Assembly: GCA_029194665.1 (NCBI GenBank)
Contig: JARFXO010000001.1
Span: 248,001-312,000 of the forward strand
Direction: 5' to 3'
Length of the DNA stretch: 64,000 nucleotides
DNA from: Nitrospira sp.
GTDB lineage: Bacteria; Nitrospirota; Nitrospiria; Nitrospirales; Nitrospiraceae
The position numbers were made by a program, and so were the translations under genes. Below the pieces are notes generated by a model, which saw nothing but the letters and a program-made list of their open reading frames with translations, had not been told where the DNA came from and did not search any database. Each line of letters opens with the position of its first letter. Positions within the stretch are counted from its first letter, which is position 1. Below are positions 1 through 64,000 of the stretch, one piece after another.

Positions 1-291
1 TGGGGCCTGTTGGAGACGTGGCACGGCCTTCTCCGGCGGTGCTTCTTTGTGCTCGGCTGGGTCCGACTTGGCGGGGGGACCGGGCTGGGACTGCGGCTTC
101 CCTTCCGCCGATGGCTTTGCAGGCAACGGCTGACTGTCGGAAGCGGCCGGGGGCGGTTGTGGACGTGGTGCATGTTTCTCGGGTGCAGCTTCCTTTTCTT
201 GTGGCTCCGCCGCAGTCGAACCAGCACTAACCAGCTCAAGCAAGAACAGACTCATACTCAGTATGATCAGCGCTCGTGGGGGCTTGGTCAT
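1..291 (-). CDS. Proline-rich exported protein, 3' end outside window (partial)
   Basis: The first 97 codons of a minus-strand gene are visible and run off the left edge. The start ATG follows a good AGGAGG ribosome-binding site 7 bases upstream. Residues 1-28 form a signal peptide with a hydrophobic core (ALIILSMSLFLLELVSAG) and likely cleavage near STAAEP. After that the chain is rich in Pro, Ala, Glu and Lys and is probably disordered, as in a periplasmic linker. No catalytic domain is visible in the part seen. I do not recognise the protein. It lies 153 bases downstream of the MFS gene on the same strand, with a hairpin between them. Confidence 0.6.
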   Translation of the reverse strand, partial: MTKPPRALIILSMSLFLLELVSAGSTAAEPQEKEAAPEKHAPRPQPPPAASDSQPLPAKPSAEGKPQSQPGPPAKSDPAEHKEAPPEKAVPRLQQAP

Positions 292-373
292 CCAAGAGAC
301 CTCCTCGTGAACGGTCATTCTAGCTCGCGACGGCCTTCGTGTCATCTATCCACGGATATCCACGAACCGAGAT

Positions 374-396
374 GGCCCCTTGAAATCCAAGGGGCC
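374..396 (-). terminator. Perfect 9-bp hairpin after the MFS gene
   Basis: GGCCCCTTG and CAAGGGGCC are perfect inverted arms around a 5-base loop, 49 bases past the MFS stop codon. There is no strong T-run on either side, so it may be a weak terminator or a 3'-end stabilising stem. Confidence 0.4.
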
Positions 397-444
397 GCTC
401 CCGCTTCGATGCGTCAGTGTTGCTACGAATTGGACGGTGGTAGG

Positions 445-1764
445 TCAGGAGGCAAAGGAACCGGGTGTAGAAACGACCAAGCTCCCTGTGGGCGACTTGT
501 AAAAGCTGAACAACCATGCAGTAGCAGCCGTCATAAGAAGAATGAGGCTGATTCCACCTAGGCTCGCTGCCGGACCGATCGTATCGGCAGCCCATCCAAA
601 ACCAGCCATACCGGCCATGGATGATGCCATTCCTCCCGTGGCGAAGCTCGTGAAGACTCGGCCTAGGAGATGGGCCGGGGTCAATTCTTGGAGCATCGTC
701 CATACCAACGGAGTAAACATGGCCGTGCTTCCTCCGATCACCGCGATCAGGGCACCGGCCACGACAGGAGCTTCGAGGAAACCGAGCGCTGCGATGGCAA
801 GACCACCGATGGCCAATGCCCCGGACATGAACCGCAAACGCCAAGACACATCTCCCTGCGTGATCGATGTCAGGCTAAGGGAGGCAAGCAGCATCCCGAC
901 TCCGAGCGCCGACCACAGCCACCCGAGTTGGATTGGACCAACTCCAAGCACGTCTTTGGCAAAGACCGGCAGCAGAAAGATAAAGGCACTGATGCCGACG
1001 CTATAGAGGGTGGCCGTCAACATGAGGAGCAGGACGGTCTTCTGCTCGACGAAGACGAAGCGAAAACCCGCCAGCAAGTCACTTGTGATGTCTTCCGTCA
1101 ATCCTTTACCCTCTGTGCGCCCGCCCTTGAGCGTTTCGTGCATCCGAATGGGGAACAAGCAGAGGGCCGAGATGAAAAACGTGACTGCGTTTACGTAGAG
1201 CACATTGTGGGCGCCGATGAGCGCGATGCCGAGGCCGCTGACGGCGGGACCCACAAGAAGCCCAACATTGGTTGTCGTCTGCATGAGCGCATTGGCGGCA
1301 ATAAGCCGATCCTTTGGCACAATGAGAGGAACCGCCGAGGTCAAGGCAGGACCGAAGACCGTGGAAAAGATGGCGGTGGCAAACACGAGGAAATAGAGCC
1401 GATCGAGCGTCAAGGCTCCCATGGTATAGAGCAACGGGATCAGTAGAACCATCAAGGTCCGAAGCAGATCGACCCCGATCATCACCGGTTTTTTTCGAAC
1501 GCGATCCAGATACACACCGATCAGTGGTCCAAACAGCAAGGGCGGCAGCGTTTGAAGCAGTCCAACCATCGTCATCTTGAGCGCCGACCCGGTCATCTCG
1601 TACACAAACCAGAGCAACGCTACCTTATTGAGACTGTCGCCGATCTGAGAGATCGTCTGGCCGGCGAACAAAAATCCGAAGTCCCTGCTTCTGACTAACT
1701 CCCAGCCTCGAGCACGGCTTGGAGTGGAACCGGTCTCTTTTGAATCAGCAAGTACGTCAGACAT
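445..1764 (-). CDS. MFS transporter, probable exporter (MFS_3/EntS-like)
   Basis: This is a 439-residue, multi-span inner-membrane protein of the major facilitator superfamily. The N-terminal pattern FLFAGQTISQIGDSLNKVALLWFVYEMTGS followed by loop residues GVYLDRVRKKPVM is typical of the MFS_3 group that holds enterobactin and drug exporters. The open frame extends upstream to 1950, but that part overlaps the glycosyltransferase gene. I choose the ATG at 1764, which overlaps the glycosyltransferase stop codon by 8 bases and implies translational coupling. The substrate cannot be told from sequence. The C-terminal tail after the last membrane span is short and polar. Confidence 0.85.
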   Translation of the reverse strand: MSDVLADSKETGSTPSRARGWELVRSRDFGFLFAGQTISQIGDSLNKVALLWFVYEMTGSALKMTMVGLLQTLPPLLFGPLIGVYLDRVRKKPVMIGVDLLRTLMVLLIPLLYTMGALTLDRLYFLVFATAIFSTVFGPALTSAVPLIVPKDRLIAANALMQTTTNVGLLVGPAVSGLGIALIGAHNVLYVNAVTFFISALCLFPIRMHETLKGGRTEGKGLTEDITSDLLAGFRFVFVEQKTVLLLMLTATLYSVGISAFIFLLPVFAKDVLGVGPIQLGWLWSALGVGMLLASLSLTSITQGDVSWRLRFMSGALAIGGLAIAALGFLEAPVVAGALIAVIGGSTAMFTPLVWTMLQELTPAHLLGRVFTSFATGGMASSMAGMAGFGWAADTIGPAASLGGISLILLMTAATAWLFSFYKSPTGSLVVSTPGSFAS

Positions 1765-2851
1765 GTCTGCCTCGCCCAAAAATCTTGTGTTGCTCGGAGG
1801 CGAAGGCTTGCGTGGCTTGAACAGCCTCATCTTCGAGGAGCCGTTCATACAGCGCGACATAGTCGCGCGCCATCCGATCAGCAGTAAACCGCTCGTCAAA
1901 GGCAGCGCGGCAGAGGCGCCGATCGATGAGTGGAATCTGTCCGACTGCATCCTCCAGCTCGGCTACAGTCTCACAAATAAAGCCGGTGACACCATGATCG
2001 AGGATTTCAGGAATCGATCCACGTCGGTAGGCCAGTACCGGGGTTCCGCATGCCAGGGCTTCGATCAACACCAATCCGAAAGGCTCCGGCCAATCGTAGG
2101 GACACACCAAGGCCATCGCATTGCCGAGAAATTCATTCTTCTCGGCATCGGAGATCTCTCCGAGGAACTCAATCAAGGGGTGGTTGAGCAACGGTTCGAT
2201 CTCGGCTTCGAAATAGGTTCGGTCCGCAGGATCGACCTTCGCCGCAATCCGCAGGGGAAGGCCGGTGCGTTTAGCGATTTCAATCGCTTGGTCCGGACGC
2301 TTTTCCGGGGAGATGCGACCTAGAAAGGCCAGATATCCTTGATGCTTTGGATGAAACCTGTAGAGATTGCGAGGGAGGCCATGGTGGACAGTTCCCGCCC
2401 AGTTGGCCCAAGGCAGAGGTTTACGTTGAGCGTCCGAAATGGACACCAAGGGCATTTCAGAAAATTCACGGAAGACCGGCTCCAATTCCGGAAGATCCTG
2501 ACGTCCGTGCAGGGTGGTTACCACCGGGATGCTGTTTCTCCGTGCCAGCGGGAATCCGATGAAATCCAAGTGTGAATGAATAATGTCGAATCCCCTCGCC
2601 GCGCCAAGGCCTCGTTCCTGCAGCATCATCAACGGAGCGTCCCGGTTGAAGATACCGGTATTCAAGCGGAGAGCTTGTGGGCAGATTGCTTCAAGCCGCG
2701 CGGTCGTCTCTGAATCACCGCTGGCAAACAGCGTGACGTCATGCCCCAGGGCAACCAACTCCTCCGTAATGTACGAAACGATTCGTTCGGTTCCCCCGTA
2801 AAGTTTGGGCGGGACACTCTCCCACAGCGGGGCCACTTGTGCGATTCTCAT
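1757..2851 (-). CDS. Glycosyltransferase family 4 (GT-B fold)
   Basis: This 364-residue cytoplasmic protein begins MRIAQVAPLWESVPPKLYGG, the usual start of GT4 enzymes, with a GGTERIV nucleotide-loop motif. The C-terminal half holds the donor-sugar E-x7-E motif (PEPFGLVLIEALACG), followed by GSIPEI and HGVTGF. It should transfer a sugar from an NDP-sugar to a glycan or lipid acceptor; the acceptor is unknown. Its stop overlaps the start of the MFS gene, so the two are probably one transcript, perhaps making and exporting a glycosylated product. That link is inferred from the overlap alone. Confidence 0.88.
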   Translation of the reverse strand: MRIAQVAPLWESVPPKLYGGTERIVSYITEELVALGHDVTLFASGDSETTARLEAICPQALRLNTGIFNRDAPLMMLQERGLGAARGFDIIHSHLDFIGFPLARRNSIPVVTTLHGRQDLPELEPVFREFSEMPLVSISDAQRKPLPWANWAGTVHHGLPRNLYRFHPKHQGYLAFLGRISPEKRPDQAIEIAKRTGLPLRIAAKVDPADRTYFEAEIEPLLNHPLIEFLGEISDAEKNEFLGNAMALVCPYDWPEPFGLVLIEALACGTPVLAYRRGSIPEILDHGVTGFICETVAELEDAVGQIPLIDRRLCRAAFDERFTADRMARDYVALYERLLEDEAVQATQAFASEQHKIFGRGRHV

Positions 2852-3324
2852 TGAGCATTCCTTTCTCTTCCCTTTGCAGATCGACTGCTTGGTTCAGTCG
2901 TCGGCTTGTGATGGTTAATGCACTATGCGGACCGGTTTGAAAACAACTGTCCGCTGATCGGCTGGAAGTGAAACAATTGCTGGGGTGTTTCGACCCACGG
3001 TTATCCGATACCTAATCGTGCTCTCGCTCACAATCCTCATGCTACTCATTCACTCGCGTTCGACTCAACGGACAAAACTCCCGTGACTGGAGCAACATAT
3101 GTCCACTTGAGGCTGCTTGACTGGACATTGAGCTTCATGGCCGGCACTCACTCGGATAAATGTGCGTCGCCCAGCCGACTTGACGTGACCCGATGCATTT
3201 TGCCGATAGAGATTGCGTGCTAGTCCCTTCCAGATCAGACGGCCCACCTTCCTGTTCGTCTGTTCCTGCGACGTATCGGGTGCGAACCGACGAGAATAGG
3301 AAAGGCTCTCTTCTGGGGGTACTC
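2852..3324. other. Intergenic, no gene seen
   Basis: These 473 bases separate the glycosyltransferase start from the end of the next minus-strand gene. Small open frames here have no ribosome-binding site and no recognisable motif. The right half presumably holds the 3' untranslated region of the coiled-coil gene, and the left half the promoter of the glycosyltransferase-MFS pair. I see no strong terminator hairpin. Confidence 0.5.
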
Positions 3325-4605
3325 CTACTGGCCCATTCGCGCGGCCTTTATGATTTTGTCTTCTTTGATCTGCTCCAAGAAACGATCGGGCGGGACCGCT
3401 GGAGGAACAATCTCCACTTCCTGCCAGCCTTCGTTGAGTGCCCCCTTATGCCCCTTCATTTCATGTACCCATTGGTCGATACGCTCTTGGCTCGTCCCAT
3501 CGCTGAACGTAACCCAGAAGAGAAAAGGTTGGGCTTGACCATTCTGCGACCCCTGAGCCACCTGCGACTGTTGAGCCGGTTGCATCACCGCTGCTGGCCG
3601 TGCCAGTAGCCTGTCCTCTTGCGAATCGACACCTTTCGAGGGGTTGAGACCGGCCGCAAGCAACTTATTCTTCAGGTCTTGATTGTACTGTTCCAGTCCG
3701 GCGATCTCTTTAGACATTCGATCGTTGTCCACGGTGAGGCTATGGATCGCTGTTTCGATCTGTCCATGCCTCAACGAGGCCTTGTTCGATGGTTGGTTCA
3801 CCGTTCGTTCAACTTCCCGGTTAGCCACCACTGCCTGCTGCTTTTCCAGCTCTTGCCTGACGGTCTGCACACTCGTCTCGACGGATTCCTGCGTCGACGA
3901 CAGTTTGGCCATGGCTTGCTGCAGTTGCGCCATGCCTTTCTGCTGTGACCCCAATGCCTCTCCGAGCTTCTCCTGCATCCGCGCAACCTCGTCCAGCTGC
4001 TGCTCGAGTTTTGCGGTTTCAACCGTCTGGGAGGCAGGGAGAGCTTCGGACTCGACAACCGGAGGCGGCATGGGATTAGGCATCATCCACGTCGTCATTC
4101 GGTCGGCGACCAATCCTACGACAGCAACTGCCAATAACGCTTGTGTGAAGGCGACCGTTCGGATCCCATGTGCGAACGCTGTATCCGGACGGCTGGCTAC
4201 CAATTTGTCGGCAGCCTCAGCGAGGCCCCTCCAGGCTCGACTCCAAAAACTCGGTGCAGGCATGAACAGCGCACTGAGCGCTGCCCCTTGTGCCATATTG
4301 TGAACAGAGAGCTCGACCGTAGCAGCGGAAAGCCGGACACGATCCTTTCTAAATCCATACTCGGGGGCAGCGAGCCCTCCCAGGAGAGTTCCGTCTTCGG
4401 TGCGAAGTTGTACCGTCTCGATGTGATCGAGACACTGAACGTGCAACATCGCACCGACTCCCGTTCCTTCAAGCTCTCCGACCCGACGTTCGTTGACATA
4501 AACCTGAATGGGGTCCGATGACGCCCGCAGAGCGCGGCTGGATCGGTCCTTCAATGATTCAAGGAGTCGCGATCGATATCGTTCCAGATCCCCTACCTGA
4601 CCCAT
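3325..4605 (-). CDS. Unknown membrane protein with coiled coil
   Basis: The protein has 426 residues and I do not recognise the family. Residues 1-110 look like a beta-rich cytoplasmic domain (IQVYVNERRVGELEGTGVG, then an LHVQCLDHIETVQLRTEDG stretch). One membrane segment follows at about residues 150-170 (FTQALLAVAVVGLVADRM). Next comes a Pro-rich hinge and a long coiled coil at roughly 190-310, rich in heptads of Leu, Gln, Lys and Glu. The C-terminal 80 residues form a small domain (FWVTFSDGTSQERIDQWVHEM). It lies 90 bases downstream of the 4696-5571 gene on the same strand and is probably co-transcribed. The layout suits a signal-transducing or anti-sigma-like membrane protein, which is inference only. 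Confidence 0.7.
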   Translation of the reverse strand: MGQVGDLERYRSRLLESLKDRSSRALRASSDPIQVYVNERRVGELEGTGVGAMLHVQCLDHIETVQLRTEDGTLLGGLAAPEYGFRKDRVRLSAATVELSVHNMAQGAALSALFMPAPSFWSRAWRGLAEAADKLVASRPDTAFAHGIRTVAFTQALLAVAVVGLVADRMTTWMMPNPMPPPVVESEALPASQTVETAKLEQQLDEVARMQEKLGEALGSQQKGMAQLQQAMAKLSSTQESVETSVQTVRQELEKQQAVVANREVERTVNQPSNKASLRHGQIETAIHSLTVDNDRMSKEIAGLEQYNQDLKNKLLAAGLNPSKGVDSQEDRLLARPAAVMQPAQQSQVAQGSQNGQAQPFLFWVTFSDGTSQERIDQWVHEMKGHKGALNEGWQEVEIVPPAVPPDRFLEQIKEDKIIKAARMGQ

Positions 4606-4695
4606 ATATCCTCCCTAAATCCCCCCTTAGTTTCTCTTGTTCTTACAAGCGCACGATTCACGTATCCAATACGTCCATTACGCGCTTGACCATCT

Positions 4696-5571
4696 TTAGG
4701 GTCGCACCTGCAATTCAAGACGCGGCTTCTCGCCGATCGCCGATCCGCTGGATCCCAACCCCCAGGCCGTTTGCATGCAATCGAGGCAAAGCGCCAGATG
4801 CCAAATCCGATAATCGCAGCCATAGCCTTCGGCAAACATCTCCCCCCATTGAGATCGCGAAAGACAAGGATAATGGTCCGGTTCACTCTTTCGGTAGTGA
4901 GCCTGAGCAACTCGGATCAGCCGCTCCGCCTCGTCGTTGAATCGTTGCGTCTGACGCTGCTGCCGGTTGCCGAGTTCTTTGAGTTCGCCTTCAGTCATGC
5001 CCATTTCGTCAATGGTGCGTTGCCAGCCGCTCTCACGCCACCGGCGAAAATTTTTATAGATGCGTTGGCTCTCCAACCCATTGAGTCCGGTCGCCGCGAT
5101 CACCTCCCCCGCGCCCCATCCATAGCAGTGGCGATACAGCGCGATGAGCGCGTCGCGGCTGATGACCGCCCGCGCCGTAAGCCCATCCAGAAAACGACCC
5201 AGTGGCCTCAGTAAATCCGGATGATAGCAAAACGGATCCGGTTTACTGTGCTGTTTGGCTACCAGTGAGTCGAGCAGAAACAGCGGCCTACATGGCACCT
5301 CAGTCCGCCCACAGATCAGAAACCGTTCAAGGTATTCAGAACCCCAACGTAACGCAAACTTCTCATGCTCGATGTCATCATTCCATTGCCCGGTCTCCCG
5401 CAAGAACCGTTTCGTCGCACTCGTGGCTCGATCCAGCAGCATCGGCAGCGCTTGAGACACGACCTGATCGAATTCGTCTGAGGTCGATACCACCTCTTCG
5501 AGGCGGCTCACGGTTACCGTACGATCAGCCATACTCTGACTCTTACTGACCGTGTTTTGCCTTCTCGTCAC
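4696..5571 (-). CDS. Unknown cytoplasmic protein, possibly sigma-factor-like
   Basis: This 291-residue protein has no signal peptide or membrane segment. An alternative ATG at 5532 (MADRTVTVSRLEEVV) would remove 13 residues and may be the true start. Residues about 140-185 (RDALIALYRHCYGW..., then IYKNFRRWRESGWQ) resemble the helix-turn-helix of sigma-70 region 4. The N-terminal helical part (FKQ-free, rich in Leu and Arg) could be a region-2 equivalent. The C-terminus has a C-x(9)-C-x2-C cluster ending CLDCMQ that might bind a metal. The neighbouring membrane protein on the same strand would fit a sigma/anti-sigma pair, but the similarity is weak and I cannot test it. Confidence 0.6.
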   Translation of the reverse strand: MTRRQNTVSKSQSMADRTVTVSRLEEVVSTSDEFDQVVSQALPMLLDRATSATKRFLRETGQWNDDIEHEKFALRWGSEYLERFLICGRTEVPCRPLFLLDSLVAKQHSKPDPFCYHPDLLRPLGRFLDGLTARAVISRDALIALYRHCYGWGAGEVIAATGLNGLESQRIYKNFRRWRESGWQRTIDEMGMTEGELKELGNRQQRQTQRFNDEAERLIRVAQAHYRKSEPDHYPCLSRSQWGEMFAEGYGCDYRIWHLALCLDCMQTAWGLGSSGSAIGEKPRLELQVRP

Positions 5572-6267
5572 CGGTATTCTGCCTCCGTGAACATCGAGAG
5601 CGCATTGGACAAATACTTCCTCTCACTTGCTGATTTTGTCCGTTGTGTGCCCACCACAACTTTGCCAGTGACACCCGGAAAAGGAAAGGACCATTTCCCT
5701 CCACCGACGGCTTATCCTGAGCAGAACTTCAAAGGCGGACACGACAGACTAATTAACCAGATTTTCCTGGGCAATTACCAGTGGCTTAACCGTGGTTTAC
5801 ATCGGATCGAGGAACACTAATTAGGATTGCGAATGCATTGGCAAAGGGATCCGTTACCGCGGACCGGTTTTGACCAAAGTCACCGCGATGGGCTTTGCAT
5901 TCGCATGTTTGACGACATTGCAGAGACTTTCCTGAAATAGACGAAAACGCCATCATGCTGTCGGACGGAACTTGTGCCGGGCAACAATTCCTGGAAATTC
6001 CCCGTCCAAAAGACTCTGGATTCAAGTGCCTCCATGACACTATACTGCAATCAGAAATCCTTTCTGCGGGAACAAGATTCGCGAAGTGACCGGCTCTTTT
6101 CTTGACTGCGTTTCTGGGGCATTTCCTAGTCGTTGATCAGCTTGATAGTCACCATAATGCCACGATAACAAAATGCTTTATCGACATCTGTCCGTCGCAT
6201 CAGAGAGATCCGCCTGCTTATGCTCAACGCGTGCTAACGGGCCTCGATTTCAGAGGATTGTTGGATA
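5572..6267. other. Divergent intergenic region before aceE, no gene seen
   Basis: About 700 bases lie between the minus-strand unknown gene and aceE on the plus strand. Short open frames in all phases lack plausible starts and conserved motifs. The region must hold both divergent promoters. I cannot pick a convincing -10/-35 pair for either. Confidence 0.5.
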
Positions 6268-8952
6268 GTGAGCGACCACTGCACTCCGCAGCCGCAGAAT
6301 GACAGCGATCCACAGGAAACCCACGAATGGCTGGACTCGCTTGAGTATGTCATCGAGACAGGCGGCGTGGAGCGGGCGGCCTATCTCTTTGAGCGACTCC
6401 GCGATCGACTTGCCCAGCGGGGAGCACGGATTTCCAACCCTTTCAATACGCCATATGTGAACACGATTCCTGTCGCCCAGGAACCGGCTTATCCCGGCAA
6501 CCTTGAGCTTGAACGTCGCATCCGCAGCCTCGTTCGGTGGAACGCCCTGGCGATGGTCGTCAAAGCGAATAAAGAACATTCCGGCATCGGGGGACATATT
6601 TCGACCTATGCCTCGGCGGCCACCCTGTACGAGGTTGCCTTCAACCATTTTCTGCGCGGCAAGGATTCACCCGATCGCGGAGACCTTGTCTATTTCCAAG
6701 GCCATGCCAGCCCGGGGATCTACGCGCGTGGCTATGTCGAGGGTCGTTTTTCGGAAGACGCGCTCCATCACTTCCGGCGCGAGATCGAGGCGGACGGAAA
6801 AGGCTTGTCGTCCTACCCCCATCCCTGGCTCATGCCGGACTACTGGGAATTTCCGACGGTGTCAATGGGACTCGGCCCGATCATGTCAATCTATCAGGCG
6901 CGATTCAACCGGTACCTGCGGGATCGCAGCCTGAAGGATACGAGCCTCCAGCGCGTATGGGCCTTCGTCGGGGACGGTGAAATGGATGAGCCGGAAAGCT
7001 TCGCCGCGCTGACGCTCGCCGCTCGCGAGCAGCTGGACAATCTCACGTGGGTCGTCAATTGCAATCTTCAGCGTCTGGACGGCCCAGTCCGCGGCAACGG
7101 CAAGATCATCCAAGAACTGGAAGCGATCTTCCACGGCGCCGGCTGGAACGTCATCAAGGTGATTTGGGGCGGCGATTGGGATCCATTGCTGGCGCAGGAT
7201 GATGAAGGGCTGCTTGTGAGGCGGATGGGCGAAGTCGTCGACGGCTGGTATCAAAAGTATACGGTGGAGGGTGGCGCCTTCGCCCGGAAACATTTCTTCG
7301 GCGCCGATCCCCGGCTGCTCAAGATGGTGGCATCCTATTCGGACGAGCAAATCCACAAACTGCTGCGCGGCGGACATGATCCTCGAAAAGTGTACGCGGC
7401 TTACAAAGCCGCCGTGGAGCACCGAGGCCGACCGACCGTGATTCTCGCCAAGACGATCAAAGGGTATGGCTTGGGAGAGACAGGGGAAGGGCGCAACGTC
7501 ACCCATCAGCAAAAAAAGATGAATGAGCAGGAGTTGCGCGAGTTCCGTACCCGATTCAGTGTGCCCCTGTCGGATGAACAAGTCGCTTCGACGCCGTTTT
7601 TTCGGCCGCCGGTCGGCAGTCCCGAAGCGACCTATCTCGCCGAGCGGGTAAAGGCCATGGGTGGTTCGCTACCGAAGCGCCAGGTGAAAATTGAACCGTT
7701 GCAGACACCGGGCCTCGATCGGTTCAAGGAGTTCCTCGAAGGGTCGAATGATCGGGCGTTCTCCACGACGATGGGCTTTGCCCGCATGCTGGGTCGCCTG
7801 TTGGGCCACAAGCCATTCGGGAAAAATCTCGTGCCCATCATTCCAGACGAGGCACGCACGTTCGGTCTCGAGGCGCTCTTCCGCCAATACGGCATCTATT
7901 CGCATGTCGGCCAGCTGTATGAACCGGCGGACAAGAGTTCGCTGCTCCATTACTTCGAAGCGACGAACGGTCAGATTCTCGAAGAAGGCATCACCGAAGC
8001 CGGTGCCATGTCATCCTTCATCGCTGCCGGCACGGCCTATGCGACGCATGGGATCAACACGATCCCTTTGTTCATCTATTACTCGATGTTCGGGTTCCAA
8101 CGAGTCGGAGACTTGATGTGGGCCGCTTCAGACATGCGCGCTCGTGGCTTTCTGCTGGGGGCCACAGCGGGACGTACGACCTTGGAGGGCGAAGGCCTGC
8201 AACATCAAGATGGACATAGCCATCTGTTGGCCGGTGTGTATCCGACCATCGCCGTCTACGATCCAGCTTTCATGTTCGAGCTTGCCGTCATCCTGCAGGA
8301 TGGGCTCAGGCGCATGTACCAGAGTCAGGAAGAGGGGCTGTATTACATCGCGCTCTACAACGAACCCTATCCGATGCCAGCCATGCCGCCTGACGCAGAA
8401 GAGGGCATACTGGAAGGCATGTACCGCTTCCGACCGGCGCCCGAGGGGGCCAGGCATCGAGCACAGATATTGGCGAGTGGTCCGCTCGTCAACGAAGCGA
8501 TCAAAGCACAAGTGTTGCTGCTGGAACGCTACGGTGTCGCGGCAGACGTATGGAGCGTCACCAGCTACAAGGCGTTGCGGATGCGGGCGCTCGAGGCCGA
8601 GCGGTGGAACATGTTGCATCCCGAAGAGCCGCAACGAAAGAGCTATCTTCAGCAGACTGTCGAAACGTTCCATGGTCCCTGCGTGGCAGTGAGCGACTAT
8701 GTGCGTTTGGTCAGCGAGCAGATCGCTCCATGGATACCGGGCGGCCTGCTTGCGCTCGGTACCGACGGATTTGGCCGGAGTGATACCCGCAAGACCTTGC
8801 GTCGGTTCTTCGAGATTGATGCCGAACACTTAGTCGTGGCGACACTCTACGCTCTCCATCGTCGAGATCGATCCATCGAGGCGAAGACCGTCAACCAAGC
8901 CGCAAAAGACCTGGGCATCCGATCGGATGACAGAGCGCCCTGGCAACATTGA
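6268..8952 (+). CDS. aceE: Pyruvate dehydrogenase E1 component, homodimeric type
   Basis: The enzyme decarboxylates pyruvate with thiamine diphosphate and passes the acetyl group to the lipoyl arm of E2. At 894 residues it matches the single-chain (E. coli AceE-type) E1 and not the split alpha/beta form. Recognisable stretches are the N-terminal SNPFNTPYVNTIP, the HISTYASAATLYEV active-site region, the thiamine-binding GDGEMDEPES...NCNLQRLDGPVRGN and the C-terminal GLLALGTDGFGRSDTR. The start is a GTG at 6268 with an AGAGGAT-like site upstream; no in-frame ATG gives a better N-terminus. It leads the aceE-aceF-lpdA cluster. Confidence 0.96.
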   Translation: MSDHCTPQPQNDSDPQETHEWLDSLEYVIETGGVERAAYLFERLRDRLAQRGARISNPFNTPYVNTIPVAQEPAYPGNLELERRIRSLVRWNALAMVVKANKEHSGIGGHISTYASAATLYEVAFNHFLRGKDSPDRGDLVYFQGHASPGIYARGYVEGRFSEDALHHFRREIEADGKGLSSYPHPWLMPDYWEFPTVSMGLGPIMSIYQARFNRYLRDRSLKDTSLQRVWAFVGDGEMDEPESFAALTLAAREQLDNLTWVVNCNLQRLDGPVRGNGKIIQELEAIFHGAGWNVIKVIWGGDWDPLLAQDDEGLLVRRMGEVVDGWYQKYTVEGGAFARKHFFGADPRLLKMVASYSDEQIHKLLRGGHDPRKVYAAYKAAVEHRGRPTVILAKTIKGYGLGETGEGRNVTHQQKKMNEQELREFRTRFSVPLSDEQVASTPFFRPPVGSPEATYLAERVKAMGGSLPKRQVKIEPLQTPGLDRFKEFLEGSNDRAFSTTMGFARMLGRLLGHKPFGKNLVPIIPDEARTFGLEALFRQYGIYSHVGQLYEPADKSSLLHYFEATNGQILEEGITEAGAMSSFIAAGTAYATHGINTIPLFIYYSMFGFQRVGDLMWAASDMRARGFLLGATAGRTTLEGEGLQHQDGHSHLLAGVYPTIAVYDPAFMFELAVILQDGLRRMYQSQEEGLYYIALYNEPYPMPAMPPDAEEGILEGMYRFRPAPEGARHRAQILASGPLVNEAIKAQVLLLERYGVAADVWSVTSYKALRMRALEAERWNMLHPEEPQRKSYLQQTVETFHGPCVAVSDYVRLVSEQIAPWIPGGLLALGTDGFGRSDTRKTLRRFFEIDAEHLVVATLYALHRRDRSIEAKTVNQAAKDLGIRSDDRAPWQH

Positions 8953-9054
8953 GGTAGTGCTGAGTGTTGAGTCCTGAGGACCGGGTGCGGAGGATGTAGG
9001 GCTGAGGACTGGCATGAGCGCCTACTGTCCGAACAGTCAGCCGATAAAGGAGCC
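8953..9054 (+). repeat. aceE-aceF spacer with TGAGTGCTGAGT-type repeat units
   Basis: The 102-base spacer begins with AGTGCTGAGTGTTGAGTCC (8956-8974) and continues with GAGGACC and GCTGAGGACTG units. The AGTGCTGAGT word is the same as the arms of the palindrome inside the P-type ATPase gene at 13478-13546. AceF begins after an AAAGGAGCC ribosome-binding site near the end of the spacer. Confidence 0.55.
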
Positions 9055-10410
9055 ATGAAAGTCGAGTTGCCATTTCTCGCGGAAGGGATCGAGGGCGGCG
9101 ATGTGGTCCTGGTTCTGGTCCAGGAAGGCGACCAGGTCAGCGAAGGCCAATCGTTGGTCGAATTGGAAACCGACAAGGCCACGGTCCCGGTGCCGTCGTC
9201 GGCAGCTGGAAAGGTCGTCCGTCTGCTTGTGCGGGAGGGAGATCACGTCAAGGTTGGGCAAGCGCTCGTCGAGTTGGAGGGCGCACATGGCGCGGAACAG
9301 TCGGCCCAGTCGCCGGCGTCCGAGAAGCCTGCGATTGCTCCGGCTTCGCAACCTCCGCCGCCCGTCGAATCGGCTCATGGGGAGGCCGTGGAACCGGGTG
9401 AATCGCCGTCGGCCGCATCATCCGCAACAGCTCAGCCTGAAACAGAGCAACCGTCTCTCACACGGCCTGAGGACAAGACTGCTGCGGCACCCTCATCGTC
9501 GATCGGCCCCACCATCCCTGCGCCTCCGTCGGTGCGGCGGCTCGCCCGCGAATTGGCCGTAGATCTGACACAGGTGAAGGGTACGGAAGCCGGAGGCCGG
9601 ATCACCGCCGAGGATGTGAAAGCGTTTGTTCGTGAACGAACCAGACGTACCGACGTTGCCTCTGTCGCAGGGGCCTCTAAATCGGGCGGCGTCTTCACCA
9701 CGACGTACGGCAACGAGCGTCGCGAGCCTCTCCCGTCACTGCGACGGAAGATTGCGGCGAACATGACGCAGTCTTGGACGACCATTCCTCACGTCCATCA
9801 GTTCCAGGAGGCCGACATCACTGAGTTGATGGAGCTGCAGAAACGGTACGCGCTCGAATTCAAGAAGAAAGGCGCGACGCTGACGCTCACCAGTCTCATC
9901 CTCAAAGCCGTCGTCCACGCGCTGAAGCGATATCCTCTGTTGAACGCCACCCTCGATCTCACCAGCGGCGAAGTGATCTACAAGGATTATTACAATATCG
10001 GCGTCGCCGTGGATACGCCGGCAGGATTGATCGTGCCGGTCGTCCACGACGTCGATCGTAAAGACTTGTTTCAAATTTCTTTGGAGCTCGCCGATCTGGC
10101 TGAGCGCACGCGGGCACGTGGGGTCAAGCTGGAAGAGTTGCGCGGCGCCACCTTTACCGTGAGCAATATGGGTGGGCTCGGCGCCGGTCCGTTCACCCCA
10201 ATCATCAACACACCACAAGTAGGTATCTTGGGCATCGGGAAGGCCAGGATGACGCCGGTGTATCGTGACGGGCAATTCGTGCCTCGCCGTGTGCTGCAAC
10301 TTTGCGTGGCCTACGATCATCGGCTGGTGGATGGAGCGGTCGGGGCTCGATTTACCATCGAGATCGTCAAGGTGCTGGAAGACTTCCAGGGGATGTTTCT
10401 GGGACTGTGA
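9055..10410 (+). CDS. aceF: Dihydrolipoamide acetyltransferase, E2 of pyruvate dehydrogenase
   Basis: E2 forms the core of the complex and moves the acetyl group from lipoamide to CoA. Residues 1-75 are a single lipoyl domain, with the lipoylated lysine in ETDKATVPVPS. A long Pro/Ala/Glu/Ser linker follows at about 80-155. The peripheral subunit-binding domain is at about 158-195 (PSVRRLARELAVDL...GGRITAEDV). The catalytic domain starts near residue 225 and ends with the DHRLVDG motif, whose His and Asp are the acetyltransferase catalytic residues. The 451-residue length fits one-lipoyl-domain E2 proteins. A good AAAGGAG site precedes the ATG. Confidence 0.96.
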   Translation: MKVELPFLAEGIEGGDVVLVLVQEGDQVSEGQSLVELETDKATVPVPSSAAGKVVRLLVREGDHVKVGQALVELEGAHGAEQSAQSPASEKPAIAPASQPPPPVESAHGEAVEPGESPSAASSATAQPETEQPSLTRPEDKTAAAPSSSIGPTIPAPPSVRRLARELAVDLTQVKGTEAGGRITAEDVKAFVRERTRRTDVASVAGASKSGGVFTTTYGNERREPLPSLRRKIAANMTQSWTTIPHVHQFQEADITELMELQKRYALEFKKKGATLTLTSLILKAVVHALKRYPLLNATLDLTSGEVIYKDYYNIGVAVDTPAGLIVPVVHDVDRKDLFQISLELADLAERTRARGVKLEELRGATFTVSNMGGLGAGPFTPIINTPQVGILGIGKARMTPVYRDGQFVPRRVLQLCVAYDHRLVDGAVGARFTIEIVKVLEDFQGMFLGL

Positions 10411-10496
10411 AGAACAGTTTCCAGTTTCGAGTTATGAGTTTCGAGAAGTGCGAAATTCGAAACTCGACACCCGAAACTTAGCGATGCGAGGATTCC
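10411..10496 (+). repeat. aceF-lpdA spacer with GAGTTTCGA inverted repeats
   Basis: The 86-base spacer carries GAGTTTCGA and TCGAAACTC as inverted arms about 12 bases apart, and further CAGTTTCGAG/CGAAACT copies around them. The stem could form in the transcript between E2 and E3 and tune expression, but it may simply be a mobile intergenic repeat. Confidence 0.5.
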
Positions 10497-11909
10497 ATGG
10501 CTGGATCGCAGTACGATGTGGCGGTGATCGGCGCAGGCCCCGGCGGCTACACCGCGGCCTTCCACGCGGCTGATATCGGCCTCCGCACCGCATTGATCGA
10601 TCAAGAACCGCAACTTGGAGGCGTCTGCTTACTACGGGGCTGTATCCCCTCGAAAGCCTTGCTGCATGCAGCCAAGCTGGTGACCGACGCAGCAGACGGG
10701 GAAGCATGGGGAATTCGTTTCGAGAAACCTCGGATAGAGCTTGCGACCCTCCGTGATCGGACAAGGAGCGTCATCGGTAAACTGACCAAGGGTGTGCGGA
10801 CGTTGGCAAACAGTCGTAAAGTGGATGTGTTTCAAGCACGAGCGACATTCACGAATCCGACGACACTGACGTTGTCCGGATCTGACGGGACGCGAACGCT
10901 CTCCTGTTCCCACACGATCCTCGCCACCGGCTCACGTCCTGTCGTTCCAAATTCTCTCAAGCTCGATGATCCGCGAGTGATGGATTCCACGAGCGCGCTC
11001 GATTTGCCCGATGTTCCAGGGCGATTGCTCGTCGTGGGCGGTGGATACATCGGACTGGAATTGGGGACCGTGTACGAAGCCCTTGGATCAGAAGTGACGG
11101 TCGTTGAGATGCTGCCGCGCCTGCTCACCGGCGCCGATCCGGACCTCGTGAGGCCTCTGCAGCAACGACTGCAACGGCGATTCAAGGCCATCAAGCTGGA
11201 CACGAAGGTGGCCTCACTAGAGGTTCGTGAGGACGGTATCGCTGCGACCCTGGAGGGCCCTGAGGGAACCAACCTAGAGGTCTTCGATCGCGTCCTCGTT
11301 GCCGTGGGGCGCAAGGCGAACACGGAGCAGCTCGGACTCGAACATACCAAAGTCGCCGTCTCTGAAAAAGGCTTCGTACAGGTCGATCGACAGCTTCGCA
11401 CGGCCGAGCCAACCGTCTTTGCAATCGGCGACGTGATCGGGGAACCGATGCTGGCGCACAAGGCTACCCATGAAGGGCTGGTCGCGGCCAGGGTGATTGC
11501 AGGAAAAGAGGCGACGTTCGACCCTGCCGCTATTCCGGCGGTCGTCTTCACCGATCCCGAAATCGCCTGGTGCGGCCTGACCGAAGAAGCCGCCAAGGCA
11601 GCGGGACAAGCAGTAAAAGTGACGCGCTTTCCCTGGGCGGCTTCAGGTCGAGCTACCACCGTGGGTCGCAACGATGGCCTGACCAAATTGGTCTGCGATC
11701 CCGAGTCCGGAAGAATCCTCGGGGTAGGGCTCTGCGGAGTCGGTGCGGGAGAGCTGATCGCCGAAGGCGTTCTGGCAGTGGAAATGGGAGCCGTCGCCGA
11801 AGACCTGGCTGCCTCAATCCACCCACATCCTACGCTGAGCGAGACCGTCATGGAGGCAGCGGAGCTCTTCCATGGACGAACCACGCACTTTTATCCATCT
11901 AAACGGTGA
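10497..11909 (+). CDS. lpdA: Dihydrolipoyl dehydrogenase, E3
   Basis: This FAD enzyme reoxidises the dihydrolipoyl arm of E2 and makes NADH. The 470-residue chain has the N-terminal FAD motif GAGPGGYTAA, the redox disulfide CLLRGCIPSK, the NAD-binding GGGYIGLELG, a second FAD motif FAIGDVIGEPMLAHKATHEG, and the C-terminal HPHPTLSETVMEA with the catalytic His. It is the last gene of the pyruvate dehydrogenase cluster. Its 3' end overlaps the convergent ATPase gene by 11 bases, so the two transcripts run into each other. Confidence 0.96.
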   Translation: MAGSQYDVAVIGAGPGGYTAAFHAADIGLRTALIDQEPQLGGVCLLRGCIPSKALLHAAKLVTDAADGEAWGIRFEKPRIELATLRDRTRSVIGKLTKGVRTLANSRKVDVFQARATFTNPTTLTLSGSDGTRTLSCSHTILATGSRPVVPNSLKLDDPRVMDSTSALDLPDVPGRLLVVGGGYIGLELGTVYEALGSEVTVVEMLPRLLTGADPDLVRPLQQRLQRRFKAIKLDTKVASLEVREDGIAATLEGPEGTNLEVFDRVLVAVGRKANTEQLGLEHTKVAVSEKGFVQVDRQLRTAEPTVFAIGDVIGEPMLAHKATHEGLVAARVIAGKEATFDPAAIPAVVFTDPEIAWCGLTEEAAKAAGQAVKVTRFPWAASGRATTVGRNDGLTKLVCDPESGRILGVGLCGVGAGELIAEGVLAVEMGAVAEDLAASIHPHPTLSETVMEAAELFHGRTTHFYPSKR

Positions 11910-14673
11910 TTGCCCGCCAACTTCGGACCCATTTGATCGTCTCCATGATGACCAATGGGATCAGCGTCATAGCCACCAGCAGTTCCCAGTCCTCCATCGG
12001 CAAAGGCGCGACCTTGAAGATAGGCTGCAGAAACGGGGTCGTGAGAATGGCAATTTGCAGGGCAAGAGAAACGAGCACAGCCCAAATAAGCGCACGATTC
12101 GTCATTACTCCCACTTGAACCAGCGACCAACGATCACTCCGGCAATTAAAGGCGTGCACCAACTGAGCGGCAACCATCACAGCGAACGCCACCGTCCGCG
12201 CCTGTTCGATCGACTGTTGCCAGACAAACAGGCTGTACGAAAACGCGCCCAGGGCGATAACCGCCAACATCAAGCCTTCACCCGCGATGGTCCAAAGCCT
12301 TCCACCGTCCAGCAAGCGTGCCTGAGTCTGTCGCGGCGGCTGCTGCATCAGATCCGGCGCTTTCGGGTCGACTGCCAGTGCGAGGGCAGGAAATCCGTCC
12401 GTCACAAGGTTCATCCACAAAATCTGTATCGGCAGGAGCGGAAGCGGCAAGCCGAACAGAGTTGCGAACAGCATGACGAGCACCTCGCTCACATTGCACG
12501 ACAGCAGAAAATGCACCGTCTTTCTGATGTTGTCGAAGATGCCCCTGCCCTCCTCGACAGCGGCGGCGATCGAAGCAAAGTTATCGTCTGTCACCACCAT
12601 ATCCGAAGCTTCTTTTGTCACGTCGGTGCCGGCTATCCCCATGGCCACACCGATGTCTGCCGCCTTGATCGCCGGCGCGTCGTTGACCCCGTCACCGGTC
12701 ATGGCGACAACGGCCCCATTTCGCTTCCAGGCCTGAACGATCCGGAGCTTGTGCTCGGCCGATACACGGGCATACACGCTGATTCGCTCTACACGTTGCC
12801 TCAATTGCTCGTCGGTTAAGCCGTCCAGCTCTAACCCGGACAGCGCCACCGCGTCATAGGAATGCAGGCCTAATTCACGAGCAATTGCGATCGCTGTCTC
12901 CTTGTGATCACCAGTGATCATGACCGTACGGATGCCCGCATCCCGGCAGAGCCGTACCGCATCTGCCGCTTCGGGCCGCAAGGGATCCTTCATCGCGATG
13001 AGACCGAGAAAGATCAAATCGCGCTCAATCTCTTCGTCCGAACTCGGCGGTCGGCCAAGGGGCCTATACGCGACACCCAGTACGCGAAGGGCTTGTTGTG
13101 CCAACGAAGCATTGGCCTCATCGATCAAATGCCGATGCTGTTCATCCAGGGCTTCGGTCCAGCCATCCAGCGTGACACGTGCGATGCAACGTTTCAGCAA
13201 GACATCGGGCGCTCCTTTGGAGTAGGCTGTGCGGACCTGCTCTGTTCGACGGATGATGGTCATCATTTTCCGCTCGGCATCGAACGGCACTTCTCTGTCC
13301 AGAGGCGCTCGCAGCTCCAACTCAGCCTTCCTGAGACCGGCCTTCGCCGCCACCATGAGCAGCGCGCCTTCCGTCGGATCGCCGATGATCCGCCAAGCCC
13401 CTTTCTCCTGGTGCAATCTCGCGCCGTTGCACAACACCGCGGCGGTAAGCAGCTGCTGCAGGCCCGGAAACAGTGCCGAGTGCTGAGTCATGAGTGATAA
13501 GTCATCAGAGTGATGGTCGAATCCCTGGCTTGGAAACTCAGCACTCAGAACGTTTGAGCCACCAGGGATTTTCCGAATCTCCCCCTTAGGCTCATATCCC
13601 TCGCCGGTCACTTCGAAGTGGTCGTTGTCGATAAACAACCTCGTCACCGTCATCTCGTTCTTCGTCAAGGTGCCGGTCTTGTCAGTACAGATCACAGTGG
13701 CAGAACCCAGCGTTTCGACGGCGGGGAGTTTGCGAATCAATGCATGTCGCTTGGCCATCCTGGTGACGCCCAAGGCCAGTGTAATCGTGACGACAGCCGG
13801 AAGGCTCTCTGGCACAGCTGCCACAGCGAGGCTCACCGATATCAGAAACATCTCAACCAGTGGTTCGCCTCGGAGATAGCCGAGAGCGAACACAACTGTG
13901 ACCACCCCGAGCGCCAGCCACAGGAGTGTATAGCCGAATTGTTCCAACCGTCGTTGCAGCGGTGTTTCGTCACGCTCCGCCTCAGCGGCCTTCTGGATCA
14001 TGGCGGCGATTCGGCCCAACTCCGTGGCAAGGCCTGTCGCCACGACAATTCCACGCGCCTTGCCGGAGACGACAACGGTGCCCATGAAGACCATGTTGCG
14101 TTGATCGGCGAGTGGTACCTGGGTGGTATCGAGCAGCTCCGCCCGCTTTTGTACTGGTGTCGATTCGCCGGTGAGTGAGGCTTCTTGAGCTTGGAAATTG
14201 GCTGTGTAAAGCAAGCGTGCATCGGCTGGAATCCGGTCGCCCGCTTCGAGGGTGATCAGGTCTCCTCTGACCAGTTCTCGTGCCGGTATCGACTGGAGCG
14301 TGCCCTCGCGAAGGACGTGTGCCCTCGCGACCGACATCTTGCGCAGAGCCGCGAGCGATTGCTCGGCGCGAAATTCCTGCACAAACCCCAACAGGCCATT
14401 GAGAAATACGATGGCTAGAATCGCCGCCGCATCGATCCAGTCTTCCAACAAACCAGACACAATGGCTGCCCCGATCAGCACCCAAACGATCAGACTTGAG
14501 AATTGTGCGAGAAAGAGTCTTAGCAGCGAGGGAGGAGGGGCTTCAGGTAATTCGTTGGGTCCTTCATCTGCTCGGCGTCTAGCCACTTCAGGCTCCGTCA
14601 AGCCATGGTCAGGGCTGGACTCGAGGTCATGCGCCACGGTCTCCGACGGGAGCCTGTACCAGTCTCTTCTCAT
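11899..14673 (-). CDS. Cation-transporting P-type ATPase (P2 type, Ca2+-ATPase-like)
   Basis: This 924-residue inner-membrane pump has an N-terminal cation-ATPase domain ([20 protein letters not shown]), the actuator motif LTGESTP, the membrane motif [10 protein letters not shown], the phosphorylation site [14 protein letters not shown] and the hinge [16 protein letters not shown]. The PESLP motif in the fourth membrane helix and the overall layout fit P2A/P2B Ca2+ or Na+/Mn2+ pumps and not heavy-metal P1B pumps. Residues about 376-399 come from a palindromic repeat inserted in frame in the nucleotide-binding domain, described separately. The gene stays open across the insert, so the pump may still be made. 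Confidence 0.9.
13478..13546 (-). repeat. Palindromic repeat inserted in frame in the ATPase gene
   Basis: GAGTGCTGAGT (13478-13488) and ACTCAGCACTC (13536-13546) are perfect 11-base inverted arms separated by 47 bases. On the coding strand the insert adds about 25-30 residues, roughly [18 protein letters not shown] and the following TQHSALFPG, between [10 protein letters not shown] and [16 protein letters not shown]. The added segment has the Ser/His/Leu composition of a translated repeat. The same AGTGCTGAGT word occurs in the aceE-aceF spacer. Confidence 0.7.
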
Positions 14674-14722
14674 TTATCTTTTATCAACCAGATGGGCTTG
14701 GGTGAATGTCAGGATTCCATCC

Positions 14723-15124
14723 TCAAGGAATGGACGGCTCCTGTTCGCGATGAAGCTTGGCGAGAGCCTCCGCCTCGTCGGAGGCTTTCGTGTAATAGTC
14801 CATAAAAGGGCGGCAATGAAAGATCAAATCGCTTTTGGACTCTCTCGGCGCAGGCCGATATGAAGGCTTTGCGTAGAGTTCAGCCATCTGGCGGATTTCC
14901 TCTGCCTTATTGCGCAGGCGCAGGGCCCCGTGCTCGTACCACGTCGCCAGTCCACTGTGATCGTTGCGTTCAATGAGTTCGCGTGGTGAACCCGTCGAAC
15001 AGGCCATGACCGTCATGAGGAACAACAGGACGAACCATGTCGGTAGCCAGGGGATCTTCGTAGATGCCTCCCTCCTCTGAGGAAAGGGTCTTCTGCCTAA
15101 TCGACAATCCCAGCTCCAGAGCAC
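14723..15124 (-). CDS. Small lipoprotein, paralogue of the 15225-15575 product
   Basis: The hydrophobic stretch LPTWFVLLFLMTVMAC ends in a lipobox-type Cys, so the mature protein should be a membrane lipoprotein. The ATG at 15124 makes an unusually long pre-sequence (MLWSWDCRLGRRPF). A strong AGAGGAGGGAGG site lies further in, just before the codons for STKIPWLPT, so the real start is probably an unusual codon near 15060. The mature part aligns with the next gene's product: DHSGLATWYEHGALRLRNKA against DHQKLAKDYADQAQEFREKA, then matching AE-Y and C-R-Y-KA/ADEAEALA segments. The function is unknown and the chain is mostly alpha-helical. Confidence 0.65.
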   Translation of the reverse strand: MLWSWDCRLGRRPFPQRREASTKIPWLPTWFVLLFLMTVMACSTGSPRELIERNDHSGLATWYEHGALRLRNKAEEIRQMAELYAKPSYRPAPRESKSDLIFHCRPFMDYYTKASDEAEALAKLHREQEPSIP

Positions 15125-15224
15125 CGCCGAGGCATCCCTTTGTATCAGTTGTGGCTATAGGTGGCCTCGGCATAGCCTATTTTGCTCTGCTCACAGGGAC
15201 AGCCGTTTGTTCCCGACGTGCTGT

Positions 15225-15575
15225 CTATGGGCCTTGGCCACGACGTGTCAGGTTCTCATGTGTGCTCGCCAGGGCTGCTGCCTCGTCGGCCATTTTCCGG
15301 TAGTTTTGAGCAACCTCCCGGCAATGTGCTGCTTGTTCGGCTATGTGGGTCGAATTATAGATCTCCGGGTGATGCTCATAGGCCTCGGCCTGATTGTCCC
15401 AGAACTGCGCTTTCTCCCTGAACTCCTGAGCCTGATCGGCGTAGTCCTTGGCAAGTTTCTGATGATCGCCCTTGTGAATCCCTTCGGTAGGACCCATCGT
15501 TGTGCAGCCCTGCATCACAAGGACTACTGAGAACATGATGAAAACAGCAGCCAACCTCAGACCCTGCGTCATCAT
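15225..15575 (-). CDS. Small lipoprotein, alpha-helical, unknown function
   Basis: The protein has 116 residues. MMTQGLRLAAVFIMFSVVLVMQGC is a lipoprotein signal ending in the lipobox VMQGC. The mature chain is helical and rich in Ala, Glu, Gln and His (KGDHQKLAKDYADQAQEF, then AEAYEHHPEIY and AQNYRKMADEAAALAS). The ATG follows an AAAGGAGGATT site. It lies about 100 bases upstream of its paralogue on the same strand, a tandem duplication. I do not know the family's role; the pattern resembles small envelope lipoproteins. Confidence 0.75.
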   Translation of the reverse strand: MMTQGLRLAAVFIMFSVVLVMQGCTTMGPTEGIHKGDHQKLAKDYADQAQEFREKAQFWDNQAEAYEHHPEIYNSTHIAEQAAHCREVAQNYRKMADEAAALASTHENLTRRGQGP

Positions 15576-15690
15576 AATAAATCCTCCTTTGAGTAGCCGT
15601 GACTCATTTTACTACCTATAGTGGCATGTCTGCAACTGTTGTACCTAAGTACCAACGATGATGGCCTTCGGCCGATTTCGGTCGCATTCA

Positions 15691-15831
15691 TTAAATCCTG
15701 ACCGCACAGACAGCCAGTGTGTTCTCGCTGGATCGTCGGGCATTGTGTCGCCCCTTTTGACGGATTGCCTGTTGCTTCGCTAGTTCCAACAATCCCAACT
15801 TCATCCTGATGAGCTTCCGCTCAGCCGTCAT
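15691..15831 (-). pseudogene. 5' fragment of an IS481-type transposase
   Basis: A 46-residue open frame starts MTAERKLIRMKLGLLELAKQ. This matches the N-terminal helix-turn-helix start I know from IS481-family transposases. After about 20 residues the likeness is lost (QAIRQKGRHNARRSS) and a stop follows. No catalytic domain is present. It appears to be the broken end of an old insertion and lies in a stretch with other relics. Confidence 0.4.
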
Positions 15832-15980
15832 GACTGTCGTCCATGTGGACAAATGGATGGTCTATCTGTCAGATGAAATTTCTGCTCACATCATCCACTG
15901 TCTGGTCGGATTCTGACCGACGCTCTCGCAGCCTCTTGAAGCATGGTGGCAAGAAAGGGCAGAGGACCGATCCGGCAGTT

Positions 15981-16015
15981 GCGTAATGCCACAATAGAAG
16001 ATTGTGGCATTACGC
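15981..16015. repeat. Perfect 15-bp inverted repeat with 5-base loop
   Basis: GCGTAATGCCACAAT and ATTGTGGCATTACGC flank AGAAG. Neither side has a T-run, so it is not an ordinary intrinsic terminator. It lies between the transposase fragment and the cusA remnant. Confidence 0.75.
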
Positions 16016-16095
16016 GATGACACGATTGCGTAGAACCTATGATACCCTAAATAAGGGGCTGATTCACTGCTCTGTACAACGATGCGCCGAGAATA

Positions 16096-16278
16096 TCATG
16101 GGTTCAATGCTCCTCCTGTTTTATGCACAGTTTTCCTCATATATCCGCGTGTGCTCTCGCTCCACCACCGCCACATGACATGGGTAGACGGAATTAGGAA
16201 CAACGTCAGCATCATGGCGGAGAATACGCCGCCGACCTGTGGCGCGGCGATCCGCTTAATCACATCCGCGCCCCTTGA
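16096..16278 (-). pseudogene. 3' remnant of a CusA/CzcA-type RND efflux pump
   Basis: Read on the minus strand, the codons give GADVIKRIAAPQVGGVFSAM, then LTLFLIPSTHVMWRWW, and a stop at 16096-16098. This is the last membrane helix region of heavy-metal RND pumps, whose usual form is GS/ADVMKRIAAPMVGG...LTLLVIPA.Y..WR. Only about 58 codons remain of a protein of roughly 1,050. It joins the outer-membrane-factor remnant directly at about 16278 in a different frame, so the 3' part of cusC, all of cusB and nearly all of cusA were lost. Confidence 0.75.
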
Positions 16279-16691
16279 CGAATCGCAGTGTCGCGAGTTA
16301 GGGCAGCGGTACTTGGGCGTCGGTCGGTGTCACGTTGCGCCACCTTTCCCTTCAATCAGAGCATTCCTGGAAACGGAATCTCCTGTCAGACCCCATACAT
16401 GGCTCCCTGGAACGGTTCCGCCACAGGCATTTTTTGATGGCCGAGCTGAAGGGTAGGATCCGGGAGTGTCTGAACCTGCGGCACCAAGGCCTGAGCCATT
16501 TCTCATCGTTGGCAGGCTGCCTTTACCTCAGGATTAGCGGCATCCAGTTCTCGAATGAGACCGGAAAGTTCCAAGCTGGGTTCAGCAGCCTCGTCGGTCG
16601 CGCAGACCGGCAAGGGCAGAAGCAGCGTCAGCGCAGTGAGCCACGCAGCCCGCCATCGCGAGAATAAAAGAAAGATGCAAGTTTGTTTCAT
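16279..16691 (-). pseudogene. 5' remnant of a CusC/TolC-type outer-membrane efflux protein
   Basis: The start ATG at 16691 still has a GGAGGTGG site and a signal peptide (ALTLLLPLPVCATDEAAE). The reading frame then gives LSGLIRELDAANPEVKAACQR, stop, EMAQALVPQVQTLPDPTLQL, GHQKMPVAEPFQGAMYGV, stop, QEIPFPGML, stop, LKGKVAQRD. The three TGA codons (16503, 16386 and 16356) are all in one frame. The sequence reads as a normal TolC-family N-terminus (NPEVKAA.QRVEMA..., QEIPFPGKL) with three nonsense changes. A 62-residue secreted fragment could still be translated. Confidence 0.75.
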
Positions 16692-16774
16692 GATCCACCT
16701 CCGACGGTAATTAGCTTCACCGCGCGCTCTGCCTCCGCAGCCAAGCAGCGGTCGACAAAATCGGAGGTATAGGA

Positions 16775-17131
16775 TCAGATTCGGAGCACTGAGGAAGAGC
16801 TTACGGAGATGGGAACAAAAGAATACGCACTATTTCGAGACCATGTTCTCTCAACGGAGATCTCGGCAGGAACTTCGTGAGGACTGACCTGAGACAACAC
16901 AGGATCAAGACTCACAACCGTATTGTTCTTTATTTGCTGTCCAGGAGACGCGGCGAGCGACGCCGGACACATGATGGTCCCGTCCATCGGACAGGCCATA
17001 CTCTATTCCGTAAGGATAGCTGTTTCTTCTGCTTCAGAGAGATCGGGCAAGACACACATCGTCCCGCTCACCTGACAGAGGACGAAAGAAATTACCAGTG
17101 TAATGAATTGCAGAGGAACTCGACTAAATAT
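16775..17131 (-). pseudogene. Small exported protein gene with in-frame stop, first gene of the dead efflux operon
   Basis: The frame reads SRVPLQFITLVISFVLCQVS (a signal-like stretch), then GTMCVLPDLSEAEETAILTE, a TAG at 17003-17005, and MACPMDGTIMCPASLAASPG followed by a Ser-rich tail to the stop at 16775. The codon where a start would be expected (17129-17131) is ATA and not ATG. The Cys/Met/Asp motif CPMDGTIMCP suits a metal-resistance accessory protein. It sits 84 bases upstream of the cusC remnant in the same orientation, as the leader gene of such efflux operons. Confidence 0.5.
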
Positions 17132-17186
17132 GGGTTGAACCTACCTTGACAGCCGCTCGCAACCGAAGCAAGCTTGTCGAGCCTGA

Positions 17187-17477
17187 TCATTGATCTCGAA
17201 AAAGGAAGAAGTATCCGATTGCGACCGCGATCGCTTGGAACAGGATCAGCCAGCGCATGAGACCCCATGGCGTCCTCGCGCGGCTTTCCTCCAGCCTCAT
17301 TTTCGCTTGCAGAGAAGGTTGGGAGAGGATAAACGAGGCAACTACCTCCCTCGCCTCCTCACGGCTCATGTTTCGTTCCAGCTGAACCAGTTCGATTGCT
17401 TTGGTGCGGTCGCCTTGCGACAGCGCCTCCAGGGCTTTGATGGGAAGATCGTATTCCACTCGTGATTCCTCCGTCAT
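17187..17477 (-). CDS. Small membrane-anchored protein with L7/L12-like helical motif
   Basis: The 96-residue protein has an N-terminal cytoplasmic part and one C-terminal membrane segment (LMRWLILFQAIAVAIGYFFLF). The stretch QGDRTKAIELVQLERNMSREEAREVVASFI resembles the C-terminal-domain pattern of ribosomal protein L7/L12 (AIKLVRE.TG..LKEAKELVE), a fold that also occurs in unrelated small membrane proteins. There is no sign of ribosomal function. The role is unknown. It is encoded next to the dead metal-efflux operon but is itself intact. Confidence 0.65.
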   Translation of the reverse strand: MTEESRVEYDLPIKALEALSQGDRTKAIELVQLERNMSREEAREVVASFILSQPSLQAKMRLEESRARTPWGLMRWLILFQAIAVAIGYFFLFRDQ

Positions 17478-17655
17478 GGTGACCGGGTGAGTCTACCAGA
17501 AAAGAACGCTGCTCGTCTCCCAGATTTCCGCAGTGACTTGAAGCACATCGCGCCGCCCTCTCGATTATCCCACCGTCGGTTCCGATATAATGAGCCTGTG
17601 CCACACCAAGTTCGCACGCCTCACCCTCCATGATATATCGAAGAGGAGGCCTATC

Positions 17656-18120
17656 ATGAATGGACTTTCAGAGGTCCGCCTGAAAGTCCATCGCGCCTAC
17701 GCCGACCGCGGCTCCTGTCATGGCATGCAGGTCCTGCAAGCGGCAGCCCTCTACTTTCTCTTGGTGTTCGGTGCGGGGTTCGTCCTGGGAATCGGGCGAG
17801 TCCTCATGGTTGTTCCGCTGCTCGGTGAGAACACCGCAGAACTCTTGGAAATGCCTCTGATGCTCATCATCGTCGCTGCGGCCCGATGGATCGTATGCCA
17901 AAGATTAGACGATGGCGGCCGGTCTTCGGCGCTCGCCGTGGGCCTCATCGCTGTCGGAATGGTTTTGGTCGCCGACCTGTCCGTCGGAATGTGGCTCCGA
18001 GGGATGTCGGCAACAGAAGTTCTTTTCGATCGCGATCCAGTCTCGGGCGCTGCCTACTATGCGAGTCTATTGTTCTTCGCCGTCATGCCGGCCGTTATCC
18101 ATCGCCTTCGGCAGATCTAG
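17656..18120 (+). CDS. Integral membrane protein, unknown function
   Basis: The ATG at 17656 follows an AGAGGAGGCC site; the open frame begins earlier, at 17590, but without a site. The 154-residue product has about four membrane segments (ALYFLLVFGAGFVLGIGRVL, ELLEMPLMLIIVAAARWIV, ALAVGLIAVGMVLVADLSVG, YYASLLFFAVMPAVIHRL). The first of these and the following VPLLGENTAELLEMP stretch are distinctive, but I cannot assign a function. It ends 5 bases before the stop of the convergent NTF2-like gene. Confidence 0.7.
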   Translation: MNGLSEVRLKVHRAYADRGSCHGMQVLQAAALYFLLVFGAGFVLGIGRVLMVVPLLGENTAELLEMPLMLIIVAAARWIVCQRLDDGGRSSALAVGLIAVGMVLVADLSVGMWLRGMSATEVLFDRDPVSGAAYYASLLFFAVMPAVIHRLRQI

Positions 18121-18125
18121 ACTCG

Positions 18126-18593
18126 TCAGAACAGCGGATGGTGCGGGGCAGATGCGAAAGGGGCGGCGGCCGGCACCTCTCCGGCATTGCCCAGAAACCG
18201 CCAGACATCCCCTTCTTTCACCAGATAGTGGACTTCACGAAACCAACTGTCGAGGGTGGCTCGATCTCCCGAGCGTTCGTCGATGCCGTACAATCCTCCT
18301 GTGCAGGTCGCTTCCGCACGAAGCCCATCGTTCACTCGCGAGACTTTGAAGGCGGAAAATAAATGGAGCGACTCCACGGCCTTGTAATGCTCGAAGACCT
18401 CGCCCCATACCCGTCGCACGTCCTCTTGTTTCAACCCATGGTAGTCGTAAGATGGCGCATAAAACTGCATGAGTGCATCGATATCCGCTTTTTTCAGCGC
18501 CGATTCCGCACGTTCAAACGACGCGACTAACCCTCTCACAACCGGATGGCCCAGCAAGCGGCCCTGGCCCGGTGATCGGGCTTGTAAGATCAA
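18126..18593 (-). CDS. NTF2/SnoaL-like domain protein, N-terminus probably lost
   Basis: The 155 residues show the NTF2-like pattern: a long first helix (FERAESALKKADIDALMQFYAPSYDYHG), then strands (LHLFSAFKVSRVNDG, RAEATCTGGLYGID) and a final strand pair around FREVHYLVKEGDVWRFLG. This is the Cif/SnoaL-like cone fold used by many exported or enzymatic proteins; no active site is evident. The N-terminus (MILQARSPGQGRLLGHPV) is unusual, has no ribosome-binding site and lies next to the IS256 relic. The original start may have been removed by that insertion. Confidence 0.6.
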   Translation of the reverse strand: MILQARSPGQGRLLGHPVVRGLVASFERAESALKKADIDALMQFYAPSYDYHGLKQEDVRRVWGEVFEHYKAVESLHLFSAFKVSRVNDGLRAEATCTGGLYGIDERSGDRATLDSWFREVHYLVKEGDVWRFLGNAGEVPAAAPFASAPHHPLF

Positions 18594-18628
18594 CGATTAT
18601 CATCACGGAGTTAGTTTCTGAAGGAGGA

Positions 18629-19466
18629 ATGATGACCAAGCCCAACACAAAACCCGATGCTGTACTTGATGACTTATGAAAGGACTGTGAGTCTCCGGAA
18701 GCTATTCTGGGGGAACAGGGGTTCTTGAAGGGGTTAACGAAACGGTTGGTGGAACGTGCGCTGGCGACGGAACCGACCAATCATCTCGGGTATGTTCCGC
18801 ATGCCCGTCAGCAGGCCCAGCACGGCACTGTCCGTAATGGCACGAGTGCCAAAACGGTCGAGACAGATCACGGGCCTATGGAGCTGGCCGTGCCACGCGA
18901 TCGAGCGGGTACGTTTGAACCCACGGTGGTCAAGGCACGGCACCGGCGGCTGGACGGTGTGGACGACAAGGTGTTGGCTCTCTCTGCGCAGGGAATGACC
19001 ACGCGTGAGATTCAACACCATCTGGAAGAATGGTATGGGACGGAGGTCTCCCCCACGCTCATTTCCACGATCACGGATGCGGTGTTGGAGGATGTGCGTC
19101 TGTGGCAAAGCCGGCCCTTGGAGACCGTCTATCCCATTCTCTATTTTGAGTGTTTCTTCGTGAAGTCTCGGCACGAAGGAGCCGTCAAGACGAACGCCGT
19201 CCATGTCGCCCTCGGCGTCACACTCACTGGGGAAAAGGACTTGGTAGGCCTCTGGGTGAGTGAAACGGACGGGGCGCAATTGTGGTTGGCCGTCTTTACG
19301 GAGCTCACGCCGCGGGGCGTTTCCGACGGATGAAGCCATCGTCAAAGTGCTCTCTCTCAGGATGCAGGGGATTGCGAAGCAATGGACCGTACCCATTCCC
19401 GAATGGAAACGTGCCCTGAATCAATTCGCAATGTTGTTAGGAGATCGAGTGCCGACAAGAGCGTAA
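18629..19466 (+). mobile_element. IS256-family transposase relic, stop codon plus large internal deletion
   Basis: ATG at 18629 after AAGGAGGA starts MTKPNTKPDAVLDDL, then a TGA in frame, then KDCESPEAILGEQGFLKGLTKRLVERAL. A long stretch follows that is typical of IS256 mutator-type transposases (GTSAKTVETDHGPMELAVPRDR, QGMTTREIQHHLEEWYG, VSPTLISTITDAV). After VFTELTPRG (about 19315) the frame changes and only the C-terminus remains (AFPTDEAIVKVLSLRMQGIA, then PEWKRALNQFAMLLGDRV). About 140 central codons, with much of the catalytic core, are missing. A right end near 19478-19500 (CACACACAAAACTTGACACG) resembles an IS256 terminus; no matching left end is visible. Confidence 0.8.
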
Positions 19467-19672
19467 TTCACAATCAGTCACACACAAAACTTGACACGCC
19501 CAAAAAGACCGACATTCACGCGCCGCTCAATGCGCCCGATCACTAATGCCACTCCGATGTGCCCAGCGAACAAAGTTTCTCCTTGGTCTTTCAACGTGGC
19601 CACTGCTTGGCATCTTCGCTGGCATGAAACACGCATCACTGCGTGCAGTGGTTACGTCGTTTACGATTCAAG

Positions 19673-20698
19673 CTACGCCCCATTGTGGACGAGGACGATC
19701 TTGCCCGTCACGCCTCCTCTCCCGAGCAACTCCTGCGCCTGTCTTGCCTCGGCAAGAGGAAATCGCTGTGCGATGATCGGCTTGATTTTCTGCTGTTGGA
19801 GGAGGTCGAACAGGGCGATCAAGTCCTGTCGAGACCATGACGATTTCAGCCGTTTGAGCCATTGGATACTATAGGGGACAATCCGTTTCCGACCCGGGAG
19901 AAACCAGCCACCGGCAATGTACAAGCCGAAAATGGCGATCGCGCGAAACCGATGACGACCGCCTGAACGACCGGACGCCAAGCGGCCGCCACGGAGCGAG
20001 CCAGTCAGGCCATAGGCCACGACCGTCCCTCCAGCACGCAGAGCCTTGCGGGAACGCCAGATATGCGTGCCACCGATGCCGTCGAAGACAACGTCTGCGC
20101 CCTCACCCGTCAGCCGGTGGATCTCCTTTACGAAGTCTTGATGCTCGTAATCAATGGGGACCGCACCGAGATCGGAAACGGCCGACGCCCCGCGTGCTGA
20201 ACAGGTCCCGTATAGCTCCAGCCCGGCGAGGCGCCCAAGCTGTAAGAGGGCCGAGCCGACTCCACCTGCTGCGCCGTGAATCAACAGGCGTTGGCCCGGT
20301 CTGATCTTGGCCGAACGATGCAGCATCTGGTACGCCGTGACGTAGTTCAGCACAAGACTGACAGCCTCGGCTGCCTCCAGCCCGGATGGCACCGGCACCA
20401 GTTCACCTTGCGGCAGACAGACGAATTCCGCGTAGGCGCCGTGGATCGGCAGCGCTGCCACGATCTGGCCCGGTTCGAGCCCGGAGACGCCGGCACCGAG
20501 TTGATCCACCACGCCGACCAGATCCCACCCTGGTGTGAAGGGCAGCCGGGGCGTCTCAGGGTGGATGCCTTCCCGCATCATCAGGTCCGGCAAGGAAACC
20601 CCGGCGGCCAACACTCTCACCCGCACTTCACCGTGGTTCGGCTCGGGGCAGTCTTCTTCGAGCACTTCCAGTGCATCGGGCCCGCCGTAGTGGGTCAC
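19673..20698 (-). CDS. Zinc-less MDR-family oxidoreductase (NADPH:quinone reductase-like)
   Basis: The 341-residue protein has the GroES-like N-terminal domain (RVRVLAAGVSLPDLMMREG, PFTPGWDLVGVVDQLG) and the nucleotide-binding motif HGAAGGVGSALLQLGRLAG. It lacks the zinc-binding Cys/His sites of classical alcohol dehydrogenases, which places it with the quinone oxidoreductase branch. A likely reaction is NADPH-dependent reduction of a quinone or enone. The start is uncertain: GTG at 20698 gives MTHYGGPDALEV, while an in-frame CTG 18 bases upstream would give the more usual KHTRIIVTHYGG. A stop lies just before that CTG. Confidence 0.85.
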   Translation of the reverse strand: MTHYGGPDALEVLEEDCPEPNHGEVRVRVLAAGVSLPDLMMREGIHPETPRLPFTPGWDLVGVVDQLGAGVSGLEPGQIVAALPIHGAYAEFVCLPQGELVPVPSGLEAAEAVSLVLNYVTAYQMLHRSAKIRPGQRLLIHGAAGGVGSALLQLGRLAGLELYGTCSARGASAVSDLGAVPIDYEHQDFVKEIHRLTGEGADVVFDGIGGTHIWRSRKALRAGGTVVAYGLTGSLRGGRLASGRSGGRHRFRAIAIFGLYIAGGWFLPGRKRIVPYSIQWLKRLKSSWSRQDLIALFDLLQQQKIKPIIAQRFPLAEARQAQELLGRGGVTGKIVLVHNGA

Positions 20699-20840
20699 GA
20701 TGATGCGTGTGTGTTTCAGGGGTCACGTCCTCTCTCGTCTGATGCTACAGCTTGTGCGGCGTCACGTTGGGCTTGAGGGACTGGCCGAAACCTGGTGAAG
20801 TAGCTTGCGGGACGGTTCCGCTCGAAGCACTGGTGAGGCG

Positions 20841-21014
20841 TCATCCTTCAGTTTGATATGCAGTAGTCTTGCTTCTCTCAGAGTGCAAACTCCACGCATA
20901 CCCCCCGCCCAATTCGCGCCTTGCGCGTTTGGCCGACAGATTCAAAGGCTTCACGAACTCCTCTCTCAGGATCTTCCCCTGATGGATAGGAGGTGACAAT
21001 AGTTTCTTGCGCAT
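20841..21014 (-). pseudogene. Truncated HigA-type antitoxin
   Basis: The 57-residue frame reads MRKKLLSPPIHQGKILREEF then VKPLNLSAKRARRELGG. The PIHPGEILREEFLKPLGLS pattern is the signature N-terminus of HigA antitoxins. After residue 36 the likeness ends (YAWSLHSERSKTTAYQ) and the helix-turn-helix is incomplete. No higB toxin gene is next to it. Confidence 0.55.
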
Positions 21015-21035
21015 GGCGCGTATCAAGCCCTTAGT

Positions 21036-21539
21036 TTACTGCTCAGGGTGGGGATCTTTTCGAATGAGCCCCAGGTAGAGCAGCATATCGGCGAGGTCTT
21101 GATCGGTCATGGTGTGATCGGGAAACATGCCGGTGCCTGGATGGCCTTCACGAATGGCGCGAGCTCGCTCCTTGTCGGTTTTCAGGCGCAACTCCTCAGG
21201 ATTCCGTAAATCGGAAGGCGGAGGATTCAGCTTCGCGATGAGCGCCGCTGTCTCGGCTTCCAGTCGTGGTGTCCGATACAGATACCCATCGATGCCATGG
21301 CAGTAGTAGCACACACCCTTGCCGTTGAAAATCTCACGGCCTCGCATCACATTGCCTTTCACCTTGTCGGTCAGTTGTGAGGCCGAGGACTCGGCACGGG
21401 CGTAATCGGATGGAGAGACAAGCTCCATTCCCAGGCTGCTTGCGAAGAGCAGACCGAACGAGACCGTCAGTTTGACGAGCAGATCACTGTTGAGAAACGT
21501 TCGAGAGCTTGACCAAGTTTCACTCCTAGCCCATCTCAC
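21036..21539 (-). CDS. Monohaem c-type cytochrome, periplasmic
   Basis: The mature protein has one haem-binding CYYCH motif (NGKGVCYYCHGIDGY). A downstream Met for axial ligation is probably in PGTGMFPDHTMTDQDLADML. The N-terminus carries a hydrophobic signal (LLVKLTVSFGLLFASSLGME), so the protein is exported. The first 18 residues (MRWARSETWSSSRTFLNS) may not be translated; a start nearer the hydrophobic core is possible. The 167-residue length fits a small class I cytochrome. It would carry electrons in the periplasm; its partner is unknown. Confidence 0.85.
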   Translation of the reverse strand: MRWARSETWSSSRTFLNSDLLVKLTVSFGLLFASSLGMELVSPSDYARAESSASQLTDKVKGNVMRGREIFNGKGVCYYCHGIDGYLYRTPRLEAETAALIAKLNPPPSDLRNPEELRLKTDKERARAIREGHPGTGMFPDHTMTDQDLADMLLYLGLIRKDPHPEQ

Positions 21540-21566
21540 ATCCCTCTCCCTTCTGCGAGATGATTG

Positions 21567-22046
21567 TCAGTGCTCATTACAACAAGCATTGTATCGGTCT
21601 TCTGGAATGCTGTTCATGTTGCCGAAGACGGTTGCGCGTTCGTCCCTGCTGGTGACGTTATCGATGGCGGGATAGAGCGCCCGTTCTTCCTTCCTATTAT
21701 GAGAGCTCAATAGGTTTACCAGCGCCTGCTCGTCTTGATCGACATCAAGATTCTCTCGCTCCACCTTTTGGTGAATCGCGTCAAGCAGCTGCTTGATCTG
21801 GCTGTGCTCAAAGCGCATCATGGGCGTCGGCCCCTCCTCGATCATGCCGGTTTTCTTTTCCCACATCGGAAACAGCAGCTCCTCTTCCCACAGGATATGC
21901 CGCTGGAGACCGACTTTGAATTCCTTGAAGGATTGCTTGGCTTTGGCAAAGTCCGAGCGTTTGGAAGATTGAAAGATTTTGAACAACTCATCCAACTGAT
22001 CATGATCTTGTTTATAATATGCTGCGATCTTCTTCTGTTCAGTCAC
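21567..22046 (-). CDS. Hemerythrin-like HHE domain protein
   Basis: I choose GTG at 22046, preceded by AAGGGGG, over the ATG at 22133; the extra N-terminal 29 residues look non-coding. The 159-residue protein has His/Glu helices at DHDQLDELF, QRHILWEEELLFP, FEHSQIKQLL and SHNRKEERALYP, the ligand pattern of the HHE hemerythrin fold. This fold binds a di-iron centre and senses or carries oxygen or nitric oxide. It lies next to the cytochrome c gene on the same strand (27-base gap), which suggests a redox or stress role. Confidence 0.85.
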   Translation of the reverse strand: MTEQKKIAAYYKQDHDQLDELFKIFQSSKRSDFAKAKQSFKEFKVGLQRHILWEEELLFPMWEKKTGMIEEGPTPMMRFEHSQIKQLLDAIHQKVERENLDVDQDEQALVNLLSSHNRKEERALYPAIDNVTSRDERATVFGNMNSIPEDRYNACCNEH

Positions 22047-22305
22047 TCGGAACCCCCTTGATGAAATAAAGAGTCGATACTGCATAGCATGTGACACAAG
22101 CCAGGCCAACCTCAGGTCTGTGACATCTTTCATGGTCGTCCAGCATGCAATCTCGGAGATTCGAGGCCCGCCCGTACTTGGGCAGGTAAGTGGAGGTTAC
22201 TTTTCCTTTGATGGCCTCTCTGATGGCTTAGGGCTGGAGGACCGCACTCCAATGGCTTGACAACCGAGCGCTGCTTGTCGAGTCTCAGATCTTCGCCTGA
22301 CCGTT

Positions 22306-23529
22306 TCAGGACTGGGCTTGATCGAGATCGAATGCCGAATGCAGAGAGCGCATGGCCAGTTCGAGATACTTCTCATCGATCACACAGGAGATCTTGATTT
22401 CCGAGGTACTGATCATCATGATATTGATTCCCTCGCTGGACAACACCTCAAACATTTTCGCTGCTACGCCTGAGTGCGACCGCATGCCCACCCCGATAAG
22501 CGAGACTTTGGCAATCGCCTCAGTCACAGAAACCGATTTTGCCTCGATCTCGTTCGCCACAGATTGAATGATCGGCACGGCCTTCTTGAGGTCGGCGCGC
22601 GGCACAGTGAAGGAGAGGTCCGTCAGGGCGGCCTGGCTCATGTTCTGAATGATCATATCGACATTGATATGGGCTTGCGCGACAGGACCAAAAATTCTCG
22701 CAGCGATCCCTGGTTTATCCGGCACTCCAACGACGGTAATCTTCGCTTGATTGCGGTCTCCGGTCACGCCGGCGATGGCTGCCGATTCCATATCCGTATC
22801 TTCTTTCGTCACGAGCGTTCCCTTTCCTGCTTTGAAGCTGGAATTGACCTCGACCGGGACATTGAACTTGGCCGCAAACTCGACGGATCTGGTTTGCAGA
22901 ACTTTTGCGCCGAGGCTCGCCATTTCAAGCATCTCTTCATACGCAATCTTATCGATCCGTCTTGCTGCCGGCACAATATTTGGGTCGGCCGTATAGACAC
23001 CGTCGACGTCGGTGAAGATGATGCACCGATCGGCCTTTAATGCTGCCGCCAGCGCAACGGCAGAGAGATCGGACCCACCGCGGCCGAGGGTGGTCACGTC
23101 GGATTGTTCATTGATTCCTTGGAATCCTGCCACGACCGGTAAGACACCCTGCTTCAACGCCTCCTTGATGCGATCAGCGGTGACTCGTGCGATCCGTGCT
23201 TTGGTATGGGCACTATCGGTAATGATGCCGACCTGACGTCCCGTAAAGGATCTGGCATTGATCCCTCGTCCACGCAATTCCATCGACAGAAGCGCGATGG
23301 TGATCCGCTCTCCTGTCGAGAGCAGCATGTCCAATTCGCGTTCGTCAGGAACAGTGGTGACTTCATGTGCGAGTTTGATCAGCCGATCCGTCTCCCCACT
23401 CATCGCCGAGAGGACGACGACGACCTGATTCCCTTCCCGCTGCGTGTGCGCCACCCGGTCGGCAACCAAGTGGATGCGCTCAATCGTTCCAACGGAAGTC
23501 CCTCCGTACTTTTGAACGACCAGCGCCAT
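22306..23529 (-). CDS. lysC: Aspartate kinase
   Basis: This enzyme phosphorylates aspartate, the first step to lysine, threonine and methionine. The 407 residues begin [19 protein letters not shown] and include [40 protein letters not shown] and [12 protein letters not shown]. Two ACT domains lie at about 265-405 ([18 protein letters not shown] and [20 protein letters not shown]), normally the site of feedback inhibition by lysine or threonine. It is the last gene of the cluster hom-thrC-apgM-like-lysC, 5 bases after the apgM-like stop. Confidence 0.96.
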
Positions 23530-23534
23530 GGGTC

Positions 23535-24743
23535 TCAGCTTTTGGAAAAGAACTTGTTCACGAACTTGGTTGCATCACGAGCCGGCATGTTCGCGGCAAG
23601 CGCATCGGCCTCGGTGAAGCGACGACCGGCTGTTTCCGATCCTTTCACACCCTCCTCACCAAACGTATAGAACGCCGGACTCTGCGGATCTTCCGAGTGA
23701 TCACAGATGACAAGGAAACGATAGGGACCTTGTTCGGTCAGACCGTGGACCAACGGTCCTACCAGGTTGCGATCAAACTCTTCAATGCCATGGACCTTCG
23801 CCTTGATATCAGTCCCGTGTATCACCTCGTCCGTTAATTCAGCATGCACATACACAAAATCTTTCTTGGCTAATTCCTCCAGCGCCACCGCCGCCTTGGT
23901 GCGGAGATCCCCCTCGGCCAGCCTCTCGGGATCCACCGCTTCGAGCCCCGCGCTAATGCCTACACCACGATAGACGTCGCTGGTCGCCACAACCGCCCCG
24001 ACGATGTCATATTTTTCCATCAAGCTCGGCCATCTCACCGCTCGCCCTTCACCCCACAACCAGACACAGTTTGCCGATTTGTTCCCCGCTGCTACCCGGT
24101 CATCGTTCACGGGATGATCACGCAGGATCACGTGGGCGGTATCCATCAATCTCCGGAGAATATCCGCACCATCTCCCGTGGGTAGGGCATCGGCGATAGA
24201 TCGACCGACTATCGTCTGTGGATCGATGCAAACGGCTCGCGGCTTTCCGTTCACCCATACCATCAGGTGACGATGACCTGTTCCCGGATAAAACTGGATG
24301 GTTTCGGAGCCGACTTGCTCGTTGATGGCTTCGATCAATTCGCGCGCTTCTGCGGTTTCAATCAACCCGGCCGTCGCGTCGTCCATGATCACGTGCGGCC
24401 CTAGCTTCTTGATCTCACCGCCCTTGCCACCTTCGGGTCGCAGGGTCACCATCGTACAGCGATACACCACATCATGCTCTGTTACGGACACACCCAGGCT
24501 CGCCGCTTCCAGCGGCCCAGGGCCCTGATAGAACTTTCTGGGGTCGTACCCAAGAATCGCGGCCCCGATCAGCCCGCTCCCGTGACGAACGCCGTCCATG
24601 GGAGTCAGCAGCCGACCGAGTTCTCCGACTTGCGCGAGGCGGTCGAGGTTAGGTGTCGATGACGCTTGCAGTGGCGTGCGTCCCCCGAGTTCCGGTCTCG
24701 GACGGTCCGCCATCCCGCCGGCGTGCACCATCACATATCTCAT
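23535..24743 (-). CDS. apgM-type phosphoglycerate mutase homologue, probable homoserine kinase
   Basis: The protein (about 402 residues) belongs to the archaeal-type cofactor-independent phosphoglycerate mutase family of the alkaline phosphatase superfamily. A subgroup of this family is proposed to act as homoserine kinase when found in threonine operons. No thrB is in this cluster, and the gene sits between thrC and lysC, so that role is plausible here. Visible motifs are [15 protein letters not shown] (nucleophile Ser region), [11 protein letters not shown] and [13 protein letters not shown] (metal ligands). The first metal-binding Asp of the usual GDGMAD is Gly here (AGGMAD). The start is ATG 24743 ([10 protein letters not shown]) or ATG 24767, the latter inside the thrC stop. 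Confidence 0.8.
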
Positions 24744-24759
24744 GAGACCCACACGTCCT

Positions 24760-25818
24760 TCAGACATTCAAGAGACGGGCAACGTCCTCGCGCGTTGCCT
24801 TGACGGTCACCGGTTGCTTCGACACACTGATCGCCGTATCGGCATCCTTCAAACCATGCCCTGTAAGCGTGCATACGACTGTTACTCCCTCCCGTAGAAT
24901 CTTGGTTCGATGCAGCTTGGTGACCCCGGCGACGGACGCAGCGGAAGCAGGCTCACAAAAGACGCCTTCCGTGGCCGCCACTGTCCTGTAGGCCTGGAGA
25001 ATTTCTTCATCTGTGACCATATCGATCGCACCCGTCGATTCCTCCATCGCTCTCAACGCGCCGGACCAGCTGGCAGGGTTGCCGATTCGAATGGCGGTCG
25101 CGACAGTCTGGGGCTGTTCGACGATTTTGCCCAACACAATGGGCGCCGCACCCGCAGCCTGAAAACCCATCATGCGTGGCACCCGCGTGATCTGATTCGC
25201 CGCACGATACTCCTGGTACCCTTTCCAATAGGCGGTGATATTTCCCGCATTCCCGACCGGTAGGACATGAAATGTCGGAGCGTCGCCGAGTTGATCGCAG
25301 ACCTCGAAGGCAGCGGTCTTCTGACCCTCAATCCTGTACGGATTCACCGAGTTCACCAATTCGATGTGGAGCGACGCCGAAAAGTCCTTGACGAGCGCCA
25401 GAGCCTGATCAAAGTTTCCTTCGATCTGAATAACCGTCGCCTGATGCATCATCGCTTGAGAGAGCTTCCCCATGGCGATCTTACCGGCAGGAATCAACAC
25501 GTACACGGACAACCCGGCACGAGCCCCGTAGGCGGCAGCCGATGCGGAGGTATTGCCGGTCGACGCGCACATGACGGCCCGCGCGCCGCTCTCCACTGCC
25601 TTCGAAATGGCGAGTGTCATACCGCGGTCTTTGAACGAGCCGGTGGGGTTGACGCCCTCAAACTTCAGGTAGAGTTCGACTCCCGGCGCAATCGCCTTCG
25701 CCAACCTTGTGGCTCTGATCAGGGGGGTATTACCCTCTCCCAGGCTGATAACCGGTGTCTTCTCGGCGACAGGGAGGAATTTTCGGTATTCTTCAATCAC
25801 TCCACGCCAGCGGGTCAT
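24760..25818 (-). CDS. thrC: Threonine synthase
   Basis: This PLP enzyme converts O-phosphohomoserine to threonine. The 352-residue length is the short class. Motifs seen are [16 protein letters not shown], the PLP lysine in [32 protein letters not shown], and the Gly-rich [16 protein letters not shown]. It overlaps or abuts the apgM-like gene (ATGTCTGA), so the two are probably coupled, and it begins 4 bases after the hom stop. Confidence 0.96.
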
Positions 25819-25821
25819 CGA

Positions 25822-27135
25822 TCACTCATCCTTGCCTTCGACGCGAATGAGCGTGGTCGGTTCGGAGACGAAGGGCCTCCGGTTGATTTCACGAAGCGCG
25901 GTTTGCACATCGCGTTCTTTCGCGGTATGTGTCTTGATGACCACCGGCACCGTCTGCCCTTCGCGGCGTCCCTGTTGCACCATCGATGAAATACTGATTC
26001 CACAACGTCCTAACTCACCCGCGATCTGTGCCAAGACACCCGGGCGATCGACCACCGTAAACCGGAGGTAATAGATCGAGCTGATCTCCTCCATCGATCT
26101 CAGCCGGAGCGGTCGTCGCTGATTCTGCTGAAACGACGCCACCGGTACGCGACCGACGGCGCCCTTGAGCAAATTCCGACCGATCGAGATCACGTCGCTC
26201 ACCACGGCACTCCCGGTCGGCATGGCTCCGGCTCCCCGGCCGTACTGCACTACATCACCGACAGCATCACCGACAAGTTGGATGGCATTGTACACATCTT
26301 CGACTTGGGCGATGGGTGACGTGGCGGGAAGCATGGTGGGATGAACCCGAGCCTCAATTTCCCCGTCCACGAGCTTTGCGATGCCGAGCGATTTGATCGT
26401 ATAGCCGAACTGCTTTGCGTAGGCAATATCGGTCGGCGTGATGTTCGTAATCCCTTCCGTGTAGATGTCCTTGAAATTGACGGGCGTTCCATAGGCCAGA
26501 CTGACAAGTATGGCAAGCTTGTGCGCCGAATCGGTCCCGGCGACATCAAAAGCCGGATCGGCTTCGGCATACCCGGCCTGTTGTGCATCCCGGAGGACCT
26601 CGTGGAAACTGTGTCCCTCATGGGTCATTCTGGACAATATATAGTTAGACGTTCCATTGATGATTCCGTAGATGGACTCGATCGTATTCCCAGCGAGCCC
26701 CTCGGTCAACGACCGAATCACAGGGATACCGCCGCCGACGCTGGCCTCAAACCCTAGGTCCACACCCTTGCGCGTGGCGGCTTCAAAAATTTCCTCTCCG
26801 TGAAGGGCTAGCAGCGCTTTGTTCGCCGTCACGACATGCTTCCCGGCGGCGATCGCATCCAAGATGAGCCGCTTCGCTGTCTCGTATCCACCGATCAGTT
26901 CGACGACGATATCGATGTCCGGATCGGTAAGGACACGATCGACCGCGGTGGTGAGGACCCCTGGAGCCAATGTCACGCCGCGATCCTTCGCCACGTCCAA
27001 ATCTGCGACCCGGAGAAGTTCGATCGGCACTCCGATGCGACGGCTGATGATGGCGGCATTGTTGAGGAGGACCTTGGCGACACCCGTGCCGACTGTGCCG
27101 AATCCTACAATTCCGACTCCAATGCGCGACCTCAT
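25822..27135 (-). CDS. hom: Homoserine dehydrogenase
   Basis: This enzyme reduces aspartate semialdehyde to homoserine. The 437-residue form has the NAD(P)-binding [13 protein letters not shown], the [19 protein letters not shown] segment, the catalytic [27 protein letters not shown] region, and a C-terminal ACT domain ([18 protein letters not shown], then [16 protein letters not shown]), where threonine feedback normally acts. It overlaps the alaC stop by 4 bases (ATGA) and leads hom-thrC-apgM-lysC. Confidence 0.96.
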
Positions 27136-28328
27136 TCTTCGTCCCCGTCAAGCTTGAGGGCTTTGCGAATGCCTCGAACGGCTTGCCTGGTTCGATGTTC
27201 ATTCTCCACAAGTCCAAATCGTACGTATTCATCACCGCCTTCACCGAATCCGATCCCTGGAGAAACGGCGACTTTCGCCTCTTTGAGTAGGAGCTTCGAG
27301 AACTCCAGCGAACCCATGTGTCGGTAGGGCAAGGGAATGTGTGCCCACACAAACATCGTGGCCAACGGTTTTGCTACTTGCCATCCGATCCGATTCAGCC
27401 CACCCACCAGCGTATCTCTCCTTTTCTGGTAACGCAGAACCGTCTCCTTAACGCAGTCCTGAGGCCCGTTCAACGCAATGACGCTGGCGATCTGAAGCGG
27501 CTGAAAAATTCCATAGTCGAGGTAACTTTTAATCTTCGCCAATGCTCCGACGACCTCTCGATTTCCCACACAAAATCCCACCCGCCAGCCGGGCATGTTG
27601 TAGGCTTTAGACAAGGTATAGAACTCCACTCCACAATCTTTGGCTCCTGGGATCTGTAGAAAGCTCGGTGCCTTATAGCCGTCGAACACGAGGTCGGCGT
27701 AGGCGAGGTCGTGGATGACGATGACATTGTGCTCCTTGGCAAACGCCACGATCTTCTTGAAAAACTCCAAATTAACCACGGCCGTGGTGGGATTGTGGGG
27801 AAAATTGATCACGAGGATCTTCGGTCTCGGAAACGTCTGCCGATAGACACGCGTCAGATCCTCGAAGAAATCGCTATCCTGGCGGAGTTCGATGCCACGG
27901 ACCTCACCGCCGGCAATGATGAAGCTGTACATGTGGATGGGATAGGTCGGCGTCGGGGTCAGGACCACATCGCCCGGGCCGATCAAGGCCAATGCCAGGT
28001 GAGCCAGACCCTCTTTTGATCCGATGGTGACGATGGCTTCGGTCTCCGGATCCAGGGCAACATCGTAATTGCGCTTGTACCACGCACAAATCGCGTGCCG
28101 CAGTTTCGTGATGCCGCGCGATGCAGAATAACGATGATTCTTCCCCTTGCGGGCAGCCTCGATCATCTTCTCGACGATATGAGGCGGCGTCGGTTGATCG
28201 GGATTGCCCATCCCAAAATCGATGATGTCTTCGCCACGTTGCCGCGCCTCAAGCTTGAGGGATTGAACCTGCGCGAAGACATACGGCGGGAGTCGCTTGA
28301 TTCGATAAAAACCTTCGCCCAACCCCAT
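27132..28328 (-). CDS. alaC: Alanine/valine-type aminotransferase, AlaC-like
   Basis: This 398-residue class I PLP aminotransferase begins with an [20 protein letters not shown] motif typical of the AlaC/YfdZ group. The PLP lysine is in [18 protein letters not shown]. Other marks are [12 protein letters not shown] and [12 protein letters not shown]. The family makes alanine from pyruvate with glutamate as donor; members in some bacteria use other amino acids. Its stop overlaps the hom start, so it is probably the first gene of the amino-acid operon. The 290-base divergent gap to pdxJ should contain both promoters; I see nothing else there. Confidence 0.9.
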
Positions 28329-28618
28329 GAACTTCCTTTGACTGTTTCTAGACGTTTCTCAAACTAACTCATCACCGCGACATGAGCGAAGGGATGTGGA
28401 AAGCGGATATTGTAATTGAGGGCTTTGGTCGAGTCAATTTGCCGCATGTCCATGTGGTGCCGAAGTTACCAAGAACAGAGGCCTTTCATCCAGTCCCTCG
28501 CCTATCGGCGAACCCGTCCTTGCCCCCTCTCGTTCCTTTCTGCTACTAATACCGTTTCATTGCCTGATCAGGCCTTTTTCGCAGGCGCTGACCAAGCTGA
28601 TTGAATGAAGGAGAGGAG

Positions 28619-29332
28619 ATGGCCCGTCTTGGTGTAAATATCGACCATGTGGCGACGTTGCGGCAGGCACGGGGAGGAGTCGATCCGGATCCCTTGGCGG
28701 CGGCTGTTCTTGTCGAACTGGCAGGAGCCGATGGCCTGGTCGTTCATCTGCGGGAAGACAGACGCCATATCCAAGACCGAGACCTTCAACTCCTTCGCGA
28801 GATTGCCCGCACAAAGCTCGACCTTGAAATGGCGGCCGACGGCGAAATGGCGAAGATCGCCCTGAGCATCAAGCCTGACCTCGTCACGTTGGTGCCGGAA
28901 AAGCGACAGGAACTCACCACTGAAGGTGGCCTTGATGTTGTTGGACAACGCGACCGAATTCAAGGCATTGTGACTCTGTTACATAACGGGGGGATTCCCG
29001 TCAGCGTCTTCGTCGAGCCTGATCTGAATCAGATCAAGGCTGCGCACAAGATTGCGGCTGATTTCGTGGAGTTGCATACCGGTCGTTACGCAAATGCCAC
29101 ACGCTCCAAGGAAGCCGATGCGGAATTTGAGTCCATTACCCACGCCGCCAAGTTGGCCTACAAGCTCGGAATCGGAGTGAATGCCGGCCATGGGCTGAAT
29201 TACCGCAACATCAAACGCCTGACGCATGTTCCCGAAATCGTCGAGTACAACATCGGGCACAGTATCGTCGCACGGGCGGTTCTCGTCGGGCTCGTACAAG
29301 CCGTGAAAGAGATGAAGACCTTGCTCGGTTGA
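28619..29332 (+). CDS. pdxJ: Pyridoxine 5'-phosphate synthase
   Basis: PdxJ condenses 1-deoxyxylulose-5-phosphate and 1-amino-acetone-3-phosphate to make pyridoxine phosphate. ATG 28619 gives [20 protein letters not shown], the exact family start, and follows AAGGAG; the frame upstream from 28601 is discarded. Other motifs are [43 protein letters not shown] and [11 protein letters not shown]. Length (237 residues) fits the family. It heads the plus-strand run pdxJ-nnrD/E-tsaE-lapA-mutS. Confidence 0.96.
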
Positions 29333-29382
29333 TCTAATGTCGTCGACCCGCTGGGTCGGTCCGTTCAATATCCCAAGTCCGC

Positions 29383-30978
29383 ATGACCAAGATCATTACC
29401 GCTGCACAGATGCAGGAGCTCGACCGCCGAACTATCTCGGAGGCTCATATCCCAGCGACCACGTTGATGGAACGCGCCGGCTCCGGCGTCGTAGCTTGTC
29501 TTGAACAACGGTTGGGACCCCTGCGGGGCAAGACGGTCACCGTTGTATGCGGCAAAGGTAACAATGGGGGGGATGGATTCGTCGCCGCTCGCCTACTTCG
29601 CCGACGCCAGGCGAACGTGCGCGTGCTCGCCATGGCACCCATCTCCGAACTGAGCCGTGATGCGGCAACGATGCATAAGCAATTCGTCCGTGGCGCGGGG
29701 AAATCTTCCGTGCGTCTTTACACATCCAAGACTCAGACAGAATCACTTTTTCAAGGCAGCGATATCCTCGTCGATGCGCTCCTCGGGACAGGACTCTCCT
29801 CTGCTGTAACCGGACGTTATGCTGAGGCCATCGACAGCATCAACGAAACCGGCCGCCCCGTGGTGGCTGTCGATCTACCGTCGGGCCTCCATGCTGATAG
29901 CGGCATGATCCTGGGTCGAGCCGTTCGTGCCTCCCTTACCGTGACCTTTGGTCTGCCTAAGTTAGGCCTCTATCAGAACGATGGGATCGATCTGGTCGGC
30001 GAGGTGGCCATTGTGGACATCGGAATTCCGCCGGCTTACATTGATTCGGTCGAGAGCCGAACGACATTGATGACAGAACACGATGTGCGAACGTACCTGC
30101 CGAGTCGGCAACCATCGAATCACAAAGGTTCCTTTGGTCATGCCGGCATTATTGCCGGGTCCGTTGGAAAAACCGGAGCGGCTGCCATGGCCGCGCGAGC
30201 GGCGCTTCGTGTCGGCGCGGGGCTCGTAACCGTCGCAATCCCTACCAGTGTCAACGATATATTGGAAGCAAAGCTGCTGGAGGCGATGACGGCTCCGATG
30301 CCTGAGACCAAAGCGCGCACCTTTGCTAGGACCGCATTGGATCGGCTTGTCTCCTTCATGGCGGCGAGAACCGCTATCGCCATCGGTCCAGGATTATCCA
30401 CCCATCCGGAAACGGTTGAACTCGTCCAGGGCTTGACGAAACAACTTGATCGACCGGCTGTTTTGGATGCAGACGCCCTGAACGCGTTGACTGGACGGAC
30501 CGCTCTCCTGGCATCTTGCAAGACACCGCCGATTATCACCCCGCATCCCGGAGAGATGGCGCGACTGGAGGCAGACGCCACGCCGCAGACCGTCAATAGC
30601 GATCGGATCGGTTTTGCCTCCCGCTTCGCCAGAGAGCGAGGCCTGTTCGTTGTGTTGAAAGGTGCCAGGACCGTCGTCGCCCGTCCGGACGGAGCCGTTG
30701 CGATTTGCCCTACCGGAAATCCGGGGATGGCGACTGCAGGAACAGGGGATGTGTTAACCGGCATGGTGGTGGGACTCTTAGCCCAAGGCGTACCCTCCTG
30801 GGAGGCTGCCTGTGCTGCCACATACCTGCATGGAGCCGCAGGCGATTTGGCCGCAGCCAAGATGGGGCAGGCCGGATTAATTGCGGGGGACGTGATCGAG
30901 GAGATTCCCTATGCCCTCAAGCTTATCCACCAAGTTCCATCTAATAAGCCCAACGAGCGATGGAACGATCCCTCGTGA
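29383..30978 (+). CDS. nnrD/nnrE: Bifunctional NAD(P)H-hydrate epimerase / dehydratase
   Basis: The 531-residue protein repairs damaged NAD(P)H hydrates. Residues 1-215 are the YjeF_N/NnrE epimerase (VVCGKGNNGGDGFVAARLL, VDALLGTGL, AVDLPSGLHADSG). The C-terminal part is the ADP-dependent dehydratase NnrD (HKGSFGHAGIIAGSVGKTGA, VLDADALNAL, TPHPGEMARL, GNPGMATAGTGDVLTGMV). Fusion of the two is the common bacterial arrangement. It ends just before tsaE. Confidence 0.95.
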   Translation: MTKIITAAQMQELDRRTISEAHIPATTLMERAGSGVVACLEQRLGPLRGKTVTVVCGKGNNGGDGFVAARLLRRRQANVRVLAMAPISELSRDAATMHKQFVRGAGKSSVRLYTSKTQTESLFQGSDILVDALLGTGLSSAVTGRYAEAIDSINETGRPVVAVDLPSGLHADSGMILGRAVRASLTVTFGLPKLGLYQNDGIDLVGEVAIVDIGIPPAYIDSVESRTTLMTEHDVRTYLPSRQPSNHKGSFGHAGIIAGSVGKTGAAAMAARAALRVGAGLVTVAIPTSVNDILEAKLLEAMTAPMPETKARTFARTALDRLVSFMAARTAIAIGPGLSTHPETVELVQGLTKQLDRPAVLDADALNALTGRTALLASCKTPPIITPHPGEMARLEADATPQTVNSDRIGFASRFARERGLFVVLKGARTVVARPDGAVAICPTGNPGMATAGTGDVLTGMVVGLLAQGVPSWEAACAATYLHGAAGDLAAAKMGQAGLIAGDVIEEIPYALKLIHQVPSNKPNERWNDPS

Positions 30979-30988
30979 AGACGTTCCC

Positions 30989-31531
30989 ATGGCGACATCC
31001 ATCACCTGTCTGGACCTTATCCTCTCGTCTCCCGGCGAAACAGAATCGTTGGGATATGCCATTGGCAGGCTGCTTCAGGGGGGGGAGGTACTCGCCTTGA
31101 TCGGTGAATTAGGCGTTGGGAAGACGGCACTGGTCCGTGGGATCGTTGTCGGCCTCGACGTACCGGCTGATTCCGTCACAAGCCCGACGTTCGTGATCGT
31201 ACATGAATACCAGGGGCGTCTTCCGATCATTCATATCGACTTATACCGGTTGCAGAAACCGGATGAAGCTGATTCGATTGGACTATTGGACTATTTCACC
31301 GACGATGTGGTCGTCGCCATTGAGTGGGCGGACCGATTTCCCCGATTGCTTCCGGAGGACCGATTGGAAGTGAGCATTACCCATCGGACCAGGACGACCA
31401 GAGCAGTGCGGCTGGAAGCAAGAGGTTCACGCTCTCGCACACTTCTCGCTCAAATCAAGAACAGAGAGCGTCCAGCTGCACGATCAGTCAGAGCAAGCCT
31501 CCAGGCTGGTAGAAAGACTTCGTCGCGATGA
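30989..31531 (+). CDS. tsaE: tRNA threonylcarbamoyladenosine biosynthesis ATPase TsaE
   Basis: TsaE drives the t6A37 tRNA modification with TsaB and TsaD. ATG 30989 gives MATSITCLDLILSSPGETES; the frame upstream lies inside nnrD/E and is discarded. The P-loop is GELGVGKTALVRG, followed by SPTFVIVHEYQG, HIDLYRL and IEWADRF, all family marks. After about residue 135 the chain ends in a basic tail (RTRTTRAVRLEARG and following), somewhat longer than usual. The stop overlaps the next ATG. Confidence 0.92.
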   Translation: MATSITCLDLILSSPGETESLGYAIGRLLQGGEVLALIGELGVGKTALVRGIVVGLDVPADSVTSPTFVIVHEYQGRLPIIHIDLYRLQKPDEADSIGLLDYFTDDVVVAIEWADRFPRLLPEDRLEVSITHRTRTTRAVRLEARGSRSRTLLAQIKNRERPAARSVRASLQAGRKTSSR

Positions 31532-31872
31532 CTCGATTGATCCTGGTCGGCATCCTTCTGCTCCTTTCGTTGGCCTTCTTCCTTCAAAATCAAGAACAGG
31601 AAGTCACGCTCCGCTATTTTTTTGGATTACTTCAAGCTTCAACACCCATTTACAAGCCCATCATGGCCGGTTTTGTCATCGGCCTGTTGGTCGCGGTCAT
31701 TCTGCTTTTTCCTCCCTGGGTCCGTGCGCGTATCGACCTTCGACGAAAGACGAAGGCCTTGCAGGAAGCCGAAGTGAACTTGGAGCGACTCAGGCAATCT
31801 CTTGAGAAGCTATCCGGACGGACTCAGAGTCCCGCTCAAATGGAATCTTCGAGGGACTTCGGTGATGAGTGA
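31528..31872 (+). CDS. LapA-domain (DUF1049) membrane protein
   Basis: This 114-residue protein has two membrane segments (ILVGILLLLSLAFFLQNQEQ and MAGFVIGLLVAVILLFPPWV) with a VTLRYFFG loop, then a cytoplasmic coiled coil. This is the LapA/YciS pattern of small inner-membrane scaffolds linked to lipopolysaccharide assembly in enterobacteria; its role here is not known. It overlaps tsaE upstream and mutS downstream, so the three are translationally coupled. Confidence 0.85.
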   Translation: MTRLILVGILLLLSLAFFLQNQEQEVTLRYFFGLLQASTPIYKPIMAGFVIGLLVAVILLFPPWVRARIDLRRKTKALQEAEVNLERLRQSLEKLSGRTQSPAQMESSRDFGDE

Positions 31873-34507
31873 CTCAACCTCGAGCCCGCTCATGCGGCAG
31901 TATCGGGACATCAAACAGGGATACCCTGAAGCCATCCTGTTTTTTCGCGTCGGAGATTTTTATGAGATGTTTTACGAGGATGCGCAGGAGGCGTCTCGAC
32001 TCTTATCGATCGCCCTCACGTCTCGCGACAAGAACAGCCCCCATCCTGTTCCACTCTGTGGCGTTCCCTATCATGCAGCAACAGGCTATATCGCAAAGCT
32101 CTTGAAGGCCGGCCGTCTCGTCGCCTTATGTGAGCAAGTTGAAGATCCAAAAGCGGCCAAAGGCCTGGTACGGCGTGAAGTCGTCAGGCTGTATACTCCC
32201 GGTACGCTCGTAGACACGGAATTTCTTGCCCCTTCCGAGCTGAACTATCTGGCTGCCCTCTCCGTTGGACCAGACCCAGACCGAGGATCACCGATCGGCC
32301 TAGCGGTCCTGGAGGTGTCAACGGGTGAATTTTGGGGCATGGAGTTTCACAGTCCCCAGGCGTCCACGCAAGTGTTGAACGAGCTCGCTCGACTGGACCC
32401 TCGGGAAGTTCTTTTCCCCGCAGACCACCGCTCCCCTTGGATTGAGCAAATAGCAGGGGCGCGCCTGTGTGAACGACCACCAGCGTCGTTCAGCCATCAA
32501 TCGGCTGCTCGCACCTTGACTGAACACTTCCGCGTGCAAACCTTGGAAGCCCTAGGCTGTGCCGATGTCCCGGCTGCCAGTAGCGCTGCAGGAGCCGTCT
32601 TGTCGTACTTCCGCGAGACCCAACCGGCGGTTCCTCCGGATCACATTCGCCGATTCACTGTCCGGCAGAATAGCGAGTACATGCATCTGGATGGAACGAC
32701 CATCCGTAACCTGGAACTTCTTAAACCATTCATGTCGAGCGAGACAACGTCTGGTTTGAAATCTACGACTCTTCTGAGCCGGTTGGATCGGACCGCCACC
32801 GCGATGGGAAGTCGACTCCTTCGCCAGTGGCTGGTACGACCGTTGCTCCGTTGCGACCAGATCAGCGCTCGCCTCGACGCCGTGGAAGAACTGAAGAGCC
32901 ACATGCAGGTGCGGACTGCATTACGTACAGGCTTGCGAGAGATCCAGGATATTGCACGACTCGGCAGCCGCATCGTCCTCGGTTTGGCCGGCCCACGAGA
33001 ACTGCTTGCCCTCAAACAGTCTCTCTCGGTTTTGCCCGAGATTCTTGTTCAGTTGACGCCGCTCCAGAGCCAGCTACTCTGCGATGCAAGGGCGTCATGG
33101 GATAACGGCCAGGATCTCTACAACCTGATCGAGGAAGCCATCCGACCTGATGCTCCGCTCTCCCTTCGCGATGGGAATATCATCAAGGACGGCTATGACC
33201 CGGCAATCGACGAACTGCGTAAAGCCAGCAAGGAAGGGAAAAGCTGGATCGCGGGCATCGAGGTTCGAGAGCGTGAGCGAACCGGCATAGAATCGTTGAA
33301 GGTCCGTTACAACCAGGTGTTCGGCTATTATATCGAGATCACCAAAGCCAATCTTGCTCGTGTTCCCGCCGACTATGTTCGCAAGCAAACCCTGGTCAAT
33401 GCCGAACGATTTATGACCGCAGAATTGAAGGAACTGGAAGAACGTGTCACAGGGGCCGATGTCAAGCTGCTCGCTCGTGAGCAAGAGGTCTTTGGTGAGC
33501 TTCGCTCACGATTGGCGAAAGAAGCCCATCGATTGGACGCCATGGCGATCCACCTTTCGCTCATTGATGTCATAGCCGCATTGGCGGAGGCGGCCGCCTT
33601 GCACCGATACAGCAAACCCACAGTCACGGAAGGGGGTGACATCACAATACGAGATGGTCGCCACCCCGTGGTCGAAGGACTCTGTACCGATTCGGGATTC
33701 GTCCCGAACGACACGGTCCTGGATTTGGAAACGAACAGGCTGCTGATCATTACCGGACCGAACATGGCGGGAAAGAGCACGTATCTTCGCCAAGTCGCGC
33801 TGATCGTGCTGATGGCTCAGATCGGCAGCTTCGTTCCCGCCACAGAAGCGTCTATCGGGTTGACCGATCGCATCTTCACCAGAGTGGGAGCCTCGGATAA
33901 TCTGGCGGGAGGCCAGAGTACGTTCATGGTGGAAATGGTCGAGACGGCCAACATTCTTCAGAATGCGACTCAACGCAGTCTGATTCTACTGGACGAAATC
34001 GGGCGAGGTACAAGCACTTACGATGGCTTGAGCATCGCCTGGGCGATTGCGGAACATATCCATGACCGAGCTCGATTAGGCGCGCGCACGTTGTTCGCCA
34101 CCCATTACCATGAGATGACACAGCTGGAGCAGCAGCGGACCGGAATCAAGAATTATCGCGTGGCCGTGCAGGAGCGCGGCGGAGACGTCGTGTTTCTTCG
34201 AAAAATCGTGGCAGGCAAAGCCGACCGGAGTTACGGTATCCACGTTGCGAAACTTGCAGGGCTCCCTCCCAACGTGATCGATCGCGCCAAAGCGGTGTTG
34301 TTACAACTTGAACAGCCGGAGACTCGTTCCGAGTTGATCCAGGAGCAACTCCCGTTGACATCTGATCCCCTTCCCCAGCCCCATCCGATTATCGAGGAGG
34401 TCAAGCAGATTGACCTCTTCTCGATGACCCCGCTCGATGCGCTGAATCGCCTTGCCGAATTGCAGCGCATGGTGAGTTTGGACCGCAACATTCCTTCCGA
34501 TCGCTGA
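31865..34507 (+). CDS. mutS: DNA mismatch repair protein MutS
   Basis: MutS binds mismatches and recruits MutL. I take ATG 31865 (MSDSTSSPLMRQYRDIKQGY), which overlaps the lapA stop; the frame from 31802 lies in lapA. The N-terminus has the mismatch-reading F-x-E motif in FRVGDFYEMFYEDA. The C-terminus has Walker A GPNMAGKSTYLRQ, the Walker B/D-loop ILLDEIGRGTSTYDGLSIAW and FATHYHEMTQL. About 880 residues, a full-length MutS1. It closes the plus-strand operon. Confidence 0.97.
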   Translation: MSDSTSSPLMRQYRDIKQGYPEAILFFRVGDFYEMFYEDAQEASRLLSIALTSRDKNSPHPVPLCGVPYHAATGYIAKLLKAGRLVALCEQVEDPKAAKGLVRREVVRLYTPGTLVDTEFLAPSELNYLAALSVGPDPDRGSPIGLAVLEVSTGEFWGMEFHSPQASTQVLNELARLDPREVLFPADHRSPWIEQIAGARLCERPPASFSHQSAARTLTEHFRVQTLEALGCADVPAASSAAGAVLSYFRETQPAVPPDHIRRFTVRQNSEYMHLDGTTIRNLELLKPFMSSETTSGLKSTTLLSRLDRTATAMGSRLLRQWLVRPLLRCDQISARLDAVEELKSHMQVRTALRTGLREIQDIARLGSRIVLGLAGPRELLALKQSLSVLPEILVQLTPLQSQLLCDARASWDNGQDLYNLIEEAIRPDAPLSLRDGNIIKDGYDPAIDELRKASKEGKSWIAGIEVRERERTGIESLKVRYNQVFGYYIEITKANLARVPADYVRKQTLVNAERFMTAELKELEERVTGADVKLLAREQEVFGELRSRLAKEAHRLDAMAIHLSLIDVIAALAEAAALHRYSKPTVTEGGDITIRDGRHPVVEGLCTDSGFVPNDTVLDLETNRLLIITGPNMAGKSTYLRQVALIVLMAQIGSFVPATEASIGLTDRIFTRVGASDNLAGGQSTFMVEMVETANILQNATQRSLILLDEIGRGTSTYDGLSIAWAIAEHIHDRARLGARTLFATHYHEMTQLEQQRTGIKNYRVAVQERGGDVVFLRKIVAGKADRSYGIHVAKLAGLPPNVIDRAKAVLLQLEQPETRSELIQEQLPLTSDPLPQPHPIIEEVKQIDLFSMTPLDALNRLAELQRMVSLDRNIPSDR

Positions 34508-34518
34508 CGATCATTAGT

Positions 34519-34712
34519 TAACCCTAATCCGAAAACGAAAACTCGTCTGTTGGTTTATTCCGCGGGTCCTGTCATGGCGAACAGCCCCACCGTGCTCACT
34601 CCACCCATCCCCCAGTGGGGCCCTTCCGTTGCGCGCGGTGGGGCGCCCCGTTCGCCACGTCACCCGCGGTGTTTATGCGATCTGTTGTCAAAATTATTTC
34701 GGATTACGGTTA
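34519..34712. repeat. 194-bp imperfect palindrome between mutS and mazEF
   Basis: TAACCCTAATCCGAAA (34519-34534) and TTTCGGATTACGGTTA (34697-34712) are outer inverted arms with one mismatch. Inside lie further matching pairs: CCGCGGGT against ACCCGCGG, GGCGAAC against GTTCGCC, and CCCCACCG against CGGTGGGG. The whole unit could fold into a long hairpin. It has no open frame and looks like a small non-autonomous mobile or REPIN-like repeat. Confidence 0.65.
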
Positions 34713-34745
34713 GTTCCAGCCACTCGATCGCCGCAATCAGTTGTC

Positions 34746-34778
34746 TTGCCAGAAAAATACATCCTGTATACAATACAG
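34746..34778 (+). promoter_or_regulatory. mazEF promoter with operator palindrome over the -10
   Basis: TTGCCA (34746-34751) and TACAAT (34769-34774) are a near-consensus sigma-70 promoter with a 17-base spacer. CTGTAT-ACA-ATACAG (34764-34778) is a perfect 6-base inverted repeat over the -10. This is the usual placement of an operator for autoregulation by an antitoxin or toxin-antitoxin complex. Confidence 0.6.
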
Positions 34779-34802
34779 CATTCATGTCTTGGTGGAGGAA
34801 CA

Positions 34803-35030
34803 ATGGCCGTCAGATTGAACATCACGATGGATGAGGATATTTACACAAGACTCAAGCAGGAAGTGCCTCCGAAGAAGATCAGCGCGTTCATCTCCTCCGC
34901 TGTTCGGGCGAAACTTCATCCGGACAAGAAGACCCTCGATGAAGCCTACCGTGCCGCCCGGAAAGAACGTTGGCGGAAAGAACTGGAGCATGACTGGAAG
35001 AGCACGGAGGGCGAAGGGTGGCCAAACTGA
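34803..35030 (+). CDS. MazE-type antitoxin (ribbon-helix-helix)
   Basis: ATG 34803 follows GGAGGAAC. The 75-residue product starts MAVRLNITMDEDIYTRLKQE, a ribbon-helix-helix DNA-binding pattern, then SAFISSAVRAKL. The charged C-terminus (KERWRKELEHDWKSTEGEGW) would wrap and neutralise the toxin. The upstream frame from 34629 is non-coding. It overlaps mazF by 13 bases and should repress its own promoter through the palindrome at 34764-34778. Confidence 0.85.
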   Translation: MAVRLNITMDEDIYTRLKQEVPPKKISAFISSAVRAKLHPDKKTLDEAYRAARKERWRKELEHDWKSTEGEGWPN

Positions 35031-35365
35031 GGAAGCTACCCCGTCGAGGAGATGTCTACTGGGTTGCGCTGGATCCGACGGTTGGGTCAGAGATCAAGAA
35101 GACCAGACCAGCGGTGATCGTTTCTAACGATTCCTGCAACACCTTCGGCTCTCGCGTGGTTGTCCTGCCGCTTACCAGCAATGTCGATTCCTTGTATCCC
35201 GGTGAAGCCATGGTCGTCGTCAACGGCAAGTCGGCTCGTGTGTTGGGCGATCAGATCCGATCGTTGGATAAATCACGAGTGCAATCGAAAATCGACACAT
35301 TGAGCCAAGAAGAGCTGGCCGCCGTCGAAGAGGCGATCCGCATCACGCTCGCCTTGCAGCCTTGA
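35018..35365 (+). CDS. mazF: MazF/PemK-type endoribonuclease toxin
   Basis: The 115-residue product has the MazF marks RRGDVYWVALDPTVGSEIKK, TRPAVIVSND, VVVLPLTSN and ARVLGDQIRSLDKSR. It cuts mRNA at short sequences unless bound by the antitoxin. The start is GTG at 35018 inside the end of the antitoxin gene; coupling keeps the toxin at or below antitoxin level. The final codons overlap, on the opposite strand, the avd-like fragment ORF. Confidence 0.92.
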   Translation: MAKLRKLPRRGDVYWVALDPTVGSEIKKTRPAVIVSNDSCNTFGSRVVVLPLTSNVDSLYPGEAMVVVNGKSARVLGDQIRSLDKSRVQSKIDTLSQEELAAVEEAIRITLALQP

Positions 35366-35519
35366 ACGGCGAGGGCTTTTCCCAAAAACCTCCACGACCG
35401 TATTTCGAGGCGCTCGCCCAAGGTGAAGCGGCGCGAGCGCGGAATTTATCGAGCTGCGGAATCAGCCACAGCAACAGCTCGTGGCACGATTGCACAGGCT
35501 GGGGGACCGTTGGAGGCAT
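35343..35519 (-). pseudogene. 5' fragment 1 of an avd-like (DGR accessory, four-helix bundle) gene
   Basis: On the minus strand, ATG 35519 gives MPPTVPQPVQSCHELLLWLI, then PQLDKF. After that a one-base loss shifts the frame. In the next frame the codons still read RSRRFTLGERLE, so the unshifted protein would continue DKFPRSRRFTLGERLE. This W-x(n)-KFPR-x-x-RFTLG pattern is the signature of Avd and related four-helix bundle proteins of diversity-generating retroelements. Homology ends about 35390. The first helix only remains. Confidence 0.55.
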
Positions 35520-35525
35520 CGCTCA

Positions 35526-35690
35526 ACCCCACGCTGGCAGGGCTTAGGCTTGGTTCAAGGTCGGCTGATGGTCGTAGCCTATACAAGGCGAGGTTCGGAC
35601 AGGATCCGAATCATCTCATTAAGGAAGGCAAATCGTCGTGAAAAAGTCCTCTTCCAAGAAACGCTCAAAGACCAACTGGGAAAAAATTGA
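35526..35690 (+). pseudogene. brnT: 3' fragment of a BrnT-type toxin
   Basis: The codons read GLGLVQGRLMVVAYTRRGSD, then RIRIISLRKANRREKVLFQE. This is the C-terminal half of BrnT toxins (GRLLVVVYTERG...RIISARKA..RER). The N-terminal half, including the start, is replaced by unrelated sequence that contains the avd-like fragment on the other strand. The 3' end still overlaps the brnA start, as in intact brnTA operons. Confidence 0.7.
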
Positions 35691-35904
35691 CGCGATGTCC
35701 GACCATGACATCGACTACTCTGATATTCCCGAACTCGGGAAAGCGTTTTTCAAGCATGCAACCCTTGTCCTGCCCGAGCCGAAAGCCACCGTGACCATGC
35801 GCGTGGATCGGAAAGTATTGGATTGGTTCAAAGCGCAGGGACGTGGCTACCAAACTCGCATCAACGCGCTGCTCCGAGCCTATATGGAAGCGCATAAGAC
35901 GTGA
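35638..35904 (+). CDS. brnA: BrnA-family antitoxin (DUF4415)
   Basis: The 88-residue product ends in the BrnA ribbon-helix-helix domain (PKATVTMRVDRKVLDWFKAQ, then GRGYQTRINALLRAYME). The N-terminus is charged (MKKSSSKKRSKTNWEKIDAM). It starts at GTG 35638 after AAGGAAGG. BrnA represses its own operon and neutralises BrnT; here its toxin is truncated, so it is an orphan antitoxin and may act in trans. The stop abuts the second avd-like fragment. Confidence 0.85.
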   Translation: MKKSSSKKRSKTNWEKIDAMSDHDIDYSDIPELGKAFFKHATLVLPEPKATVTMRVDRKVLDWFKAQGRGYQTRINALLRAYMEAHKT

Positions 35905-35995
35905 TGGGCTCGGGAAACTTGTCGATCTGCGGAATCAGCCACAGCAGCAGCTCATGACACGATTGCACCGCCTGGGGCACGGTGGAAGCAGACAT
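35861..35995 (-). pseudogene. 5' fragment 2 of an avd-like gene, directly downstream of the DGR-type target
   Basis: On the minus strand ATG 35995 follows AAGAGGGTG and gives MSASTVPQAVQSCHELLLWL, then IPQIDKFP. The reading then runs into brnA-strand sequence (EPITSYALPYRLGAAR) and stops. It is about 80 percent identical to the fragment at 35450-35519 over some 80 bases. Its place about 110 bases after the stop of the ATPase-FGE gene, on the same strand, is where avd normally lies in a DGR. Confidence 0.55.
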
Positions 35996-36106
35996 CGGCA
36001 CCCTCTTATCTATTCCAGTTGCGCTCGACTAAGCCTATGGCCCTTTCGGACATGAGTGTCACGGAGAATAGGGAGAGCAAAGGGTCAAAGAACAAAGCGC
36101 AAAGGG

Positions 36107-38065
36107 TTAGGGCTCAAGGTCCTGGGCAAGACGGAAGCCAATGCTGTTGCTCCGGCCGCCGGCATTGTCCCTGCTCCGGTTCGACGCACGCAGGCTCTCC
36201 GGTTCGTTGCCCCAGGAACCGCCACGGATCACGCGCCGGCCGCAGTCGCCGCCATTCGTCCCTAACCGGGCCGATCCATCAGTCGGTGCGTTCTTGTAAG
36301 AGTTGTGCCAGCAATCTTCCACCCATTCCCATACATTCCCGCTCATGTCATAGAGCCCCAGCGCGTTGGGCTTCTTGGTACCGACTGGCTCTGTTTTCGC
36401 TGCGTTATACACTGCATAATCAGGTAACTGCGTCTCCTCGGAGGTTCCTGCCCAAATATGGTCCTCCTTCTTGGCGATGCTACGAGCTGCATATTCCCAT
36501 TCCGATTCCGTCGGCAGGCGGTACCGTTTGCCGGTTTGCTTGGACAACCAGTCCGCATAGTCCTTCGCGTCCAGCCACGACACACTGATCACCGGCCGCC
36601 GGCCACGGCCCCAATATTCATCATGGGGCACCGGCCGCTTGGCGGTCAAGGCGAACCGCTTGTATTCGTCAAACGTGACCTCAGATTTCCCCATCGCAAA
36701 CGGTTTGACTGTCACCTTGTGGACTGGTTGCTCGTCGTTCCTGCCTCGTCCATGCGTGTCACCCTGTTCAACTGTGCCGCCGGGAACAGTTTCCATCTGC
36801 GGGGTCATATGGATGCTCATGAACGTTGATTGCGCCATCAGTATCCCACCTTCGACCGTCAAGGCTTCCTTCCACAACCAGGCGCCGATGGCACCCGCCA
36901 GAAGGATCAACAACCCTGCAACCAATAGGCTCACTTGGGCAATGCGTTTTGCCCTATGAGCTTCCTTTGCTTGAATATCCGCGGCCCTGCTGCTTTCGGC
37001 TGCTTGAGTCTTGGCCTCCGCAATCTTCGCCACGCTTGCTGCTTGCGGCGGTTCACTCCAAGGATTGTCGCCATTGATCGCCCTTTCGCACAACGACTGG
37101 TAGCTGCGCGTAATCGATAGAGCATCTCCACTGCGCTCGACCAAGGCACCAATTTCTTCCCCATATGCGTAGGCAGGTACATGCGGTACCTGGATTTCGT
37201 CGAAATACCCGGATAGATCACATTGCGATAGGTGGTACACCTCTTTAAATAGCTTCTCAAAAAGCGGCTGGTAACCCTCGATGCCGGCCCGAAGATCGCC
37301 GAAGCGCCATGCATCACGACGCCTCGGCTCCGAGATGTCAATCCTGGAAGGAAGTGGAAACACTAGCAGGGGTCTTAGATCATCAGACTGGCGTCGGTAG
37401 CGGGTCGCCCTTCTCACCTGATCAATGACTCCGGTCAGACTTTGTCGGTTAGGCGTAAAGACCACAACCAGTTTCTCCGGCATGAGCGTGGTACAGATGC
37501 CGCTGATGTCGGTGAGGCCGGTGCGGGAGTCAATCAAGACATACCGGTAGCGCCCCGCCAGGTGCTCGGCAAAGAGTTGGATTAGCAGGGGCGATCGGTT
37601 AAAGATGTTTTCCCAATCGAACGTGTTGACCCGCGTTGAATATTCGGGATCGAAGCGACCGGCCCTCATCAGGCTCAAGTACGGAATGCTAGTATGAACC
37701 ACATAGTCATCGAGCTGAACGCCCTTCAGGCAACGAATTGCTCTCTCGGTCGCCTCTTCGTCAGTCTCCGGCGGCCCATCGGGAGTTTGCTGATCAAACG
37801 TCATAAAGAGATCAATCAGGCCAGGCAATTCGTCAAACGGACGCCTGATGTTCTTCGACTCCGCCACCTCTTCGGAGAATCTGCCCTGAAAGAAGCGGTG
37901 CAGTCCTGGAGCCTCCAAGTCCCAATCGACCATCAGGATGCCCTTGCCCTGTGTTTGTTGGGAAGCCAACAAGCACGCAACATTAGCAAGAGCCATGGAC
38001 CGACCGGTGCCGCCCTTATAAGAGTAAAACGTGATGATCTCGCCTGAGCCGTCTTTCTTGCTCAT
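36107..38065 (-). CDS. KGG-type ATPase fused to an FGE/C-type-lectin domain, candidate DGR target protein
   Basis: The protein has 652 residues. Residues 1-330 are a MinD/ParA-like ATPase with a variant P-loop, SYKGGTGRSMALANVA (Arg where Lys is usual), then MVDWDLEAPGLHRF and YVLIDSRTGLTDISGI. One membrane segment follows at about 380-400 (SLLVAGLLILLAGAIGAWLW). The C-terminal 240 residues are a formylglycine-generating-enzyme-like domain (MVPGG-type start, RLPTESEWEYAAR, LGLYDMSGNVWEWVEDCW, RVIRGGSWGN), a C-type-lectin fold that DGRs often diversify. It overlaps the TIR gene (ATGA), so both are coupled. The likely job is recognition by the lectin-like part and signalling through the ATPase and TIR; this is inferred. 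Confidence 0.85.
   Translation of the reverse strand: MSKKDGSGEIITFYSYKGGTGRSMALANVACLLASQQTQGKGILMVDWDLEAPGLHRFFQGRFSEEVAESKNIRRPFDELPGLIDLFMTFDQQTPDGPPETDEEATERAIRCLKGVQLDDYVVHTSIPYLSLMRAGRFDPEYSTRVNTFDWENIFNRSPLLIQLFAEHLAGRYRYVLIDSRTGLTDISGICTTLMPEKLVVVFTPNRQSLTGVIDQVRRATRYRRQSDDLRPLLVFPLPSRIDISEPRRRDAWRFGDLRAGIEGYQPLFEKLFKEVYHLSQCDLSGYFDEIQVPHVPAYAYGEEIGALVERSGDALSITRSYQSLCERAINGDNPWSEPPQAASVAKIAEAKTQAAESSRAADIQAKEAHRAKRIAQVSLLVAGLLILLAGAIGAWLWKEALTVEGGILMAQSTFMSIHMTPQMETVPGGTVEQGDTHGRGRNDEQPVHKVTVKPFAMGKSEVTFDEYKRFALTAKRPVPHDEYWGRGRRPVISVSWLDAKDYADWLSKQTGKRYRLPTESEWEYAARSIAKKEDHIWAGTSEETQLPDYAVYNAAKTEPVGTKKPNALGLYDMSGNVWEWVEDCWHNSYKNAPTDGSARLGTNGGDCGRRVIRGGSWGNEPESLRASNRSRDNAGGRSNSIGFRLAQDLEP
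36125..36226 (-). other. Candidate DGR variable region at the end of the FGE domain
   Basis: The codons encode RGGSWGNEPESLRASNRSRD, then NAGGRSNSIGFRLAQ. In DGR targets of this type the variable region begins at RGGSW and ends at GFRLA. Here the likely variable codons are AGC, GGC, GAC or AAC, as expected if a template rich in AAC had undergone mostly A-to-G changes. No second copy (template repeat) is visible in the window. Confidence 0.5.
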
Positions 38066-38697
38066 GACTGTGGCTCACGTCCTGGAAAGACAGCCCGAGG
38101 CCGTTGGGCAGGCGACCTCCACGTCGGGATCTCGTTTTCGGAAGGAAGGCGGAAATTGATGCAGTCGCTACACAGTTCAATACCCGATGCCTCAAATGAG
38201 GACACGTGTTCGTAAATAGCCTTGGCGATCTTCTCAATCTCCGTTATGTATTGTGGGTTCTTGCTGATGTCCGTGTCAGCAGTGGTGAACCGAGTGAAGT
38301 CACAATAGTGCCGATGCGCCTTAATCTCGTCTGGGAGTTTGGCTGGATCGCCTCTGAAAATGATCGGAATGATCATCCCGTGTGCCGGCGACCACGCACT
38401 GCCCAATTTGGCTCTGCGCTCTTGCTCAACCAGCCTCATGCCTTCAAACTCCCGTACACAGTAACTGTGCCGCTCATACCTCGGGGAGTACACGACGATC
38501 ATGCATACACTCTTGCAAATCACCGATGCCAACTCCTCGTTGTACTGGTAGCCCGGCTTTAAGCGGTCCTCGTCGATATAGACCTCCTCGTCCATGTACG
38601 GTTCGAGATAGCTCTTTAAGGCTTGCTTGAGCTGGCTGATAAAAGCCTTCGTTAAGTCGTGCTGTCCGTGACAGTAGCTGATGAAGCAGGCGTACAT
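38062..38697 (-). CDS. TIR-domain protein
   Basis: The 211-residue protein has no signal peptide. It begins MYACFISYCHGQHDLTKAFI, the TIR box 1 pattern (FISY), with IDEDRLKPGYQYNEEL and SVCMIVVYSPRYERHSYC as later TIR strands and YCVREFEGM near the catalytic Glu region. Bacterial TIR domains often break down NAD+ or make cyclic nucleotide signals in anti-phage defence; I cannot tell activity from sequence. The C-terminal 40 residues (CSDCINFRLPSENEIPTW) are outside the domain. GGAGGAAAG precedes the ATG; the stop overlaps the ATPase start. Confidence 0.85.
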   Translation of the reverse strand: MYACFISYCHGQHDLTKAFISQLKQALKSYLEPYMDEEVYIDEDRLKPGYQYNEELASVICKSVCMIVVYSPRYERHSYCVREFEGMRLVEQERRAKLGSAWSPAHGMIIPIIFRGDPAKLPDEIKAHRHYCDFTRFTTADTDISKNPQYITEIEKIAKAIYEHVSSFEASGIELCSDCINFRLPSENEIPTWRSPAQRPRAVFPGREPQS

Positions 38698-38716
38698 GGC
38701 TTTCCTCCGGTGAGAC

Positions 38717-38878
38717 TCACCTGTATTCGTTTAGACATTTATCCACCGGTCGCTGATCCGCCGCGATATACTCTTCCATCGCAGTGACCTGATGACCGGC
38801 CTTGCGCAGCGCCTCGTAGACCACAGTTCTGTAGTCTATGAGGTCATCGTAAGTTGAGGAGAGATAGATCGTAACCAT
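38717..38878 (-). CDS. DUF4062 domain stub
   Basis: ATG 38878 follows AGGAGACGACC. The 53-residue product reads MVTIYLSSTYDDLIDYRTVV, then YEALRKAGHQVTAMEEYIAA and DQRPVDKCLNEYR. This is the N-terminal half of DUF4062, a Rossmann-like domain often fused to STAND ATPases, TIR or CHAT domains in conflict proteins. The second half (usually starting DVAACDLYVGI) is missing and a stop follows. It may be a broken domain or a deliberate short form; it starts the operon 20 bases ahead of the TIR gene. Confidence 0.6.
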   Translation of the reverse strand: MVTIYLSSTYDDLIDYRTVVYEALRKAGHQVTAMEEYIAADQRPVDKCLNEYR

Positions 38879-39031
38879 TGGTCGTCTCCTCAACCACAGC
38901 AATGCCAATGCCTGCCATGCAAAAACCGGAACACAGGAGCGCGACTCACGCAAAGTCGATGGCCACAGAGTGAACGGAGATGGATTGATGATGTGGAGAC
39001 AACGGCGATGGGAAGGGTGATCGCCATAATT

Positions 39032-39071
39032 GGTATCAGATCAGATACAGAAATGTATCCGTAGAGATACC
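39032..39071 (-). promoter_or_regulatory. Clustered GTATC/GATAC inverted repeats upstream of the TIR operon
   Basis: GGTATC (39032), GATAC (39044), GTATCC (39055) and GATACC (39066) form interlocked inverted repeats about 160 bases upstream of the DUF4062 start. They could be an operator or a small hairpin. No clear promoter boxes can be assigned. Confidence 0.25.
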
Positions 39072-39135
39072 ATAGGTAGGACATTCCATGCTAGTCTACG
39101 CACTGCATGACCACATGGCTTTCTGCGCAGGCTGG

Positions 39136-39179
39136 TGAAAACAAAACGGGCGGCGTCCCTTTCGGGAGGCCGCCCGTTT
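39136..39179 (-). terminator. Intrinsic terminator of the 39197-39859 gene
   Basis: On the minus strand AAACGGGCGGC pairs with GCCGCCCGTTT around a CCTCCCGAAAGGGA centre, which itself can form a small stem, and the stem is followed by TTGTTTTC. It lies 18 bases after the stop of the exported-protein gene. Confidence 0.8.
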
Positions 39180-39196
39180 GCATCTGGGAGATGCCT

Positions 39197-39859
39197 TCAG
39201 TGCGGTCGATTATACTGAGCGGTCCATGGAACGAGACCGCCGAGAGTTTTCCCTCCCGGAAGCATCACATCGTACTGCATCCCGACGTTACTCCCATCGG
39301 GAGAAACCGGCGACGTGTTAAGATCTTGCTTGGCTGCTGCGCAAGGCTTATCGTATTCACTCTTCCCGACACAATCCTTGAGCCGAAGCGCGGACATGCT
39401 CACCGGCTTGCCCATTGAGCCGGACACCTCGGGAATCTTCTTCACCGATGAAATCACCCGATGATTCTGCTCAGTCTCTGTCACAACGAATTCGATCAAA
39501 TCCGTCGTACTGCCTGGGGGAACTTCTTTTGCTGCTGCCGGCCCGGCATGAGACCGGCCCATCTTCTTCAACTCTTGCCATGCGGACTTATCGGCATAGA
39601 ACTTCACATTTTTCCCCGGATGAACTTTTTGCCAGAACAAGCCGCTCTCGGCATTCCCGCCGAATACGGCGATGTTGATCCACACTGCTTCATCGTAGGG
39701 ATCAAGCACGATCACCCGACCTTGAAGCGTGGTCGGTTTGCTCATATCGCCCCACTCGAATCGCTCTTGAAATGATTCAATGGCCGAGGCAGTCGAACCC
39801 ATACCGACGACCAGCGCAACGGCTGCCAGAACGGCTGCACCTCGCTTCTGCAACATCAT
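39197..39859 (-). CDS. Exported protein, unknown function
   Basis: ATG 39859 follows AAGGAGGACGTGATC. The 220-residue product has a signal peptide (MMLQKRGAAVLAAVALVVGM, cleavage near ASA-IE). The mature part has a TTLQGRVIVLDPYDEAVWIN strand region, likely an OB or small beta domain, and two Cys in a pair-like setting (LKDCVGKSEYDKPC). I know no function. It shares the short TLQGRV motif and an exported layout with the gene just upstream, so they probably work together. Confidence 0.7.
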   Translation of the reverse strand: MMLQKRGAAVLAAVALVVGMGSTASAIESFQERFEWGDMSKPTTLQGRVIVLDPYDEAVWINIAVFGGNAESGLFWQKVHPGKNVKFYADKSAWQELKKMGRSHAGPAAAKEVPPGSTTDLIEFVVTETEQNHRVISSVKKIPEVSGSMGKPVSMSALRLKDCVGKSEYDKPCAAAKQDLNTSPVSPDGSNVGMQYDVMLPGGKTLGGLVPWTAQYNRPH

Positions 39860-39901
39860 GATCACGTCCTCCTTCAACAACATCTTCGACATTGAGAGTG
39901 G

Positions 39902-40414
39902 CTATTCCTTAATCACCTTGAAGCCGGTGATGGTTCTGCCGTCCAGCGTGACCTCCATGGCGACCAATTCTTGAGAGGCCTTGATGATTTGGTCCATCAG
40001 CGCCTTATCCTTGACCGCCAGACGGACCGTCGAGGCCGCATGGTACCAGCCTGAATAGGTTGAATTTTTCTCACTGCCACCGGTAAAACCCCAGGCACAA
40101 CAGCTGAACAACGGGTCAGGTGGCTTCACGTCGAAGGTCGTTGATGATCGGCCCGCAGGCGTGCCCGATCCCGGCTCTCCAGTATTCCAATATTGAATCC
40201 CGAACAGGAGTTCTCCATCCGGGTTATCCGCCCACTGCGACCAGACACGACCTTGCAGCGTCTTGGCCGCGGCTTCAGCCTTCAGCGGTTTTCCTCCAAC
40301 CACTGCGTCGGCGAGGCCTAAGTGCTCTATGTCGGCAGCTAGGGAGACCCCGGTCGCTAGCAAGCCGAACCCCGAAAACACCGTCACGGCAGCTAGAATG
40401 ACAGCCCTTTTCAT
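39902..40414 (-). CDS. Exported protein, unknown function
   Basis: ATG 40414 follows AAGGAGGGAAACGT, better than the first ATG at 40435. The signal peptide is MKRAVILAAVTVFSGFGLLA with cleavage near SLA-AD. The 170-residue protein has the motif KTLQGRVWSQWADNPDGELL, then PLFSCCAWGFTGG with adjacent Cys, and a C-terminal helix and strand (LMDQIIKASQELVAMEVTLD). It is 43 bases upstream of the other exported protein on the same strand. Confidence 0.7.
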   Translation of the reverse strand: MKRAVILAAVTVFSGFGLLATGVSLAADIEHLGLADAVVGGKPLKAEAAAKTLQGRVWSQWADNPDGELLFGIQYWNTGEPGSGTPAGRSSTTFDVKPPDPLFSCCAWGFTGGSEKNSTYSGWYHAASTVRLAVKDKALMDQIIKASQELVAMEVTLDGRTITGFKVIKE

Positions 40415-40715
40415 ACGTTTCCCTCCTTGCATCAAATTTGAGCCCGATAGTCTGAGACGTTATCCGTCCTCGATTCTGAAGTCGCTCAATCAAAGATTTT
40501 GCAAAGCTTTTGGGGAATTCACGTTCTCCACTAGCCTCCACCCAAACAGAAACGGGAAGCTGTCCAACCGGCACGGGAACGGTACTGAAACGGCGATGTC
40601 CTGTCAAGGACATGTTCGATGGATTCTAATGTAAAGAAATTCGCGTCACGATGTCAATGAATATGAATCCGTCGTGAAATGCCCATGAAACGGAGCCTAT
40701 GGGCATCAAAGACGG

Positions 40716-41981
40716 TTACGAAAAGCTTGCGTTCAACTCCCGCACTTGCCGGGAGGAAAGAGGACCCAATCCGGTCAACGCGATGCGGTCATGGACGAAC
40801 AAGCGCTGGGCGGTGTGAAATACTTGCTGCTCGGTCACGCCGTCGATCTCCATCATCAGATCCTCCAGCGTCGTATGGGTCCCGGCAATCAGCTCATCCT
40901 TGGCAAGCTTGTTCATCCGACTATGTGAGCTTTCCAGACTCAGCATGAGGCTGCCTTTCATCTGATCCTTCGTGCGTTTGAGTTCGTGACCATCGAGACC
41001 ATGTCTGGTCAGTTTTCGAATTTCACGGTGGACCAAATCCAGGACGCGCTCAACCTCTCGTGCTCGAATTCCAACGTAGACCGTAATGGTACCGCCGTCG
41101 GAATAGCCGGACAGAAAGGAGTAAATCGAATAGGACAAGCCTCGTTTCTCTCGGACCTCTTGAAAAAGCCGGGAACTGACGCTGCCGCCGAGCACCGCGT
41201 TCAGCGCATAGACCGCATAGCGGTCCTTATGACCCGCTTCAACGCCCTCGAATCCCACACAGAGGTGAACCTGTTCCAACGGCTTCTGTTTCATCATCAC
41301 GCCACCCTGGAGTTCAGGAGGCCACCGTTTGCGATGCAGGTAGCTTGAGGACTTGCGATACCGACCAAAGGTACGAGCCATGGTTTTTTCAAGCTGATAT
41401 GGATCAAAATTCCCCGCGACCGCCACCACGATTTCTTCCGGACGGTAATGGGCGTCGATATAGTCGAGGAGATTCGACCGGTTCATCCGAACGATGGTGG
41501 ATTCGTACCCCAAGATAGGCCGGCTCAAGGGATGTCGCCCCATCACCAACTTGGTATGAAGTTCCTGGACCAGATCCTCCGGGTCATCTTGAACCATGCG
41601 GATTTCTTCAAGCACCACCTGCTTCTCTTTTTCCATTTCGTTCCGACCCAGACGAGATCGCAGGAACAGATCCGACAGCAGATCCAACGCCTTGGGCAAG
41701 TGCTGATCCAAGACCTTGACGTAGAACGTCGTCGTTTCACGTGTCGTGAAGGCGTTCATCTCGCCTCCCAACGAATCGATTTCTCGCGAGATATCCGTCG
41801 CCGAACGGGTAGCCGTTCCCTTGAAGAACATGTGTTCAATGAAGTGCGAATACCCGGCCTCTGCGGGACTTTCATCGCGAGAGCCCGTATTGACCCAGAT
41901 ACCGATCGTCACGGATTTAAGGGTCGGAATGCGCTCAGTGACCAAGCGAATTCCGTTATCGAGGATGAGCTTGCGGTACAA
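40716..41981 (-). CDS. M16-family zinc peptidase (processing-peptidase-like)
   Basis: The 421-residue protein has the inverted zinc motif HFIEH (SHFIEHMFFKGT) near residue 46 and the downstream Glu in the conserved ENTTFY-like region (FTTRETTTFYVKVL). The start YRKLILDNGIRLVTERIP and GIWVNTGSRDES are typical of bacterial PqqL/mitochondrial-processing-like peptidases. It is 3 bases after the pnp stop and is the last gene of the cluster, an arrangement also seen in Bacillus and other phyla. The substrate is unknown. Confidence 0.93.
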   Translation of the reverse strand: MYRKLILDNGIRLVTERIPTLKSVTIGIWVNTGSRDESPAEAGYSHFIEHMFFKGTATRSATDISREIDSLGGEMNAFTTRETTTFYVKVLDQHLPKALDLLSDLFLRSRLGRNEMEKEKQVVLEEIRMVQDDPEDLVQELHTKLVMGRHPLSRPILGYESTIVRMNRSNLLDYIDAHYRPEEIVVAVAGNFDPYQLEKTMARTFGRYRKSSSYLHRKRWPPELQGGVMMKQKPLEQVHLCVGFEGVEAGHKDRYAVYALNAVLGGSVSSRLFQEVREKRGLSYSIYSFLSGYSDGGTITVYVGIRAREVERVLDLVHREIRKLTRHGLDGHELKRTKDQMKGSLMLSLESSHSRMNKLAKDELIAGTHTTLEDLMMEIDGVTEQQVFHTAQRLFVHDRIALTGLGPLSSRQVRELNASFS

Positions 41982-41984
41982 GTC

Positions 41985-44102
41985 TTATCCGCTCGCTGAA
42001 TCTTTTGCGCCGCTTCCCGTCGGCGCAGGGATGGTTTCCTTCCGGCTGAGCCGGATCTTGCCTTGCTTGTCGATCTCCAGCACTTTCACGAGAATCTGAT
42101 CGCCCTCGGCCACCTCGTCGGCTACGGCTTTCACGCGGTGATGCGCCAATTGCGAGATGTGAACTAATCCATCCGTACCAGGCAACACTTCCACGAATGC
42201 CCCAAAGTCCATAATCTTTCTCACCGTCCCCATATAGACCTTCCCGACTTCAACTTCCTCGGTCAAGCGGTTGATGATTTCCTTGGCTTTTTGCAACGAC
42301 TCGCCATCCGCAGAGGCGATGGTCACAATACCGGTGTCCTCAACGTTGATTTTGACGCCACAGTCGGCCTGGATCCCTCGAATGGTTTTTCCGCCCTGAC
42401 CGATAATGTCCCGAATCTTATCCTGCTTGACCTTCATCGTGTAGATGCGAGGCGCGAACGCCGACAGGTCGGTGCGGGGACCCGCAAGCCCTTTGGACAT
42501 GCGGTCGAGAATGTGGAGGCGCCCCGTGCGGGCCTGTTCCAAGGCCTGTTGCATCAACGCCGTGGTGATGCCGCCGATCTTGATGTCCATTTGAAGCGCC
42601 GTCACGCCGTTCTTGGTTCCGCATACCTTAAAGTCCATATCGCCAAGATGATCTTCAAGGCCAAGTATGTCCGACAGGATAATGACGTCGTCCCCTTCTT
42701 TGATCAACCCCATGGCGATGCCGGCGACCGGTTCCTTGATAGGCACTCCGGCGTCCATCATGGCCAGCGTTCCACCACACACGGTTGCCATCGATGAAGA
42801 CCCATTTGATTCCAGAATTTCAGAAACAATCCGTAAGGTGTAAGGAAACACATCTTTGTTCGGAATCACAGGCTTCAACGCCCGTTCAGCCAAGGCTCCG
42901 TGCCCGACCTCACGCCTTCCTGGAGAGCGGAGCGGCCGCGCCTCACCAACGCTGAAGGGCGGGAAATTGTAGTGCAGCATGAATGTCCTGGTGTACTCGC
43001 CTTCCAAGGCGTCGATGCGCTGCTCATCGTCGGTCGTCCCGAGCGTCACCACTGCCAAGCTCTGTGTTTCGCCCCTGGTAAAGATCGCGGAACCATGCGC
43101 GCGCGGCAGGGCACCGACCTCGCAGGTGATCGGCCTGATGTCGGCTGGGCCGCGGCCGTCGGCGCGTGTACGATTTTCTAAAATCATCTTCCGGACTTCC
43201 GTATATTCCAATTGATGGAACACAATCTTGATATGCCGCTCCCTCGAGGGATCATCCGGCTTCTTCAGCTTTTCAATCGCGTCGGCCAGAACGTGGTCCA
43301 ACCGCTCCTGTCTGGCTGTCTTATTGGCAATCATGATGGCGTCGCGAATCGGTTGTGCCACCAACGTCTTGATCTCGGCTTGCAGCGCAGAGTCGATCGA
43401 CTCCGCAATAACCTCCCGTTTCGCCCTCCCGACTTTCTTGGCCAATTCATCGATCTTCTGCACGATCTTCTTAATCTCGACGTGAGCCAATTCCAGAGCC
43501 TCGAGCATCGTCTGCTCGGGCAATTCATTGGCTCCTGCCTCCACCATCATCACCGCGTCCGCCGTACCTGCCACTACCAGATGCAGCTCACTCTGCTCCA
43601 TGGTTTCGAGGTCAGGATTGACGACAAGCCGGCCGTTGACCCGACCGATCCTCACTCCCGCGACGGGCCCATTAAAAGGAATGTTCGACACAGCGAGGGC
43701 GGCTGATGCCGCCGTGATGCCGATGACATCGGAAGAACCGGTCTTATCCGCCGAGAGGACCGAGGCAATGACCTGTGTTTCGAAGTAATAGCCTTCCGGA
43801 AAGAGTGGACGAAGCGGGCGATCGATCAAGCGGCTCGTCAGAACTTCTTTCTCAGCCGGTCGACCTTCGCGTTTGAAGTACCCCCCGGGAATTTTCCCGG
43901 CAGCATAGGCCTTTTCCTGGTAGTCGACGGTCAACGGAAGAAAATCTATACCCGGCTTGGCAGTTTGCGCGGCCACGGCCGTCGCCAGGACGACGGTGTC
44001 GCCGTACGAGGCCCAAATTGATCCATCAGCTTGTTTGGCGACACGACCGGTTTCGAGACGGAGTGTCCGACCTGCAATATCGATTTCTACGACCTGTATC
44101 AT
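41985..44102 (-). CDS. pnp: Polyribonucleotide nucleotidyltransferase (PNPase)
   Basis: PNPase degrades RNA from the 3' end with phosphate. The 705-residue protein has two RNase PH domains (YQEKAYAAGKIPGGYFKREG and TRTFMLHYNFPPFSVGE, GRREVGHGALAERAL), a KH domain (DIIGQGGKTIRGIQ) and an S1 domain (GKVYMGTVRKIMDFGAFVEV). It follows rpsO with a 213-base gap containing an AAGTTGAA/TTCACTTTC-type repeat; a separate promoter may lie there. Confidence 0.97.
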   Translation of the reverse strand: MIQVVEIDIAGRTLRLETGRVAKQADGSIWASYGDTVVLATAVAAQTAKPGIDFLPLTVDYQEKAYAAGKIPGGYFKREGRPAEKEVLTSRLIDRPLRPLFPEGYYFETQVIASVLSADKTGSSDVIGITAASAALAVSNIPFNGPVAGVRIGRVNGRLVVNPDLETMEQSELHLVVAGTADAVMMVEAGANELPEQTMLEALELAHVEIKKIVQKIDELAKKVGRAKREVIAESIDSALQAEIKTLVAQPIRDAIMIANKTARQERLDHVLADAIEKLKKPDDPSRERHIKIVFHQLEYTEVRKMILENRTRADGRGPADIRPITCEVGALPRAHGSAIFTRGETQSLAVVTLGTTDDEQRIDALEGEYTRTFMLHYNFPPFSVGEARPLRSPGRREVGHGALAERALKPVIPNKDVFPYTLRIVSEILESNGSSSMATVCGGTLAMMDAGVPIKEPVAGIAMGLIKEGDDVIILSDILGLEDHLGDMDFKVCGTKNGVTALQMDIKIGGITTALMQQALEQARTGRLHILDRMSKGLAGPRTDLSAFAPRIYTMKVKQDKIRDIIGQGGKTIRGIQADCGVKINVEDTGIVTIASADGESLQKAKEIINRLTEEVEVGKVYMGTVRKIMDFGAFVEVLPGTDGLVHISQLAHHRVKAVADEVAEGDQILVKVLEIDKQGKIRLSRKETIPAPTGSGAKDSASG

Positions 44103-44315
44103 CTATGGTCTCCTCTGGTTAGATCCACAGATGCCCACTGAGATACGCTCAACCGCAAGCGACAAGTTAAAAAGTTGAAGGTCAGAGGCTCCTGGGGAAC
44201 TTGATAACTTTTCACTTTCACACGGCGCGGTGCGCGTGAGCGCATGTCGGTGTTCATCTGTGGCACATCCGAATGATGCTGTGTCGGCGGAAAATGCCGC
44301 TGTTGGTACGACCGG

Positions 44316-44585
44316 TTATTTGCGAATGCCGAGTCGATCGATCACCGTTCGGTAACGAGCGTCATCGACATCGCGGAGATAGTCCAGCAACCGTCGTCTG
44401 CGTCCGACCAGTTGCAACAACCCACGCCGCGAGTGGTGATCCTTTTTATGGCTCTTGAAATGCTCGGTGAGATACGTAATCCGGGTGGTCAACACGGCAA
44501 TCTGCACCTCCGGCGATCCGGAATCCTTGTCATGCTGCCGATATTGCTTGATGAGTTCACCCTTTGCTTCTTTCAGTAATGCCAT
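44316..44585 (-). CDS. rpsO: 30S ribosomal protein S15
   Basis: The 89-residue protein has the S15 pattern ([55 protein letters not shown]). It binds 16S rRNA and joins S6-S18 on the platform. It lies 16 bases after truB. The leader is too short for a large S15-binding regulatory RNA unless it overlaps truB. Confidence 0.97.
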
Positions 44586-44601
44586 ACCTGCTCCTTCCGC
44601 A

Positions 44602-45552
44602 TTAATGACTCAAGAGACTCAGGACCTTGCGAATTCTAATCGGCCCCACACGGCCGACATCGTGAGTTCCGATGGCCAACAACTGACCTGCTTCATTCTT
44701 CAGACGCACGGAAATAGCGGAGGAAGAAGAGGACAGTTGCCCGGCTCCCACCGGAAAAATAGGCGAGCCATGCAGGACACGCTGCGCTTGCTCAGCGTTC
44801 ACCACCACCGCCGGGAGTTGGTACAGGAGTTGGTCCAACGAAATGAATTGTTTTCTGAGCGTTCCCGCCGCCAGATGGCCGTTAACTTGATCGATCGTCA
44901 TTGCCTGTTCGATCAACAATGGTCCTACACGGCGACGTTCGAGGGTAAGGAGATGCCCACCTACCCCTAAGGCCTGTCCGATATCGGCACAGAGGGTGCG
45001 TACATAGGTGCCTTTTGAGCACACAATGCGCAGGACCACGTCGCGGCCGTGAAACCCTACGATCTCCAGCTGATGAATCGCGATCGACCGCTCTGCCCGA
45101 GGGATTGTTCTTCCTGCTCTCGCCGCTTTGTAGAGCGGCTGTCCATCCACTTTCACGGCTGAATACATCGGCGGTAGTTGCTGTTGTACTCCTCGGAATC
45201 GGGCGATCACCGCCTGGAGGGCGTCCTCAGGCACCTCACATGGATCGACTCTGGTCAAAACCTGCCCGGTTGCATCCTGGGTGTCGGTCGTTTCGCCTAA
45301 CCGCAAGACAGCGCGATACTCCTTATCCCAATTGATCAAGTATTCAGCGATTCTCGTGGCTCGCCCGACTAGGATGGGCAAGACACCAGTGGCATCAGGG
45401 TCCAGCGTGCCGGCATGACCGACTTTGCCGCCCCGCAATATGCTACGGACTTTGGCCACAACATCGTGTGAAGTCCAGCCCGCTTCCTTGTGGACAACGA
45501 GGACTCCCTCCAGATCGTCCCCGTGGTTGGTTGTGATGCCTGTCCGGTCCAT
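44602..45552 (-). CDS. truB: tRNA pseudouridine-55 synthase
   Basis: TruB makes pseudouridine 55 in the T-loop of tRNA. The 316-residue protein has [20 protein letters not shown], the catalytic Asp in [16 protein letters not shown], and [16 protein letters not shown], then [18 protein letters not shown]. The C-terminal PUA-like domain ends [16 protein letters not shown]. It starts 3 bases after rbfA. Confidence 0.96.
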
Positions 45553-45555
45553 ACC

Positions 45556-45966
45556 CTAGGAATCCGCGATCCTCTGCCCGCTGCTTGGAGAGTCCTGGAT
45601 CTCATGTTGTCCAGACTCCCCGTGCAATTCTTCCAAGAGCTTCATGATGCGGTCACCACGAGCTCCACTGACATCCTTCTTGAAAATTACATCCGGAAGG
45701 TAGCGGAGCGAGAGCCGCCGACCTAATTCCGATCGCACAAACCCACTGGCTTTCGAGAGGCCGGCAAAGACATCTCGTTCAGCCTCGCCCGTTTCCATGG
45801 TCGTGACAAAAATATGAGCGATGCGTAAATCCCCTGTGAGCTCGACATCGGTGACCGTCACATCATGAACCCTGGGATCCTTGATTTTTCGCATGAGAAT
45901 ATCCGCCACTTCCATCCTGATCTGGTCGGCCACCCGGTCTGCTCTTTTATAGGTCGTCTTCGACAT
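45556..45966 (-). CDS. rbfA: Ribosome-binding factor A
   Basis: RbfA helps 30S maturation. The 136-residue KH-fold protein has RADRVADQIRMEVADILMRK, then DLRIAHIFVTTM and GFVRSELGRRLSLRYLPDVI, the family marks. The start follows the repeat element that separates it from ylxP. Confidence 0.94.
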   Translation of the reverse strand: MSKTTYKRADRVADQIRMEVADILMRKIKDPRVHDVTVTDVELTGDLRIAHIFVTTMETGEAERDVFAGLSKASGFVRSELGRRLSLRYLPDVIFKKDVSGARGDRIMKLLEELHGESGQHEIQDSPSSGQRIADS

Positions 45967-46026
45967 GTTGGTATTCCGACGTCGCTAATCACAAATATCG
46001 TGCGACCCTTGGGAGTAAGACCGCAG

Positions 46027-46147
46027 AGGATGCTGAAAAATCCCTTCCAGCAAGGCCGCAGCGAGCGAAAGGTCGAGGCGTACGCGGTTGGTACGTTGAG
46101 ACCTTGAGCGATGCGAGAACGACGGTGGAAGGCTTTCGCAACATCCT
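46027..46147. repeat. 121-bp palindromic intergenic repeat in the nus operon
   Basis: AGGATGCTGAAAAATCCCTT (46027) and GGAAGGCTTTCGCAACATCC (ending 46146) are the outer arms, inverted with a few mismatches. The middle (CAGCGAGCGAAAGGTCGAGG, GAGACCTTGAGCGATGCGAG) also pairs. This matches a family of Nitrospira intergenic repeats I recognise in outline (GGATGCTGAAAAAGTCC-type ends). It ends at the last base of the ylxP stop codon. Confidence 0.65.
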
Positions 46148-46434
46148 TAGAGCAATTCTAATTGGGTTCGGACCACTTCGACTTCGGGCATGCTCTTGAT
46201 CACATTCAACGCTTGTTCAAGCACCTGGTTCGCGTGACTACCCTCATTTGAGACGCAAGCCATTCCAAAGACGGCCTTCTGCCAGAGGTCCTGAGCGTCC
46301 ACTTCGGCGACGGAGAGGTTGAACCTGCCTCGAAGCCTGTCCTTGAGCCCATGAATGACCTGCCGCTTGTCTTTAAGCGATTGACTCCCCGAGATGAATA
46401 ATTCTACCGTGCATACACCCACGACCATGGCCAA
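46147..46434 (-). CDS. ylxP: DUF503/YlxP family protein
   Basis: The 95-residue protein begins MVVGVCTVELFISGSQSLKD and has KDRLRGRFNLSVAEVDAQDL and FGMACVSNEGSHANQVLEQA, the DUF503 pattern. It is normally encoded between infB and rbfA, as here, and is linked to ribosome maturation, though the biochemical role is unclear. Its stop codon is the border of the 121-bp repeat. Confidence 0.9.
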   Translation of the reverse strand: MAMVVGVCTVELFISGSQSLKDKRQVIHGLKDRLRGRFNLSVAEVDAQDLWQKAVFGMACVSNEGSHANQVLEQALNVIKSMPEVEVVRTQLELL

Positions 46435-46532
46435 GGTTCAGTTCAAGCAGGCTCTTGATAGAATCTCTATGATTTCGCTTAATACGCGTGCCGGCCTTTG
46501 GGCAAGGGGTCGGAGCCAAATTTCAGAGAAAG

Positions 46533-49103
46533 CTAGAGTTTTGCCGCGATCTTATCGATGGCATAGGCCTCGATGATATCGCCGGCTTTGACATCGTTGA
46601 AATTCTCGATGCTCAAGCCACATTCGTATCCTTGCTGCACTTCACGGACATCGTCCTTGAAACGCCGCAAGGAACCGAGTTTCCCCTGATAGACCACCAC
46701 ATTGTCCCGAATCACGCGTACCCCGGCACTTGACCGAGCGATCGTCCCGTCGATGATATAAGACCCTGCCACGGCTCCGACCTTCGGAATCGTAAATACC
46801 TGCCGAACTTCTGCTCGCCCCAGCACACGTTCTTTCAGGGTAGGCTCCAGCAATCCCTCCATCGCTGCCTTGATGTCGGCAATGGCGTCATAAATGATCG
46901 TGTAGAGCCTGATATCGACGCCCTGCTGCTCGGCTAACGCGGTGGCCTTCGGCTCGGGCCTGATATTGAAGCCGATGATGATGGCTCGTGATGCGGCGGC
47001 GAGCAGCACATCGGATTCCATGACTCCGCCGACTCCATTATGAATCACACGAAGCTTGACGGCCTCGGTCGACAGCTTTTCGACCGCGCCTGCCAATGCT
47101 TCGGACGATCCTTGTACATCGGCCTTGATGACAATGGCCAATTCCTTCACGGATCCTTCTTGGATCTTCGCGAACAGATCATCCAACGACACTTTCGATG
47201 GACCGGTCAACTCCGCCGCCCGTCGCTTTTGAGCTCGTTCTTCGGCTATCTCCCGGGCGACTCTTTCATTGGAGACGACATGGAAGACATCTCCCGCCGA
47301 CGGAACACCCGGCAACCCGATCACTTCGACCGGAATGGACGGCCCTGCCTGCTGCGCTTTTTCGCCACGATCATTAATGAGGGCTCGAACACGCCCGCTG
47401 AATGCTCCCACGACATAGGCGTCTCCCACCCGTAATGTTCCGCTCTGAACCAGCACTGTCGCAACAGGGCCTCTCCCGCGCTCAATCTTGGCTTCGATGA
47501 CGGTGCCCTTGGCCTGTCTGTGTGGATCAGCCTTGAGCTCAAGCACCTCCGCCTGAAGCAAAATCATCTCGAGGAGCGTATCGAGCCCCGTTTTTTGTTT
47601 GGCGGATACCTCGACCATAATGGTATCGCCGCCCCATGCCTCGGAGATCAGTCCATGTTCAGAGAGGGCGTTTTTTACCCGATCAGGATTGGCGGTCGGT
47701 TTATCGATCTTGTTCATCGCCACGATCAGCGGCACTCCGGCTGCCTTGGCATGGTGGATCGCTTCGATGGTTTGCGGCATCACTCCGTCGTCTGCTGCGA
47801 CAACCAAAATGACGATGTCCGTGACCTTGGCACCACGAGCTCGCATGGCCGTGAAGGCCTCGTGGCCGGGAGTATCCAGAAACGTCACCTGTTTACCACG
47901 CACCGAGACGGTATAAGCGCCGATATGTTGGGTAATGCCGCCGGCCTCTCCTTCCGCCACGTTCGTTTGGCGAATCGCATCAAGAAGAGACGTTTTCCCG
48001 TGATCGACGTGTCCCATAATGGTCACGACCGGCGGTCGAGGTTCCGGCCGTTCATCACCGCCCGTTTCAACAACATCTTGCAGCAACTCGTCCCCCACTT
48101 TTTCGACCGATATGTCAACCTTGACTCCGGTTTCCTCTGCGAAAATCGACGCAGCATCCAGGTTCATAGGCTGGTGAAGCGTCAGCATTTGCCCCATGTC
48201 CATCAGTTTGCGGACGATGTCCGCCGGCCGTTGACCGATCAACTCGGCGAATTCTTTGACCGTCGTCCGTGGGGTGACTTTCACGCTCTTTCGGCGCGGT
48301 TTGGTAATTTCTGCCAGGGTGCTATGGTGCACATGCTTGGATCGGTCATCCCGTCGTTGCAGCGGAATTGCACGAAGGTCTTGCCAGCGGGCGGCATCCT
48401 CGCGGAATTTCACATCTTGTTGCTGACCATCTCTGGGGCGGCCTGGTTTTCGTGCTCTCTTAAGCTTGTCTTTTTGCGCTTCGGCCTCAATGGCCTCAAA
48501 TGCCATGCTCTTCTTCTTGCCCGTCACCGGTTCCGGAGTCGGCGCCACGATCGTTGACGGAGCGACGGTCGGCTTTGCCGGTATCTCTTCCTGCTTCGCA
48601 ACGAGCGGCGTCGGCACGGGTGGGGAAATCTCGTCCGGAACTTCTTCCGCTGGAAGGTCGCGATCCACTTGTCCACCACTGCTGGGCTGCTCATCGACTG
48701 GAAGCGGCGTCGGCACAGTGATCGAGGGCGCCGGTTGCGGCTGATGCTCAGTCTCAACAATCGGAGCTGATGCAAGGACCTCGACCGGTTCATCCTCTTT
48801 TTTTCGCTTGATCAGTATACGGCGCTTGTCCGGCTTGGGCGGTTCTTCGACGACGTGACTCCTTGCCGCAGCGGCTTTACCGTGACTCGCATGCTCCACC
48901 GGCCTTGCACCGGCCTCTCCTTCGATTCCTGTCACGTGACCTTTCGATCGTGATGCCAGTTTATCCAACGCCCTCTGAACGAGCTCGTCGTCGAGGGTGC
49001 TGCTGTGGGAAGAAACCGTTGCTCCCATCTTCTTGAGCTCTGGGATGAGCACTCGATTCTCCATTCCTAACTGCTTTGCGAGTTCGTATACACGCATAGA
49101 CAT
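46533..49103 (-). CDS. infB: Translation initiation factor IF-2
   Basis: IF-2 brings fMet-tRNA to the 30S subunit with GTP. The 856-residue protein has an IF2N domain ([20 protein letters not shown]), a long Pro/Glu/Lys linker at about 75-255, a second IF2N ([20 protein letters not shown]), the G domain ([34 protein letters not shown]) and domains II-IV. It follows nusA by 16 bases. The reading frame is continuous and of normal length. Confidence 0.97.
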
Positions 49104-49119
49104 GGGACGATTCCGTATT

Positions 49120-50271
49120 CTATCCGCTCGTTGCTTCCTCGGCTCTGGCTGCCTGCCGAGCTTCTTCCTGCAATCGCTGAGCCTCGGCTTCCTCTGCGAG
49201 CGCGGCTTTAATTTCTTTATCGCGCTCCACTTTTTCTTTTTCGTATTCCGTTGCGCTGATGATATCGATCTTCCAGCCCGTCAAACGTGCCGCAAGCCGG
49301 ACATTCTGACCGTTTTTGCCGATAGCCAACGATAATTGCGAGTCGGCGGCGACCACGAGCGCCGACTTCTTCTCTTCGTCGATCCCAACCTTTTCAATCG
49401 TCGCAGGATTCAAGGCTTCGGCAATAAAGACCCGCGGGTCCTGGGTCCAGGTAATGATGTCGATCTTTTCGCCGCGCAACTCCCGAACGACCGCTTGCAC
49501 GCGTGAACCTTTGATACCGACACAGGCCCCCACCGGATCCACGGCCTTTTCACGTGACGTGACGGCGATCTTTGTCCGATCGCCAGGCTCGCGCACGACC
49601 GATCTGATTTCGATGATCTTTTCCATGACTTCCGGCACTTCGAGTTCAAAGAGCTTCGCGACGAACTGCGGATGGCTACGAGACAGAATGACCTGTACAT
49701 CCTTCGGCGTACGACGCACCTCCAGCAACATCGCCTTCACGCGATCACCGCGCCGGTACGTTTCACGCGGAATCTGTTCTTGGATCGGCAGGATGGCTTC
49801 CGTTTTTCCGAGATCCACCAGGTAATTCCGACGTTCCATTCCGAGAATGATCCCCGTCACGAGATCTCCCTGACGCGTCGAGTATTCCTTTTGAACCGCT
49901 TCCCATTCCGCCTCGCGCACCTTCTGGAAGATGACCTGCTTCGCTGTTTGCGCGGCAATCCTCCCCAATTCGTTCATTTCAATCAGCGAGCCGATTTCGT
50001 CGCCGACCTCCGCTTCACTATCATATTGGCGAGCTTCTTGAAGAGAAATCTCTGCTTTGGGATTACTGACCGTTTCAACGATGATCTTCTTGGAAACGAC
50101 GGAAATTTCCCCGGTCTTTGGGTCGATTTCCACTTGGATGTTTTCAGCCTGGCCGAAGCGTTTCTTTGCGGCTGTCTGCAGGGCGGATTCAACGGCCCCG
50201 ATGACTCGGGCCTTGTCGATTCCTTTCTGACGCCCGATTTCGTCAATCACTGAGATCAGTTCTCGGTTCAT
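49120..50271 (-). CDS. nusA: Transcription termination/antitermination factor NusA
   Basis: NusA binds RNA polymerase and modulates pausing. The 383-residue protein has the N-terminal RNAP-binding domain ([20 protein letters not shown]), an S1 domain ([20 protein letters not shown]), and two KH domains ([20 protein letters not shown] and [19 protein letters not shown]). It lacks the two C-terminal acidic repeats of E. coli NusA, as in most phyla. It lies between rimP and infB. Confidence 0.96.
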
Positions 50272-50323
50272 ACGCCTCGCTCCTGCATCGGGTTACCGCT
50301 TACAATCACCGACTCTCCCATTC

Positions 50324-50830
50324 TTAAATTTTCACGACCAGTTTTGCCTCAGCAATCAAGTCTCGATTCAATCTCACCGTCCGTGATGTCGGCCTCGCGG
50401 CCACCGCCATGACTACGACCTGCTCATCCGCTTGCACCAGCTCGCCGGTGATCCTCCACTGGCCTTCGAGGGGTTGTCGAAGTTTGAGGCTCACCTCTTT
50501 TCCAATTGCCCGTTGATAATCTTGAGATCCCTTGAAGGGCCGATCAAGACCCGGGGAAGAGACTTCAAGCGTATAGGCATGGGGGAAGGGATCGGCCACG
50601 TCGAGGGCCGGTCCAAGGAACTTATGTGCCTGCTCACAGTCTGCGATGCTGACTCCACCTGATTTATCGATCAAAACTCGAACGATCGAGCGAGGACCTT
50701 GCCCCACGCACAGGACATCAACCAACTCAAGCCCGAGCGTCCATAGGATCGGCGAAATGACTTCGCGCAACCGGTCGGCAACCGGCTGCGGACCATTGCC
50801 CGGTATGCTCAACCCATTTCCCTTTGCCAT
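50324..50830 (-). CDS. rimP: Ribosome maturation factor RimP
   Basis: RimP assists 30S assembly. ATG 50830 gives MAKGNGLSIPGNGPQPVADR; the frame upstream runs through the leader hairpin and is discarded. The 168 residues include LGLELVDVLCVGQGPRSIVR, VLIDKSGGVSIADCEQAHKF and the HAYTLEVSSPGLDRPF motif of the family. No strong ribosome-binding site is seen before the ATG, only GGATAC. It opens rimP-nusA-infB. Confidence 0.93.
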   Translation of the reverse strand: MAKGNGLSIPGNGPQPVADRLREVISPILWTLGLELVDVLCVGQGPRSIVRVLIDKSGGVSIADCEQAHKFLGPALDVADPFPHAYTLEVSSPGLDRPFKGSQDYQRAIGKEVSLKLRQPLEGQWRITGELVQADEQVVVMAVAARPTSRTVRLNRDLIAEAKLVVKI

Positions 50831-50840
50831 GTATCCAAAC

Positions 50841-50864
50841 AAAAAAGTGGGCATGAGCCCACTT
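50841..50864 (-). terminator. Terminator-like hairpin in the rimP leader (attenuator)
   Basis: On the minus strand AAGTGGGC-TCAT-GCCCACTT forms an 8-base stem followed by TTTT, ending 11 bases before the rimP ATG. The place just upstream of rimP fits an attenuator for the nus operon, or the terminator of the upstream dat operon (its stop is at 50910). Confidence 0.7.
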
Positions 50865-50909
50865 ACAGAGGGAGCACCATACCATGCACCTCTGTTCAAA
50901 GCAAGAGTA

Positions 50910-51749
50910 CTAGCCGGTCAACAGCGCCCAGCGAGCAGCCAACGTTCGTGTGATAGGACCCGGTTGGCCGGAGCCGATGATTTTCCCATCGATCTGGACA
51001 ACCCCAAGTACTTCGAGCGTGGTGCCGGTCAGAAATACCTCATCGGCTCGGTACAGGAAGTCGACCGGTATGAATCGTTCCTCGACCTCGATGTCGTCCT
51101 TTTTCGCCAACTGTAACACGACGGTTCGCGTGACGCCGGATAGAATTCGCGGACCCTCCGGGGCCGTCATGAGAACGCCGCTTTGCACAGCCATGACATT
51201 GCTCAGCGCACCTTCCATGACGAGGCCATCTCTGACCAAGATTGTTTCGAAGACGCCGGCCTTCTTCGCTTCTTCGCGGGCTAGGACGTTGGCCAGGAGA
51301 TTGACGCTCTTGATATCACAACGCCCCCATCGAAGATCCTCCCTGGTGCATGCGCTTACGCCGGTCCGGCGGAGTTCCGGTCCCAGGGGATGAAACTCCC
51401 TGACGGTCATCACGACCGTTGGGTGACTCTCGACTGGGAAACCATGCTCCCGGGGAGCCGCCCCCCTGGTAAGCTGAATATAGATCTTGGCATCGCGATA
51501 TCCGGCCAGGCTGAGTCCTTGTTGAATCCACCCTGTCCATTGGTCGCTGGTGTACGGTTGGCGGAGCGACAGTTCTCTTGCACTCCGGTCCAATCGAGCA
51601 AGGTGCGCCGCGAGTTCGAACGGGCTTCCACGATAGGTCCGAATGACTTCGTAGACGGCATCTCCGAATTGGAACCCCCGATCATCGATGGAAATGGTCG
51701 CTTCTTCCCAAGGAAGAAAGCGGCCGTTGATGAACGCGATATCGGGCAT
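50910..51749 (-). CDS. dat: Class IV aminotransferase (D-amino-acid transaminase-like)
   Basis: I take ATG 51749 (MPDIAFINGRFLPWEEATIS), 4 bases after the upstream stop; the longer frame to 51836 lies in the chagasin-like gene. The 279-residue fold-type IV PLP enzyme has DDRGFQFGDAVYEVIRTYRG, the PLP lysine in RCDIKSVNLLANVLA, and EGALSNVMAV. These point to the D-amino-acid/branched-chain transaminase branch. The exact substrate is uncertain. It is the last gene of a four-gene operon. Confidence 0.85.
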   Translation of the reverse strand: MPDIAFINGRFLPWEEATISIDDRGFQFGDAVYEVIRTYRGSPFELAAHLARLDRSARELSLRQPYTSDQWTGWIQQGLSLAGYRDAKIYIQLTRGAAPREHGFPVESHPTVVMTVREFHPLGPELRRTGVSACTREDLRWGRCDIKSVNLLANVLAREEAKKAGVFETILVRDGLVMEGALSNVMAVQSGVLMTAPEGPRILSGVTRTVVLQLAKKDDIEVEERFIPVDFLYRADEVFLTGTTLEVLGVVQIDGKIIGSGQPGPITRTLAARWALLTG

Positions 51750-51753
51750 CGGC

Positions 51754-52092
51754 TCAATTCCTGGATGACGGCGCTGCCTCGATGCTGAACAAGCGCCGAT
51801 CTTCGGCAGTAAATTTCCACCCCATGCGCTTTTCAAAAATCAGCTGATACAGCCCTGACTGCACGGCCTTAAACTCGAAGATGCGCTGGCCGTTTTCCAC
51901 GGCGTTATTGCTCGCGATGCGGAGGAACTCATCGCTGAGAAGAGCGAGTCCTTTGGTGTCGTAAGACGGCACCCACTGCTCACCTCTGGTGCGATCTTCC
52001 CAGAGATGGATAAAGAAGGACTGGTCGACCGTGACTTGGCGGCGGTCACTGCCGTCCAAAGTAGGGTTGTGATCGCTGCTGGAAATACTCAC
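51754..52092 (-). CDS. Chagasin-like (I42 family) protease-inhibitor-fold protein
   Basis: The 112-residue protein has no signal peptide. It has the spaced strand pattern of chagasins: SFFIHLWEDRTRGEQWVPSY in place of the ENPTTGYxW loop, then GLALLSDEFLRIAS, GQRIFEFKAVQSGLYQLIFE and a final FSIEA strand. The inhibitory loop residues NPTTG and RPW are altered (DRTRG, KRMGW), so it may not inhibit cysteine proteases. It is cotranscribed with Rieske and DUF192 genes. Confidence 0.5.
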   Translation of the reverse strand: MSISSSDHNPTLDGSDRRQVTVDQSFFIHLWEDRTRGEQWVPSYDTKGLALLSDEFLRIASNNAVENGQRIFEFKAVQSGLYQLIFEKRMGWKFTAEDRRLFSIEAAPSSRN

Positions 52093-52146
52093 ATCGATAT
52101 CCTGATGCGTGTCGCAAAGACAAACGGTTCAGTCGGATGTCCGTTT

Positions 52147-52464
52147 TTATATTTTCCGCCGAGGGCCGATCAGAATATCGTTCCCATCCACCCGGACTTC
52201 GTAACTTCCTACACAGTACCCGCCGCCGTCGATACCTTGCCCATTTCTGATATCGAACGCCAGATCATGCCAGGGACAGGCAATGACATATCCTTTGAGT
52301 CTGCCCTCAATAAGCGGCCCCCCCTCATGGGGACAACTATTATGGATGGCGTACAACTTTCCCTCGACATTGAACAATGCGATCGGACGGTCATCGATCT
52401 TGACGATCTTTGAGTTTCCTGGAGGCAACTCATCGATCTGTGCAACCTTTTGAAAACCATTCAT
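52147..52464 (-). CDS. Rieske [2Fe-2S] ferredoxin-like protein
   Basis: ATG 52464 gives MNGFQKVAQIDELPPGNSKI; the extra frame up to 52683 is inside the DUF192 gene. The 105-residue protein has the Rieske ligands in SCPHEGGPL (C-x-H) and ACPWHDLAFDI (C-x2-H), in the spacing of NirD/biphenyl-dioxygenase-type ferredoxins. No membrane anchor is present. It would be a soluble electron carrier; the partner is unknown. Confidence 0.92.
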   Translation of the reverse strand: MNGFQKVAQIDELPPGNSKIVKIDDRPIALFNVEGKLYAIHNSCPHEGGPLIEGRLKGYVIACPWHDLAFDIRNGQGIDGGGYCVGSYEVRVDGNDILIGPRRKI

Positions 52465-52496
52465 CGTGCGTATGTCCTCTTGCGATCTCCCAGTCT

Positions 52497-52997
52497 CTAC
52501 ATACGAAGGGCGAATGTGAGTTCGTCGCTCTTTGCAACTCCGGCCTTCTGAATGAACCCCGATACTGCCTGTATCACATAGCGAACAGCCTCGGGCGGTG
52601 GCCCGAAAAGAGGGCAGGGATCTTTGGTACATGGCTCTGCATGTTCCAGCATATACACCACATGATGACTCTCGTCCACCCACAGAATGTCGATCGGGAA
52701 TCGATATTCCTTGGTGGTCACGCGATGCATTCCGTTTTCCTCAAAGATATAGAGCATGCCGCCGTTCGGAGGCAATGCATCGCGAAAGGCAAGCCCGAAG
52801 AGCAGCTTCTCCGGCGTGTCCGCCACTTCAGCTTCCAACTCGACACCGCTCGGGAACCTGACGACGATGATGCTCGATTCCTTGCGCTCGACGAGGAAAA
52901 CCGATGCGCTCATCAGGAGAAGGGCGAGCAGAGCCATCATGATGATCCGCTTCTTCCGCTGTTCTCGATTGCTCGTCTGAGGTTGATCAGGTGCCAT
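52497..52997 (-). CDS. DUF192 family membrane-anchored protein
   Basis: The 166-residue protein has an N-terminal membrane segment (RIIMMALLALLLMSASVFLV) and the DUF192 domain (VELEAEVADTPEKLLFGLAF, RDALPPNGGMLYIFEENG, MHRVTTKEYRFPIDILWVDE). In the family the domain begins with a similar LA...FR.....GM.F.F pattern and binds an unknown ligand. It opens the operon DUF192-Rieske-chagasin-like-dat. Confidence 0.88.
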   Translation of the reverse strand: MAPDQPQTSNREQRKKRIIMMALLALLLMSASVFLVERKESSIIVVRFPSGVELEAEVADTPEKLLFGLAFRDALPPNGGMLYIFEENGMHRVTTKEYRFPIDILWVDESHHVVYMLEHAEPCTKDPCPLFGPPPEAVRYVIQAVSGFIQKAGVAKSDELTFALRM

Positions 52998-53088
52998 TGA
53001 TGATGACCAGCGGTTTCTTTCTCTGTTGAGCCCAATGGCCCAGACACAATGAAGACCTAGGTCCTCTGAACGGACCTCGTTCAGTTGA

Positions 53089-53568
<480 letters not shown>

Positions 53569-53594
53569 TCCCGTCCATTAACTTTATGATGTGA

Positions 53595-53633
53595 GGGCTC
53601 TGGGTCCATCGAGAGCCAGGGCCCTTTGTTTTT
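53595..53633 (+). terminator. Intrinsic terminator after the ferredoxin
   Basis: GGGCTCTGG pairs with CCAGGGCCC (one G-U) around a 12-base loop and is followed by TTTGTTTTT, 27 bases past the ferredoxin stop. Confidence 0.75.
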
Positions 53634-53655
53634 GGCATTTGGTGATTGGGATAGA

Positions 53656-53692
53656 AAAAAAGGCCTCGGTGGCTTTCACCGAGGCCTTTTTT
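53656..53692. terminator. Perfect bidirectional terminator
   Basis: AAAAAAGGCCTCGGTG and CACCGAGGCCTTTTTT are perfect 16-base arms around GCTTT. The stem has a T-run on both strands and separates the ferredoxin (plus) from the cupredoxin (minus), serving both. Confidence 0.92.
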
Positions 53693-53712
53693 ATCGTCCG
53701 AATCGAAATAAG

Positions 53713-54189
53713 TTACTTGAGCATAACCAACTTGCCGCCGACATGGGCCGGATGCAGATGGCAGCGATATTCGAGGACGCTTCCCACTACATAAAACAAA
53801 TCACTGGTTGGAACACCGATGTAACGCGTCTCCCCTGGCTTGAGCACTAACTTGGCATCCAAGACAAACGGCCCCGATTGATTGGCAGCAGCACTCAGCT
53901 GAAAACCATGTTCGGTAGTGGAATTATTCGTCACTTTTATCAGAACCGGTGCCCCAGGACGCCCCTTAAAATCGATGACCGTCGTGGGAGGATACCAGGT
54001 CTTCATATTGCCGATGTCGATCGAGTAGAACGAAGCATCCACGTTCAGCTCCTTAAACGGCTGTCCGACGACAGAACCGGTTTCCAGATCACCGGTCTCA
54101 ACGCCACCTGCTTGAAGAGCATAGGCCCCTGAAACCCCAGCCAAGACCATCCCAAGGCCGAGAAAGACCGCCCACAATGTCTTGCTCAT
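53713..54189 (-). CDS. Exported cupredoxin-domain protein
   Basis: The 158-residue protein has a signal peptide (MSKTLWAVFLGLGMVLAGVS, cleavage near AYA-LQ). The mature part is a cupredoxin sandwich (APVLIKVTNNSTTEHGFQLS, then KLVLKPGETRYIGV). The copper site would use the His of TEHGF and the C-terminal EYRCHLHPAH cluster, which is richer in His than the usual C-x(n)-H-x(n)-M. It may bind a type 1 or a different copper centre in the periplasm. Its convergent neighbour is the ferredoxin. Confidence 0.88.
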   Translation of the reverse strand: MSKTLWAVFLGLGMVLAGVSGAYALQAGGVETGDLETGSVVGQPFKELNVDASFYSIDIGNMKTWYPPTTVIDFKGRPGAPVLIKVTNNSTTEHGFQLSAAANQSGPFVLDAKLVLKPGETRYIGVPTSDLFYVVGSVLEYRCHLHPAHVGGKLVMLK

Positions 54190-54582
54190 GACTACCCCCC
54201 TTAAGATAAAAGAAGAGATAAATAGAGTCTTGTGAATTAAATTATATGTACGATGTCAAACTTGGAGGACGTGCAAGATTTGGTAATGTGTGCCTTTCGT
54301 CTATTGTCTATGCACCGGTTCTCAATCACCAAACTATCAACATTCACCACATTACACGACTAACCTTCTTGCCTTATAGCATATGGCTTAAAACGGAAGC
54401 AACCGATTTGGAACGCCGAGATTGCGAGAACCAACATATTGCAATATTGCACTCGAAAATCCGGCTTTCTAAAGTGTTGCCGAGAGGCGTCTCGCGAGAA
54501 GCATGTCGCTTGAGCGATCTTGCAAGATCCCCAGTTTAAGTATTTTCCGGTGATTCCGATATGGCAGGTGAGGAACTACAGC
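54190..54582. other. Divergent intergenic region, no gene seen
   Basis: The 393 bases between the cupredoxin start and the CBS gene are AT-richer than the rest. A 97-codon open frame (54246-54539) has no site or motif and is probably chance. Both promoters should lie here. Confidence 0.5.
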
Positions 54583-55197
54583 ATGCCCATCATTCTGTCG
54601 GTCAATGGAATCGTGGAGACGTATCCGATCAAGCCGGTTGGCCCACGGAACGGCCGTGCCGAATCCCCTGGAGAGCGAGGGCACCATGGGCAACATTCCT
54701 CTTCATTGGATCGCTCAGCCTTGGCAGCACAAACGGCTTATCAGCAGCAGAGTATCGAACGGACCCACCTGAAACCTGCAATCCTGGCGCGAGACTTGAT
54801 GAGCACTCCGGTTCTCTCCCTTCCATCCGACAGCACCTTGCTGGACGCCTGGACGAGCATGTCACACAAAGGATTCCACCATATCCCCGTCACATCGATG
54901 CACGACACCCTCGTCGGAATGGTGTCCTATCAGGACCTACTCCACCATGTTCCAGAACTTATCACCGCCGCCAATCAGCGACAGCCTTCCGGGCGGCGAT
55001 TGGCCGAAATCATGACCTCCCGCGTTATCTCGGCCACGCCTGTGACAGAGATCCGTGACATTGCTCGCGTCATGCTCGACGAACAGATTCATGCTGTTCC
55101 AATCTTGGATCACAATCGCCGCGTCGTAGGCATCCTTGCCATCCGAGACCTGCTGCAGGGTATCGCGAACCACGGCCCCCTCGAACTCTGGACCTGA
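54583..55197 (+). CDS. CBS-pair protein
   Basis: I take ATG 54583 (MPIILSVNGIVETYPIKPVG) after GAGGAACTAC; the frame upstream is not needed. The first 75 residues are of low complexity (GERGHHGQHSSSLDRSALAA). Two CBS motifs follow: LARDLMSTPVLSLPSDSTLL...HIPV and LAEIMTSRVISATPVTEIRD...AVPIL. CBS pairs bind adenosine nucleotides and regulate other proteins. No enzymatic domain is attached. Its target is unknown. Confidence 0.85.
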   Translation: MPIILSVNGIVETYPIKPVGPRNGRAESPGERGHHGQHSSSLDRSALAAQTAYQQQSIERTHLKPAILARDLMSTPVLSLPSDSTLLDAWTSMSHKGFHHIPVTSMHDTLVGMVSYQDLLHHVPELITAANQRQPSGRRLAEIMTSRVISATPVTEIRDIARVMLDEQIHAVPILDHNRRVVGILAIRDLLQGIANHGPLELWT

Positions 55198-55232
55198 CTG
55201 CCCACAATTTTTGCGAAACTATCCTCCTCTTT

Positions 55233-55712
55233 TCATCTAGGTATCTGCATGTTCGACCATCGTGAGAATGTCGCTGCTTGTCCGAGAGGTGCCCCAGCCG
55301 AATCGAGAACATTCCAAATCAGTGCCTGCTCGACAAGGAAGCGTTGCCCCGTCGAAGAAATTCTGATTCCTCGATATCCATCGAAGTAACCGTAGAGCTT
55401 GGCTCGTTCTAACATCTTGGCCCGCTCGGTACGGTCATCCGGCTCGGCCGTGAGTCGCGACGGTGTTTTGACGAAGTGCGCCCAGGACATCTCCCAGAGA
55501 CCCAACGCCGCTTGATTGCCATAATTCAAGATCGGGTCCGGTTCGACACCATGCGACACCACGACAAAGGAGGCTTCGAACAATGTTCGGGCTTGCTGGT
55601 TCATATCGCCCGCCCGCTCGATCAGCTCCTTTCCAATCCAATGACGATAGCTGTCCAACAACAGCTGACTCCACTCTACAATACATGGCTCGTTCCACTG
55701 CGCAGTCTTCAC
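55233..55712 (-). CDS. MEKHLA-domain protein
   Basis: The 159-residue protein has the MEKHLA/PAS-like pattern: LFEASFVVVSHGVEPDPILN, YGNQAALGLWEMSWAHFVKT, PSRLTAEPDDRTERAKMLER and GYRGIRISSTGQRFLVEQAL. These are small-ligand PAS-like domains, known as independent short proteins in bacteria and as C-terminal domains in plant HD-ZIP III factors. The ligand is unknown. It is divergent from leuC. Confidence 0.88.
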   Translation of the reverse strand: MKTAQWNEPCIVEWSQLLLDSYRHWIGKELIERAGDMNQQARTLFEASFVVVSHGVEPDPILNYGNQAALGLWEMSWAHFVKTPSRLTAEPDDRTERAKMLERAKLYGYFDGYRGIRISSTGQRFLVEQALIWNVLDSAGAPLGQAATFSRWSNMQIPR

Positions 55713-55948
55713 AGACGTGAGTGGTACCAGGTCTCGCGAGAAGGAGCAAGTTGCACCCGCCTATGCCAGAAGCCAAGTGGTGAAGCCATGGATGAATGAG
55801 TGTGCATTCTTCAAACCTTGGCGAAGACGGACGCGCTTCGGCGAGGTGTCGCCGGAGAACTAACAGAGGGCGCACAGGCACCTTGTCAAAGCTATGGGAC
55901 TTCTCTGTATAATGGCGTAGTTGGCGCTTGGATGACTGAGGAGTTGGG

Positions 55949-57352
55949 ATGGCAGGCAAGACCTTATTCGACAAGATTTGGGATTCGCATGTCGTCCGGT
56001 CAGAACCGGACGGAACGACGCTGCTGTACATCGATCGACAATTGGTTCATGAAGTGACATCCCCTCAAGCCTTCGAAGGGTTAAGGCTTACAGGACGCCG
56101 TCCACGACGACCTGCCGCAACACTCGCCGTGCCGGATCATAATGTTCCCACTACGGACCGGCGGCTTGGGATCGCCGATCAAGTGAGCGCCCTTCAGATC
56201 CAAACGCTCGATGACAACTGCAAGGATTTCGGCATCACCCTTTTCAACATGAGCGACATACGCCAGGGTATCGTTCATGTCATCGGCCCGGAACAGGGCT
56301 TCACCCTTCCTGGTACAACGATCGTCTGTGGCGACTCCCACACCTCCACCCATGGGGCATTTGGCGCCCTGGCCTTCGGCATTGGAACTAGCGAGGTGGA
56401 GCACGTATTGGCCACTCAATGTTTGTTGCAGAAGCGTCCCAGGACGATGGAAATGCGCGTTGATGGAAGGCTGTCCGACCGTTGCTCGGCCAAGGATATT
56501 ATCCTTGCGATTATTGGGAAGATCGGGACAGCCGGGGGGACCGGCTATGTGATTGAATATACCGGCCCCGCTATTCGTTCCCTCAGCATGGAGGGTCGTA
56601 TGACCCTCTGTAATATGTCGATCGAGGGTGGCGCTCGTGCCGGCATGGTCGCCCCTGACGACAAGACAATTGCCTACATCAAGGGCCGGCCGTTAGCGCC
56701 AAAGGGAGAACTATTCGCGCAGGCGACTCAGGCATGGCGGCAGCTCAAGACTGATGCTGACGCCAAGTATGATGCAACCGTAACATTGCAGGCAGAACAG
56801 ATTGCGCCGCAGGTCAGCTGGGGCACCAACCCCGGTATGGTACTTGGTGTGGATCAGAATGTCCCGGATCCTCGAACGATGCCGGACGAGAAAACGAGGA
56901 ATGCTGCCGAACGGGCATTAGCCTACATGGGGCTTTCACCCAATATGCCGATTACTGATATCACAATCGACAAGGTTTTCATCGGCTCCTGTACGAACTC
57001 CCGGATCGAAGATCTTCGGCTCGCCGCCGGCTTCGCGAAGGGCAAGAAGGTCGCAAAAACCGTCCATGCGATGGTGGTTCCTGGATCGGGGCTCATCAAG
57101 CAACAGGCGGAGACTGAAGGACTGGACCGGGTGTTCCTCGATGCAGGGTTTGAGTGGCGCGAGGCTGGGTGCAGCATGTGTCTTGCGATGAATGCCGATG
57201 TGCTGAAGCCGGGTGAGCGCTGTGCCTCTACGAGCAATCGGAATTTCGAGGGCCGCCAGGGAGCCGGAGGTCGCACCCACCTGGTGTCGCCTGCCATGGC
57301 AGTTGCCGCGGCCATTGAAGGCCACTTTGTTGATATCCGACATTGGAGCTGA
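55949..57352 (+). CDS. leuC: 3-isopropylmalate dehydratase large subunit
   Basis: With LeuD it isomerises isopropylmalate in leucine synthesis. The 467-residue protein has [20 protein letters not shown] and the three [4Fe-4S] cysteines in [13 protein letters not shown] and [11 protein letters not shown]. The start [20 protein letters not shown] is the family N-terminus. leuD begins 8 bases after the stop. Confidence 0.96.
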
Positions 57353-57359
57353 ATCCGCA

Positions 57360-57983
57360 ATGGAACCTTTCACGACACTAACCGGTCTCGTCGCTCCCCT
57401 GGATCGCGTGAACGTCGATACTGATCAGGTGATTCCGAAGCAATTTCTAAAGACCATCAAGCGCACCGGGCTGCGCGAAGGTCTGTTCTTTGATTGGCGA
57501 AAACGAAAAGACGGCTCGCCTGATCCATCGTTCTTTTTGAACCAGTCACGGTATCAGGGCGCAACGATCCTCTTAACCAGAGACAATTTCGGCTGTGGCT
57601 CCTCGCGTGAGCATGCGCCTTGGGCTCTCCTGGATCAAGGGTTCCGGTGCCTCATTGCTCCCGGCTTTGCTGACATTTTCTACAACAATTGTTTTCAGAA
57701 CGGCATCCTCCCTGTGGTGTTGAGAGCTGAAGAGGTGCAGCAGCTCATGAAGGACGTGATCGACACCGACGGTTACCGTCTCACGGTAGACCTGTACCAG
57801 CAAACAATGACCACTCCGAAGGGAACCACCTATCGCTTCGAGATCGACCCCTTCCGCAAAGACTGTCTCTATCGAGGGCTTGATGCGATCGGTCTCACCC
57901 TCCAACATGAAGGCGCAATCAAAACCTATGAAATTCGACGAAAGGCTGAAGCGCCGTGGCTGTTCAGTGACGTTCATTCGTAA
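57360..57983 (+). CDS. leuD: 3-isopropylmalate dehydratase small subunit
   Basis: The 207-residue protein has [20 protein letters not shown], then [20 protein letters not shown] and the swivel-domain C-terminus. ATG 57360 is right after leuC; the frame upstream overlaps leuC and is discarded. It closes the leuCD pair and is followed by a small membrane-anchored protein. Confidence 0.96.
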
Positions 57984-57994
57984 ATGAGGAGATC

Positions 57995-58342
57995 TTGGTG
58001 AAGGTGGTTTTGGTGCTCCTTTTCTTTGTAGGCGCTGCCTACTTGATCGTCGTGTTCAACTGGACCTATTCGGATGGAGACCGGGCTGGGTACATCCAAC
58101 AATTTTCTACGAGAGGCTGGTTGTGTAAGACACATGAAGGGGAGTTGGCAATGACGACCGTGCCGGGAACGGCGCCCGTTCTCTGGCAATTTACGATCTG
58201 GAACGATAACGTCGCTGTGGAATTATCGGAAGTGATGGGGAAACGGGTGATCTTGCATTACAAAGAGTATCGCCATATTCCAACCAACTGCTTCGGTGAG
58301 ACCGCCTATTTCGTGGATAAGGTGGAAGTTCAGGAAGAGTAG
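57995..58342 (+). CDS. Conserved small membrane-anchored protein, unknown function
   Basis: The start is TTG 57995 or GTG 57998 after GAGGAGATC. The 115-residue product has a membrane segment at residues 2-22 (VLVLLFFVGAAYLIVVFN), then WTYSDGDRAGYIQQFSTRGW and LCKTHEGELAMTT. The pattern is widespread and sometimes mislabelled as 6-phosphogluconate dehydrogenase; it has no such domain. The function is unknown. It is encoded 11 bases after leuD. Confidence 0.75.
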   Translation: MVKVVLVLLFFVGAAYLIVVFNWTYSDGDRAGYIQQFSTRGWLCKTHEGELAMTTVPGTAPVLWQFTIWNDNVAVELSEVMGKRVILHYKEYRHIPTNCFGETAYFVDKVEVQEE

Positions 58343-58355
58343 CCTGCCTCGCCAT

Positions 58356-59411
58356 CTACAACCATTTCTTTCGACGGAACCCGATCAGCATAGCGGTTGC
58401 CACAATTCCCATTAAGCCCAACGCCATCGCGTAACCCCAGGGCCATTTCAACTCCGGCATATGCTCAAAATTCATGCCGTAGATGCCCGCAATAAAGGTG
58501 AGTGGCATGAAAATCGTCGTGATCACCGTCAGGACACGCATGACGGCGTTCAGCCGATAGCTGACACTTGATAGGTAAATATCGAGACTCGCGGAGACCA
58601 TTTCTCGCAACGTCTCGATGGTGTCGACGATCTGCACCACATGGTCGTAGACGTCTCGAAAAAATACCTTGGTGGGTTCATGCAAAAATGGACAGTCCGA
58701 TCGAGACAGGTTGTTGATCGCTTCCCGCAGGGGCCAAACGGCGCGCCGCACGAACAGGAGCTGCTGTTTGAGCGCATGAATGTCTTTGAGTGTATCCGGC
58801 TTCGGATCGGCTATCACGCGCTCTTGCAGCAACTCAATCCGCTCCCCGAGCATTTCGAGAACAGCGAAATATCGGTCGACCACGGCATCAACGAGTGCAT
58901 GGAGCAGATAGTCCGATCCACTTTGACGAAGCCGCCCCTTACCACTTCGGAGGCGATCCCTCACCGGTTGAAAAACATCGGTTCCATTCTCTTGGAACGA
59001 GAGGACGTAGTTTCGCCCAAGGACGAAACTGACTTGTTCGACCAGTATGTCTCCGCGGTCGGAGGTCGTGAGCATCTTCATGACAAGAAAGAAATATGCC
59101 TCATAGTCATCGAGCTTGGGGCGCTGATCGGTATTCGCGATGTCTTCCAGCAGAAGCGGGTGGAGATTGAACTGTTTCCCGAAGGCTTCCAGGATGTCGA
59201 TCTTGTGCACGCCGCCGACATCGACCCAGGTGACCGTTTCGTCGGCAGGCAGTCGAAGCTCCTTCGCGTCTTTGACGACCTGTTCTTCGCATCGGGTACC
59301 GGCATAATTGAACAGGGTCATCGTCACGGCCTCGGTTCGCGTCTCGCCGATGTGGACGAGCGTTCCGGGCGACAGTCCCGACTTCCTTGACCGTTTCTGG
59401 ATCAATTTCAT
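58356..59411 (-). CDS. corA: CorA-family Mg2+/Co2+ channel
   Basis: The 351-residue protein has a cytoplasmic funnel domain (WVDVGGVHKIDILEAFGKQF, HPLLLEDIANTDQRPKLDDY), then two C-terminal membrane helices with the signature YGMNFEHMPELKWPWGY loop, YGMN being the selectivity filter. Homopentamers import Mg2+ or Co2+. Normal length. Convergent with the small protein upstream. Confidence 0.95.
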   Translation of the reverse strand: MKLIQKRSRKSGLSPGTLVHIGETRTEAVTMTLFNYAGTRCEEQVVKDAKELRLPADETVTWVDVGGVHKIDILEAFGKQFNLHPLLLEDIANTDQRPKLDDYEAYFFLVMKMLTTSDRGDILVEQVSFVLGRNYVLSFQENGTDVFQPVRDRLRSGKGRLRQSGSDYLLHALVDAVVDRYFAVLEMLGERIELLQERVIADPKPDTLKDIHALKQQLLFVRRAVWPLREAINNLSRSDCPFLHEPTKVFFRDVYDHVVQIVDTIETLREMVSASLDIYLSSVSYRLNAVMRVLTVITTIFMPLTFIAGIYGMNFEHMPELKWPWGYAMALGLMGIVATAMLIGFRRKKWL

Positions 59412-59503
59412 GATATCGTGCTTGTACGATGATTCTATGACCAGGTCAAGCCGGCACAGGGTCGTTGCTTTTCATCTGGCACCGAGGCTGCTACTCTTCC
59501 GTC

Positions 59504-60319
59504 ATGGCATGGGACTACGAACGTGACGTTCTCATCGATGTGATCCGGAAGGCTGGAGAGGAAGCCTTGCGGTTGATGGTCGAGGGATTTGAGACGATTC
59601 AGAAGCCTGACCACTCGCCGGTGACCTCGGCGGACCTGGCCGTGAATCGGATTCTCCTATCTCGCCTACAGTCGGCCTTTCCTCTGGATGGTTGGCTGTC
59701 GGAGGAATCGCCGGATGATCTGGAAAGGCTCCGTAAAACCAGGGTCTGGGTCGTCGATCCGATAGATGGGACGAAGGCCTTCATCAGTGGGGAACCGGAG
59801 TTCTGCATCTCCGTCGCCCTCGTTGAACGGGGCCAACCTGTCGTGGCAGCCATCTTCAACCCCTCGACTGACGAGTTATTCACGGCCACACGAGGTGGAG
59901 GTCTTCATCTCAATGACAAGCAGGTTACCTCACCAGGACTGTGGGAAGACCAGCTCCCGATCGTGGCACTCAGCCCATGGGAGCTCCAAATCGGTCGCTT
60001 CGCATCACTTGAGCCGTATGCCAACAGCCGTACCATACGTTCAATCGCCTGGGCCATCGCCCTCACTGCGAGCGGGCGCATTCATGCCGCCGCGACGCTC
60101 GAACCGGAAAATGAATGGGATGTTGCGGCGGGAACTCTTCTCATCGCCGAAGCGGATGGAACCATCTCCGATGGCCGCGGGCATAACCTGACCTTTAACC
60201 GGCCCGAGCCTCGGTATCGCGGAATCATCGCGACCAGCCCGCACTGTCCTGATGCCCTCGCACAACAACTCAAGCTCCTCGCTCGGCCGGTCTCTGCAGA
60301 GAACGAGCAGCCTTTTTAG
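59504..60319 (+). CDS. CysQ/inositol-monophosphatase-type phosphatase
   Basis: I take ATG 59504 (MAWDYERDVLIDVIRKAGEE), the standard family start; the frame from 59465 adds an odd segment. The 271-residue protein has metal-binding GWLSEESPDD, the signature WVVDPIDGTKAFISG and NEWDVAAGTLLIAEA. It would remove phosphate from 3'-phosphoadenosine 5'-phosphate (CysQ) or from inositol phosphate. The stop overlaps the convergent aminotransferase stop by 4 bases. Confidence 0.9.
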   Translation: MAWDYERDVLIDVIRKAGEEALRLMVEGFETIQKPDHSPVTSADLAVNRILLSRLQSAFPLDGWLSEESPDDLERLRKTRVWVVDPIDGTKAFISGEPEFCISVALVERGQPVVAAIFNPSTDELFTATRGGGLHLNDKQVTSPGLWEDQLPIVALSPWELQIGRFASLEPYANSRTIRSIAWAIALTASGRIHAAATLEPENEWDVAAGTLLIAEADGTISDGRGHNLTFNRPEPRYRGIIATSPHCPDALAQQLKLLARPVSAENEQPF

Positions 60320-61479
60320 AAATCGGCTTGAGTCAGCCGCCGACAGGCTTCATCGAGATCCGACTCAGTCTTCGCATAACTGAAACGGATGAAGTCGGCG
60401 CCTTTCCGTCCGGCAAAAAATGCCTCTCCTGGCACACCGGCCACACCGGTCTGCTCCAACAGATGCAGAGCACGAGCTTTCCCTGTGTCGCCTGGAAGTC
60501 GAGACACATCCGCCAACACGTAATAGGCGCCTTCTGGGATTGATGGCGTGAGGCCCGCCTTGGTCAGTGCGCCGCAAAATTTGTCGCGCTTATGCTGATA
60601 TTCTCGAGCCAGGGTTCCATAGAAATCGTCGGGCAATTCTCTGATACCGCGAGCCACGCCCATTTGGAGCGGCGCCGGAGCACAGACGTAGAGGAGATCA
60701 TTCATCGCGCCGATCGCTTTTGTCCATCGCTGCGCAGCCACACTGTACCCGATGCGCCACCCTGTGACGCTGAACGTCTTGGAGTACCCTCCGACGGTCA
60801 CAGTCCGTTCGGCCATATCAGGCAAGGAGGCCAGGCTCACATGACGCCGCCCGTCATAGAGAAAGTATTCGTAGATTTCATCCGTCATGACGAATAGATC
60901 GTGCCGGCAGGCATAATCAGCCAGCGCCTCAAGTTCCGTTCTGCTGAATATCTTGCCTGATGGGTTGCCGGGCGAATTGACGATAATGGCCTTCGTATTC
61001 GACGTCAGGACCTGCTCGAGCTCGGTCAGGGAATACGTCCATGCCGGCGGCTGCATTTTGACGACTACAGGAACGGCTTCGACGGCCACGAGTGCGCTGA
61101 CATGGTATTGATAGTACGGCTCAAACAGGATGACTTCGTCTCCGGGGTTGAGGAGTGCCGCGCAGGCACAGTGAAAGGCGCCGGTGGCCCCGGCGCTGAC
61201 GGTGATCTGTGTTTCTGGATCGGCTCTAATATCGTTATAGTGCACCAGCTTGTCGGCTATTGCTTCGCGTAACTCCCCTAACCCATCGAAGCGGGTGTAG
61301 ACATTGTGACCATCCCTGATGCCTTTCTCTGCCCCTTCGAGAACGATCGAAGGGACCGGTGTGTCACAGACTCCTTGTGCCATATTGAGGCCCTTCACGC
61401 TCGCACAAGCCTGTGTCATCGCTCGAATCTCGGATTGGGCGAGGTCCACCATCCGCCGACTGACCGTTCGCATCACCAA
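60316..61479 (-). CDS. Class I/II PLP aminotransferase
   Basis: The 387-residue protein has LNMAQGVCDTPVPSIVLEGA, VSAGATGAFHCACAALLNPG, NSPGNPSGKIFSRTELEALA and the PLP lysine in TVGGYSKTFSVTGWRIGYSV. It resembles the aspartate/aromatic/kynurenine aminotransferase group. Substrate cannot be told. Its start is about 60 bases from the IS4-type relic, which may have cut away its original upstream region. Confidence 0.9.
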   Translation of the reverse strand: MVMRTVSRRMVDLAQSEIRAMTQACASVKGLNMAQGVCDTPVPSIVLEGAEKGIRDGHNVYTRFDGLGELREAIADKLVHYNDIRADPETQITVSAGATGAFHCACAALLNPGDEVILFEPYYQYHVSALVAVEAVPVVVKMQPPAWTYSLTELEQVLTSNTKAIIVNSPGNPSGKIFSRTELEALADYACRHDLFVMTDEIYEYFLYDGRRHVSLASLPDMAERTVTVGGYSKTFSVTGWRIGYSVAAQRWTKAIGAMNDLLYVCAPAPLQMGVARGIRELPDDFYGTLAREYQHKRDKFCGALTKAGLTPSIPEGAYYVLADVSRLPGDTGKARALHLLEQTGVAGVPGEAFFAGRKGADFIRFSYAKTESDLDEACRRLTQADF

Positions 61480-61539
61480 ACTCCTTCTTGAGCCTTCCTG
61501 GCTCGGTGTCCTTTGTGGCAGAGGATTATGACCACGTCA

Positions 61540-62386
61540 AGACGGGTCACGATTCTGAGCGCGATAGGAGGCGACGCAATGCAGCAACAGCGGCCGACTG
61601 GAGAGCGCCTCGAAGTGCTTGTGCGGCTGGGCGAGCCGCACGAACAGCGTCCATCAATTGTAGACCAGCGCCACCATCCGTGCCATGAGCCGGCAGCGCG
61701 CAAGATCCTGCGTCGTAAAGCCGCCCCAGCCCCATTGATGCTTCAGCTCGTCGAAGGTGCGTTCGGCATCGGCCCGATCGCGATAGAGCTGGGCGAGTGC
61801 GAGGATCTCGTATGGGGTCGAGGTGACCCGCACGTCGCTCTCAATGAAGGCGAGCAGCTCCTGATCGTCGTCCTTCCCGGTGAGCAGCATCTCGCCGGTG
61901 AGTGCTCGGCGCAGTACGATGACGCGCCGGGTCCGGCTCCAGCCTGACAGCAGCAGCGTATCTTCGACCCCTTCCCATCCTTGACCTGCCTCTTCCCACG
62001 CGGTGGAGCGGAACCACGTTTTGATGAGGGCCTTCACGTTCTTCGACGAGTCTCGACACGCCCAACAACTCGGGGTGAATCCCGTCATAGCGAATCGCCG
62101 TGATATGCGCATACCGATGGTGGCCGGCCAGGATCGACAGCAGCAAGGTCGCGAGCAGCGCGCGTTTATCCGACGCGTGGGTGCTCTGGTAGGCCAGCGG
62201 GCAATCGGCCACCCACGCCTCGAATACGCCGCTCACTTTGAGAAATTCGATGAAGAATGGCAACTGGCCGAGCGGCGTGACGGCTGCGGCCGGATCCCAC
62301 TCGACGTGGATTCGCCCCCCCCCGAACGTACCGAGTGCGATCGCCCCGTTCGGTCCTGCCAAGGCCTTGCGTGGTGCTTCACCCAT
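61540..62386 (-). mobile_element. IS4-superfamily transposase relic
   Basis: On the minus strand the N-terminus (MGEAPRKALAGPNGAIALGT, then LLATLLLSILAGHHRYAHIT) runs to GVSRLVEE at about 62040. There the frame changes and only the C-terminal half follows (KNVKALIKTWFRSTAWEEAG and YRDRADAERTFDELKHQWGW). The latter holds the exact Y-x2-R-x3-E-x6-K signature of IS4-type DDE transposases. A TGA interrupts VALVYN-stop-WTLFVRLAQ near 61656. The catalytic middle with the first Asp residues is deleted, so it cannot move itself. Confidence 0.8.
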
Positions 62387-62481
62387 TGGGTGACTCCCTT
62401 CGTACCAGGCAATGTGCTGCCTATCCGCTGCCAGCAAGGCTATCCCGGAGCAGGCCGATGCTTCAACTGCCGTTTATGGGT

Positions 62482-62531
62482 TCAAAGGCGGATGTAGAGG
62501 GGGTAAACGGATTTCATCGCGCTCAGGGCGT
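62482..62531 (-). pseudogene. Severed 3' end of the ATP-grasp gene
   Basis: Read on the minus strand, these bases continue KLY with NALSAMKSVYPLYIRL and a TGA stop. They are the original last codons of the ATP-grasp gene at 63406-64000, cut off by the IS630 insertion at the TA target. Confidence 0.7.
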
Positions 62532-63429
62532 TATAGCTAAGCCTACAGTTACTGATAGACACGGGGTGCACGTCTGGGCGATCCTGTGCGCATGAGATGC
62601 TCAGTAGATGTGCGCCAACGGGTGGTGGATTTTGTACGACGTGGTGGCAGCAAGGCGGAGGCGGCTCCAGGTGGGCGAGGCGAGCGTGTACCGGTGGCTC
62701 AAACCCGGTGGGCTGACACATAAGCGCCCTGGGCCCAAAACTGCTCACAAACTGGATTGGGAGGCCATGCGGCGTCATGTTACCACACATGAGGACCTGA
62801 CACAGGCGGAAGCGGCTCGGCATTTCGGGGTCTCGCGCCATTGCATCTGGCACGCGCTCCACAAGATGGGATGGACCCGGAAAAAAAACGACCGGCTACA
62901 AAGAACGTAGCCCGCTGCAACGAAGAAGGTTTCTGCGTCTTCGGGAGCGGTACATTCGTCGCGGCCTGCAGCTCGTGCCTGTCGATGAGTGCGGCTTCGC
63001 GCCTTCCGTGACTCGCCGCTATGGGTATGCACCCAGGGGACAGCGCGTGTACGGCCTGACGTCAGGGCATAGAAGACCTCGCACCTCGCAGATCGCCGCC
63101 CGCATCGGGCCAGATTTTGCAGAACCCTGCCTCTTCGAAGGCACGTGCGATGCCGCGGTGTTCAACGCCTGGCTCAAAACAAGGCTGTGCCCGCGGCTGA
63201 CCCGCGAGCACCTGATCATCATGGACAACGCGGCCTTTCACAAATCTTCGGAAACGGCGCAACTCATCGAGCATACCGGCGCCACGCTGCTGTTTTTGCC
63301 ACCCTATTCGCCCGACCTGAACCCCATCGAGCACGACTTCGCCGCGCTCAAGAAACACCGGGAATATCAGGAAACCGCTTCCATCGACCAGATTGTGAAG
63401 GCCTATCAATGATTATCGGCTTGGCCATA
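62532..63429 (+). mobile_element. IS630-family insertion sequence
   Basis: The element is flanked by TA dinucleotides (62532-62533 and 63428-63429), the IS630 target duplication. The terminal repeats are TATAGCTAAGCCTACAGTTA (left) and, inverted, TATGGCCAAGCCGATAATCA (right), about 20 of 28 bases matching. It spans about 894 bases between the TA pairs and carries one transposase gene in plus orientation. Confidence 0.75.
62592..63412 (+). pseudogene. IS630-family transposase split over three frames
   Basis: The product starts MRCSVDVRQRVVDFVRRGGS at 62592. It shifts frame near 62665 into LQVGEASVYRWLKPGGLTHK, and again at an A8 run (62881-62888) into TGYKERSPLQRRRFLRLRER. The catalytic DDE residues are in PVDECGFAP, MDNAAFHKS and YSPDLNPIEHDFAALKKH. 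IS630 elements can use programmed frameshifting at A-runs, but here a +1 shift is needed and an extra shift occurs upstream, so it is more likely broken. Confidence 0.8.
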
Positions 63430-64000
63430 GAGCTTCGGTAGAGGTGAGTCGGCATGATTGATTCGTATCCTCGCATCCACGATGCGGCAGCCTTGGCCCG
63501 GTGGAAGGGCGAAGATCGGATTCAAGTCGAGCCCGCTGATCTCCGGAATTTCTTCAACGAGACGAGATACCCGCAGCAACGTCTCTTCCAAGGCTTCAAG
63601 ATCGGCCGATGGATGTCCTCGATAGCCGGTAAGCAGCCGATAGCCTTTGATTCCACGGATCATCTCTACGGCGTCACGGTCGGTGAGCGGCGTGATGCGG
63701 AACTGGACATCGCCAAGAATCTCTACGTGGATCCCACCGAGACCGAACGCGATCAAGGGGCCGAATAGGGGATCGTCAGTGACTCCGATCATCACTTCCA
63801 CGCCACCGGTGACCATCGGCTGCACGAGTGCTCCTTCCATGGCATCGAGCCGGCCGGTCTCGGCGAGTCGCGTTTTCATCGAGTCAAACGCTCTGCGAAC
63901 CGCCTCTTCGTTCGTGAGATTCAACTGCACGCCGTCGATCTCAGTTTTGTGCACGATCTGATGTGAGGCTAGTTTGACGGCGACCGGATAGCCGGCCTGC
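63406..64000 (-). CDS. ATP-grasp acyl-CoA synthetase (ADP-forming type), C-terminal part, truncated by IS630
   Basis: The gene runs off the right edge. The visible 198 codons read AGYPVAVKLASHQIVHKTEI, then MVTGGVEVMIGVTDDPLFGP, LIAFGLGGIHVEILGDVQFR and EIPEISGLDLNPIFALPPGQ. This is the ATP-grasp beta part of ADP-forming acetyl-CoA synthetases and of Pat-type acetyltransferases, where it binds ATP and carries out phosphoryl transfer. The last codons (QADNH) and stop come from the IS630 end; the original 16-codon tail lies at 62482-62531. Confidence 0.85.
   Translation of the reverse strand, partial: QAGYPVAVKLASHQIVHKTEIDGVQLNLTNEEAVRRAFDSMKTRLAETGRLDAMEGALVQPMVTGGVEVMIGVTDDPLFGPLIAFGLGGIHVEILGDVQFRITPLTDRDAVEMIRGIKGYRLLTGYRGHPSADLEALEETLLRVSRLVEEIPEISGLDLNPIFALPPGQGCRIVDARIRINHADSPLPKLYGQADNH

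Follow-up and report, generated by a model that had tools for sequence, protein, structure and literature searches.

A variable region that has probably outlived its DGR in a TIR and ATPase-FGE operon of Nitrospira

Can a gene be recognised as the product of a diversity-generating retroelement (DGR) when its own genome holds no template to compare it with? The question is raised by a 64,000-nucleotide stretch of Nitrospira sp. DNA (the window; G000:C1:248001-312000, from a source genome of 4.8 Mb in 17 contigs), in which residues 614-647 of a predicted FGE-domain protein (minus strand 36226..36125, RGGSW GNEPESLRASNRSRDNAGGRSNSI GFRLA) form the C-terminus of the FGE domain. A sequence-only reading had proposed that the codons of this stretch fit adenine-specific mutagenesis and that their framework is that of other DGR targets. 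The codons that it named at the surface (AGC, GGC, GAC, GAG and AAC) and in the framework (TGG, CGG, ATT and GGC-TTC-CGT) are all present in 36125-36226, and the framework is indeed shared with other DGR targets in the genus. The variable region (VR) itself proved somewhat longer than the interval proposed, running from 36122 to 36242. The features of the locus are collected in Table 1.

Table 1. Features of the target operon, its variable region and the surrounding island, and parts of the intact DGR on contig C10
Feature	Position	Strand	Basis or remark
DGR variable region (VR), lineage II	36122..36242	-	Template comparison
VR differences at template A (template G058:C100)	36237, 36211, 36210, 36205, 36195, 36182, 36174, 36169, 36159, 36157, 36156, 36150, 36144
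VR differences at non-A (template G058:C100)	36164, 36128, 36126
Target gene, 652 aa	36107..38065	-	ORF and Pfam
KGGVGR AAA ATPase domain of target gene	about 37424-38041 (residues 9-214)	-
Single hydrophobic helix of target protein	36887-36943 (residues 375-393)	-
FGE-sulfatase domain of target protein	36125-36805 (residues 421-647)	-	Pfam, E = 1.2e-55
TIR-domain gene, 211 aa	38062..38697	-	Pfam
avd-II remnant A	35909..36004	-	First Avd codons, cut at about codon 28; tblastn E about 1e-12
avd-II remnant B	35388..35531	-	About 42 codons, frameshifted
BrnA-type antitoxin gene, between the two avd remnants	35638..35904	+	PF14384, E = 6e-17
PemK/MazF-type toxin gene, head-on to remnant B	35018..35365	+	PF02452, E = 7e-27
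Small partner gene of the PemK/MazF-type toxin gene	34803-35030
Island holding target operon, avd remnants and toxin/antitoxin genes	34508..39130, ends approximate		About 4.6 kb
Avd of the C10 DGR			NCBIfam NF033474, over cut-off
RT of the C10 DGR			GIPIGNQTSQ motif
Template of the C10 DGR	C10:1584-1697

The variable region and the lineage-II templates

With the VR stretch as a DNA query, we searched 79 genomes of the genus. The search found matches immediately behind DGR RTs sharing about 52% identity with the RT of the intact DGR on contig C10 of the source genome (lineage I); these are seven AAC-rich templates, termed lineage II, in six genomes (G058 twice, G066, G012, G013, G037 and G021). 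The closest of these, on contig C100 of G058, comes from another species. Over 121 nt the VR differs from it at 16 positions, 13 of them at A, two at C and one at T, so that 13/33 adenines differ as compared with 3/88 other sites (p = 1.8e-6). The remaining six templates show the same bias (p = 8.6e-5 to 7e-4), and the proposed fit to adenine-specific mutagenesis is therefore upheld by all seven. Two of the three non-A differences, at 36128 and 36126, match the state of the sister template in G066, which leaves a single unexplained non-A change, C to T at 36164; the A-site difference at 36182, a third codon position, is likewise the state found in four other templates. At the codon level, the VR departs from the template by changes of AAC to GGC, AGC or GAC, of AAA to GAA and of GAC to GGC. 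Differences concentrated at template adenines and a position at the C-terminus of a CLec/FGE-type domain, the two features expected of a DGR target, are both found here and, judged on its sequence, the stretch is a genuine DGR variable region, lying in a TIR and ATPase-TM-FGE operon.

The spectrum of these changes is less easily generalised. The sequence-only reading had expected most differences to run from A to G, and in the VR core all 12 of the 12 A-site changes do so. Across 28 other VRs, only 42% of A-site changes are to G, with 38% to T and 20% to C, and the expectation fails as a general rule. The all-G core appears unusual rather than typical (beta-binomial P about 0.001, or about 0.03 allowing for 29 VRs), a result that we regard as suggestive only; nor is the A-to-N spectrum uniform among the other VRs (chi-square p = 0.002).

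Two further loci present VRs of distinct appearance. On contig C100 of G058 (L046, minus strand, 2-1126), a lineage-II cassette that is complete in other respects adjoins an FGE target whose VR end is frameshifted, and on contig C54 of G056 (L054:1523-1627) an FGE gene carries a VR that is almost pure template, with its AAC codons kept, as in an unmutated or recently reset target.

Lineage-II machinery and its remnants

The only intact DGR found in the source genome is of lineage I and lies at the start of contig C10 (L011:96-1697). Four FGE genes elsewhere in the genome differ from its template mainly at adenines: those at C5:230k (A 15/30, non-A 1/75), C7:290k (A 20/30, non-A 3/75), C1:703k (A 19/30, non-A 7/75) and C1:697k (A 16/30, non-A 9/75), with weaker targets at C1:701k and C3:389k. 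This DGR appears to serve, in trans, four to six FGE genes scattered over the genome, caspase-FGE and trypsin-FGE genes included. Contig C10 begins immediately ahead of avd, and the C7 target gene stops close to the end of its contig, so C7 and C10 may be joined at this point. A lineage-I template-like copy was also observed in another genome (G077:C19, L110:1503-1607), in which a DGR RT was not found.

No lineage-II RT was found in the source assembly, which comprises 17 contigs and is 99.5% complete; its RTs are the lineage-I enzyme, 52% identical, and a second RT on contig C3 that was rejected as a DGR RT, being a group II intron maturase above the NCBIfam cut-off. Searches of the assembly with VR and template DNA, up to E = 10, returned no lineage-II template, their matches being FGE genes and the lineage-I template only. 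With neither lineage-II RT nor template in the assembly, the VR is an orphan there. The accessory gene avd of lineage II was likewise not found intact in the assembly, which has two truncated copies in the window and a third stub behind the lineage-II FGE gene at C6:25k.

In intact lineage-II cassettes the FGE target is followed by avd, RT and template, and remnant A preserves the beginning of this order. It is collinear with intact FGE-avd cassettes (blastn, 36691-35913 to L041 and 36708-35913 to L047), the match running from the window gene through the spacer into avd and ending at about codon 28. Remnants A and B share a 78-nt direct repeat (82%). The sequence-only reading had reported one copy in the window, which is correct for the VR, but had missed these remnants, about 100-740 nt downstream of it. 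Truncated avd-II genes retaining the first 28-47 codons were observed behind VR genes with no RT nearby at six further loci (L052, L067, L081, L088, L015 and L066) as well as in the window (35388-36004); these stubs lie mostly 93-125 nt behind the VR, and their break points vary slightly by locus.

We consider it very probable that the VR was written by a lineage-II DGR whose machinery is now lost. A lineage-II RT would have copied an AAC-rich template into cDNA, misreading template adenines, and the mutated cDNA would have overwritten the end of the FGE gene. The rest of avd, the RT and the template would then have been deleted or left behind, with avd stubs remaining, and the orphaned VR would have been frozen in its last state.

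Alternative origins of the variable region

The same stretch could in principle belong to an ordinary FGE paralogue with drifted surface codons, resembling the templates by common descent and owing nothing to any DGR. FGE genes that are not targets likewise show more variation at template-A sites, which are surface positions (L020, p = 7e-5), and for this reason the p-value of the A bias is on its own a weak test; moreover, the window changes, all A to G, are what GC-biased drift could give. The number of non-A differences does separate targets from non-targets and was used as the criterion: non-target FGE genes differ at 24-31 of about 75 non-A sites, as compared with 3/74 in the window VR and 0/74 in control VRs beside intact lineage-II cassettes (G012 and G058:C47), which differ at 20-21 of 31 adenines. 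Furthermore, when the window gene is compared with its lineage-II relatives, identity lies mostly at 0.84-0.96 for the non-A sites of the VR, at 0.52-0.70 for the 600 nt before it and at 0.26-0.65 for the A sites of the VR. A framework conserved far above its own gene, template adenines excepted, bears the mark of mutagenic homing and not of ordinary descent, and the start of avd trails the gene as it does in intact cassettes. Comparisons of one VR with another gave no clean A bias, as expected because both copies have been rewritten. We hold an origin without a DGR to be very improbable, and authorship by the intact C10 DGR, for all its FGE targets elsewhere in the genome, is almost certainly wrong. 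The window stretch aligns without gaps to the C10 template, yet differs from it at 24/75 non-A sites, where clear lineage-I VRs differ at one to nine, and its adenines are not favoured (13/30, p = 0.19; for the 121-nt VR, A 15/33 versus non-A 33/88, p = 0.28). Differences spread in this way across all four bases led us to reject the C10 DGR as the author of the VR, and the near-identical non-coding copy that the sequence-only reading had proposed to look for was not found in the assembly.

A live but remote origin is harder to set aside, since a lineage-II cassette situated in an assembly gap, or carried by part of the population, might still rewrite the VR in trans. DGR repeats break assemblies, and in this one of 17 contigs the intact DGR lies at a contig end and a lineage-I VR gene stops 131 nt short of a second such end, so that a gap could conceal a lineage-II cassette. 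Trans activity, and intact and degraded variants side by side, have been reported in Thiohalocapsa (PMC10907252), and the single unexplained non-A difference indicates that the last rewriting of the VR is not old. Against these points stand the lack of any trace of lineage-II RT or template in an assembly of such completeness, an adjacent avd that is broken twice and the further stub behind another lineage-II FGE gene, and we judge a live remote cassette to be unlikely. Continuing diversification of the VR is not supported. The sequence-only reading had named the lack of any template as a refuting condition and, by that measure, the stretch is not demonstrable as a live target. Loss of the lineage-II machinery after the last rewriting hence stays our preferred account.

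The operon, its island and related systems

The TIR gene and the start of the target gene overlap by 4 nt. HRAKR lies on the N-side of the single helix of the target protein. The positive-inside rule would place the FGE domain outside the membrane. With its FGE domain outside and its ATPase inside, the target protein is most likely a membrane-bound sensor whose signal the TIR protein of the operon would receive. The FGE end seems to be a sensor that can be exchanged, with the TIR, caspase or protease part as the likely effector, a reading by analogy that draws on a TIR and KGGxGR-ATPase gene pair in the archaeon Methanosarcina sp. Ant1 (L145:2341-5745), where TPR repeats replace FGE and the ATPase is 53% identical to that of the target gene, and on FGE domains elsewhere in the source genome that are fused to caspase, trypsin or TIR domains. 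The target protein is unlikely to be an active formylglycine-generating enzyme. Such enzymes have catalytic cysteines near the C-terminus, whereas residues 612-652 (the last 41, spanning the VR and beyond) contain no cysteine, the nearest lying in NGGDCGRR just before the VR. PADLOC matches of the ATPase and TIR genes (PDC-M28B and PDC-S66) were partial only and were set aside.

The island sits between mutS and the gene at 39197-39892. The site is empty in seven relatives, in which mutS is followed directly by homologues of 39197-39892 and 39902-40435, an M16 protease and PNPase. In four genomes, including that of the window (34803-35365), an avd stub has a PemK/MazF-type toxin gene as its neighbour; identity to the window toxin is 78% in G001 (L232:2804-3358), 53% in G015 (L234:1676-1960) and 40% in G036 (L233:2627-2773). 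One might speculate that DGR targets of the genus undergo an ordered, repeated retirement, in which RT and template are removed, the first 28-47 avd codons are kept and a PemK/MazF-type toxin gene often comes to lie beside the break (window, G001, G015 and G036), and that the stub or toxin could have a role at the frozen sensors, but we regard this generalisation as doubtful.

Orphaned DGR targets are already known from Treponema and Thiohalocapsa. In Treponema denticola SP32, a target differs from the DGR template of another strain at 21 positions, 19 of them at A, and was read as the left-over of a lost DGR (PMC4891356). The window VR similarly fits a foreign template with adenine-specific differences, but SP32 still has a complete DGR of another type, and its remote gene encodes a short variable protein (PMC4891356), whereas here the loss is marked by avd stubs and the VR belongs to an ATPase-TM-FGE protein partnered by a TIR protein. 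In Thiohalocapsa PB-PSB1, FGE/CLec targets are joined to NTPase, TIR or peptidase parts as putative antigen sensors, some loci lack the RT or template and several DGR classes share one genome (PMC10907252). The Nitrospira genome resembles it in its FGE targets with NTPase and TIR parts, its locus lacking RT and template and its several DGR classes. In PB-PSB1, however, MITE-like arrays replaced RTs, most of the degenerate loci are still variable in the population and a KGGVGR ATPase partner is not described (PMC10907252); in the Nitrospira assembly a lineage-II template is altogether missing, and the break is the site of toxin-antitoxin genes.

The target protein also matches TvpA of Treponema denticola (PDB 2y3c), itself a DGR variable protein, with E = 1.4e-21 and C-terminal ends aligned, suggesting a shared FGE-type CLec fold with the VR at the C-terminus and speaking for the sensor role; the solved chain of TvpA gives no sign of an ATPase or TIR partner in its polypeptide or operon. 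The variable residues of such proteins are solvent-exposed and form a putative binding site (PMC6328139). A DGR-linked FGE domain has been described in a survey of conflict systems (PMC7159879), and the locus resembles the VMAP/MoxR ternary systems presented there in combining an NTPase, a TIR-like effector and such an FGE domain. Those systems are defined by a MoxR ATPase, a vWA protein and a VMAP protein, and in the two genes of the operon Pfam detected only TIR, ParA/AAA_31-like and FGE domains and none of the MoxR, vWA or VMAP type. A literature search, most subscription journals being outside its scope, found neither the KGGVGR ATPase nor these Nitrospira loci described in any paper.

Together, these results indicate that a VR can be recognised as DGR-written through the templates of relatives even when its own genome has none, and that surveys demanding RT, template and VR in one genome will miss orphan VR genes. 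They also extend the proposed antigen-sensor targets of DGRs by a membrane arrangement of TIR and ATPase-TM-FGE. The presence of several VR genes with avd stubs in a single genus provides a natural set of what would be retired sensors beside live ones, in which the cost of diversification and fixed receptor states may be studied directly.
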